The notes below the pieces were generated by a model. The model saw only the letters and a program-made list of their open reading frames with translations, was not told the DNA's origin and did not search any database. The position numbers were made by a program, and so were the translations under genes. Below, in pieces: positions 1 to 38,287 of a DNA stretch of 38,287 nt (position 1 is its first letter; each line of letters starts with the position of its first letter). Source of the stretch: Acidobacteriota bacterium (lineage in GTDB: Bacteria > Acidobacteriota > Terriglobia > Acidiferrales > UBA7541); the NCBI GenBank assembly GCA_003223255.1, contig QHYJ01000283.1, positions 1 through 38,287 on the forward strand, written 5' to 3'.

Positions 1-1
1 A

Positions 2-1600
2 AAACCGGCTAACCTCCAGATCGATTTCGCGGGAATCAGCCAGCGGATTCTGGCTTTGCCGATTCCCGCGCGGAACTACTACGGAATGGCAGCGGGGAAG
101 CCCGGTGTCCTATTTCTCGCGGAGGGACCGGCGGTCGATCCCATCGATTTCGATGATGGCGGTCCCAGCGCGAAAATCCACAAGTTTGAGTTCAAGACGC
201 GCAAGACGGAACAAATTCTGGACGGCGTGACAGCCTTCAATCTTTCATTTAACGGGGAAAAAATGCTGTACGCCAAACAGAACCAGTGGTTTATCGCGCC
301 GGCAGAGAAGCCCGCTGACGCGCCGCCGCAGCCGGGTCAGGGGGGGCCACTGAAACTCGACTCCATGGAGATTTATGTCGATCCGCGCGCGGAATGGAAA
401 CACATGTACGAGCAGGTGTGGCGCGACGAGCGGGATTTTCTCTACGATCCCGGTCTCCACGGGCTCAACCTGGATGCAATCAGGAAAAAATACGAACCGT
501 TCCTCGAGAACATTTCCACGCGCGATGATTTGAATTATCTGTTCACGGAAATGCTCGGCAACATTACGATTGGCCACATGTTTGTCGGCGGAGGCGACGT
601 TGCCGAGCCCAAGCGCATCAAAACCGGGCTGCTCGGCGCGGATTATTCGGTCGAAAACGGACGGTACCGTTTTGCGCGCATCTATAACGGCGAAAATTGG
701 AATCCCAAGCTGCGTGCGCCGCTGACACAACCGGGCGTGAACATCCAAGAGGGAGAGTATCTGCTTGCGGTGAACGGCCGGGACGTACGTCCACCCGCCG
801 ACATTTACAGCTTTTTCGGGGAGACCGCCGGGAAACAGGTGGTGCTGAAAGTGGGCGCCAAGGCGGATGGCGGCGGATCGCGCGAAGTCACCGTTGTGCC
901 CGTCGATGACGAAACCGCGCTGCGAAATTATGCCTGGATTGAAGACAATCGCCGCAAAGTCGATGAAATGACCGGAGGGCGCGTGGCTTACGTATATTTG
1001 CCCGACACTTACGCGGGGGGATATACGAATTTCAATCGCTACTACTTCGCGCAGGTGGGCAAAGACGGGGCCATCATCGATGAACGCTACAACGGCGGCG
1101 GAGACATCGCGGATTACATCATCGATTATCTGCGGCGCCCGCTGCTGAGTTACTGGAACATGCGCGAAGGCAAAGATATCACTACGCCCCTCGAAGCGAT
1201 TTTTGGGCCCAAAGTGATGATCATCAACGAAATGGCGGGTTCCGGTGGAGATGCTTTGCCCTGGATGTTTCGCAAGACGGGCATCGGGCCGCTGGTGGGC
1301 AAACGGACTTGGGGAGGATTGGTGGGACATTACACCAATCCGGTTGATTTGCTGGATGGCGGCTTTACCGGCACGCCCGACTTGGCTTTCTACAACCCAA
1401 ATGGAACGTGGGACGTGGAGAACCACGGCGTGCCGCCCGATATCGAAATGGAATACGATCCGAAGGCGGCGCGTGCAGGCCACGATTCACAATTGGAAAA
1501 GGCCGTGGAGGTGGTGATGGATTTGCTCAAAAAAAATCCACCTCCACCGGAGCCGCACCATCCGGCGTTTCCGAATTATCAGAGAGCCGGCACAAACTAG
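2..1600 (+). CDS. Tricorn-type serine protease (peptidase S41 family), C-terminal part
   Basis: The reading frame is open to the first base of the window, so the gene begins upstream and only its last ~532 codons are visible. The first visible segment (FAGISQRILALPIPARNY) matches the end of the beta-propeller section of tricorn homologs. Next come the C1 region, a PDZ-like segment around nt 720-900, and the S41 catalytic fold. The nucleophile motif GSGGD has its serine codon at nt 1241-1243, and a conserved histidine (IGHMF) is at nt 575-577. In archaeal tricorn the residue before that His is Ser; here it is Gly. Tricorn enzymes degrade oligopeptides released by larger proteases. The C-terminus is Pro/His-rich. 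It converges on priA. Confidence 0.9.
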   Translation, partial: KPANLQIDFAGISQRILALPIPARNYYGMAAGKPGVLFLAEGPAVDPIDFDDGGPSAKIHKFEFKTRKTEQILDGVTAFNLSFNGEKMLYAKQNQWFIAPAEKPADAPPQPGQGGPLKLDSMEIYVDPRAEWKHMYEQVWRDERDFLYDPGLHGLNLDAIRKKYEPFLENISTRDDLNYLFTEMLGNITIGHMFVGGGDVAEPKRIKTGLLGADYSVENGRYRFARIYNGENWNPKLRAPLTQPGVNIQEGEYLLAVNGRDVRPPADIYSFFGETAGKQVVLKVGAKADGGGSREVTVVPVDDETALRNYAWIEDNRRKVDEMTGGRVAYVYLPDTYAGGYTNFNRYYFAQVGKDGAIIDERYNGGGDIADYIIDYLRRPLLSYWNMREGKDITTPLEAIFGPKVMIINEMAGSGGDALPWMFRKTGIGPLVGKRTWGGLVGHYTNPVDLLDGGFTGTPDLAFYNPNGTWDVENHGVPPDIEMEYDPKAARAGHDSQLEKAVEVVMDLLKKNPPPPEPHHPAFPNYQRAGTN

Positions 1601-1665
1601 CGTGCTTGGGGTCGCCATGACTTCCTGGCGAGTTGATTCCGACCGGGCAATGCAGATCCCTCCGC

Positions 1666-1694
1666 CTCCCTCTGCGGAAGACCGCAGCCTGAGG
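1666..1694. other. Imperfect hairpin between convergent genes
   Basis: Between the tricorn-like gene and priA, the arms CTGCGG (1672-1677) and CCGCAG (1682-1687) enclose an AAGA loop. They extend outward to CCTC/GAGG across a 3x3 internal loop. There is no T-tract on either side, so a Rho-independent terminator is possible but unproven. Confidence 0.3.
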
Positions 1695-1726
1695 GTCCGG
1701 ATGACCGGCGGTGTGGTTTCGCAATG

Positions 1727-4183
1727 CTATAGGAGGCTCAGCGGATCCATGTCCACGAGAGCGGCGGTTTGAGGAATCTCTTTTGCCTGGCAATACGCTA
1801 GCGCGCCACCGAGGAGCTTTGTCAGTACGGAGCGTTTGGGAGACTTCAAAAGAAACTGGAAGCGGTGCTCCCTGTTCAAGCGCGCCAACGGCGCCGCGGC
1901 GGGCCCAAGGATGCGGACTTTCTCGCCATCGTGCGGCGAAAAATATTCGGAAAGCTGGCGCGACCAGCGGATCGCCTTTTCCAGGCTGGTGTCTCGCACA
2001 ATGACGTTAGCCAGCGAGGTGAACGGGGGATAGGCCATCATTCGACGGAAGTGCAGTTCGCGTTCGAAAAAGGAAGTGTAGTCCTGTCTGATGGCGTCCT
2101 GAATCGCGTAATGCTCGGGATAAAAGGTTTGAATGAGCACGTGGCCCGGCAGTTCGCCGCGACCCGCGCGGCCGGCCACTTGCGTCAGTAATTGGAAGGT
2201 TCGCTCGGCGGCGCGAAAATCCGGCAAGCTGAGCGAGGAATCGGCGCTGACGACACCCACCAGCGTCACGCGCTGAAAATCATGCCCTTTGGCGAGCATT
2301 TGCGTGCCTACGAGAATGTCCAGCGCGCCGCCGGCAAACGCTCCAAGCGTTTCCTGATATTGGCGCTTGGTGCGGGCGGTGTCGCGGTCGAGGCGGGCAA
2401 TGCGGGCACCTGGGAATTCCTTGCGCAGGCGTTCTTCGAGTTGCTCCGAGCCCTCGCCGAAAAAATAAACATATTGGGACTGGCACTTCGGGCAGAGTTT
2501 CGGGATCGCTTGAATCGAGCCGCAGTAATGGCATTCGAGGCGGTTGCGCTGTTTGTGATGCGTCATGGAGATGCTGCAGTTGACGCACTGCACCGAAGCG
2601 CCGCAACTCCGGCATAGCACGGACCAGGAATATCCGCGGCGCTTAATCAGCACCAGGGCCTGCGTTTTATTTGTTAAGCATTCCTGAATACCTGCGCGCA
2701 ATTTCGAGGAAATCGGGCTGGTCTGATGCGTCTGCTGAAATTCCTCGCGCAAGTCCACAATTTCGACATCCGCGAGTGCACGGTTCGCGACGCGGGAGGT
2801 GAGCGTCAATATTTCATATTTGCCATTGCACGCGTGATGATAGCTCTCCATCGACGGCGTGGCAGAGCCAAGTAAGGCTACGGCGTTCTCCATTTTCGCG
2901 CGCACAATGGCGATGTCTCTCCCGTGATAACGAGGCGTTTCTTCCTGCTTGTAGCTGCTTTCTTGCTCCTCGTCGACGATAATCAGCCCGAGATTTTCGA
3001 GCGGCGCAAAAATTGCCGAGCGCGTACCCACGACGACGCGGGCATCGCCGTTTCGAACGTGCCACCATTCGCGTGCGCGTTCGACATCACTCAGCGCGGA
3101 GTGCAGTACGGCGACGCCTTCGAAGCGTGCGCCAAACCAGGAGCGGCATTGCCGGCCGATCCAAAGAGTGAGGGCAATCTCCGGCACTAGGACAATGGCA
3201 GTTTTTCCGCGCGCAAGCGTTTCCTGTACAGCACGCAAGTACACTTCGGTCTTGCCGCTGCCAGTGACGCCGTGGAGCAACTGGACGCCGAACTCTCGCA
3301 GCTCGAATCGCGCGCGGATCGTTTTTAACGCGTTCTCCTGCTCTGTATTCAGTTCGTGGGCAGGCGGCGTGTAGCCCGCGTCGAAGGGATCCTCCGCCGG
3401 GTCCAGCACCTCCTCCCAGCTTTCGAGCAGGCCGTCGCGCAGCATGCGCTCGACCACGGATCGCGTAACGTTTGCGAGCCGCAAAAGCTGCGGCAAAGGA
3501 AGCGGGCCGCGCTCGGCTTCGAGCAGGATGCGGATTCTTTCTTCTTTTTCCGCGACCGGTTTGGCTTCTTCATCGCCTGTGGACGTGGCCTTCCAAGCGA
3601 TCACCCGCTGCGTTTTTCGTTTTTTCTGTCGAATGCTTTCGCGAATTTCAATGAGACCAAGGCGTTGGAGCTTTTGCAGCGAGGAAATACCGAAACCGAG
3701 CTTTGCTGGTGGCCTAAAAGGAGCAAAGCCTTTCTTTTCTTTCAGCTTCGCGAGAAATGCAACCTCCAAGGTTGTTAAACCATGAGACAGTTCGCCGCCG
3801 CTCAAACTTTCCGAGGCCGCGCGTCCCGCCTCGGTCAAGACGGTTTGCTGCTGTGATTTCAGCTCGGTGAGCGGAGGGAGCATCGTCCGAAAGACTTCAC
3901 CGATGGGAGCGAGGTAATAATTGGCAATCCAGTTCGCGAGTTCGATGAGCTTCGGAGTGAGCGCGGGGACAAAATCGAGCATGCGGGCGATTTCGCGGAT
4001 TTTTGTGGCTTTGGGGACGGCTTCCACGAATTCCACGACAACGCCAACTAGAGACCTCTTTCGGAAAGGCACAAGGACTCGGCTGCCCGGCTGCAATGCA
4101 TCGCGCAACTGTTCCGGCACCGCGTAGGTAAACGTCGTTCGCAGCGGAACGGGCAGGGCTACGTTGCAGAAGGAGCAATTCAT
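1727..4183 (-). CDS. priA: Primosomal protein N' (replication restart helicase PriA)
   Basis: PriA is a superfamily 2 3'-5' DNA helicase that reloads the replisome at stalled forks. The chosen ATG at 4183 gives 818 aa beginning MNCSFCNVALPVP, a normal PriA start; an upstream in-frame ATG at 4261 would add an unconserved leader. Visible features are the 3'-DNA-binding N-terminal domain, Walker A GVTGSGKT (305-312), a DEXH-box that reads DEEQ (404-407), motif III GSATPS (439-444), and eight zinc-binding cysteines (524, 527, 533, 536, 551, 554, 564, 567). The C-terminal helicase motifs include QVAGRAGRG, and the protein ends DMDPLSLL as is typical. The Gln in DEEQ replaces the usual His. It lies downstream of the EamA gene on the same strand. 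Confidence 0.97.
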   Translation of the reverse strand: MNCSFCNVALPVPLRTTFTYAVPEQLRDALQPGSRVLVPFRKRSLVGVVVEFVEAVPKATKIREIARMLDFVPALTPKLIELANWIANYYLAPIGEVFRTMLPPLTELKSQQQTVLTEAGRAASESLSGGELSHGLTTLEVAFLAKLKEKKGFAPFRPPAKLGFGISSLQKLQRLGLIEIRESIRQKKRKTQRVIAWKATSTGDEEAKPVAEKEERIRILLEAERGPLPLPQLLRLANVTRSVVERMLRDGLLESWEEVLDPAEDPFDAGYTPPAHELNTEQENALKTIRARFELREFGVQLLHGVTGSGKTEVYLRAVQETLARGKTAIVLVPEIALTLWIGRQCRSWFGARFEGVAVLHSALSDVERAREWWHVRNGDARVVVGTRSAIFAPLENLGLIIVDEEQESSYKQEETPRYHGRDIAIVRAKMENAVALLGSATPSMESYHHACNGKYEILTLTSRVANRALADVEIVDLREEFQQTHQTSPISSKLRAGIQECLTNKTQALVLIKRRGYSWSVLCRSCGASVQCVNCSISMTHHKQRNRLECHYCGSIQAIPKLCPKCQSQYVYFFGEGSEQLEERLRKEFPGARIARLDRDTARTKRQYQETLGAFAGGALDILVGTQMLAKGHDFQRVTLVGVVSADSSLSLPDFRAAERTFQLLTQVAGRAGRGELPGHVLIQTFYPEHYAIQDAIRQDYTSFFERELHFRRMMAYPPFTSLANVIVRDTSLEKAIRWSRQLSEYFSPHDGEKVRILGPAAAPLARLNREHRFQFLLKSPKRSVLTKLLGGALAYCQAKEIPQTAALVDMDPLSLL

Positions 4184-4267
4184 CGCGCCGAGTAGTGTAT
4201 CAGCAGGGCGAAGAGCGCTGCGGCCGTATGTTCCGAGCGGGCCAGGTTGTGTTTCGATCAAGCCAGG

Positions 4268-4309
4268 ATTCCTCGCTGCCCCTGCCTGCGGCAGGCAGGC
4301 TCGGAATGA
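4268..4309. repeat. Palindromic intergenic repeat (copy 1)
   Basis: A near-perfect palindrome, CCTGCCTGC-G-GCAGGCAGG, lies at 4281-4299, with ATTCC and GGAAT as outer complementary arms. The same 19-bp core occurs in reverse orientation at 18435-18453. The flanks (GATTCCTCG and CTCGGAATGACA) resemble an interspersed repeat I recall from several bacterial phyla. It sits between the start of priA and the end of the EamA gene. Confidence 0.6.
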
Positions 4310-4371
4310 CAGAGCGCACGGTTATGCGCTCGAAGTGGCATGCCCTGCCTGTGCGGACGCCGCGCCGAGGC

Positions 4372-5217
4372 TTATCTGCTGATCAGAAAAATTCCGGCGA
4401 AGATAGTGGCGATCCCCGTCCATTGCCAGCGGGAGATGTGTTCGCGCAGGAAAATCGCTGCGAGGCCAACCGTAACCGCGCCGTACAGCGAGCCAAGTAC
4501 GCTGATGACTGCTACCTGTTCCAATTGCATGCCGCGATTGCTCAGAACGAATGCGAGAGTATCGAACGTTCCCATGCTCAGGGCCATCCAACGCACGCTG
4601 CCGCGCGGAAGGCGCATGGGCTGTGCTGCAGAGAAAATTACCGACGCCGTCAGGAGAGAACTGGTCAAGCGAATCATCCACACGGCTTGGATCGCGCCGA
4701 CGTGAGGCACAATGCGGATCCCGAGCAACCAGAACAGAGCTCCGAATGCGACAGCGGCGGCAATGGCCAGGCCAATGCCACGACTGTTTGTTTTTACCGG
4801 CTGCGCGGGATTTTCGGAGGGCACGTGCTCTCCGCCAGCGACCACAGCCACGCCAAACAGAATGAGAATGATTCCGCCAACTCGCGAGGAAAGAATCAGT
4901 GTTAGGGCGGGATAGCTCGCCGAAAGAGGAGCGACGACGGCCATCTTGCCGATTTCAAATGAGCGATACAACGACAGCGTGCCGCACGCGTTGAGGAGGC
5001 CGGCGAGGAATCCCCACCCCCACGGCTGCCATCCCGAACCGTCAGCGAGGTGTCCCCAGCCGCCAAGCCAACGCATGGAAATCGTAAGGAGTAGAAATCC
5101 CGTGAATTGCATGTAGAACATGGTGCGAAGTGTGCCGATGCGATGTGTGGAAGAGCGCGCGACGAAGTCAGCGCCGCCCCAGGTCAGCGCAGTAACCAGC
5201 CCAAGCAGGATTCCCAT
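4372..5217 (-). CDS. EamA/DMT-family permease
   Basis: This is a 281-aa, highly hydrophobic protein with about ten predicted membrane helices in two five-helix halves, the EamA (drug/metabolite transporter) layout. It starts MGILLGLVTALTWGGADFVAR, typical of the first EamA helix, and an AAAVAFGALFW stretch opens the second half. The substrate cannot be told from sequence. The start codon lies 6 nt after the stop of the uracil-DNA glycosylase gene, so it is the distal gene of that operon. It is probably an inner-membrane exporter of small metabolites. Confidence 0.85.
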   Translation of the reverse strand: MGILLGLVTALTWGGADFVARSSTHRIGTLRTMFYMQFTGFLLLTISMRWLGGWGHLADGSGWQPWGWGFLAGLLNACGTLSLYRSFEIGKMAVVAPLSASYPALTLILSSRVGGIILILFGVAVVAGGEHVPSENPAQPVKTNSRGIGLAIAAAVAFGALFWLLGIRIVPHVGAIQAVWMIRLTSSLLTASVIFSAAQPMRLPRGSVRWMALSMGTFDTLAFVLSNRGMQLEQVAVISVLGSLYGAVTVGLAAIFLREHISRWQWTGIATIFAGIFLISR

Positions 5218-5223
5218 GATGGC

Positions 5224-6102
5224 TTAGGCGGACTTGCCTTTTGCGCGAAGACCGAGGACCGCCATCACTTTCTGCAGATCTTTCCAGACTTCGCCTTTCG
5301 CGTTGGGGTTGCGCAGGAGATAAGCAGGATGGTAGGTGGCCAGTAATTTGCTGTTGCGATACTCGAGCCACTGACCGCGATACTGCGAAATTCCGCGATT
5401 GGTTTTCATCAACGTTTTGAAGGCCACGGCGCCGAGGCAAACAATGACTTTAGGCGAGATGACTTCCAGCTGTCGCACTAAGAAGGGCGAGCAGGTGGCG
5501 ACCTCGTCCTCTTCCGGCGTGCGATTCTCCGGAGGGCGACATTTCACCACGTTGCAAATATAAACGTCCTTGCGCTGCAGGCCCATCGCTTCGACCATTT
5601 GCGTAAGAAGTTTCCCGGCGCGCCCGACAAACGGAAGCCCTTGTGCGTCTTCGTCGGCGCCTGGTCCTTCGCCAACAAACACAAGCTCGGCTTTGGGATG
5701 TCCATCGCCGAAGACGATGGTGTGACGGTGCTTATGAAGCTTGCAGCGCGTGCACTCTCCCAAATCCTCGCGAATGCGCAAAAGCGTGTCGTTCACGATT
5801 TTATCTGAAGCGTCAAAAAGAGAGGGCGCAGGCGCAGATGGCAGCGGCAAGGGCGCAACCTTTGGCAGTGCTGCTGGCGCAGGCTTTTGGAAATGAGGCT
5901 TCGCAGTCTTGGGCAAAGTGGGTTCCTCGTGAGCAATGGGATTTGAAACAGCCACATTTTCTACCGATCCCGCGGGCTGTTTATGCGGAAACAGTGCTTC
6001 TGGGTACCGATCACGGTAAAAGAAACGAATGCCTAAGTCTTCGTAGAAGGCCAGCCGTTCTGCAACTTTTTTCTGAAGATTCTCTGGAATTTGCCCGGGC
6101 AT
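5224..6102 (-). CDS. Family 4 uracil-DNA glycosylase (4Fe-4S)
   Basis: This enzyme removes uracil from DNA in base-excision repair. The 292-aa protein has a ~100-residue Pro/Ala-rich N-terminal extension, then the catalytic fold. Four cysteines at 117, 120, 188 and 204 have the spacing of the family-4 iron-sulfur ligands. Motif A is GEGPGADED (144-152) and motif B is HPAYLLR (258-264). The extension has an amphipathic start ([20 protein letters not shown]) seen in acidobacterial homologs. The ATG lies 5 nt after the coaBC stop, so the two are probably co-transcribed. Confidence 0.94.
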
Positions 6103-6107
6103 GAGGA

Positions 6108-7343
6108 TCAGACGTTTGAATGCCGGGAGGCGGGAGCGTGGAGCACCGAGCGCAAACGGAGGACTTCATCCAGAATGCGCTGGGCCACTTCGGTCTTGGG
6201 CATTTTAGGAAGGGCGTGGTCACGGCCATCGCGAGAAAAAAGGGTGACGACATTTGTGTCCTGGTCAAAGCCGGCGCCTTCCGCGGTGACGTCGTTCGCC
6301 ACAATCAAATCGGCGTTCTTGGAGGCAAGTTTCTTTCGAGCATTTTCCGCAACGCGCTCCGTTTCCGCGGCGAAACCAACGACAATCTTCTGGCCTTTGT
6401 TCTTCGCGAGTTCCGCAAGAATGTCGGTGGTCGGCTCAAGCGAGATCGTCAGCGGAGCATTGCCTTTCTTAATCTTTTCGGCGCGGCGCTCGACGGGCCG
6501 GTAATCCGCCACCGCCGCGGCAAGAATGATCATCGACGCTTCGGCGGATCGATCCAGGACCGCCCGACGCATTTCCTCCGCGGTGCGCACGTCCGCGCGT
6601 TCGACACCCGCAGGAGTTTCCAAGTTCACAGGGCCGCTGACCAAAATCACCTTCGCGCCGCGCCTCGCAGCAGCCTCGGCAACGGCATAACCCATTTTCC
6701 CGGAAGAGCGGTTGGTGAGGAAACGAACGGGATCGAGGTCTTCGCAAGTCGGGCCTGCGGAAACCAGAATCGTTTCGCCATCCAAATCCCGGTGCGCTTT
6801 TGTGATTTCGTGTATAGCCGTAAGAATTTCTTCCAGGCCCGCGAGCCGGCCCGGCCCGGTCATGCCGCACGCCAGATAGCCCTCATCGGGTTGCGCTATT
6901 TTTACGCCGCGTGCCCGCAGCGTCGCGACATTTTCCTGGGTGGCCGTGTGATTCCACATGTTCACATTCATCGCCGGAGCGACGACTACTGGCGCGGTGC
7001 AGGCCAGGTACAACGTGGTGAGAAAATCATCGGCGACGCCACGGGCGAATTTCGCCATGATGTCGGCGGTGGCAGGCGCTACCAGAAGAAGATCCGTGCG
7101 CTGCGCGACCGCGATGTGCTCGATGGCGCTTTCAAGGTTGGCTTCGCTGCCGGAAGAGTCCCTGAAGAGATCGGTTATGACTTTCTGTCCGCTCAACGCG
7201 GCAAACGTAAGGGGAGTGACGAATTCCCGCGCGGCGCGGGTCATCACTACTTGCACGCTGTGCCCTTCCTGCTGCAAGCGGCGAACCAGCTCCGCGGCTT
7301 TGTACGCCGCCACTCCGCCCGTGACGCCCAATGTGATTCGCAT
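6108..7343 (-). CDS. coaBC: Bifunctional phosphopantothenoylcysteine decarboxylase / phosphopantothenate-cysteine ligase
   Basis: CoaBC carries out two consecutive steps of coenzyme A synthesis. The N-terminal flavoprotein CoaC half has His76, the PAMN motif (Asn126) and the active-site Cys159 in ACGMTGPGR. The CoaB half follows from about residue 189, with SAGPTCEDLDPVRFLTN and the lysine of the AEKIKKG motif (Lys290). The start at 7343 (MRITLGVTGG) gives 411 aa and a normal N-terminus; a longer open frame upstream overlaps rpoZ and is not conserved-looking. It starts 17 nt after the rpoZ stop. The gmk-rpoZ-coaBC order is common in bacteria. Confidence 0.97.
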   Translation of the reverse strand: MRITLGVTGGVAAYKAAELVRRLQQEGHSVQVVMTRAAREFVTPLTFAALSGQKVITDLFRDSSGSEANLESAIEHIAVAQRTDLLLVAPATADIMAKFARGVADDFLTTLYLACTAPVVVAPAMNVNMWNHTATQENVATLRARGVKIAQPDEGYLACGMTGPGRLAGLEEILTAIHEITKAHRDLDGETILVSAGPTCEDLDPVRFLTNRSSGKMGYAVAEAAARRGAKVILVSGPVNLETPAGVERADVRTAEEMRRAVLDRSAEASMIILAAAVADYRPVERRAEKIKKGNAPLTISLEPTTDILAELAKNKGQKIVVGFAAETERVAENARKKLASKNADLIVANDVTAEGAGFDQDTNVVTLFSRDGRDHALPKMPKTEVAQRILDEVLRLRSVLHAPASRHSNV

Positions 7344-7360
7344 TTCTGCCTTCTCGGCCG

Positions 7361-7588
7361 CTACTTCTTGCGCTTGTTGCCGTCCTTGTCTTCGTCGACG
7401 GAAGTTGCCTCGGGCACATCGAATTCGAGCAACCCCTGCTCGAGCTCTTCGCAAGCCAGTCGCGTGGCTTTCTGCGTCTTGGGGTTCTCAATCAACGGCG
7501 GGGCGCCGGCCATAATCTGCCGCGCGCGCCTTGCCGCAAGCACTACGTAAGCAAACTGGCTCTCCGGAGCTTTTGTCTGCACGGTCAT
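7361..7588 (-). CDS. rpoZ: RNA polymerase omega subunit
   Basis: This is a 75-aa protein with the omega signature: AYVVLAARRARQIMAG, then the KATRLACEELEQGLLEF helix and a charged, lysine-rich tail. Omega helps beta' fold and join the core polymerase. The ATG at 7588 lies one base after the gmk stop codon (TGA-A-ATG) and is preceded by a purine-rich GGGGGGAAGG Shine-Dalgarno inside the gmk end. A further in-frame ATG at 7606 would lie before that site and is less likely. Confidence 0.9.
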   Translation of the reverse strand: MTVQTKAPESQFAYVVLAARRARQIMAGAPPLIENPKTQKATRLACEELEQGLLEFDVPEATSVDEDKDGNKRKK

Positions 7589-7589
7589 T

Positions 7590-8228
7590 TCAAACCTTCC
7601 CCCCAAACGATGCCAGAAGTTCTTGCACCCGGTCCCGGCGGCGCGCGCTCGTGCAGCGCAACGCAGTTACAATTGCCTGCACCTCGCGACCCGCACTCTC
7701 CACGTCCTCATTCAACACGCAAAAATCATAGTACTTGCCAAAGGCGGCGATTTCATCACGAGCCTTGGCCAGCCGTCGAGCAATTTCCTCGTCGGAATCC
7801 TGGCCACGGCTGCGCAAACGGCGTTCCAACTCTTCGAGCGAAGGCGGCAGGATGAAGATCGCGACCGATTCCGGAAGCTTTTCCTTGACCTGCGCCGCTC
7901 CCTGAACGTCGATCTCCAGCACGAGGTCGAGTCCACGCTTGCGCGATTCCTCCAGCCACTTTTTGGGTGTGCCGTAGGAATGTTTTCCGAAGACCCGCGC
8001 ATACTCTAGGAACTCGCCACGCGCTACCATGGCGCCAAACTCCGCCTCTGAAACAAAATGATAGCATTTCCCGCTGGACTCAGTCGCGCGGCGCTGCCTG
8101 GTGGTCCAGGAGATCGAGGGCATGGTCCCGGGCATCTCCAGGATCTTCTGCACCAGGGTGGATTTGCCCGAGCCGGAAGGCCCCGAGACAATCAACACCA
8201 GCGGCACGCTCCCTGTCTCCGCGTTCAT
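7590..8228 (-). CDS. gmk: Guanylate kinase
   Basis: It phosphorylates GMP to GDP with ATP. The 212-aa protein has the P-loop GPSGSGKST, the GMP-binding stretch SISWTTRQRR, YHFVSEAEF, GEFLEYA and the LEIDVQGA segment, all in normal order. The usual GE after the TTR motif reads TE here, a small deviation. The ATG at 8228 overlaps by 4 nt (ATGA) the ancestral stop of yicC at 8225-8227, which indicates translational coupling before yicC gained its earlier stop. rpoZ follows after one base. Confidence 0.96.
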   Translation of the reverse strand: MNAETGSVPLVLIVSGPSGSGKSTLVQKILEMPGTMPSISWTTRQRRATESSGKCYHFVSEAEFGAMVARGEFLEYARVFGKHSYGTPKKWLEESRKRGLDLVLEIDVQGAAQVKEKLPESVAIFILPPSLEELERRLRSRGQDSDEEIARRLAKARDEIAAFGKYYDFCVLNEDVESAGREVQAIVTALRCTSARRRDRVQELLASFGGKV

Positions 8229-8284
8229 TCGATGTTCTGTACCTGTTCGCGCAGTTTTTCGATCTCCGCTTTGATCTCTAATGC
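8225..8284 (-). other. Cut-off C-terminal codons of yicC
   Basis: Directly after the TAG at 8285-8287, and in the same frame, 19 sense codons read ALEIKAEIEKLREQVQNIE and then TGA. IREQVQNIE is the hallmark end of YicC-family proteins, and this stretch fills the gap up to gmk exactly. It is best read as the original tail of yicC separated by a single-base amber change (TTG Leu to TAG would be enough). Confidence 0.85.
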
Positions 8285-9160
8285 CTATCCCGTGATCGCC
8301 AGGGCCTCACTTTCCACTCCAGGCGTCTTGGAAAGCATGGTGTTGGCCTCGCGATGCATCTCTTGCAACAGAAAATCCAGCTTCTTGCCCAGTTCGCCCG
8401 CGCCATCCAACAATTTTGTGAACTGCTGCAGGTGGCTGCGCAGGCGGTCCAATTCTTCACTGATGTCGCTGCGCTCCGCAAGCAGCGCCGCCTCCTGCGC
8501 CAGACGCCCCTGATCAATGGCCGTTCCGCCGAGCAACTCCTTGAGGCGCGATGCGAGGCGCCTGGCAAAAGCCGGACGCAGCGAAGCCGCCAGCCCGCGC
8601 ACCTGCTCGACCTGCCCCCCGATGCGCGCCAACCGCTGGCGCAACTCGGCGACGAGGTGCTTGCCTTCCGCGCGGCGCATTTCATCCAACTTTGCCAGTG
8701 CTTCGCGCAAGCAGGTCTCAAGCGCCTTCCCCAATTTTTCCTGGTCACCCGCCTTTTCCGGGACGGCGCCGTTGAGCCCAGCGATCACGCCAGGAAGACG
8801 CAGCAAGGAAACCACGTCCAGTTTTCCGGCGGCGGGCGTTCCACGCATCAGCGACTCTGCCGCGCGCAAATACGCTTGCGCGAGATCCTTGTTGACCTGA
8901 ACGGGCGCAGCCGTTGCAGGTTCCGCGTTGACGTAGATTTCCAGATGGCCGCGATGAATGCACTCGCGCACGATTTGGCGCAATCGCAAATCATAAAGAT
9001 CAAAACCTTCCGGCAAACGCAGCTTCAAATCGAGAAACCGGTGATTCACGCTTTTGACCGTGACACGCACGGCCCAGCCGTGCTTTTCATGGCGCGCTTG
9101 CGCGTAACCAGTCATCGACAAGCACTCGGATTGTTTCGAATTCGTACGTTTTTCGCTCAT
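8285..9160 (-). CDS. yicC: YicC-family stress-associated endoribonuclease, ended early by an amber codon
   Basis: YicC/YloC proteins are endoribonucleases linked to stationary phase and sRNA turnover. The protein has the family start SMTGYAQAR, then VKSVNHRFLDLKLRLPE, and the DUF1732-type C-terminal part with REANTMLSKTPG. Translation ends at TAG (8285-8287) after ALAITG, 19 codons short of the expected end; the missing tail is still encoded downstream in frame. The ATG at 9160 overlaps the stop of the MsbA-type gene by 4 nt (ATGA); an internal Met (SMTGY) is an alternative start. It could be a real truncation, readthrough or a sequencing error. Confidence 0.9.
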   Translation of the reverse strand: MSEKRTNSKQSECLSMTGYAQARHEKHGWAVRVTVKSVNHRFLDLKLRLPEGFDLYDLRLRQIVRECIHRGHLEIYVNAEPATAAPVQVNKDLAQAYLRAAESLMRGTPAAGKLDVVSLLRLPGVIAGLNGAVPEKAGDQEKLGKALETCLREALAKLDEMRRAEGKHLVAELRQRLARIGGQVEQVRGLAASLRPAFARRLASRLKELLGGTAIDQGRLAQEAALLAERSDISEELDRLRSHLQQFTKLLDGAGELGKKLDFLLQEMHREANTMLSKTPGVESEALAITG

Positions 9161-11028
9161 GAGGGATTTTGCGGGGATTCCAAGTTAGCGGGGGCAGCTT
9201 GCGCAGGCGCGAGCATGTCGTCATCGGCAAACTGCAGGTCGTGTAGGCGCGCGTAGGTACCGCCGCGGGCGATTAATTCCGTATGTGTGCCGCTTTCGCG
9301 AATCTGGCCGTCTTCCAGCACAAGGATTTTGTCGGCGCGCCGGATCGTGGCCAAGCGGTGAGCGATGACAAATGTGGTTCGGCCCACCATCAAATTGGCG
9401 AGCGCTTTCTGCACGTACAATTCGGATTCGGCATCGAGTTCCGATGTGGCTTCGTCCAAAACAAGAATCGGCGAGTCTTTCAAAATAGCCCGCGCGATGG
9501 CGATCCGCTGGCGTTGTCCGCCGCTGAGCCGCGTGCCGCGCTCTCCAATGACAGTATTGTAGCCGTTTGGCAGCGCCAAGATAAAATCCTCGGCGAGTGC
9601 TGCTTGCGCAGCGGCAGTGACCTTTTCTTTGGGAACATTGGCGAGCCCATAGCAGATGTTATTCCAGACGGTATCGTGGAACAGGATATTTTCTTGGGTA
9701 ACCATTGAAATTTGCGCTCGCAACGAGCGCAGCGTAACCGAGCGAACGTCCACGCCGTCAATACGAATCGCTCCCGCACTTACCTCGTACATCCGGGGAA
9801 GCAGATTGACAAGGGTCGTTTTTCCCGCGCCGCTCGAGCCCACGAGCGCAATCACCTCACCTTCGGCAGCGTGCAAATCGATGCCGCGTAAGATCGGCGC
9901 CGCATCGTAGGAGAAGCTGACGTTGTCAAACGTAATTTCCCGCGAAAAAGGCGCCAGCGTGCTGGCTCCCGCCAAATCTTGTTCTTCCTGTAAATCCAGA
10001 TAAGCAAAGACCTGAGCCGTCGCCCCCTGCGCTTGTTGGAACTGCTGGTAAACCGCCCCCGTGCGCTTGATTGGTTCGTAGGCTTTGAACAGGGTGTACA
10101 CGAAAGTGATGAACATCGGAACGGTCATAAATTGCAGGCGTATGCGGTCGCGCGCATACAACAGCAGCAAAGAGATAACGACCGGTTGCAGCATGTCCAT
10201 CAGCGGGGAAGTTACAACCTGCGCGCGAACCCAGCGCATCGTTTCACGCAATAATCGTTGGGAGGCGGTCCGAAATTTTGCAATTTCAAAGTCTTCCATG
10301 CCGAACGCTTTGACAATTCGGTTTCCCCCGACGGTCTCCTGCAAAATTTGAGTAAGTTCTCCAAGCCGAGTCTGGCTGCTCTCCACAGACTTGCGGATGT
10401 GGCGGCCTAGCTTGCCGATCGGCCAGACAATCATGGGAAGAAAAACGGCGCAGGCCAGGGTCATTCTCCAATCGATCGTGAGGAGAATCGCAAGGAACAC
10501 CGGGAAAAGGAAAACCTGGCGGAATAATTCAGCGAGATATTCCGAAATGGCGAGCCGCGCGCGCTCCACATCGTTAATCACCGCGGAATAAACGCGACCC
10601 GCTGAGTGGTGCTGAAAGAATCCGATGGGCTGCCGGATAATCTTTTTGTACACCGCATTGCGCAAATCCGTGATCGCACGGTGGCCGATATATTGAATAA
10701 CGGAGGTACCCGCAAATTCGCTGAAAGACTTGACCGCAAACAGCACGAGTAATGAGAGGGCCACGACGGTCCACACATTGTGAATGCTGTGCGGGAAAAA
10801 GTGATTCAGGTAGACGGGCCGGTGCAGCAGAGGAACTTCCAGTAATACGTTGGAATCCGCGCTGGCCGGATTAAGGACTCGCCCGAAGATTGGCGCGATA
10901 AGCAGAATGACCGCGCCCTCCCCGGCAGCCATAATGGCCAGCAAAACCACGCCGGCCACCATGCCCGCCCCATAGGGCCGCACATAGCCCAGTAGCCGCT
11001 TCAATGGTGGTGACAATAAATCGGCCAC
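9157..11028 (-). CDS. MsbA-type lipid A/lipid ABC exporter (membrane domain fused to ATPase)
   Basis: This is a 623-aa half-transporter. An N-terminal six-helix membrane domain (about residues 20-320) is followed by an ATPase with Walker A GSSGAGKT (397-404), signature LSGGQ (501-505), Walker B ILVLDE (521-526) and H-loop His557. It resembles MsbA, which flips lipid A-core across the inner membrane. The neighbouring LptB and LptC/LptA genes fit an LPS role, but a general lipid or drug exporter cannot be excluded. The start is GTG at 11028 with AGGAG about 10 nt upstream; a nearby ATG at 11038 is out of frame. The C-terminal tail is Ala/Pro-rich and overlaps yicC by 4 nt. Confidence 0.92.
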   Translation of the reverse strand: MADLLSPPLKRLLGYVRPYGAGMVAGVVLLAIMAAGEGAVILLIAPIFGRVLNPASADSNVLLEVPLLHRPVYLNHFFPHSIHNVWTVVALSLLVLFAVKSFSEFAGTSVIQYIGHRAITDLRNAVYKKIIRQPIGFFQHHSAGRVYSAVINDVERARLAISEYLAELFRQVFLFPVFLAILLTIDWRMTLACAVFLPMIVWPIGKLGRHIRKSVESSQTRLGELTQILQETVGGNRIVKAFGMEDFEIAKFRTASQRLLRETMRWVRAQVVTSPLMDMLQPVVISLLLLYARDRIRLQFMTVPMFITFVYTLFKAYEPIKRTGAVYQQFQQAQGATAQVFAYLDLQEEQDLAGASTLAPFSREITFDNVSFSYDAAPILRGIDLHAAEGEVIALVGSSGAGKTTLVNLLPRMYEVSAGAIRIDGVDVRSVTLRSLRAQISMVTQENILFHDTVWNNICYGLANVPKEKVTAAAQAALAEDFILALPNGYNTVIGERGTRLSGGQRQRIAIARAILKDSPILVLDEATSELDAESELYVQKALANLMVGRTTFVIAHRLATIRRADKILVLEDGQIRESGTHTELIARGGTYARLHDLQFADDDMLAPAQAAPANLESPQNPS

Positions 11029-11133
11029 GCTCAGCCATCTCCTGAAATGACTTCTGTAACGCTATTCGCCGTGTGGCGGCATGTCAAGTTTCCGAAGCCG
11101 TGCGCTGGTGAAACGGTGAGCGCGACGCGCCGC

Positions 11134-12015
11134 TTACTTTTCGATGTCGCGGTGTACGACCTTCGCCGAATAGCCGCGCTTTTCCAGCGCCTTTTGCACG
11201 GATTCCGCCAGCATCACGGAACGATGCTTTCCCCCCGTGCAGCCAAAAGCAATCGTCAAATAGCTCTTCCCTTCCCGGATGTAATGCGGAATCAAATACG
11301 TCAGCAGGCTTTCGATGCGCTTCAAAAATTCGCCGGTTTGAGGAAATGAGCGAATGTATTGCCGGACTTTTGGATCTTTGCCGTTATACGGGCGCAAGCG
11401 TGGAACAAAATGCGGGTTAGGTAGAAATCGCACATCGAAGACCAGGTCCGCATCCGAGGGCACGCCATAGCGATAACCAAAGCTGACTATCGAAACCAGC
11501 AACGGGCGTGTGTCGGGATTTTTGAAGCGCGTAGTTACAAAGTGACGGAGTTCATGCACATTGAACTGCGTGGAATCGATGACCACGTCGGCAAGTTTTC
11601 GGATCGGCTCCATCAGCGCACGCTCGTGATTTAGGCTTTCGCGCACCGAATAATTCTTCCCCAGAGGATGCGGCCGCCGCGTTTCACTGTAGCGCCGCAG
11701 CAGCGCGTCTTCGTTCGCCTCGATGAAGACCAGCGTAATAGGATGATCTTTCTTGAGATGCTTCAGCAGCTCCGGCAACTTTTCGAGTTGCAAGCCCTCG
11801 CGCGCGTCCACCAGCAGAGCGGCTCGCGCGAAGTCGCCTTCCCCTACAGCATGCAATTCAGCAAAAATCGGGATAAGGTCCACCGGCAGGTTATCTACGC
11901 AGTAGAAGCCCATATCCTCGAAGGCCCGCAAAACCGTGCTTTTTCCAGAACCGGAGAGCCCTGTAAGGATGACGAGTTGGCGCGTGTCCCGTCGGGTTCG
12001 CGTGGGCGGCTTCAC
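11134..12015 (-). CDS. rapZ: RNase adapter protein RapZ (P-loop nucleotide-binding protein)
   Basis: In E. coli RapZ directs RNase E to the GlmZ sRNA and so controls amino-sugar synthesis; many bacteria keep the gene beside rpoN. The 293-aa protein has Walker A GLSGSGKST (19-27), MGFYCVDNLP right after it, and the C-terminal GCTGGKHRSV metabolite-binding motif. The start is a GTG at 12015, 11 nt after the rpoN stop, so rpoN and rapZ are almost certainly one transcript. The first ~12 residues are basic and variable. Confidence 0.95.
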   Translation of the reverse strand: MKPPTRTRRDTRQLVILTGLSGSGKSTVLRAFEDMGFYCVDNLPVDLIPIFAELHAVGEGDFARAALLVDAREGLQLEKLPELLKHLKKDHPITLVFIEANEDALLRRYSETRRPHPLGKNYSVRESLNHERALMEPIRKLADVVIDSTQFNVHELRHFVTTRFKNPDTRPLLVSIVSFGYRYGVPSDADLVFDVRFLPNPHFVPRLRPYNGKDPKVRQYIRSFPQTGEFLKRIESLLTYLIPHYIREGKSYLTIAFGCTGGKHRSVMLAESVQKALEKRGYSAKVVHRDIEK

Positions 12016-12026
12016 AGGAAGGCAGC

Positions 12027-13469
12027 TCAGCTCTTTACGCGGCGCTGATGAGTGCTGGGAATGCGCATATCCTCGCGGTATTTTGCAACTGTGCGCCGCG
12101 TAACGTGGATGCCCGCCTCGTCCAACTTCTTGGCGATTTGTTCGTCCGTAAGCGGCTTGGAGGAATCTTCCTCCTCGATCATTTTCTTAACCAGGCGCTT
12201 CAACGTGAGCAGCGACATGCCGCTGCCTTCCGGCCCGTTCACCGATTCGCTGAAGAACGAACGCAGCTCCAGAACGCCTTGCGGCGTATGCGCGTATTTG
12301 CTGGCTACGGCGCGGCTCACCGTGGATGGATGCACACCGACTTCCTCGGCCACTTCCTTGATCATCATCGGCTTGAGCGCGTCGGGTCCTTGGTCCAAAA
12401 ATTCCCCTTGCCGCGCGATGATGGATTGGCAGACGCGCAGGATGGTGTGCTTGCGCTGCTCGATGTTTTTCATCAACTGCACGGCGGCGGTGAAACGCTC
12501 TTTGACATAGTTGCGCACATCACGGTCGGCAGCATCCTTGACCAGCAGGCGGCGGTAGGTGGGGCTCAAGCGCAACTGCGGCATGTCATCTTCGTTGAGG
12601 TATGCCTGCCATTGGCCGTCGACCTTGCGGAAATAGACGTCCGGTTCGACCAGCCGCGGTTCCGTCTTGTTGTAGCGTAGGCCTGGGCGGGGATCGAGCT
12701 TCTTGATGACGTCGATCGCGCGCTTCACCACTTCCAGCGGGCGGTTGAGTGCGCGCGCAATTTCTTTGAGTTGATTGGATTGAACTTGCTTGAGATGTTC
12801 GGAAACAATTTGCAGCGCCAACGTGTTCTGGGGATCGAACGCCTTCAATTGCAGGAGCAGGCATTCGCGCAAATCGTGTGCTCCCACGCCGATTGGATCG
12901 AATTCCTGAACTACCGCCAGCGCGTCGTCCAAATCGTCCTGTGAATATTTGCCGTCCTCGGTGAGTTCCTCGGGCAATGCCGTCAGATATCCGTTTTCGT
13001 CCAGATTGCCGATGATATTTTCCGTGACCTGGCGCACTGCGTCGGAACAGATCGTCACGCTCAACTGCCATTGAAGATGATCGGTTAGCCCGGTGGGAGA
13101 AGAGAGGAACTTTTCGAACGAAGGCCTTTCGGAAACCTCACGCTCTTGCGACTGGCCTCCGTCGCCGCCCGTATCGAGGTATTGATTGAAAAAAGTGCCG
13201 ACGTCAAACTCGTCAAAGGGATTCGGCTCCGGTTTCTCGGGAACTTTTTCCGTTTCTTCCTTCAGGAAATTTTCGTCGCTGTAATTGTCGGCTTGCGTGG
13301 GCTCTTCGCTCTGTTCTTCGAGCACGGGGTTGGCGATCATCTCCTGATTGATCATTTCCTTGAGTTCAAGGCGGTTCAGCGCCAGCACGCTGACCATCTG
13401 CACGAGGCCGGGCGTCAGAATTTGCTTCTGCGCTACCTTGAGATTGAGTTTGAGTCCCTGCCAAGCCAT
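12027..13469 (-). CDS. rpoN: RNA polymerase sigma-54 factor
   Basis: Sigma-54 directs core polymerase to -24/-12 promoters and needs an AAA+ activator. The 480-aa protein has the Gln/Leu-rich region I (AQKQILTPGLVQMVSVLAL), an acidic region II, the core-binding domain, the helix-turn-helix (VGVHPSTVSRAVASKY) and the RpoN box TRRTVAKYRE near the C-terminus. It starts 28 nt downstream of the lptB stop. The lptB-rpoN-rapZ order is a familiar arrangement. No activator gene lies in the window. Confidence 0.97.
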   Translation of the reverse strand: MAWQGLKLNLKVAQKQILTPGLVQMVSVLALNRLELKEMINQEMIANPVLEEQSEEPTQADNYSDENFLKEETEKVPEKPEPNPFDEFDVGTFFNQYLDTGGDGGQSQEREVSERPSFEKFLSSPTGLTDHLQWQLSVTICSDAVRQVTENIIGNLDENGYLTALPEELTEDGKYSQDDLDDALAVVQEFDPIGVGAHDLRECLLLQLKAFDPQNTLALQIVSEHLKQVQSNQLKEIARALNRPLEVVKRAIDVIKKLDPRPGLRYNKTEPRLVEPDVYFRKVDGQWQAYLNEDDMPQLRLSPTYRRLLVKDAADRDVRNYVKERFTAAVQLMKNIEQRKHTILRVCQSIIARQGEFLDQGPDALKPMMIKEVAEEVGVHPSTVSRAVASKYAHTPQGVLELRSFFSESVNGPEGSGMSLLTLKRLVKKMIEEEDSSKPLTDEQIAKKLDEAGIHVTRRTVAKYREDMRIPSTHQRRVKS

Positions 13470-13497
13470 CTATCGCTCGTCTCTTCGTTCGCTGAAA

Positions 13498-14223
13498 TCA
13501 GTTGAGCCGGAAATGATCGCCGAGATAGACGCGCCGGACTTCCGGATCGGCACTCAGTTCTTCGGGGCGGCCCTTTCTGAATATTTTCCCATTTTTCAGG
13601 ATGTATGCGTGATCCGTTACGCTAAGAGTTTCGCGGACGTTATGGTCGGTAATCAGCACGCCAATCCCCGACTTTGCCAAATCCCGGATAATTTCCTGGA
13701 GATCCTTTACGGTTAGAGGGTCAATCCCCGAAAAAGGTTCATCGAGGAGTATAAAGGAGGGTTGGAGTGTGAGGGAGCGAGCAATTTCGAGCCGGCGCCG
13801 TTCCCCGCCCGAGAGCGTGTAAGCTTTGCTGGTTCTCACGGTTTCGAGTCCCATTTGGACGAGTAACTCCTCCAGACGATCACGCTGTTGCTCCGGCGTG
13901 AGGGGGAGGGTCTGCAGCACTGCGAGCAAATTCTCTTCGCTTGTAAGTTGCCGAAATACCGAGGGTTCCTGAGGAAGATAGCTGATGCCACTTCGAGCCC
14001 GAAGATACATGGGCAAGTCGGTAATTTCGTCGCCGTTTAGCAGCACGCGGCCGGAGTCCGGCCGGGCGAGACCGACGAGAATGTAAAACGTTGTCGTCTT
14101 TCCTGCGCCGTTCGGGCCGAGGAGCCCGACGACTTCACCCTGACCAATCTCCAGTTCGACGTCGTCAACGACTTTGCGGCCACGGTAAGACTTGCTTAAC
14201 TCGAGGGCCTGGAGCTTCAGCAT
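13498..14223 (-). CDS. lptB: LPS export ABC transporter ATPase LptB
   Basis: LptB powers extraction of LPS from the inner membrane by the LptB2FGC complex. The 241-aa ATPase has Walker [10 protein letters not shown], the Q-loop in [10 protein letters not shown], signature [13 protein letters not shown], Walker [14 protein letters not shown] and H-loop ITDHNV, all close to canonical LptB. It starts 6 nt after the stop of the LptC/LptA-type gene, so the two are translationally close. LptF and LptG are not in the window. Confidence 0.96.
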
Positions 14224-14229
14224 ACCTCG

Positions 14230-16620
14230 TCATTTCTCGACTCGGTGCTTCGTCAGCGTCCGCGAACCATTTTCTGAGTCCACGATGATCGTATCATCCG
14301 CTAAAAAGAAGGTCAATTGACGGCCGGATGTAGTCCCTTCGGAAGCGTCAAAAATCGTGGGATTTCCGCCGCTCATTACAAATTTTCCTTCCGCAGCGGA
14401 GTATTCTCCCCGCTCTGCGGTGGCTGTTCGCGTTCCCTGCTCCACAATCACTCCACCGCTCGCCACGGCGCGGCTGATCTGCTGCGCGCCCGCTAGTGTA
14501 GTCATGGCGGCCGTAGTACCTGCGGGAATCGGAGGGCTTTTCTCACCTCGCGTGAAATACAGGTCCAGCAGCGGAGCGCGGATCTCTTGCTCGCCGGATT
14601 GCGCCACCACGTTCTTCTCCAGATGCGCGCGGCTGTCGGCCTCGCTGTAGGTGAGCGTGCCCGCGGCGACGTGCCAGAGTTTTGGTTTCTTGGACGCAGG
14701 CTGTCGCACCGTCATCGCTTGCGCCGACGCCGGGCCGGGGCTCTGGGGAAATACGGCGCGAACGTTCCCCGCGGCGTTCAGGATTTTCGTCTCGCGCAGC
14801 AATTCCATGGAATCGGCTTCCATCACCGAATCGCCCTGCCACAAGCGCGCGTGGCCGGTGTAGAGCGCTCTGCCTGTTTTGGAATTCGCGCGCAGCGTAT
14901 CTGCCGAGATGTTTGCGGGCACCGCCGCCAGTTGCAGACTGCTTCCTTTCGAGGAAAAGTCGGTCGATCGTACGCCACCGTCCGCGCGAATCTCCCCCGT
15001 GCTTTGCACAAAGCTAATACGCGGCGCCCCGGTCTCCGTCGTTGCGTCCCGCACAATCGCATTCCCCGTTAGCGTAGCCGTCTGCGCGGACCGGACAAAC
15101 ACGACGCGATCCGCCTGCCCGCTTCGGTCACCTTCCTTCAACTTTACGCCCCCTTGCAATTCCATCTGCGACCAGCCGCCGCCGGTCAGCAACTGTGCGT
15201 TACCGTTGCGAGCCGTAACGGTCTGCGGCGGCCCGCCAGGCAACGCGCGTTCCGTCACGACATTGCCCGAAGCAACAAGTTGATTTGCCTTTCCGTCAGC
15301 GCCGTATCTCAGCTCCAGCTTGTCTGCAGTCAGTTTTGTTCGGGCTGCCCCCCTCTCCGCTCCAGAGCCAGACGCGGCCGATTGCGAAGCCAGGTCAGTC
15401 CACTCGAGCGTGCCCCTCGCTAGCGTTTCCGCGCGCTTGGGCGCGCTGCTTTCTCCCTTCCGGCGCTCGGCAAATTCCACGAGGAGGGCGCTGGTCTGCA
15501 GTGTTCCTAATTCCCCTGTTTTCTCCATCCTCGATGTCAACTGCACATTTCCCTTCAGATGCAAGTCCTTCGGCTGGTTCACTTTCGGCCACAGCTCGAG
15601 AGAAGCAGCGTCCGCAGCAAACTCATGGGCATCTTTTTCGCCTTGCTGCGAGCCTTTGACGCCGCTGGCAGCCTCGATTCTGGTCAGCCATCCCTCCGGC
15701 GCGAAACTAGACGTCAACGTCTCTCCGCTCAAAAGTATCTTGCTGCCTTTGCCTCTCAACTCCACCTCGGGCTCTTTTCCAGCAGCGCCCGCAAAGGCCG
15801 CCAGTCTTTCCGCGTGCAACGCTTTGTCCAAAGTCAGAGTTGTTTCGCCTGCCTGCAAACGGGCAGTGGGTGTTTGTGCTTCTACGGGCCCGCGAAGATG
15901 CATCACTCGAGAGTCGCGTTCGAAATCGGCGCTCTTCGCGCTTATGCGAACAGGCTCCCCCGTGGCAGGTCCGGGGTTTTTGCCTTTCGCCAAAGGTTTG
16001 TCAGCACTCCATAAGAAACGAACGTCCCGCAACAGCCGTACCGCTCCCTCTTCGGAGCTGTACTCCACGCCAAAAGCCTCTCCTTGTCCTTCGGGAAAAG
16101 CGAATTTGACGGGCTGGTCGGACTGGGCGAGGCCGGTACTGCGATTGAAGGTCACCCCGCGGGTTTCCACATGTACCTTTTGCGCGACCGTTCCTGGGCG
16201 TTTCGCGGCCCGCTCCGCATCCTCTGCGCTTTGCAGATCGAGCTGTACCGCACCGCTGCATACGATGCTTTGCCCGTCTTTTTCGTATTCGCAACTACGC
16301 GTGTGGATCGTGTCGTGCCGCACACCGGTGTTTCCAAAGATCGTAACGGTCACGTCTTCCATCAGGCTGGCGGCCTTGCCCTTAAAGTCTGTGGCTTTCA
16401 GCGCCTCGACCGTAAAAACCTTCTGATTGCCTTGTACCTTCGAAAAAGCCAGCCCGCTCGAAAGCCGCGTCACGTCCTGGGGTGCTGGTGGAGGCGCTTT
16501 TTCCTTTTCCTCGTGCGCCACCCACTTTCGCTTTAGATACACACCCACCGTGAGCGCCGCCAGCAGGCATGCCGTAGCCGCCGACCAGCGCGCGTACCTG
16601 GCCGCTTCGCTTTTCTTCAT
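14230..16620 (-). CDS. Large LptC/LptA (OstA)-type LPS transport protein
   Basis: This 796-aa protein has one N-terminal membrane anchor (about residues 12-28) and a short LptC-like region (LSSGLAFSKVQGNQKVFTVEA). A long series of beta-jellyroll OstA-type repeats follows, with recurring patterns such as AKSADFERDSRVMHLRGPVEA, TADKLELRYGADGKANQLVASG and ADSMELLRETKILNAAGNVRA. LptC and LptA together form the periplasmic bridge for LPS; here they appear combined in one long chain, far longer than either E. coli protein (~190 aa). The location directly before lptB supports the role. The exact domain borders are an inference. Confidence 0.82.
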   Translation of the reverse strand: MKKSEAARYARWSAATACLLAALTVGVYLKRKWVAHEEKEKAPPPAPQDVTRLSSGLAFSKVQGNQKVFTVEALKATDFKGKAASLMEDVTVTIFGNTGVRHDTIHTRSCEYEKDGQSIVCSGAVQLDLQSAEDAERAAKRPGTVAQKVHVETRGVTFNRSTGLAQSDQPVKFAFPEGQGEAFGVEYSSEEGAVRLLRDVRFLWSADKPLAKGKNPGPATGEPVRISAKSADFERDSRVMHLRGPVEAQTPTARLQAGETTLTLDKALHAERLAAFAGAAGKEPEVELRGKGSKILLSGETLTSSFAPEGWLTRIEAASGVKGSQQGEKDAHEFAADAASLELWPKVNQPKDLHLKGNVQLTSRMEKTGELGTLQTSALLVEFAERRKGESSAPKRAETLARGTLEWTDLASQSAASGSGAERGAARTKLTADKLELRYGADGKANQLVASGNVVTERALPGGPPQTVTARNGNAQLLTGGGWSQMELQGGVKLKEGDRSGQADRVVFVRSAQTATLTGNAIVRDATTETGAPRISFVQSTGEIRADGGVRSTDFSSKGSSLQLAAVPANISADTLRANSKTGRALYTGHARLWQGDSVMEADSMELLRETKILNAAGNVRAVFPQSPGPASAQAMTVRQPASKKPKLWHVAAGTLTYSEADSRAHLEKNVVAQSGEQEIRAPLLDLYFTRGEKSPPIPAGTTAAMTTLAGAQQISRAVASGGVIVEQGTRTATAERGEYSAAEGKFVMSGGNPTIFDASEGTTSGRQLTFFLADDTIIVDSENGSRTLTKHRVEK

Positions 16621-16695
16621 AACTTTCAGTTAAGCAAAATTTCGGAGTGCTGTCACGACGGCCGCGGTGCAGTGCCTAGAGTACAAATGTGAGGT

Positions 16696-16866
16696 TTACG
16701 CTTTGCTACTACTTCTCGATTCCGAAGAAGGCCGGTAGGTGGAACAGCGGCAATTCGGGTAATTGCACTTGGCTGGGCCCGTTCGTTTCCGCTGGAAGAT
16801 TCCCGCATGGATGCTCTTGCCATGGCCACATTTACATAGCTTGACGGAAGTCTGGGCACGCTTCAT
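16696..16866 (-). CDS. Small zinc-ribbon-like protein (56 aa)
   Basis: The ATG at 16866 has AAAGGA upstream and opens a 56-aa frame with a dense metal-ligand pattern: CKCGHGKSIHAG, then CNYPNCRC. This gives two CxC or Cx4CxC clusters plus two His, enough for one zinc site. The rest is basic and Ser-rich. I recognise no named family; similar short Cys/His proteins occur in actinobacterial and acidobacterial genomes. Its function is unknown; nucleic-acid binding is a guess. It lies between the diguanylate cyclase gene and the LPS cluster on the same strand. An overlapping frame (16653-16859) lacks such a pattern. Confidence 0.62.
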   Translation of the reverse strand: MKRAQTSVKLCKCGHGKSIHAGIFQRKRTGPAKCNYPNCRCSTYRPSSESRSSSKA

Positions 16867-17014
16867 AACACCGAGATTCCTTTCTTTTGAACGCGTCGAC
16901 GGGCCGGGAACGGCCAGCATTGTACTGCGAGCCCTGGCCCGGAGTCGCGGCTAAATTTTGAAAGACAATTCTGTGAACTGAACAAGAGAGGAGAGCGGGC
17001 AACCTGAAAAGTAA

Positions 17015-18130
17015 TTATCCTGCGGATTCCGCGGTTGCCGTATTCGGCAGGATTCCTATGTTTGCGGCCGCCACGCTATCGCGGTTGGTGTTTTTCACCA
17101 AGTACATGGCCTCGTCGGCGAGGTGGAGCAAGCCTTCCTTCGTCCGCGAATCCGCGGGGTAAGAAGCCACGCCGAGGCTGGGGGTCAGGCGGATTTTCAG
17201 TCCTTCCTTTTCCAGCCAGACGCTCTCGCGGATCAGTTTGTGCAGGCGCCGTGCGACATTGATGGCGTTTTCCTTAGAGGTTTGCGGGAGCAAAAGCACA
17301 AATTCGTCACCGCCGTACCGGAACGCAAAATCAATCAGCCGGCAGTGCGCCTTCAAGGCGTTTCCGATTTCGGCCAGGAGACGCGATCCCACCAGGTGGC
17401 CGTGCGTGTCGTTCACCAGCTTGAAATGGTCCAGGTCAATGAACACCAGCGAGAACTCGTAGTTGTAGCGCTGTGAGCGGTAGATTTCCGTCTCCAGGAT
17501 GAAGCTCATGTGCCGGGCGTTGTAGAGCGTCGTGCAGTCGTCCCGAATGGTCAGGTCGTGAATTTTTTTTACGTGGCGCGCATTTTCCAGCGCGATGGCG
17601 GCAAAATCGGAAAGTGCTTCGAGCAGCTTCAGGTCCCGCGGATCAAACCCGCCGGGCCCAATGCAATTGATCAACTCGATTACACCCAGGCAGGTGTCGC
17701 GAAAACGGACCGGCACGGCCACGATGGATTGCGTCTCCGTCTTCGTCTTTTCATCGACTTTGGAGAAAAAGCGAGTGTCCTTGGAAGTATCATGGACGAC
17801 CACCGTTTCGCCATGCTGCGCCACCCAGCCAGCGATGCCCTGTCCCATCTTGATGCGCACATCTCTCAGCGCTTGCGAGGCTTTCCCGACGGCCAGCTCA
17901 AAATACAGTTCCTGTTTTTCTTCATCGAGTAAGAGAAGGGACCAGTTATCCGGGCGGAGGAATTCGTCGATCTTCTCCATGATTGTGCGGAGAACCTGGT
18001 CGAGCTGCAGGGAGGAAGTGAGCGCCTTCCCCAATTCCTGGAAGACTGCCACTTCCCCTTTTTCGCGGTCGGACGACGTGGCGACATTGCGCCGCCGCTC
18101 TACCACGGGAAACTGGTTTACCTCTTCCAC
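17015..18130 (-). CDS. GAF-domain diguanylate cyclase
   Basis: This 371-aa cytoplasmic protein has a GAF sensor domain (about 25-185) followed by a GGDEF domain. The active-site motif GGDEF at 273-277 is intact, as are the metal and substrate residues in FIDLDHFKLVND (230-241). RLID at 264-267 sits five residues before GGDEF, the canonical inhibitory I-site spacing, so product inhibition by cyclic di-GMP is likely. The enzyme makes c-di-GMP from two GTP. The signal sensed by the GAF domain is unknown. It has no membrane segment. Confidence 0.93.
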   Translation of the reverse strand: MEEVNQFPVVERRRNVATSSDREKGEVAVFQELGKALTSSLQLDQVLRTIMEKIDEFLRPDNWSLLLLDEEKQELYFELAVGKASQALRDVRIKMGQGIAGWVAQHGETVVVHDTSKDTRFFSKVDEKTKTETQSIVAVPVRFRDTCLGVIELINCIGPGGFDPRDLKLLEALSDFAAIALENARHVKKIHDLTIRDDCTTLYNARHMSFILETEIYRSQRYNYEFSLVFIDLDHFKLVNDTHGHLVGSRLLAEIGNALKAHCRLIDFAFRYGGDEFVLLLPQTSKENAINVARRLHKLIRESVWLEKEGLKIRLTPSLGVASYPADSRTKEGLLHLADEAMYLVKNTNRDSVAAANIGILPNTATAESAG

Positions 18131-18387
18131 GCCTCAGTACGCCTGCCCTTTGTGGTTTTGCAATCGCCTGTCGCTCTTATGCACACTGCCATCTGCCAGC
18201 GCACAACCTAAGCCGGCTCAGGCCCTTGGAACATAAGTCGACCCCTCCCCCCCGCCCAAAAGGGGCGAATCTATCCCAGTATAGGTCCCCATGAAAAAGG
18301 GACGCAATACGCTTGTAGTACAGGCGTGGCCATCTCGCCATCTTCTCCAGGCCATTTGACTTTCCACAATTCCTCCAACTCATTCAT

Positions 18388-18417
18388 TTGACAGCACCTT
18401 CTCGTACCGCCTATAGT
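18388..18417 (+). promoter_or_regulatory. Sigma-70-type promoter for the RodZ-like gene
   Basis: TTGACA at 18388-18393 is a perfect -35, and TATAGT at 18412-18417 is a good -10, with an 18-nt spacer. Transcription would start near 18424, about 80 nt before the ATG at 18504, so the palindromic repeat would be in the leader. Confidence 0.6.
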
Positions 18418-18433
18418 CCGTCAAGGGCTTCGC

Positions 18434-18454
18434 GCCTGCCTGCCGCAGGCAGGC
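18434..18454. repeat. Palindromic intergenic repeat (copy 2, inverted relative to copy 1)
   Basis: CCTGCCTGCCGCAGGCAGG at 18435-18453 is the exact reverse complement of the core at 4281-4299, flanked by G and C that extend the stem. As RNA it would form a stable GC hairpin between the predicted transcription start and the RodZ-like gene. Confidence 0.65.
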
Positions 18455-18503
18455 CGCTCGCGCCGTGCCCTCACCTATCGTTCATAAAGGACAGGTTGCT
18501 TTC

Positions 18504-19211
18504 ATGGCCAGGGGAAAATTCGGTGAACGCCTCAAGCGCGAGCGGGAACTCCGGGAAGTTTCCCTGGACGAATTAAGCAAGGCCACGCGCATCAGCAACC
18601 GCTTCCTCCAGGCCCTGGAAAACGAAGAGTGGGGGAAGCTGCCGGGCGGCGTCTTCGGCCATGGCTTTGTACGCAGTATTGCGCGTTATCTCGGTCTTTC
18701 CGAGGAATCCCTCCTCGGTGAATACGACCTGGCGCGTGCCGAGAAGTTGCCGCCCCCCGCCGCCAAGCCAGAGCAACCTATTCCCTCGCCCGCAAAGTGG
18801 ATTCCCGCCGCAGCGCTTCTGGGCGGCCTTCTTGTGCTCGTCCTGATTTTCTATTCGGTGCGCCATAGTTGGCACCACGTCACCACTTATCGCGCCGCCA
18901 AGCAATCCGCTGCCTCCCTGGCTTCTTCTGCGGACCCACCCCTCGAGCTCTCCCTTTCCACCTCGGCCAGCACGCACGTGCGCATCATCGCGGATGACAA
19001 AATCCTTCTGGACGCGGAAGTCTACGCCGGAGAAACCTTGCATTTCACCGCGAAGCACGATTTTGATGTCAGCGCCACCAACTCCTCGGCGGTGTTGCTG
19101 CAGTTGAACGGCCGGCCGATGGCGCCCCTCGGTTTGCCCGGAACCTTCGGTAGAATGGTATACAGCCACAAGGATCTGAGGCAGACTAGCGGTGGAGACT
19201 CTAAGCCCTGA
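18504..19211 (+). CDS. RodZ-like membrane protein (HTH-TM-DUF4115)
   Basis: This is a 235-aa protein. Residues 5-73 form a Cro/RodZ-type helix-turn-helix with FGERLKRERELREVSLDEL and GGVFGHGFVRSIARYLGL. A Pro-rich linker, one membrane helix (about 99-119) and a beta-rich C-terminal domain resembling DUF4115 (about 148-222) follow. In E. coli RodZ ties MreB filaments to the membrane for rod shape; short acidobacterial versions are assigned to this family by layout only. The ATG at 18504 has AAAGGAC upstream; a longer frame from 18465 adds no conserved residues. Its end overlaps the next gene by 20 nt. Confidence 0.85.
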   Translation: MARGKFGERLKRERELREVSLDELSKATRISNRFLQALENEEWGKLPGGVFGHGFVRSIARYLGLSEESLLGEYDLARAEKLPPPAAKPEQPIPSPAKWIPAAALLGGLLVLVLIFYSVRHSWHHVTTYRAAKQSAASLASSADPPLELSLSTSASTHVRIIADDKILLDAEVYAGETLHFTAKHDFDVSATNSSAVLLQLNGRPMAPLGLPGTFGRMVYSHKDLRQTSGGDSKP

Positions 19212-20163
19212 AGTTGTGGAAGATCTTCGGTATGGCCGCGCCACGCGCGAGCGGAAACTTGCCGTTTGCACGAGCGGCGCGCATCTCGCGCCCTCCGACC
19301 GCGCGGAGATCCTCTCCGTTCTTGTTATTGATGCCGACGAAATGGTGGCCGCGCGCGCGAGCGACGCAATCCTCTCTATAACGCCGGAAGCCTTTGTCGA
19401 AGCGATTAAGCGAAAGAACGCTCAGCCGGCTCTTTTTGCTTTTGCCGCGCGCTACCTGGCCGACAAGCCCGGCATTTGCGACGCTCTCGTGCAAAACAAG
19501 AATTGCGGGGCAGAGCATCTCGTTCACGTCGCGCGCCATCTTTCGAATGTTGCAACGCAGGCCTTACTGGAGGACCTTGATCGCGTCAGCGCTTCTCCCG
19601 CGCTCGCTGCGGCTCTCGAGCAGTCGCCTTCCGTGACCCCCGAACAGAAAAAGCACCTTCGCGAGCTTCACGGGCCGGGTCGTCCTCTTGACGAAGCCGC
19701 CCTGGCGGACGCCGCTGCCGCAGCGGAAGCTGACCCCGCACGGCGCCAGACTCTGCTCCAGCGCATCGCCAAAATGACCGTCGCGCAGCGCGTGCAATAC
19801 GCTATTAAGGGTGGCTCCGAGGCGCGCCGCACCCTCATTCGTGATACCAACAAGGTGGTCCAGCGCGCGGTTCTTCAGTCGCCGCGCCTGACGGACCAGG
19901 AAGTCGAAGCTTTTGCTTCCATGTCCAGCCTCACCGACGAAATCCTGCGGCTCATTGCCAGCAATCGCACTTTTCGCAAAAACTACACGGTCGTGCGTAA
20001 TCTGATCAACAATCCCAAAACGCCGTTGGATGTGACACTCCACATGTTGCCCATGCTCAATCCGCAGGACCTCAAGCGCCTTACGACCAACAAGAACATT
20101 CCTGAAACGTTACGCACCACGGCTTTCAAGCTTCACCGCACGCGCGCCGAACAGAAAAAGTAA
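19192..20163 (+). CDS. Conserved alpha-helical protein (DUF2336-like)
   Basis: This 323-aa soluble protein is almost entirely helical. Its last third contains a strongly conserved-looking stretch (GSEARRTLIRDTNKVVQRAV, then NNPKTPLDV) that I associate with uncharacterised proteins of Acidobacteria and Deltaproteobacteria, possibly related to DUF2336 or HEAT-like repeats. No catalytic motif is seen. GTG at 19192 is taken as the start and lies inside the end of the RodZ-like gene, which implies translational coupling. A link to cell shape or envelope regulation is an inference from position only. Confidence 0.8.
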   Translation: METLSPEVVEDLRYGRATRERKLAVCTSGAHLAPSDRAEILSVLVIDADEMVAARASDAILSITPEAFVEAIKRKNAQPALFAFAARYLADKPGICDALVQNKNCGAEHLVHVARHLSNVATQALLEDLDRVSASPALAAALEQSPSVTPEQKKHLRELHGPGRPLDEAALADAAAAAEADPARRQTLLQRIAKMTVAQRVQYAIKGGSEARRTLIRDTNKVVQRAVLQSPRLTDQEVEAFASMSSLTDEILRLIASNRTFRKNYTVVRNLINNPKTPLDVTLHMLPMLNPQDLKRLTTNKNIPETLRTTAFKLHRTRAEQKK

Positions 20164-20268
20164 TTCGTCTCTCCTTTTGCTGCTAGTCTTAGTCTGTCTA
20201 GGTCCATCGGAGTAGCCTTTCCCGCTCTGTTCAGCCTACAATCGAAAAAGGAATGAGGAGGCTCTCAC

Positions 20269-20778
20269 GTGTCTTTCTTTCGACAGCTTCGTTCTCCTGG
20301 CCTCGTTTTTGTTTCCTCGCTGCTGGTTTTATTCGCTTTGCTTGTTAGCTCTGTCCCGGTGACGACCGCCAGCGGGAACGAGCAGAAGTCAGCGGATCCC
20401 TGGCCCAGTTCGCAGACTTTGCAGCCAACCCAGCTGGCCAAGATGCTCACGGACAAGTATTCGTCGGTTCCCACGATCGTTTTTGTAGGTTTTCGTTCGC
20501 TTTACGTTGGCGGGCACGTGCCGAACGCTTCCTTCCATGGCACCGCTTCCAGCGAACAAGGCCTTGCGGAATTGCAATCCTGGGCGGCCACACTTCCTCG
20601 TTCAACCGATCTGGCCATCTACTGCGGCTGCTGCCCATTTGACAAGTGCCCCAACATCCGCCCCGCATATACTGCTTTGAGCGGCATGGGCTTCAAGAAA
20701 CTCCGCATGCTCGTCATGCCCACGAGCTTCGCGGTCGACTGGGCCGACAAGGGCTATCCCGTGCAAAAAGGCATGTAG
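20269..20778 (+). CDS. Exported rhodanese-like protein
   Basis: This 169-aa protein has a Sec-type signal or anchor (about residues 11-34) and a rhodanese fold. It contains DKYSSVPTIVFVGFRSLYVGGHVPNASFHG and an active-site loop YCGCCPFDKCPNIRPA with four cysteines (119, 121, 122, 127). A classical rhodanese has one catalytic Cys in a six-residue loop; the extra cysteines suggest a redox or sulfur-transfer role in the periplasm. The start is GTG at 20269 with GAGGAG 8 nt upstream. It is convergent with the amidase gene; 20779-21002 between them shows nothing recognisable. Confidence 0.75.
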   Translation: MSFFRQLRSPGLVFVSSLLVLFALLVSSVPVTTASGNEQKSADPWPSSQTLQPTQLAKMLTDKYSSVPTIVFVGFRSLYVGGHVPNASFHGTASSEQGLAELQSWAATLPRSTDLAIYCGCCPFDKCPNIRPAYTALSGMGFKKLRMLVMPTSFAVDWADKGYPVQKGM

Positions 20779-21002
20779 ACCCTCTGACAATCAGGACGTT
20801 GACGGCGACCCTGCCAAAGATATTTTGACGATAACAGTCAAGAAACTTCCTGTCATGGATTCCTTAAAGATGTCGCCCGGTTATCCCCGCTGGCCGCGCG
20901 ATTTCTCCGACCACTCGCTCTGCTTCTTTCCACCTCATTTTCGAAAAGTAGATAAGTGTGCTTTCCGCCATGCGCCACCGTTAGCGGGCAGCTTGCAAAC
21001 CT

Positions 21003-22844
21003 CTACGCGAGCTTCGGATGTTGCAGATGAAAGCCCGTCGCCTCTTGATATGCGCGTGCAAGAGCGAGTAATTCTCCCTCACCGTACAGCTTCCCCAGGA
21101 ACGTCAAACTTGTCGGCGTTCGAGGCCCGCCGGCGTTCTGAAAATCGCTGGGATCCTCGAACGGGTATTTTGGCGCGTCCTCTCCGCGCAATCCATTGGG
21201 CAAAATCACCGACGGGTGACCCGTCAGATTGGTGATCACCAGTTGTTGGCTACCGCTGGTCGGCGCCACGAGTACGTCCAAGGTGTCGAACACTTTGGCC
21301 ATCGCTTCCATCGCCAATTTCCGCGCGCGCGCCGCCTGAATGTACTCCACAGCGGGGATGAATCGCGCCGTGCGAAACGTATTCGGCCAGTCGTAATCCT
21401 TCTGCGATGTCAGCAGCTTGTCCCTCCCCGTGCGCGTCAGATCATCAAACGCCGCCGCCGACTCGGCCGTCAGCATCACCGTAATCGCGCTGTAAGGGAA
21501 TTTCGGCAGATCCACCGGGATCAGGTTCACGCCCATCTGGTGCAGTTTAGCGATCGCCGCATCGCTGTATTTTCGGTCGTATTCCGCGCGGGCGCGTCCC
21601 GCCTCGCGGCGTTTCTTCTTTTCGTCGCGCTTTTTCTGCTCTTCGGGAGTCTTTGCCGGTTCTTCCTTTTCTTCCTGCGGCGGCTCGGGCTTGCGCTCGA
21701 AATCCGCCTTCAAATAGCCGACGCGCAGTTTCTTCCAATCCAGGTTTGCGTCCCAATGAAAAGCCGCCGGATGCACCGTGCGGTCATGCCCATCCGGCCC
21801 GTAAATCGCATCCAACACTAACGCGCAATCTTCCACCGACCGGCAGATCGGCCCCAGCTTGTCCATCGTCCAGGAAAGCGCCATGGCTCCAGTTCGCGGT
21901 ACCAGCCCAAAGGTCGGCCGCAACCCCGTGCAGCCGCATCGTGTTGACGGCGACGAAATCGAGCCCAGCGTCTCCGAGCCGATGCTGAACGCGACGCATC
22001 CTGCGGCCGTCGCCGAAGCCGGCCCCGCCGAGGATCCGCTCGATCCCTGATTCGTGTTCCAAGGGTTCCGCGTCACTCCGCCAAACCACACGTCGCCTTG
22101 CGCCAACGCTCCCAGCGTCAATTTCGCGACAAGCACCGCTCCCGCTTCATCCAAGCGCCGCACCACGGTTGCGTCTTCGTCAATCATCTGATTCTCGAAG
22201 CCAGCCGCTCCCCACGTCGTGCGGTAGCCCTTCGTCGCCAGCAAATCTTTCGCACCCCACGGCAGGCCGTGCAGCGGCCCGCGATATTTCCCCGCGGCAA
22301 TCTCCGCGTCTGCTCTCTTCGCTTGGGCCAGCGCGCGCTCTTCTGTCAATGTCACCACAAACTTTAGCGTCGAGTCGTATTTTTTTAGCCGCTGCAAATA
22401 CATTTCCGTCAGCGCCACCGAAGAAACCTTTTTCGTTCGCACTAACTCCGCCAGTTCTCTCACACTCGCAAACGCTAAATCTTCCAAATTCTTCGGCGCG
22501 CCCGCCGCCACATTCGGGGCTTTCGACAGCCGCATCGGCTTCCGCTCTGTTTCAAATTTCATTCCGGGAAGCATTGGATCAAACAGCACCGCCGGATCGA
22601 CCGAATTCGGAATCTTCAGCTTGTAAATCTCTTCGTAGCCTTTGGCGTGATCGTTCAGGTCCGCCAGCATCATCTCCTTATATTCATCCGCAATCGTCAC
22701 ATCGGCGATGGCCGCTGCATTGTCGATCATCTCCTTGGTGATCTTCGTCGCGCCTTGTGCTTGCGCCCACAACACGCCGGGAAACAGCGTTCCTGCCAAA
22801 CCCATCCCCGAGCAGGTCTTCATGAAATTTCGCCGGTCCAGCAT
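21003..22844 (-). CDS. Tat-exported amidase (amidase signature family)
   Basis: This is a 613-aa hydrolase. The start at 22844 follows a strong GGGAGGAAAGAGG purine stretch and gives MLDRRNFMKTCSGMGLAG, a twin-arginine (RRxFMK) signal peptide that ends near WAQAQ; an upstream frame to 22961 is not supported. The Ser-cisSer-Lys triad is present: Lys in LPWGAKDLL, Ser in QGSSGSSAGPA, and the nucleophile in SETLGSISSPS. A Lys/Glu-rich insert (about nt 21550-21720) interrupts the fold. Such enzymes cleave amide bonds, but the substrate is unknown. It probably acts in the periplasm. Confidence 0.93.
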   Translation of the reverse strand: MLDRRNFMKTCSGMGLAGTLFPGVLWAQAQGATKITKEMIDNAAAIADVTIADEYKEMMLADLNDHAKGYEEIYKLKIPNSVDPAVLFDPMLPGMKFETERKPMRLSKAPNVAAGAPKNLEDLAFASVRELAELVRTKKVSSVALTEMYLQRLKKYDSTLKFVVTLTEERALAQAKRADAEIAAGKYRGPLHGLPWGAKDLLATKGYRTTWGAAGFENQMIDEDATVVRRLDEAGAVLVAKLTLGALAQGDVWFGGVTRNPWNTNQGSSGSSAGPASATAAGCVAFSIGSETLGSISSPSTRCGCTGLRPTFGLVPRTGAMALSWTMDKLGPICRSVEDCALVLDAIYGPDGHDRTVHPAAFHWDANLDWKKLRVGYLKADFERKPEPPQEEKEEPAKTPEEQKKRDEKKKRREAGRARAEYDRKYSDAAIAKLHQMGVNLIPVDLPKFPYSAITVMLTAESAAAFDDLTRTGRDKLLTSQKDYDWPNTFRTARFIPAVEYIQAARARKLAMEAMAKVFDTLDVLVAPTSGSQQLVITNLTGHPSVILPNGLRGEDAPKYPFEDPSDFQNAGGPRTPTSLTFLGKLYGEGELLALARAYQEATGFHLQHPKLA

Positions 22845-22965
22845 CCTCTTTCCTCCCATCCTGCGTTCCTTGATCAAGCGCGCGTAACATACCACGCCCT
22901 CCTCACTGCTCTCCCGCATTTGTGGATCCGGCGGGCCCGAGCGTCTGGGCTCCCGGCCCACCGTA

Positions 22966-22987
22966 GGACAGGCATTCCTGCCTGTCC
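22966..22987. repeat. Palindromic hairpin repeat (relative of copies 1 and 2)
   Basis: GGACAGGCA (22966-22974) and TGCCTGTCC (22979-22987) form a perfect 9-bp stem with a TTCC loop, between the divergent amidase gene and the next secreted-protein gene. It shares the CAGGCA/TGCCTG core with the repeats at 4281 and 18435. Confidence 0.6.
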
Positions 22988-23069
22988 TGTCCTTCCACCT
23001 AGCTGTTTCTCAGCCTTTGCTCGAAAGGCTTAAGTCTCGTACCATGCTTTTCATTTGAAAGGAGTTTCC

Positions 23070-23564
23070 ATGAAGCGCTTTGCAACGTTTCTCGTGCTTT
23101 TGCCTTTCCTGCTTCTTGCCTTCGCACTCCGGCCTGTGCCCGCCGTCAATGCCGGCGGCCCACCCGCCGGACAGGAGGCGGTTCTTAAAGCCGCGGACAT
23201 TACTCCCAAACTTTTTCCCGAGCACGTCTTTTTTCGCGGTCAAGTCGCGCCCGCGCAGCTCCGCAACACCGGTGGCGTGCATTTTGCTGACGATCTCTAC
23301 GTCCTGGCGGGTCTCGTGGACAGCTCGGGCTACTCCACGGCGATTAAGGAGAAGTACCAGGCGTATTTGCTCAGCGAGGTGAATCTGGAAATCGGCGGGC
23401 AAACTTTGAAGCCCGGCGCCTACGGTTTCGGTTTCGTGGGCGGAAAATTCATCCTGATGGATCTCGCCGCCAGCAATCTCATCGAATCCGCCGGGCAACG
23501 TGATGCCGAAATGAAGCGCCCCATTCCGCTTCAGATCGTGGCCGCTTCCACCGCCGGGCCGTGA
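23070..23564 (+). CDS. Secreted protein of unknown function
   Basis: This 164-aa protein begins MKRFATFLVLLPFLLLAFAL, a clear Sec signal peptide, cleaved near VNAGG. The start at 23070 is set by AAAGGAG 7 nt upstream; an earlier in-frame ATG (23055) precedes that site. The mature part is beta-rich with ADITPKLFPEHVFFRGQVAP and QTLKPGAYGFGFVGGKFILM. I do not recognise the family. It stands alone, ahead of a strong terminator at 23619-23649, which fits a single-gene transcript. Confidence 0.75.
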   Translation: MKRFATFLVLLPFLLLAFALRPVPAVNAGGPPAGQEAVLKAADITPKLFPEHVFFRGQVAPAQLRNTGGVHFADDLYVLAGLVDSSGYSTAIKEKYQAYLLSEVNLEIGGQTLKPGAYGFGFVGGKFILMDLAASNLIESAGQRDAEMKRPIPLQIVAASTAGP

Positions 23565-23618
23565 TTACATCGAGTTCCAACGCTCTCACTGATTCGAAAA
23601 CTTTCTTCACAAAAGAAA

Positions 23619-23649
23619 AACCCGGGCTGCCCTCTTATCAGCCCGGGTT
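23619..23649. terminator. Bidirectional Rho-independent terminator
   Basis: AACCCGGGCT (23619-23628) and AGCCCGGGTT (23640-23649) form a perfect 10-bp GC-rich stem with an 11-nt loop. On the plus strand it is followed by CCTTGTTTT; on the minus strand by TTTCTTTT. It can end the secreted-protein transcript from the left and any minus-strand transcript from the right. Confidence 0.85.
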
Positions 23650-23704
23650 CCTTGTTTTCAGGCTCTGAACTCAGAGCGCGCCCTTCGGCGCTCTATCTTG
23701 TCTG

Positions 23705-23845
23705 TTAGTCCTTGTCGAACTTCAAACAGAGCTCCAGTTGCCGGATCGCCTCATCCGTCGCTTTGATTGCTTCCTCCCTGAGTTCTTCCTGTTTTAAAAC
23801 ATCTTCCGGCGCGCGAAAGAGGATAATTTCTTTTGTGCCACGCAA
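23705..23845 (-). CDS. Possible 46-aa charged protein or gene remnant
   Basis: On the minus strand a short frame ends at TAA (23705-23707). It reads RGTKEIILFRAPEDVLKQEE, continues as a Glu-rich amphipathic helix, and ends LKFDKD. The composition looks like real protein, and the terminator at 23619-23649 lies just downstream in this direction with a T-tract. The only start codon is a TTG at 23845 without a close Shine-Dalgarno, and a TAG precedes it. It may be a small gene or the surviving 3' end of a longer one. Confidence 0.35.
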   Translation of the reverse strand: MRGTKEIILFRAPEDVLKQEELREEAIKATDEAIRQLELCLKFDKD

Positions 23846-23976
23846 AAGTGACTACATCTGGCGTTGCCTTTCCTTGTGCCGTCTGCCGCTCCAATTTCTT
23901 CCTTTGCGTCTCGCCCCGCCGCGTCATACCATACTGCGCGCCTTTTCCTCTACAAACGTTTACAAGGAGATCCCTC

Positions 23977-24402
23977 ATGCACATGCATAGCTTGAATTGG
24001 CTCGCCATTTTGGTCGCCGCCATCGCCTCCATGATTCTGGGCTTCGTTTGGTACTCGCCCTTGCTCTTCGCCAAGCCCTGGGCTCGCGAGATGGGCTACG
24101 ACCCAATCGACAAAGCAAAAATGGACGAAATGCGCAAAGGCGCTGGGCCCGCTTATGCCGGCTCTTTCTTTGCCAGTCTAATCTGCGCATTCACGCTCGC
24201 GCTCATCCTTCATGGCATGCGCGCAGAGTCCCTCCACTTCGGCTTGATGGCCAGCTTTCACATCTGGCTCGGCTTCGTTGCCACCGTGCAATTTACCGGC
24301 GCGCTTTTCGCAAAGCAAAGCATGAAGCTCTTGGCCATCAACACCGGCTACCAACTCGTTTGCTATCTCGTCATGGGTACGATTCTGGTCGCATGGCGCT
24401 AG
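23977..24402 (+). CDS. DUF1761 membrane protein
   Basis: This 141-aa protein has four membrane helices and the DUF1761 pattern: LNWLAILVAAIASMILGFVWYS near the start, then FAKPWAREMGY, and a C-terminal NTGYQLVCYLVMGTILVAW. Its function is unknown. The ATG at 23977 has AAGGAGA 7 nt upstream; a longer open frame to the left is not plausible. It stands between the small minus-strand frame and the M48 protease gene. Confidence 0.85.
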   Translation: MHMHSLNWLAILVAAIASMILGFVWYSPLLFAKPWAREMGYDPIDKAKMDEMRKGAGPAYAGSFFASLICAFTLALILHGMRAESLHFGLMASFHIWLGFVATVQFTGALFAKQSMKLLAINTGYQLVCYLVMGTILVAWR

Positions 24403-24539
24403 TCGGTCATCTTGTCCTTTGAGGGATGCTGCGAATGAAATCACCACGCAATTCCTTGCACCTTGCACTGCTAAAGGCGCATACTCCCGTCCGTTCGCTT
24501 CTTGGCTCAGGGCTCCACCCTCCATTTCAGCGAGGTCTT

Positions 24540-25850
24540 ATGAACCTGCAACGCATTCTCCTTGCGGCTGTGGTCCTTGCCCTTTCCTTCCTCGCGGCAA
24601 AACCTGCCGCAGCAGCTCATCGAGTTTCTTTACAATCCCAGCAGACGCCTCCTGCCTCCGGCACCTCTTCGGCCCCTGCAACCGTGGCGCAATCCCAGCC
24701 GCCTTCAGCGCCAAGAATCACCAAATACACGCTACCTCCCGATCGCTACCAAAAAGCTCATAATCTCGCGAAGATTCACTTCCGTTTAGCCTTGATCAGC
24801 TTCGTTTACGGCTTGGTCGTTCTCTGGCTCATCCTGCGCTGGAAGGTCTCCGGCAAATACCGCACTTTGGCCGAGAGCAAATTCTCGAAACGCTCTCTCC
24901 AGGCCCTCATCTTTTCGCCGCTGATTATCCTTACCGTCGATGTCCTCGAACTGCCCACGGGCATCTACCAGAACTGGGTTTCGCGGCAATACGGTCTTTC
25001 CGTGCAAGGTTGGGGCTCCTGGTTCTGGGATTGGAGCAAAGGGGAGATCATCTCCATTATCCTCAGCATCATTTTGATTTGGCTTCTCTATGCCGTCATC
25101 CGCAAATCCCCGCGCCGCTGGTGGTTTTACTTTTGGCTGGTTTCTCTGCCCATTCTGCTGCTGGTTTACTTTCTTCAGCCCCTCGTGATCGATCCTCTCT
25201 TCCACAAATTCGAGCCGCTCCAGCAAAAAGATCCGGCGCTCACCGCCAGCCTCGAAAAACTGGCCCACACTGCCGTCGACGCTTACGTCACCGGCTTTGG
25301 CGCCTCCAAGCGCATCGTGGTCCTGGACACCACCATTGCCAGAGCCACCACGCCGCAAATCGTCTTCGTGGCCGGCCACGAAATGGGCCATTACGTCCTG
25401 GGCCACATTCCTAAGCTCCTCGCGTTCTTTGCCGCTCTGCTTCTCGTTTTTTCCTATTTGGTTTACCGCTCTATTGGATGGCTCTTGGCCCGTTCCGGAG
25501 CTAAGTGGAAGGTTCGCAGCGTCGATGATTGGGCGTCACTGCCTGCCTTGCTTTTCCTTTTTTCCATTTTTTTCTTCCTTGCCAGCCCCATCGGCAGCGC
25601 TTTCAGCCGATATGTCGAACACCAAGCCGACCGGTACGGTCTCGAAGTCACGCACGGCCTCACGCCCGACTCCAGTCAGGTGGCGGCTCAAACCTTCCAA
25701 ATCCTCGGCGATGTAGATTTACGCGATCCTGAACCCAATCCCGTGGACGTCTTCCTGTTTTATAGACATCCGCCCATTCCCGATCGGGTGCAATTTGCGC
25801 TGACCTACGACCCTTGGTCGCACGGCGGCACCGGCGAATTTGTCAAATAA
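24540..25850 (+). CDS. M48 family (Ste24-like) membrane metalloprotease
   Basis: This 436-aa protease has a Sec signal-like N-terminus (MNLQRILLAAVVLALSF), a Pro/Gln-rich linker, several membrane helices (around 83-100, 122-137, 168-186, 195-215) and the zinc motif HEMGH at 280-284. The third ligand lies in EHQADRYGLE. The LQPLVIDPLFHKFEPL segment before the zinc site is typical of Ste24/CAAX-type proteases. Bacterial members work in membrane-protein quality control. The ATG at 24540 has GAGG upstream; an upstream frame from 24426 seems non-coding. It is convergent with the HxlR gene. Confidence 0.93.
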   Translation: MNLQRILLAAVVLALSFLAAKPAAAAHRVSLQSQQTPPASGTSSAPATVAQSQPPSAPRITKYTLPPDRYQKAHNLAKIHFRLALISFVYGLVVLWLILRWKVSGKYRTLAESKFSKRSLQALIFSPLIILTVDVLELPTGIYQNWVSRQYGLSVQGWGSWFWDWSKGEIISIILSIILIWLLYAVIRKSPRRWWFYFWLVSLPILLLVYFLQPLVIDPLFHKFEPLQQKDPALTASLEKLAHTAVDAYVTGFGASKRIVVLDTTIARATTPQIVFVAGHEMGHYVLGHIPKLLAFFAALLLVFSYLVYRSIGWLLARSGAKWKVRSVDDWASLPALLFLFSIFFFLASPIGSAFSRYVEHQADRYGLEVTHGLTPDSSQVAAQTFQILGDVDLRDPEPNPVDVFLFYRHPPIPDRVQFALTYDPWSHGGTGEFVK

Positions 25851-25891
25851 ACACCGAGCTCTTGTGTGTCGTTTGATCCACGCCTAGTGAG

Positions 25892-26308
25892 TCATTTGCG
25901 GGGCTGTTCGCACCGCTGGCGAATTTGCGCGAGGAATTTCTCCTTGTCCTTTTGCATCAAGCGGATGAGTGCGCGGTTTTCCGTTTTTTCGTGTCTGCCC
26001 GCCCAGAGCACCAATTCCGTCAGCACCGGCGCAAGGTCGATTCCTTTGGGCGTGAGCTGGTAAATCAGCTTTCGTCCATCGGTCGGATCGCGTTCCGTTC
26101 GAATGATTCCATATGCTGCCAGCCTGCGCAGCCGGTCAGCCAATACGTTCGTCGCGGGCCGTTCGTAGGAGCCCAGGAATTCCTTAAAGGTCCGGCGTCC
26201 GAGCAACATCATGTCCCGGATGACTAGGAGCGACCAGCGGTCCCCCAGCATCTCCACCGAGGCATTCAGCGGGCACCCGGATCGCCGCTTCGTATTGGCC
26301 TTTCTCAT
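25892..26308 (-). CDS. HxlR-family transcriptional regulator
   Basis: This 138-aa winged-helix regulator has the HxlR signature: SGCPLNASVEMLGDRWSLLV, then GRRTFKEFL and LADRLRRLAAYGII. Cys12 before PLN is the residue that many HxlR proteins use for redox or aldehyde sensing. The start is at 26308 (MRKANTKRR). It is divergent from the GyrI-like gene; the 98-bp gap holds an inverted repeat at 26337-26351 that could be its operator. HxlR proteins often control a neighbouring gene in this arrangement. Confidence 0.92.
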   Translation of the reverse strand: MRKANTKRRSGCPLNASVEMLGDRWSLLVIRDMMLLGRRTFKEFLGSYERPATNVLADRLRRLAAYGIIRTERDPTDGRKLIYQLTPKGIDLAPVLTELVLWAGRHEKTENRALIRLMQKDKEKFLAQIRQRCEQPRK

Positions 26309-26336
26309 TGCCACTTTTCCACAGTAGCAATGTTCA

Positions 26337-26351
26337 CTTGCGTTTTGCAAG
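26337..26351. promoter_or_regulatory. Candidate HxlR operator
   Basis: CTTGC-GTTTT-GCAAG is a perfect inverted repeat in the gap between the divergent hxlR-type and GyrI-like genes. A second ACTTG follows at 26354. The position suits autoregulation plus control of the divergent gene; the assignment is by position only. Confidence 0.4.
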
Positions 26352-26406
26352 CGACTTGTGCACACTAACCCGGCCAGCGCTCGCTACCACAACCTGGGAG
26401 ATAAGC

Positions 26407-26919
26407 ATGAGTCATGCAGCAACAACACCATCGCCCGCCCTGCAACTCGAACCACCGCGCTTTGAAAATGGCCAACCTCTGCTGGTCTCTGGGTTGCGCA
26501 GCCGTTACACCACCGAAACCATGAATAACATTCCCGCGCAATGGCAACGCTTTGCTCCTTACATCGGAAAAATCGCCGGACAAGTCGGCCGCACCGCTTA
26601 CGGAATCTGCTGGCAGGCACGCGATGGTGCAGGCATCGAGTATCTGTCAGGCGTCGAGGTTTCCGGCTTCGCTGGTCTTCCCGGCGAATTCACCGTTGTC
26701 AGCGTTCCTGCCCAGAGATATGTTGTCTTTCCGCATTCCCGCCACGTTTCGAGGATGTACGAAACTTGCGATGCCATCTCCAAGTGGTTTTCCGCATCTG
26801 GTTATCAATACGCTGGCGACGACGATGAAACACCGGCTTTCTTCGAGCGCTATAGTGAAGAATTCGATCCGTGCACGGGAATGGGCGGCATGGAGGTTTG
26901 GGTGCCCATCAAGTCCTAA
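26407..26919 (+). CDS. GyrI-like / AraC effector-binding domain protein
   Basis: This 170-aa protein has the SHS2/GyrI-like small-molecule-binding fold. GLRSRYTTETMNNIPAQWQRF, YGICWQARDGAGIEYLSGVEV and VPAQRYVVFPHSRHVSRMYE follow the order of stand-alone effector-binding proteins, and the C-terminus MEVWVPIKS is characteristic. There is no DNA-binding domain. These proteins bind or hydrolyse cyclic or hydrophobic compounds. The ATG at 26407 has GGGAGAT upstream. Together with the divergent HxlR gene and the following DoxX remnant it resembles a small stress-response cassette. Confidence 0.87.
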   Translation: MSHAATTPSPALQLEPPRFENGQPLLVSGLRSRYTTETMNNIPAQWQRFAPYIGKIAGQVGRTAYGICWQARDGAGIEYLSGVEVSGFAGLPGEFTVVSVPAQRYVVFPHSRHVSRMYETCDAISKWFSASGYQYAGDDDETPAFFERYSEEFDPCTGMGGMEVWVPIKS

Positions 26920-26930
26920 GGGAGAATCTG

Positions 26931-27104
26931 ATGAGCTCCGGCGTTCCAGCTTCTTCGCAAGCCGCACCGCCAACTCCCCAGGTCGCCGTCTCGGCCGGAG
27001 TGCTGTGGACTGGCCGCATCCTTAGCGCGCTCCTGGTCTTGTTCCTGTTGTGCTTGCATCTTCGCGAACGTCGCTTGCGCGTACTGATTCCTTTGAGAGG
27101 TTGA
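26931..27104 (+). pseudogene. DoxX-family gene reduced by an internal in-frame deletion
   Basis: The frame has an ATG at 26931 with AAGGGAGA upstream and encodes only 57 aa. Residues to VLWTGRILSALLVLFLL match the N-terminus of DoxX-like proteins (usually ~125-135 aa). The last part, LHLRERRLRVLIPLRG, matches their C-terminal end. About 70-80 central residues with three helices are missing, yet the frame is kept. It would now encode a single-helix protein. Whether it is expressed or useful is unknown. Family matches are from memory. Confidence 0.6.
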
Positions 27105-27167
27105 TTTGATTTCGATTGGTGACCTTGGTAGAAAAGAAAGCCTGAAAAATAAGGAGAGGAGCTTTTC

Positions 27168-28248
27168 ATGAGCAAGGTTCGCGTACTGGTGGGAACAAGG
27201 AAAGGCGCGTTCATTCTGTCCTCGGACGGTAAGCGTGAAAAGTGGACCGTCGGCGGCCCGCATTTTGCCGGCTGGGAGATATACCACATGAAGGGCGCAC
27301 CCGCGAACCCCAACCGCATTTACGCCTCGCAGACCAGCGGCTGGTTCGGCCAAATCATTCAGCGCTCCGACGATGGCGGCAAAACCTGGATTCAGCCCGG
27401 AATCCCTCCAGGCGAACCGACCACCGGCCCCGGCGGTATGCCCAAAGGCGAGAGCAACAAATTTGTGTACGACACTTCTGCGGAAACCGGCAAACCTCTC
27501 ACCACCCATCAGTGGTACGACGGCACACAGCATCCTTGGGAGTTCAAGCGCGTCTGGCACCTCGAACCGTCACTCACCGAGCCCGACGTGGTCTATGCCG
27601 GTGTTGAAGACGCCGCCATATTCCGTTCGAAAGACGGGGGCAAATCCTGGCAGGAACTCTCTGCACTCCGCGGCCATGGCACCGGCCCGAAGTGGCAACC
27701 CGGGGCCGGCGGCATGTGCCTGCACACCATCATTCTCGATCCCAGCAATCCCAAGCGCATCGTCATCGCCATCTCCGCTGCAGGCGCGTTTCGAACCGAC
27801 GACGGCGGCAAAACCTGGAAGCCCGTCAACAAAGGGCTCTACTCGCAATACATCCCGAATCCCACCGCCGAAATCGGCCACTGCGTCCATCACATCGCCA
27901 TGAATGGCAAGCGTCCCAACACGCTGTTCATGCAAAAACATTGGGACGTGATGCGCAGCGACGATGCCGGACGGCGAGCATTACGTGCACGAAGGCAGGC
28001 TGCGCGTGTATCGCAGCCGCACCGGCGGAAATGAGTGGGAAGCGCTCACGAAAGGCCTGCCGCAGAAAAATTGCTACGTCAACGTTCTGCGCGACGCCAT
28101 GGCCGTTGACTCGCTCGACAAATGCGGCATCTATTTTGGGACTACCGGCGGCCAGGTCTACTGCTCCCCCAATGCCGGAAACAGCTGGAAGGCGATCGTC
28201 CACGATCTCCCGGCCGTGCTTTCCGTCGAGGTGCAAACGCTGCGATGA
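27168..28248 (+). pseudogene. BNR/VPS10-type beta-propeller protein, broken by deletion and frameshift
   Basis: The ATG at 27168 (AAGGAGAGGAG upstream) opens a propeller protein with Asp-box repeats: [18 protein letters not shown] and RTDDGGKTW. Homology-like sequence runs to VMRSDDAG near 27968, then the frame turns into nonsense and stops at 28034. The family resumes in the next frame from about 27970 ([19 protein letters not shown]) to 28248. In relatives about 30-37 residues lie between these two parts, so a ~100-bp deletion with a frameshift is likely. Without it the protein would be a ~390-aa cytoplasmic propeller. Its stop overlaps the MoaD-like gene by 4 nt. Confidence 0.8.
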
Positions 28249-28562
28249 GCGGTTCGCCCACAGGAAAAATTCGCGTCATCCTTCCGCCGCACTTGCGGGG
28301 GCTGGCGCACGTCAAAGGCGAACTGCAACTGGATGTCGCCGGCACGCCGACGGTGCGCTCGGTGCTGGACGCGCTGGAAGCGTCGTATCCGATGCTCCGG
28401 GGAACGATTCGCGACCACGTCACGCAACAACGCCGTCCATTCTTGCGCTTCTTCGCATGCGAAGAAGATCTTTCTCACGAATCGCCGGACACGCCGCTAC
28501 CTGACGCCGTCGTCTCGGGAAAAGAGCCGTTGCTCATCCTGGGTGCCATCGCTGGCGGCTAA
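28245..28562 (+). CDS. MoaD/ThiS-like ubiquitin-fold protein
   Basis: This 105-aa protein has the beta-grasp pattern of MoaD/Thi[21 protein letters not shown], then the [16 protein letters not shown] helix. The C-terminal [10 protein letters not shown] ends in the Gly-Gly pair that such carriers use for adenylation and thiocarboxylation. The ATG at 28245 overlaps the propeller-gene stop by 4 nt (ATGA), so the two were translated together. No MoeB, ThiF or molybdopterin gene is nearby, so the partner and pathway are unknown. I recall the pair of BNR propeller and MoaD-like protein in other genomes. Confidence 0.85.
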
Positions 28563-29049
28563 CGTAGCAGCGGCTCAGGATTCTTGTGGTCGCATATTCA
28601 GGTAATGACCTCAACGCGTTCCCTATACTTTCTCGGTCAGTGCCTTCCCTTATGCCAGAGGACGGCGGCGCCAAGGCTCACAGGGCACTTGGTGAGTCTA
28701 GCCCGATCAAAGACTCACCTGGCGATGCCGGCGGCGCGCCGTCCGCTTCGCTGCTCCGACAGGCCGCGACTAAGGGATCCGCCGCGCTTCGTGTGTTCCG
28801 GCACGGTCACCAGCCCTCACCGGCCCTTAGTCTGCTCCCACCGTCGCCCACGAGCCGCATAGAATTCGGGCTTTCATCAGGGCGCGGTTTTTACCCTGAG
28901 CCAGGAAGGGCCCTCGTGCCCAAACCGCGTAGTAGCGAACATTTCCTTCTTCTTAGCCGCGCCGGAGGCGCAGCGCATGTTGACCCAGCGCGTAAGTGCT
29001 GGGCCGATGGTCGTCCCGACACCAAGCAGCCGCACGTGCGATACGCAAC
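28563..29049. other. Hairpin-rich region without a supported gene
   Basis: In 487 bp no frame shows protein-like composition. Several inverted repeats stand out: GGTGAGTCT (28691-28699) with AGACTCACC (28711-28719), CGCGGTTT (28883-28890) with AAACCGCG (28922-28929), CCCAGC (28984-28989) with GCTGGG (28998-29003), and the 10-bp palindrome CGCACGTGCG (29031-29040). It may hold a structured RNA, a decayed element or a repeat. Confidence 0.6.
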
Positions 29050-29478
29050 CTATTGGATAAACGGATAAATCTCGTCTGCGATCCAATAATTTTCGAAGAG
29101 AATCGCCAGCAGCGTGCCCACCACCCAGATGGCCCAACGTTGCCGATTCCACGCCGAGCTGTTCGTGGCATTGTGAAACAGGATTTCGGCGAGATAGGCG
29201 GCGCAGTAACAAAGATTCGCGAGCAGCGCCAGAACCGTCGCGCCCCCAAGTCCCGCGAGGTTCATTGCCGGGCGGAAATGCGGCCAGGTCTTTACCACCC
29301 AAATCACGACGACCCCGAGGAGTAACAAGTTGTAAAGCAGTCGGCGCGGCTCCCAGAAGTGCGCCGCGTTGATCAGCCCTTTCCACGACGATCCTCGCCC
29401 GGATTCAGCCGCTGATTTGGCCTCCGAGTAATCCGGGTTATCCGGCCCTGCTGGCAGCCCCGAATTTGCCGTTTCCAT
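29050..29478 (-). CDS. Small membrane protein of unknown function
   Basis: This 142-aa protein has a soluble, charged N-terminus (about 40 residues) followed by three membrane helices (about 47-66, 78-101, 114-133). It ends NYWIADEIYPFIQ. WEPRRLLYN before the first helix and the NYWIADEIYP end look conserved in an uncharacterised family seen in Acidobacteria and Xanthomonadales, recalled without a search. No catalytic motif is visible. The ATG is at 29478. It is divergent from the DUF2277 gene. Confidence 0.75.
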   Translation of the reverse strand: METANSGLPAGPDNPDYSEAKSAAESGRGSSWKGLINAAHFWEPRRLLYNLLLLGVVVIWVVKTWPHFRPAMNLAGLGGATVLALLANLCYCAAYLAEILFHNATNSSAWNRQRWAIWVVGTLLAILFENYWIADEIYPFIQ

Positions 29479-29546
29479 TTCCTCTGTCCAGTCCCTGGGA
29501 GCTCTGCGCCGATACTGGTCGCGCCGAGCCGCCGAGTTCTGCCGGT

Positions 29547-29571
29547 TACTTTACGTAGCCATGTACTTTAC
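29547..29571. promoter_or_regulatory. Direct repeat TACTTTAC x2
   Basis: TACTTTAC occurs at 29547-29554 and 29564-29571, 17 bp apart, followed by CTTGCAAAG. Spacing near two helical turns and the position between divergent genes suggest a regulator site. The pattern vaguely recalls PadR-type operators, but no regulator gene is adjacent. Confidence 0.25.
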
Positions 29572-29690
29572 CTTGCAAAGCACTTCAAGTCAAGCCCCTT
29601 CTTTCCTTCCGTTTGCCGTGGCGGACCTTGGAATCGTTGCGGTTTCGCCGGCAGGTTCTTCCGGCCAGCTTCCGGCGCAGCACTTTCGCT

Positions 29691-29696
29691 TATACT
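29691..29696 (+). promoter_or_regulatory. Candidate -10 element before the DUF2277 gene
   Basis: TATACT lies 52 bp before the ATG of the DUF2277 gene. No good -35 is seen at 17 bp upstream, so this is a weak call. Confidence 0.3.
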
Positions 29697-29748
29697 GACG
29701 GCTGGAAACTGAATACTGCCAACCTACCCCTGAATCCCGGAGGCCTTC

Positions 29749-30027
29749 ATGTGCCGCAACATCAAAACGCTTTTCAATTTCGATCCGCCAGTCACACCGG
29801 AAGAAGTACGCGCCGCCTCCCTGCAGTTCGTCCGGAAAATTACCGGCTTCCATCATCCGTCGAAAACCAACGAGGCCGCTTTCAACGCCGCCATCGACGA
29901 CATCGCCCGGGTTTCAACGCGCCTGCTCCACTCCCTGGAAACCACTGCGCCGCATCGCAATCGCCAAGCTGAGGCGGCGAAAGCGCGGGCGCGAGCCGCT
30001 GCGCGCTTCGGCTCCGCCGCGGACTGA
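29749..30027 (+). CDS. DUF2277 family protein
   Basis: This 92-aa protein matches DUF2277 throughout: MCRNIKTLFNFDPPVT at the start, RAASLQFVRKITGFHHPSK, and a C-terminal AAKARARAAARFG. The family is small, cytoplasmic and of unknown function. A GGAGG-containing site lies 7 nt upstream of the ATG. It is convergent with the rhamnosidase gene; the 105-bp gap holds a long-loop repeat ACTCGGGA/TCCCGAGT (30042-30049, 30093-30100) without a T-tract. Confidence 0.93.
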   Translation: MCRNIKTLFNFDPPVTPEEVRAASLQFVRKITGFHHPSKTNEAAFNAAIDDIARVSTRLLHSLETTAPHRNRQAEAAKARARAAARFGSAAD

Positions 30028-30132
30028 AGCAGTCCCTACAAACTCGGGATCTCCGATCCGCGCGAACCTCCGATCATAGGTTGTTACTACAGTCCCGAGT
30101 GGTAAGTAGAAGCGCCAACCCGCCGAATTGGT

Positions 30133-32907
30133 CTACAGGCCGGCCAATAGGAACACGTAGCTGCCGGAGCCGACCTCGACGAGCACCGCGTCGCCCGATT
30201 GGCGAGCTCCAAGGAGGTCCGGGCGGTTCGAGAGTGGCTTCTGCCCTTCGGTAACTTGCTCGAGCTTAGCATTCGGCAAGCGTACCGTGGCTGTTGCGTT
30301 CGGCGGCACTTCGACGCTGAGCGTGAATTTGCCATCCGCTAACTTCCAGCCCGAGGCCACCTGGCCGTACATGCTCTCTACCGAAGCGTTCGCGAAGGTC
30401 AAGCCGCCGCCGGGTTGCGGCTGGATCAAGATGTGTTTGTAGCCGGGATGACTCTCGTCGATCTCCATTCCTGCAATGACGCGATACATCCATTCGCCGA
30501 TCGCACCATAGGCGTAGTGGTTGAAAGAGTTCATATCCGGATCCTGAAAAGTGCCGTCGGGTTTGATGCCGTCCCAGCGTTCCCAGATGGTGGTCGCGCC
30601 TTTGGTCACGGGATAGAGCCAGGAAGGATATTCGGTGCGATTCAGCAGCATGTACGCGAGATCGACGTAGCCATAATCGCTCAGGACCTGGCAGAGCAGT
30701 GGCGTGCCGAGGAATCCGGTGGTCAGATGCCCAAATTTTTTGACGTCGTCGGCGAGCCGCGCCGCAGCCCCCGCGCGCTGTGTTTCCGGCAACAAATCGA
30801 ATGCGAGCGCCATCGCGTAAGCCGTCTGCGTGTTCGAAGAAAGCCGGCCATTGGGCGTCACAAATTCTTTTTGAAATGCGTTCTTGATTTTCTCTTCGAG
30901 AGAAGCGAAGTCGACAGCGTCTCCTTTTTTCCCGAGCACTGCTGCAGTTTTTGCGAGCAACGCGGTCGAGCGCGCGAAATAGGCAGTCTGAATCAAATCC
31001 TTGTCCGTGGTTGCGCCGGGATAATCCGAGCGCGTGGTGGCAAAAGCGAGCCAATCTCCGAAGCTGAATCCGCTGCTCCAGAGATATTTTTCGCCTGCTT
31101 GCCGCCGCATGTACTCCACCCAAGATTTCATGCTGAGGTACTGTTCTTCGAGAATGCGCTTGTCGCCATAGGACTGATACAGGATCCACGGCACCACCAC
31201 GGCCACGTCCGCCCATCCGGCGGAGGCCGCCTCGCCCTTCCGCGTTTGATGCGACAAAACATTAGGAATCACGAACGGAACCGCGCCATCGTCTTCTTGA
31301 TCGAGAGCGACGTCTTTCAGCCACTTGGTATAAAACGCGGCGGTGCCGTGGTTAAACGAAGCAGTGCGCGCAAACACTTGCGCGTCGCCGGTCCAGCCCA
31401 GGCGTTCGTCGCGCTGCGGGCAGTCTGTGGGAACATCGAGGAAATTTCCTTTCTGTCCCCAAATGATGTTGTGCTGCAGCTGGTTCAAATGCGAATTGGA
31501 AGTTTCAAACGAGCCGGTACGCGGAATAGCGGAGTGCACGACGATGCCCGTAAAGTCCTTCGGATTGACTTCGCCGCGCCAGCCGCTGATCGCCACGTAG
31601 CGAAATCCCTGGAAAGTGAAGTGCGGCTGAAACGTTTCGGTTCCCTGCCCTTTGGTGGTGTAGCGAATGGTTTGCTCAGCCCAGCGCAGATTTGCGGTAT
31701 AGAAATTTCCGGCTTTGTCGAGCACTTCCGCATGGCGCAAGGTCATGGTGGTTCCGGCCGGCGCGCTCACGCGAAAACGGATCCAGCCCACCATGTTCTG
31801 TCCCATGTCGAGCACCGTGTCCCCTACCGGCGTTTTAAACACTTTTGCGGGAGTGATTTCTTCGATTGCTTTGACCGGAGGCCCCGCCGGAGCGACCAGT
31901 CTGGCTTTTGGAGGCTCCAGCATGGTCACCGATCTCCAAGTTGTGTCGTTGAATCCCGCTTCGTTCCAGCCAGGCTGCTCAAGGCGCGCATCGTAGGTTT
32001 CCCCGTTGTAAATGTCGGACTCCAGCACCGCCCCAGTCGAGGATTTCCATTGATCGTCGCTGCTGACGACCTGCTGCGAGCCATCCTTATAAGTAATGAC
32101 CAGTTGCGCCAGCAGCGCCAGCTTCTTGCCGTAGCGATTTCGATTATTTTTGTGATCCCATGCCAATCTTCCGCGGAACCAGCCATCTCCCAGCATGGCG
32201 GCAAGGCAGTTCGCGCCGGATTTGACCAAGTTCGTTATGTCGTAGGTCTGATACTGATAGCGGAAATCGTAGGAAGTCCATCCCGGCGTGAAATATTCAT
32301 CGCCAACGCGCTTGCCATTGAGCGACATTTCGTACAGCCCCATAGCCGTTGCATACAAGCGCGCTCGCTCAATTTTCTTCTCAATTTTCTTGTTGACGGA
32401 AAATTCCCTTCGCAGCAAGGGAGCGGGATTCGATTTCGTTTCTTCCTCGACAAGATTGGGGGTAATCCATTTTGCTTTCCAATCCGCAGGCTCGAGCAGG
32501 CCCATTTCCCAATGAGCGGGCTTGCTCCACTCGGACAAATGCCCGTGATTGTCGGCGGCGCGCACTTGCCAGTAATAAATCTTGCGGCTCTCGAGGGCGG
32601 GCCCGCTGTACTCCACCTGGATCGACGCGTCCGAAGATTGCTTTCCGCTCCCCCAGGTGAATTTTCCTTTTGCCAGCTCGGGTTCGGAGGGAGCCACGCG
32701 GATTTCGTAGCTTGTCTGAAGCACTCCCCTTTCCGCGCTTACCAGTTCCCAGCTCAGTCGCGGTTTTCGAACATCGATCCCGAGAGGATCCACTTTGTAC
32801 TCGCAGCGAAGGTTCTTAACCGTGAGCGGATTGTCGCCAAGTGCGCGGGCCGCCGCCAGCAAGGCGAATATGCCGGTCCATGCGACGATTCTGAGTTTCC
32901 AATTCAT
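30133..32907 (-). CDS. Secreted alpha-L-rhamnosidase (GH78)
   Basis: This 924-aa glycoside hydrolase releases terminal L-rhamnose from plant or bacterial glycans. The start at 32907 has AAGGAGA upstream and gives a Sec signal (LRIVAWTGIFALLAAARAL); a longer frame to 33036 lies beyond the probable promoter. Bacteroidetes/Acidobacteria-type GH78 domains follow: Bac_rhamnosid_N (WKAKWITP, ARLYATAMGLYEMSLNG), then the (alpha/alpha)6 barrel with the catalytic acid in QRDERLGWTGD and the second catalytic region FNHYAYGAIGEWMY. The C-terminal beta domain is complete. A perfect palindrome at 32979-32998 probably controls it. Confidence 0.96.
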   Translation of the reverse strand: MNWKLRIVAWTGIFALLAAARALGDNPLTVKNLRCEYKVDPLGIDVRKPRLSWELVSAERGVLQTSYEIRVAPSEPELAKGKFTWGSGKQSSDASIQVEYSGPALESRKIYYWQVRAADNHGHLSEWSKPAHWEMGLLEPADWKAKWITPNLVEEETKSNPAPLLRREFSVNKKIEKKIERARLYATAMGLYEMSLNGKRVGDEYFTPGWTSYDFRYQYQTYDITNLVKSGANCLAAMLGDGWFRGRLAWDHKNNRNRYGKKLALLAQLVITYKDGSQQVVSSDDQWKSSTGAVLESDIYNGETYDARLEQPGWNEAGFNDTTWRSVTMLEPPKARLVAPAGPPVKAIEEITPAKVFKTPVGDTVLDMGQNMVGWIRFRVSAPAGTTMTLRHAEVLDKAGNFYTANLRWAEQTIRYTTKGQGTETFQPHFTFQGFRYVAISGWRGEVNPKDFTGIVVHSAIPRTGSFETSNSHLNQLQHNIIWGQKGNFLDVPTDCPQRDERLGWTGDAQVFARTASFNHGTAAFYTKWLKDVALDQEDDGAVPFVIPNVLSHQTRKGEAASAGWADVAVVVPWILYQSYGDKRILEEQYLSMKSWVEYMRRQAGEKYLWSSGFSFGDWLAFATTRSDYPGATTDKDLIQTAYFARSTALLAKTAAVLGKKGDAVDFASLEEKIKNAFQKEFVTPNGRLSSNTQTAYAMALAFDLLPETQRAGAAARLADDVKKFGHLTTGFLGTPLLCQVLSDYGYVDLAYMLLNRTEYPSWLYPVTKGATTIWERWDGIKPDGTFQDPDMNSFNHYAYGAIGEWMYRVIAGMEIDESHPGYKHILIQPQPGGGLTFANASVESMYGQVASGWKLADGKFTLSVEVPPNATATVRLPNAKLEQVTEGQKPLSNRPDLLGARQSGDAVLVEVGSGSYVFLLAGL

Positions 32908-32978
32908 GCATTGTCTCCTTGTCGCGCGCCAACGGCCCAAGCTTGGTTTTTGACCGGTCCACGTTTCGGCAGACAGGA

Positions 32979-32998
32979 GGGCATGATATATCATGCCC
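32979..32998. promoter_or_regulatory. Perfect 20-bp palindrome upstream of the rhamnosidase gene
   Basis: GGGCATGATATATCATGCCC is a perfect palindrome 72 bp before the GH78 start codon. Its symmetry with an AT-rich centre is typical for a dimeric repressor such as GntR or LacI types. No repressor gene is adjacent in the window. Confidence 0.55.
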
Positions 32999-33081
32999 CT
33001 GGCGAGCGGAATGAAGCGTGGAGGCGGATATGTCATTACGGCGGGTGAAGAAACGGATACGAGCGAAGCCGGTGTAGGTTT

Positions 33082-34035
33082 CTAGGCGGAGCTTGCTGAA
33101 GAGTGTGGGGCTTTCTCCAGGGCTTGGCGATCCCAGTGGGCGAGGTGGGCGCCGGCTTCGTAGGTGGACTGACAAAAGTCGAGCAGCGCCGCGCTAGGAG
33201 AGGAAGCACGGCGGACATCGTCATACATCACAATAAACTCGTTGAGCTGCGGGTGGTAGATCGCGGCGTCCGGCCGAACGCGGGATTCGCGGAAGCCCGG
33301 CGGCTCAGGAGCCATGTAGGAATAGAAGGCTGCTCCATCAAGGCCACTTCCAGGCCAAAAGCCGACGCTGCTGACCTCGTGGGAATAGGCTTCTCGCGTG
33401 ATGGAATCAGCGCCCCCGCGCTCGGGGGCACGACGGCCCGAAAAGCGGGTGACGGCAAGGTCGAAGCTGCCCCAGAAGAAATGTACGGGGCTGGACTTGC
33501 CGACGAAACGAGAGCGGAACTCCTGAAAGACGCGGTCCACGGAGACAAGGATTTGCCAGAACCTGCGCGCATATTCCGGATGGTAAGAGGCATGAACGCG
33601 ATCCTGGTCAAAGGGAATCGGGTCAGGGATTTCCACGGGCATTCTCCAAATCTTGACGTCGATTCCGGCCGAACGAAGCATCCCCAGAAAGTCCTGGTAA
33701 AAGTCCGCGACCGAGCGGGGAGAGAGCGAAATGGATTTGACCTGGCCATTGTTGGCTTGCAGCACCAGCTCGTGGTTGAGGAAATCGAACCGCAGCTCAA
33801 AGGTGAAGTGCGCGTAAGGAATCGCAGTGGTCGTGAGGCCGCGGGCAGAAACATAGAGAGGAACGTTCCACCAGTGGTTCAGCCTGGGGGTAAGCGCGAG
33901 CCGAACCTTGCCGACGATTTGCGTCCACCTGTGGAGCGTGGCGTAAGTGTCCTTCCAGGCTGCAAGCGGGAGAGACGGCCAGCACTCCGCCCTGTCGCTC
34001 ATGGTGGTGCTCGGGGATTTGTGCATGTCGAGCAT
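33082..34035 (-). CDS. DUF5996 family protein
   Basis: This protein of about 317 aa matches DUF5996: WPSLPLAAWKDTYATLHRWT, NHWWNVPLYVSARGLTT, then FFWGSFDLAVTRFSGRRAP and EAYSHEVSSVGFWPG. The function is unknown; the many conserved Trp, His and Arg suggest an enzyme. Start choice: Met at 34035 has GAGG 8 nt upstream; Met at 34026 and 34002 are alternatives, and the latter lies just before the conserved part. It is divergent from the pirin gene, sharing a 170-bp upstream region. Confidence 0.9.
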   Translation of the reverse strand: MLDMHKSPSTTMSDRAECWPSLPLAAWKDTYATLHRWTQIVGKVRLALTPRLNHWWNVPLYVSARGLTTTAIPYAHFTFELRFDFLNHELVLQANNGQVKSISLSPRSVADFYQDFLGMLRSAGIDVKIWRMPVEIPDPIPFDQDRVHASYHPEYARRFWQILVSVDRVFQEFRSRFVGKSSPVHFFWGSFDLAVTRFSGRRAPERGGADSITREAYSHEVSSVGFWPGSGLDGAAFYSYMAPEPPGFRESRVRPDAAIYHPQLNEFIVMYDDVRRASSPSAALLDFCQSTYEAGAHLAHWDRQALEKAPHSSASSA

Positions 34036-34205
34036 GACGATGCCCTCAGACAAGCAACGGCTGGGAACGGTGCCGCGAGCTAAGCGCGGAATGATGCGTA
34101 GATTAGCGCAAAACGTGGCGCTTGCAAACCGCGCGTGGTGGAAGTGGCGGTCCTGCAAACGAGGGCGTAGACTGCCAAGCCAGACGGCGAAGTAAGGAGG
34201 TGGAC

Positions 34206-35138
34206 ATGTCACTGCGGCCAGTGAAAAGGCTGATTCGGGCGAAGCCAACAATAGAAGGCGCGGGGGTACATTTGCGGCGGGCGTTTGGCTTCGGCAACAC
34301 GAAGGAATTCGATCCGTTCCTGCTGCTGGACGATTTTCGCAATGACGTGCCGGCGGACTATCTGGCGGGGTTTCCGTGGCACCCGCACCGGGGCATCGAG
34401 ACGATTACGTACGTACTTTCCGGCACCGTGGAACACGGAGACAGCATGGGGAATCGCGGGACGATTGCCGCGGGCGACGTCCAGTGGATGACCGCAGGAA
34501 GCGGGATCATCCACCAGGAAATGCCCAAGGGCGATCACGCCGGGCGCATGCACGGGTTCCAACTGTGGGCGAACCTGCCGTCGGCGCTGAAGATGACGGT
34601 GCCGCGCTACCAGGAAGTGAAAGCGCCGGAGATTCCGGAGACTACCGACGACGACGGGACAGAGGTGCGCGTGGTGTGCGGGAATTTCTGGGGAAAGCGC
34701 GGGCCGGTCGAAGGAATCGCGGCGGACCCGATTTACATCGATGTCAGCGTGCCACCGGGACGGCGGAAGACGCTGCCGGTGGAAGTGACGAGGCATGCGT
34801 TCGCGTACGTGTTCGCGGGCGCGGGGAAATTCTGCAACGCCTCGGAACCGCTGGAGGTTCCGACGGAGCCGGTGGGCTGGCTGGAAACCGCGCCGCCGCC
34901 TTCGGAGGCGGACAACCGCTCGCTGGTGCTGTTCGACCGGGGCGACGAGTTGATGGTGCAGGCGGGAGATGAGGGCATCCGCTTCCTGCTGGTGTCGGGG
35001 AAGCCGCTCGAAGAGCCCGTGGCGTGGTACGGGCCGATTGTAATGAACACCCAGGAGCAATTGCGCGAGGCGTTCCGGGAATTGCAAGAGGGGACGTTCT
35101 TGAGGGCGCGTGGAAAGAGCACGGCCAGCGGAGAGTAA
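34206..35138 (+). CDS. Pirin family protein
   Basis: This 310-aa bicupin protein has the pirin metal site HPHRGIETITYVL plus IIHQEMP in the first cupin, and the pirin C-terminal domain with TRHAFAYVFAGAG. The start has an ideal AAGGAGG 5 nt upstream at 34206. Pirins are iron proteins; some are quercetin 2,3-dioxygenases, others bind transcription factors. The C-terminal tail (about residues 290-310) is longer than usual and charged. It is divergent from the DUF5996 gene. Confidence 0.95.
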   Translation: MSLRPVKRLIRAKPTIEGAGVHLRRAFGFGNTKEFDPFLLLDDFRNDVPADYLAGFPWHPHRGIETITYVLSGTVEHGDSMGNRGTIAAGDVQWMTAGSGIIHQEMPKGDHAGRMHGFQLWANLPSALKMTVPRYQEVKAPEIPETTDDDGTEVRVVCGNFWGKRGPVEGIAADPIYIDVSVPPGRRKTLPVEVTRHAFAYVFAGAGKFCNASEPLEVPTEPVGWLETAPPPSEADNRSLVLFDRGDELMVQAGDEGIRFLLVSGKPLEEPVAWYGPIVMNTQEQLREAFRELQEGTFLRARGKSTASGE

Positions 35139-35217
35139 GCAGAGGCCGGAACGGCAAGGAAATTAGAAAATCGAAGTTCGAGCTCGGTGGTTGTAACGGC
35201 GGCAGTTTGCAAGGCCA

Positions 35218-35382
35218 TTGTGAAAGGCGGGGCGACGGTGTATGGTACAAAGAAGATCGACGGATTGAACGAACAGCACCACAGTATGCCTGACATGCGG
35301 AACCCGGCTCACCTGCAGGCGTACCCTACGCGGGCGAAGGTGCAACCCGGCGGGGGAAACCATTACAGGAGAGGCCACTTCG
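35218..35382 (+). promoter_or_regulatory. Promoter-like sequence and structured leader
   Basis: TTGTGA (35218-35223) and TATGGT (35241-35246) with a 17-nt spacer could be a sigma-70 promoter. The ~130-nt leader that would follow has a nested hairpin: CACCT (35310-35314) with AGGTG (35338-35342) around GCGTA (35319-35323) and TACGC (35327-35331). AACCCGGC occurs twice (35301, 35344). It matches no riboswitch class I know. AGGAGAGG serves as the ribosome site. Confidence 0.35.
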
Positions 35383-36864
35383 ATGAAAGCTGTTGCTTCC
35401 AGGCTGCACTTTTCATCTCTTTTGTTCGCCGTACTGCTTGTCGTCCCGCTGTCGGTGATCATGGCGCGATTTTTGATCGCCTGCGGACAGTCGCCTGACC
35501 CGCCTTCGATTAAAGTCGTCAACCTGATTCCCGCGAGCCTGAGCGGCGAAAGCAATCAAGACAGCGAGCCGTTTCTGGCGATCCAGAATGAAAATCCGCA
35601 AGTGATGGTGGCGTCAGCGTTCACGCCCAATCCGTTTTCGATGACCGGGAACGCGCCGGTGTACGTTTCGCAGGACAGTGGACAAAGCTGGGCGCTGAAC
35701 GCGATTACTCCGGTGCAGCGGATGACGTGCGACATCACGCACGCGATGGCCACGGGCGAAAATCATCCGCGAGGCGACTTGCATGCGGGAACGCTGGCGT
35801 GCGCGTCGGCAATCACGCTGGATGAGTCGGAGAGCAACGATGTTGCATCGAGTGCCGCGATGAATGTGCAATCGACGCGCGGCAACGTGGATCAGCCGTT
35901 TGTGCGCGCGATGGGCGTTTCGAGCGGCGACCGCATTTATGTCGGGGTGAACGACTTCAATCAGGCGAACGGGCACACGGCGACCATCGACGTGTCGGTG
36001 GACGGCGGCGCGACGTACAGATCCATTCCCATCGAAGCACGCAAGACGGCGGGACAGGACGGGCCATCCGTGCGGCCGGCGTTGGCCAGCGACGGCACGG
36101 TGTACGCCGCGTTTTTTGGCTGGAGGAAATTTGACGGGAAAACGGCGACAAGCGACGTCGTAGTCGTGCGGGACGATGCGGCGGCGACGGGTACGAATCC
36201 TTTTCGGGCGTTGAAGGATCCGTCGGACAAGCTGCCTGGGCGAGTGGTGGTGAAGAACGTTGCGATTCCGTGGTCCAATGCGCCGGCTTTGGGGCAGGAA
36301 CGCATTGGCTCCACGCTTTCCATCGCTGTGGATCCGAATCGCAGCGCGATTGTGTACGTGAGCTGGGCGGACAAAGGGAACAAGGGAGACATCTACACGC
36401 TGCATGTGCGGCGGTCGACGGACCGCGGGGTGACCTGGTCGAAAACGGACCTGCCGGGGGCAACCATACACAATGCAACAAACGTGTCGCTGGCGATTGC
36501 CAACAATGGCGTGGTGGGATTTCTTTACCAGCAACTTAGCGCCAGACGCTGGGTTACCCATTTAGTGCAATCGCACGATGGATTTACCACCGCGAGAGAC
36601 GTCGTGCTCGCAACGGTTCCGGCGGATCAACCGGTAGGGCAATTCCTGCCGTATCTCGGGGACTACGATTATTTACTTGCGGTGGGGAACGAGTTTCGCG
36701 GCGTTTTTTGCGCGAATAACACGCCGGACTTCGCGAATTTTCCGCAGGGCGTGACGTTTCAACGGGCGGCGGACTTCAGCGCGAAGACGCTCAATGATGG
36801 CGCAGGCAACCTTGTGCCCATTTCCATCGATCCATTCTATTTTAGCGTTCCGGTGATGCCCTGA
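35383..36864 (+). CDS. Secreted BNR-repeat (sialidase-fold) protein
   Basis: This 493-aa exported protein has a signal peptide or anchor in the first ~35 residues, then a six-bladed propeller with Asp-box motifs: SQDSGQSWA, SVDGGATYR and STDRGVTWS. The catalytic Arg triad and Asp/Glu-Tyr pair of true sialidases could not be confirmed, so a binding or structural role is equally possible. It has the same fold class as the broken gene at 27168-28248 but is not close in sequence. The ATG at 35383 follows AGGAGAGG. The lipoprotein gene follows after 59 nt. Confidence 0.85.
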   Translation: MKAVASRLHFSSLLFAVLLVVPLSVIMARFLIACGQSPDPPSIKVVNLIPASLSGESNQDSEPFLAIQNENPQVMVASAFTPNPFSMTGNAPVYVSQDSGQSWALNAITPVQRMTCDITHAMATGENHPRGDLHAGTLACASAITLDESESNDVASSAAMNVQSTRGNVDQPFVRAMGVSSGDRIYVGVNDFNQANGHTATIDVSVDGGATYRSIPIEARKTAGQDGPSVRPALASDGTVYAAFFGWRKFDGKTATSDVVVVRDDAAATGTNPFRALKDPSDKLPGRVVVKNVAIPWSNAPALGQERIGSTLSIAVDPNRSAIVYVSWADKGNKGDIYTLHVRRSTDRGVTWSKTDLPGATIHNATNVSLAIANNGVVGFLYQQLSARRWVTHLVQSHDGFTTARDVVLATVPADQPVGQFLPYLGDYDYLLAVGNEFRGVFCANNTPDFANFPQGVTFQRAADFSAKTLNDGAGNLVPISIDPFYFSVPVMP

Positions 36865-36923
36865 GGCATGGTTGCGCGGAAGCGCGCGAGGATTGTGTGA
36901 ACGCGCGGGAGGAGGAGGCAGCT

Positions 36924-37787
36924 ATGAAGATTTCATCGTTGTTTCTCGGAGCCGGCTTATTGTTGGCCGTGTGCGGTTGCACAAACGCAGCGACGCCGCA
37001 AGCGGCGACCGATCAGGCCGCGCTGATGGGCAAAGCCAGCATCGTTTTTTCCGGCACAGTGAGCCAACTCGCAGCCACATCGTTTGCGGACGTGCCCAAA
37101 TCGACGCAGACCATTGTGGTGCACGTGGATTCGATTGTGAAGAAGCCGGCGGCGGTGTCGCTGAAGAGAGGCGACAGCGTCACTGTCGAAGTGAAAGACG
37201 CGTCCGCGTTCCAAGAGGGAACCCAAGCCACTTTTTATACCGATGGCTGGATTTTTGGTTCGGGCGTGGCGGTGAAGGAGTTGGGACATGTGATGGGGGC
37301 GGCGGTCGGGCCCGTTCATGTGACCACCGCGGGACAAAACCCGCAGGGGACGCCAGAGCAGATCAGTGACCAGGAATTGCGAGAGCGCATGAACACCTCG
37401 GATTACGTCGTGGTGGGGCGCGTCACAGACGTTCGTAAGTGGAACGCCCCCAAGAGCAAGTCGGGCGCGCCTTTGCACGTCACGGAGCACGACGCGGATT
37501 GGCACGAAGCGGTGGTGGAAGTTCAGTCGGTGCTGAAGGGCGGAAAAGTCAAAGGGAACAAAGTGATTGTGCGGTTTCCGAGTCGGAACGATGTGGCGTG
37601 GGTGCGTTCGCCCAAGTTCACGAAAAATCAGAGGGGTATTTTTTGTTTGAACCGGGGTCAGACCAGCGGCGCGCCCACAACGACCGTGAGTGGCCAACAA
37701 GGGAACGTGTATACGTGTCTGGGGCATGGGGATGCGCTGCCGATGTCGGAAGAAGCGCGGGTGCGGGCGCTGCTGAAGAATCCATAG
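36924..37787 (+). CDS. Lipoprotein with two similar halves
   Basis: This 287-aa protein has a lipoprotein signal (ISSLFLGAGLLLAVCGC) with the Cys of VCGC as the likely lipid anchor. GGAGGAGG precedes the ATG at 36924. The body seems to contain two related beta-rich halves: IVFSGTVSQLAA...IVVHVDSIVKKPAAVSLKRGDSVTVEV and VVVGRVTDVRKW...AVVEVQSVLKGGKVKGNKVIVRF. This points to an internal duplication. I recognise no named family. It is probably co-transcribed with the secreted BNR gene just upstream. Confidence 0.8.
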   Translation: MKISSLFLGAGLLLAVCGCTNAATPQAATDQAALMGKASIVFSGTVSQLAATSFADVPKSTQTIVVHVDSIVKKPAAVSLKRGDSVTVEVKDASAFQEGTQATFYTDGWIFGSGVAVKELGHVMGAAVGPVHVTTAGQNPQGTPEQISDQELRERMNTSDYVVVGRVTDVRKWNAPKSKSGAPLHVTEHDADWHEAVVEVQSVLKGGKVKGNKVIVRFPSRNDVAWVRSPKFTKNQRGIFCLNRGQTSGAPTTTVSGQQGNVYTCLGHGDALPMSEEARVRALLKNP

Positions 37788-37827
37788 GCCGGTCTTGGTC
37801 ACTGGACACCATGTTGAGCATGGAAGT

Positions 37828-37881
37828 TGGAGGCGCGGGGCGGAATCGAACCGCCGATAAAGGTTCAGCGCATCTGACCTT
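37828..37881 (-). pseudogene. tRNA-Cys-like 3' fragment
   Basis: On the minus strand the sequence contains a perfect T-arm (GGCGG-TTCGATT-CCGCC), a complete 3' acceptor strand CCGCGCC, discriminator U and CCA. U73 with a GGCGCGG-type acceptor is typical of tRNA-Cys. Anticodon-stem halves AAGGT/ACCTT are present, but their loop is 12 nt with no GCA anticodon. The D-arm and 5' acceptor strand are absent. It is a tRNA end such as integrative elements leave at attachment sites. Confidence 0.6.
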
Positions 37882-37919
37882 GCAGCGATGCAGAAGGCCG
37901 GTGTTGAATGGCGCGCGTT

Positions 37920-38228
37920 TCATGCTTTCCGCCGCGGGCTGGCGGCCGTCTTTGCGCGACGAGGATGTGCTGCATGAATCGGGCGTGGCAAGCTGCGAAC
38001 CCACTCAACAACCTGCGCCCAATCAAACACGAGGTGCCTTCCAAGATTGTATACGGGAATCGGAGATGAACAGCCCCTTCTGATTTTCTCTCTTACCCAG
38101 GGCACATCGGCGTGCAGGCGGCGCGCCACTTCTTCAATAGAAATGAATTGATCGGGAGCTAGCCTGACTTCCCTTTGAAATATAGAAAACCTCTTACAAG
38201 GAAGGAGTTTGCGCCTGAAATGTAGCAA
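37920..38228 (-). CDS. Excisionase-like helix-turn-helix protein
   Basis: The frame contains an HTH_17/excisionase-type DNA-binding domain: FISIEEVARRLHADVPWVRE, then YNLGRHLVFDWAQVVEWV. The C-terminal tail is rich in Arg, Ala and Lys. Such small proteins help excise or control integrated elements. The start is uncertain: the only clear candidate is TTG at 38228, which lies inside a direct repeat, so translation may begin later or the gene may have lost its start. It sits 39 bp from the tRNA fragment. Confidence 0.6.
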   Translation of the reverse strand: MLHFRRKLLPCKRFSIFQREVRLAPDQFISIEEVARRLHADVPWVREKIRRGCSSPIPVYNLGRHLVFDWAQVVEWVRSLPRPIHAAHPRRAKTAASPRRKA

Positions 38229-38285
38229 GTAATAATTTAAGATTGGGCTTGCATTACTGTATTTATTTGCTGTAATGTAGCACGT
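38215..38285. repeat. 16-bp direct repeats in an AT-rich stretch
   Basis: CTGAAATGTAGCAAGT (38215-38230) and CTGTAATGTAGCACGT (38270-38285) match at 14 of 16 positions, 55 bp apart. Between them CATTAC (38252-38257) and GTAATG (38272-38277) form an inverted repeat. The stretch 38221-38280 is far richer in AT than the rest of the window, suggesting foreign origin, a promoter/operator or recombinase-binding sites. Confidence 0.5.
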
Positions 38286-38287
38286 AT

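Follow-up and report, generated by a model that had tools for sequence, protein, structure and literature searches.

Positions 37828-38287 of the window are very likely the edge of a decayed tyrosine-integrase element that split a tRNA-Cys gene and that apparently carries a tRNA-Cys of its own in replacement of the lost copy. The window, 38,287 nt long, is the complete contig C261 (QHYJ01000283.1) of the genome under study (G000; 6.66 Mb in 428 contigs). As it is a whole contig, there is no sequence to the right of 38287, and the evidence has to come from the other contigs of G000 and from the relatives compared (G002, G011, G012, G014, G016-G019, G025, G029, G033, and G041). A preliminary description had placed the edge of an integrated element at a tRNA-Cys end here, and both tRNA halves, an empty site, an integrase shard, and an excisionase-like gene now support that placement. 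Elsewhere in the window, a 967-amino-acid open reading frame on the minus strand (30133-33036) resembles a glycoside hydrolase of the alpha-L-rhamnosidase-like kind.

The tRNA-Cys(gca) 3' half is real and occupies 37828-37865 on the minus strand, a correction of the earlier span of 37828-37855. Its 38 nt comprise the end of the anticodon arm, the variable loop, the T arm, the acceptor strand, U73, and CCA, and they are identical at 38 of 38 positions to the intact tRNA-Cys(gca) gene of G019 (E value of about 1e-12) and 95 to 100% identical to the genes of other relatives. ARAGORN calls no tRNA in the window, nor one at the junction of the tRNA half, and an Rfam scan of 37400-38287 returned only sub-threshold noise. 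To the left lies the chromosomal flank, a conserved gene of unknown function (36897-37787, plus strand), with homologues that are 78 to 79% identical in G019, G018, and G012. In all three (contigs C4, C41, and C115, respectively), an intact 74-nt tRNA-Cys comes after the homologue of window positions 35.2-37.79 kb, 0.2 to 1.7 kb beyond the flank gene. This uninterrupted gene is the empty site, and the synteny rules out a chance identity of 37828-37865 to tRNA-Cys. G019 also has an amidohydrolase-like gene between the flank gene and the tRNA that is missing at window positions 37787-37828, a gap of ~40 bp.

The gene order in G019 continues from the flank gene and the intact tRNA-Cys to a sulfurtransferase (rhodanese). 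Searching G000 with this region led to the sulfurtransferase gene on contig C191, which is not joined to C261 in the assembly, and directly adjoining it is a 41-nt tRNA-Cys 5' half (C191:2786-2826, ending ...CTGCAAAACCT). The check proposed earlier, a search for the intact tRNA-Cys and for a second copy of its end, has thus succeeded in modified form, with the 5' half in G000 and the uninterrupted gene in three relatives. When joined, C191:2786-2826 and 37828-37865 fold as a normal 74-nt tRNA-Cys(gca) (ARAGORN), and AACCT are the only bases common to both halves. Because the joined halves make a normal tRNA and the site is empty in relatives, the element lies between the halves, and we infer a single insertion with C261 at one end and C191 at the other.

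The tRNA-Cys gene is broken in the anticodon arm, and it is regenerated at neither junction, with ARAGORN folding neither G000 junction alone as a tRNA. The att-site anatomy described at first therefore stands as an integrated-element edge at tRNA-Cys and fails as the usual form of such a site, given the position of the break and a tRNA rebuilt at neither end. In a canonical genomic island, the tRNA would be regenerated at one of the junctions and the fragment in the window would be a displaced 3' end, which is how tyrosine integrases usually behave at tRNA genes (PMC4383910). However, the C191 sequence past the 5' half, GCCGAAAAAGCGGGGC..., has no T arm or acceptor, is not called by ARAGORN, and scores 20.9 bits with Rfam, below the cutoff, so that this highly improbable reading is already refuted for G000 unless another junction exists.

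Between the tRNA-Cys half and a helix-turn-helix (HTH) domain, the window retains a shard of a tyrosine-recombinase integrase (AMQKAGVEWRAFHAFRRGLAAVF..., box II HxxR; 37885-37971, plus strand). These 87 bp encode AMQKAGVEWRAFHAFRRGLAAVFARRG, which matches integrase catalytic box II, W-x-x-x-H-A-F-R-R-G-L, and the shard is matched to the integrases of related elements by tblastn (8e-9 and 1e-7) and by a profile hmmsearch (1.7e-8). An integrase had been predicted farther to the right; in G000, one is present beside the att site only as this box II shard, inside the window itself, while the full gene, in the full order of tRNA, integrase, and excisionase, is found in G033. The integrases of these elements are remote from those of known phages, with best matches of about 25% identity, and IMG/VR yielded only four distant ones. 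The anticodon-arm region of the window, AAGGTCAGATGCGCTGAACCTT, was at first read as a modified core. That reading was set aside, as an integrase reading frame can be traced upstream through the region, and AAGGTCAGATGCGCTGAACCTT may therefore be integrase sequence abutting the tRNA; a GACCTTG match between this region and G033 may be due to chance.

The excisionase-like HTH gene of the preliminary description likewise holds, as an open reading frame at 37920-38228 on the minus strand (PHROG excisionase, 2.6e-6); its matches to TIGR01764 (5e-4) and Pfam HTH_17 (1.4e-4) are both below the curated cutoffs. Its proximity to integrase sequence recurs in relatives, where an integrase lies within 1.5 kb at 22 of the 29 loci with homologues of the HTH protein. 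The first ~22 codons of the gene are supplied by an insertion sequence (IS) and its last codons run antisense over the integrase shard, so it is probably damaged.

This IS is of the IS1634 family, and its end fills 38159-38287 (plus strand). The segment is 75 to 95% identical at 11 or more places in G017, G018, G019, G025, and G041, with unrelated left flanks; these copies begin at or near TAGCCTGACTTCCC and lead into an IS1634-family transposase (NF033559; 5.8e-93, 312 bits against a cutoff of 100). The transposase is thus identified from the copies in relatives, and the window holds the IS end only, as contig C261 stops just at the start of the transposase gene. A search of the G000 assembly for the IS interior did not find it, and the IS therefore offers no way across the contig break. 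The AT-rich direct repeats, assigned earlier to the att site, are accounted for by this IS end, which extends to the contig end and has many copies in relatives, and that assignment is withdrawn. The IS insertion is later than the integration of the element.

The same plan is better preserved in "Ca. Acidiferrum typicum" RYN_23 (G033 contig C65; JAOAPV010000068.1), where a tRNA-Cys 3' half is followed 15 bp away by a 417-amino-acid integrase, then by an excisionase homologue that shares 62% identity over 73 residues with the window HTH protein, and then by further genes, including a large terminase. The tRNA-Cys site, integrase box, excisionase, and order are those of the window, but here the integrase is intact and phage genes are present, with the far end unassembled; a search of G033 found neither a tRNA-Cys 5' half nor the far prophage end. 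The full integrase in the same order shows that most of the window integrase has been deleted. No terminase of the G033 type was found in the G000 assembly, which is without the element interior, and, judged by its relatives, the element would be a prophage.

The integration genes and the G033 locus also bear on two other accounts of the split tRNA. In one, the contig is chimeric or the tRNA-like sequence arose by chance, as might be suspected from a contig end within 460 bp of the fragment and a genome in 428 contigs. That account is extremely improbable against a 38/38 identity in syntenic position, a complementary half on C191, an adjoining integrase and excisionase, and an independent parallel in G033. 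In the other, the gene is an intron-containing tRNA-Cys, the halves being exons around a self-splicing intron, since the split falls in the anticodon arm, where introns sit. This is scarcely conceivable, however, with integration genes at the break, with halves on different contigs and at least 420 and 2,780 bp of other DNA beside them, and with no intron model matched by Rfam in 37400-38287.

At four of the integrase loci examined, a tRNA half whose break falls in the anticodon arm precedes the integrase by no more than about 115 bp: Cys in G033, Arg(cct) in G014, Arg(ccg) in G017, and Arg(cct) in the metagenome-assembled contig JANXPR010000351.1. In G017, the Arg(ccg) 3' half precedes the integrase, and an intact Arg(ccg) lies behind. 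The whole plan is present on a single contig in G014 (C2), within 38.7 kb: a tRNA-Arg(cct) 5' half (249305-249346), an integrase (249434-250576), a terminase (256285-258348), an intact tRNA-Arg(cct) (287606-287682), and two tRNA-Arg(cct) 3' halves (287803-287847 and 287974-288020). A 14-bp core, AGTTTCCTAAACTC, is common to the 5' half and the last of the 3' halves, and these two together make up a tRNA-Arg(cct). The nesting of a second 3' half suggests that integration occurred more than once. Within 287606-288020, the two 3' halves differ from each other and lie 120 to 130 bp apart with TGTACCC repeats between them, and the intact tRNA with its two 3' halves looks like the outcome of nested insertions, each into the replacement tRNA left by the one before. 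Where no split half is visible near a related integrase, an intact tRNA (Arg, Thr, His, Lys, or Ser) is in most cases present 60 to 200 bp past the stop codon of the integrase gene, frequently with its 5' end turned toward that gene, an arrangement not expected of a rebuilt att site.

On C191, a complete but divergent tRNA-Cys(gca) (C191:2523-2599) lies on the element side of the 5' half, 187 bp from it, and matches each host tRNA-Cys at about two thirds of positions. Between the 5' half and the element interior, C191 carries, in this order, TTTTGGGTACAGTTTTGGGTATAG repeats (of the TTTTGGGTACAG type), a hairpin, and then this complete gene. By a rough estimate, the chance of a tRNA gene of the same isotype within 200 bp is 1e-4, and intact tRNAs of the matching isotype have parallels in G014 and G017. 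A comparable arrangement of a tRNA-Cys 5' half, TTGGGCATA-type repeats, and an intact tRNA-Cys 116 to 161 bp away is found in G025, G016, G011, G018, G029, and G002; it lies at the other tRNA-Cys locus, and the six cases could represent one old shared event instead of several independent ones. The repeats between the tRNA-Cys halves and the intact tRNA-Cys resemble the TGTACCC/TGTGCCC repeats before related integrases, and are probably arm-type integrase sites. Two further features of C191 were observed. At 2085-2218 on the minus strand, where the split tRNA-Cys faces the element, Rfam recognizes a tRNA (43.2 bits, above the cutoff) that has about 71 nt between its anticodon-stem strands and is not called by ARAGORN; it is possibly a second tRNA hit by a since-decayed element, or an unusual insertion. 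At 1-1830, a GGDEF gene and a Crp-like regulator (with an NNN gap) are not phage hallmarks; they have many copies throughout the genus, variously combined, and are maybe a separate mobile module.

We infer that the intact C191 tRNA-Cys belongs to the element, and it would be expressed and compensate for the split copy. It is also conceivable, if unlikely, that the element is the same but the nearby tRNA-Cys is incidental cargo, with the host surviving through another copy and no replacement mechanism at work. Indeed, G000 has a second intact tRNA-Cys on contig C385, and the search of 36 genomes of the genus lists related intact copies in most of them. The target was therefore not the only host tRNA-Cys, and the host may have been able to do without the lost copy. 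Against cargo, isotype-matched intact tRNAs recur beside split tRNAs for Cys, Arg(cct), and Arg(ccg).

Under the replacement reading that we favor, the integrase would recombine at a short core within the anticodon arm of the resident tRNA-Cys gene, as with the 14 bp in G014, and insertion of the element would split the gene into the 3' half on C261 and the 5' half on C191. Since so short a core cannot restore the tRNA, both junctions would leave the host copy destroyed, and the complete divergent tRNA-Cys at the far end of the element would take its place. Later, most of the integrase would have been deleted, and the IS1634-family IS would have landed where the excisionase gene begins; with both damaged, the G000 copy would be unable to excise by itself.

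This architecture matches tRNA-dependent lysogeny, defined by Guerrero-Bustamante and Hatfull in actinobacteriophages such as Fionnbharth of cluster L, in which recombination by a tyrosine integrase at a short core within a tRNA gene leaves that tRNA unrestored, and a tRNA of the same isotype is supplied by the element itself (PMC10865867). Given the second tRNA-Cys on C385, we do not claim that the element tRNA is needed; the match is one of architecture, and the element probably operates in this way. The G000 element and its relatives share with Fionnbharth and cluster L the tyrosine integrase, the short tRNA core, the unrebuilt tRNA, and the intact tRNA of the same isotype, but they differ in their Acidobacteriota hosts, their distant integrases, their tRNA-Cys and tRNA-Arg targets, and the redundancy of the host tRNA-Cys, and the G000 copy is a wreck. 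Prophage Lj965 of Lactobacillus johnsonii, as summarized in PMC10865867, also has an unrebuilt tRNA and a cognate tRNA on the prophage; it belongs to a different phylum, and the likeness is by description only. Genomic islands of the Islander type (PMC4383910) have in common a tyrosine integrase, a tRNA target, and a displaced 3' fragment marking one end, whereas in G000 the target gene is not regenerated. Tycheposons (PMC10872708), tRNA associated and with a tyrosine recombinase, bear a resemblance only.

A more tentative extension, to which we give somewhat less than even weight, is serial replacement in this acidobacterial lineage, in which elements would split the resident tRNA-Cys or tRNA-Arg at the anticodon and supply their own copy as the next target. 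The stacked halves around intact tRNAs in G014 C2 and G025 C129 fit this idea. At G025 C129 (2504-14001), a tRNA-Cys 5' half, an intact tRNA-Cys, and a 65-nt 3' part of a C191-type tRNA-Cys, with an additional 25-nt 3' fragment 11 kb further on, are a stack of insertions at one tRNA.

How frequent tRNA-dependent lysogeny is outside the actinobacteriophages was left open by the authors who described it (PMC10865867). The G000 locus and its relatives provide sequence-level cases in Acidobacteriota for two tRNA isotypes, one of them complete on a single contig (G014 C2). They point to split tRNAs that may be missed or misannotated and to tRNA genes counted as those of the host that may be element borne. 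If serial replacement is true, part of the host tRNA set would be of phage origin.
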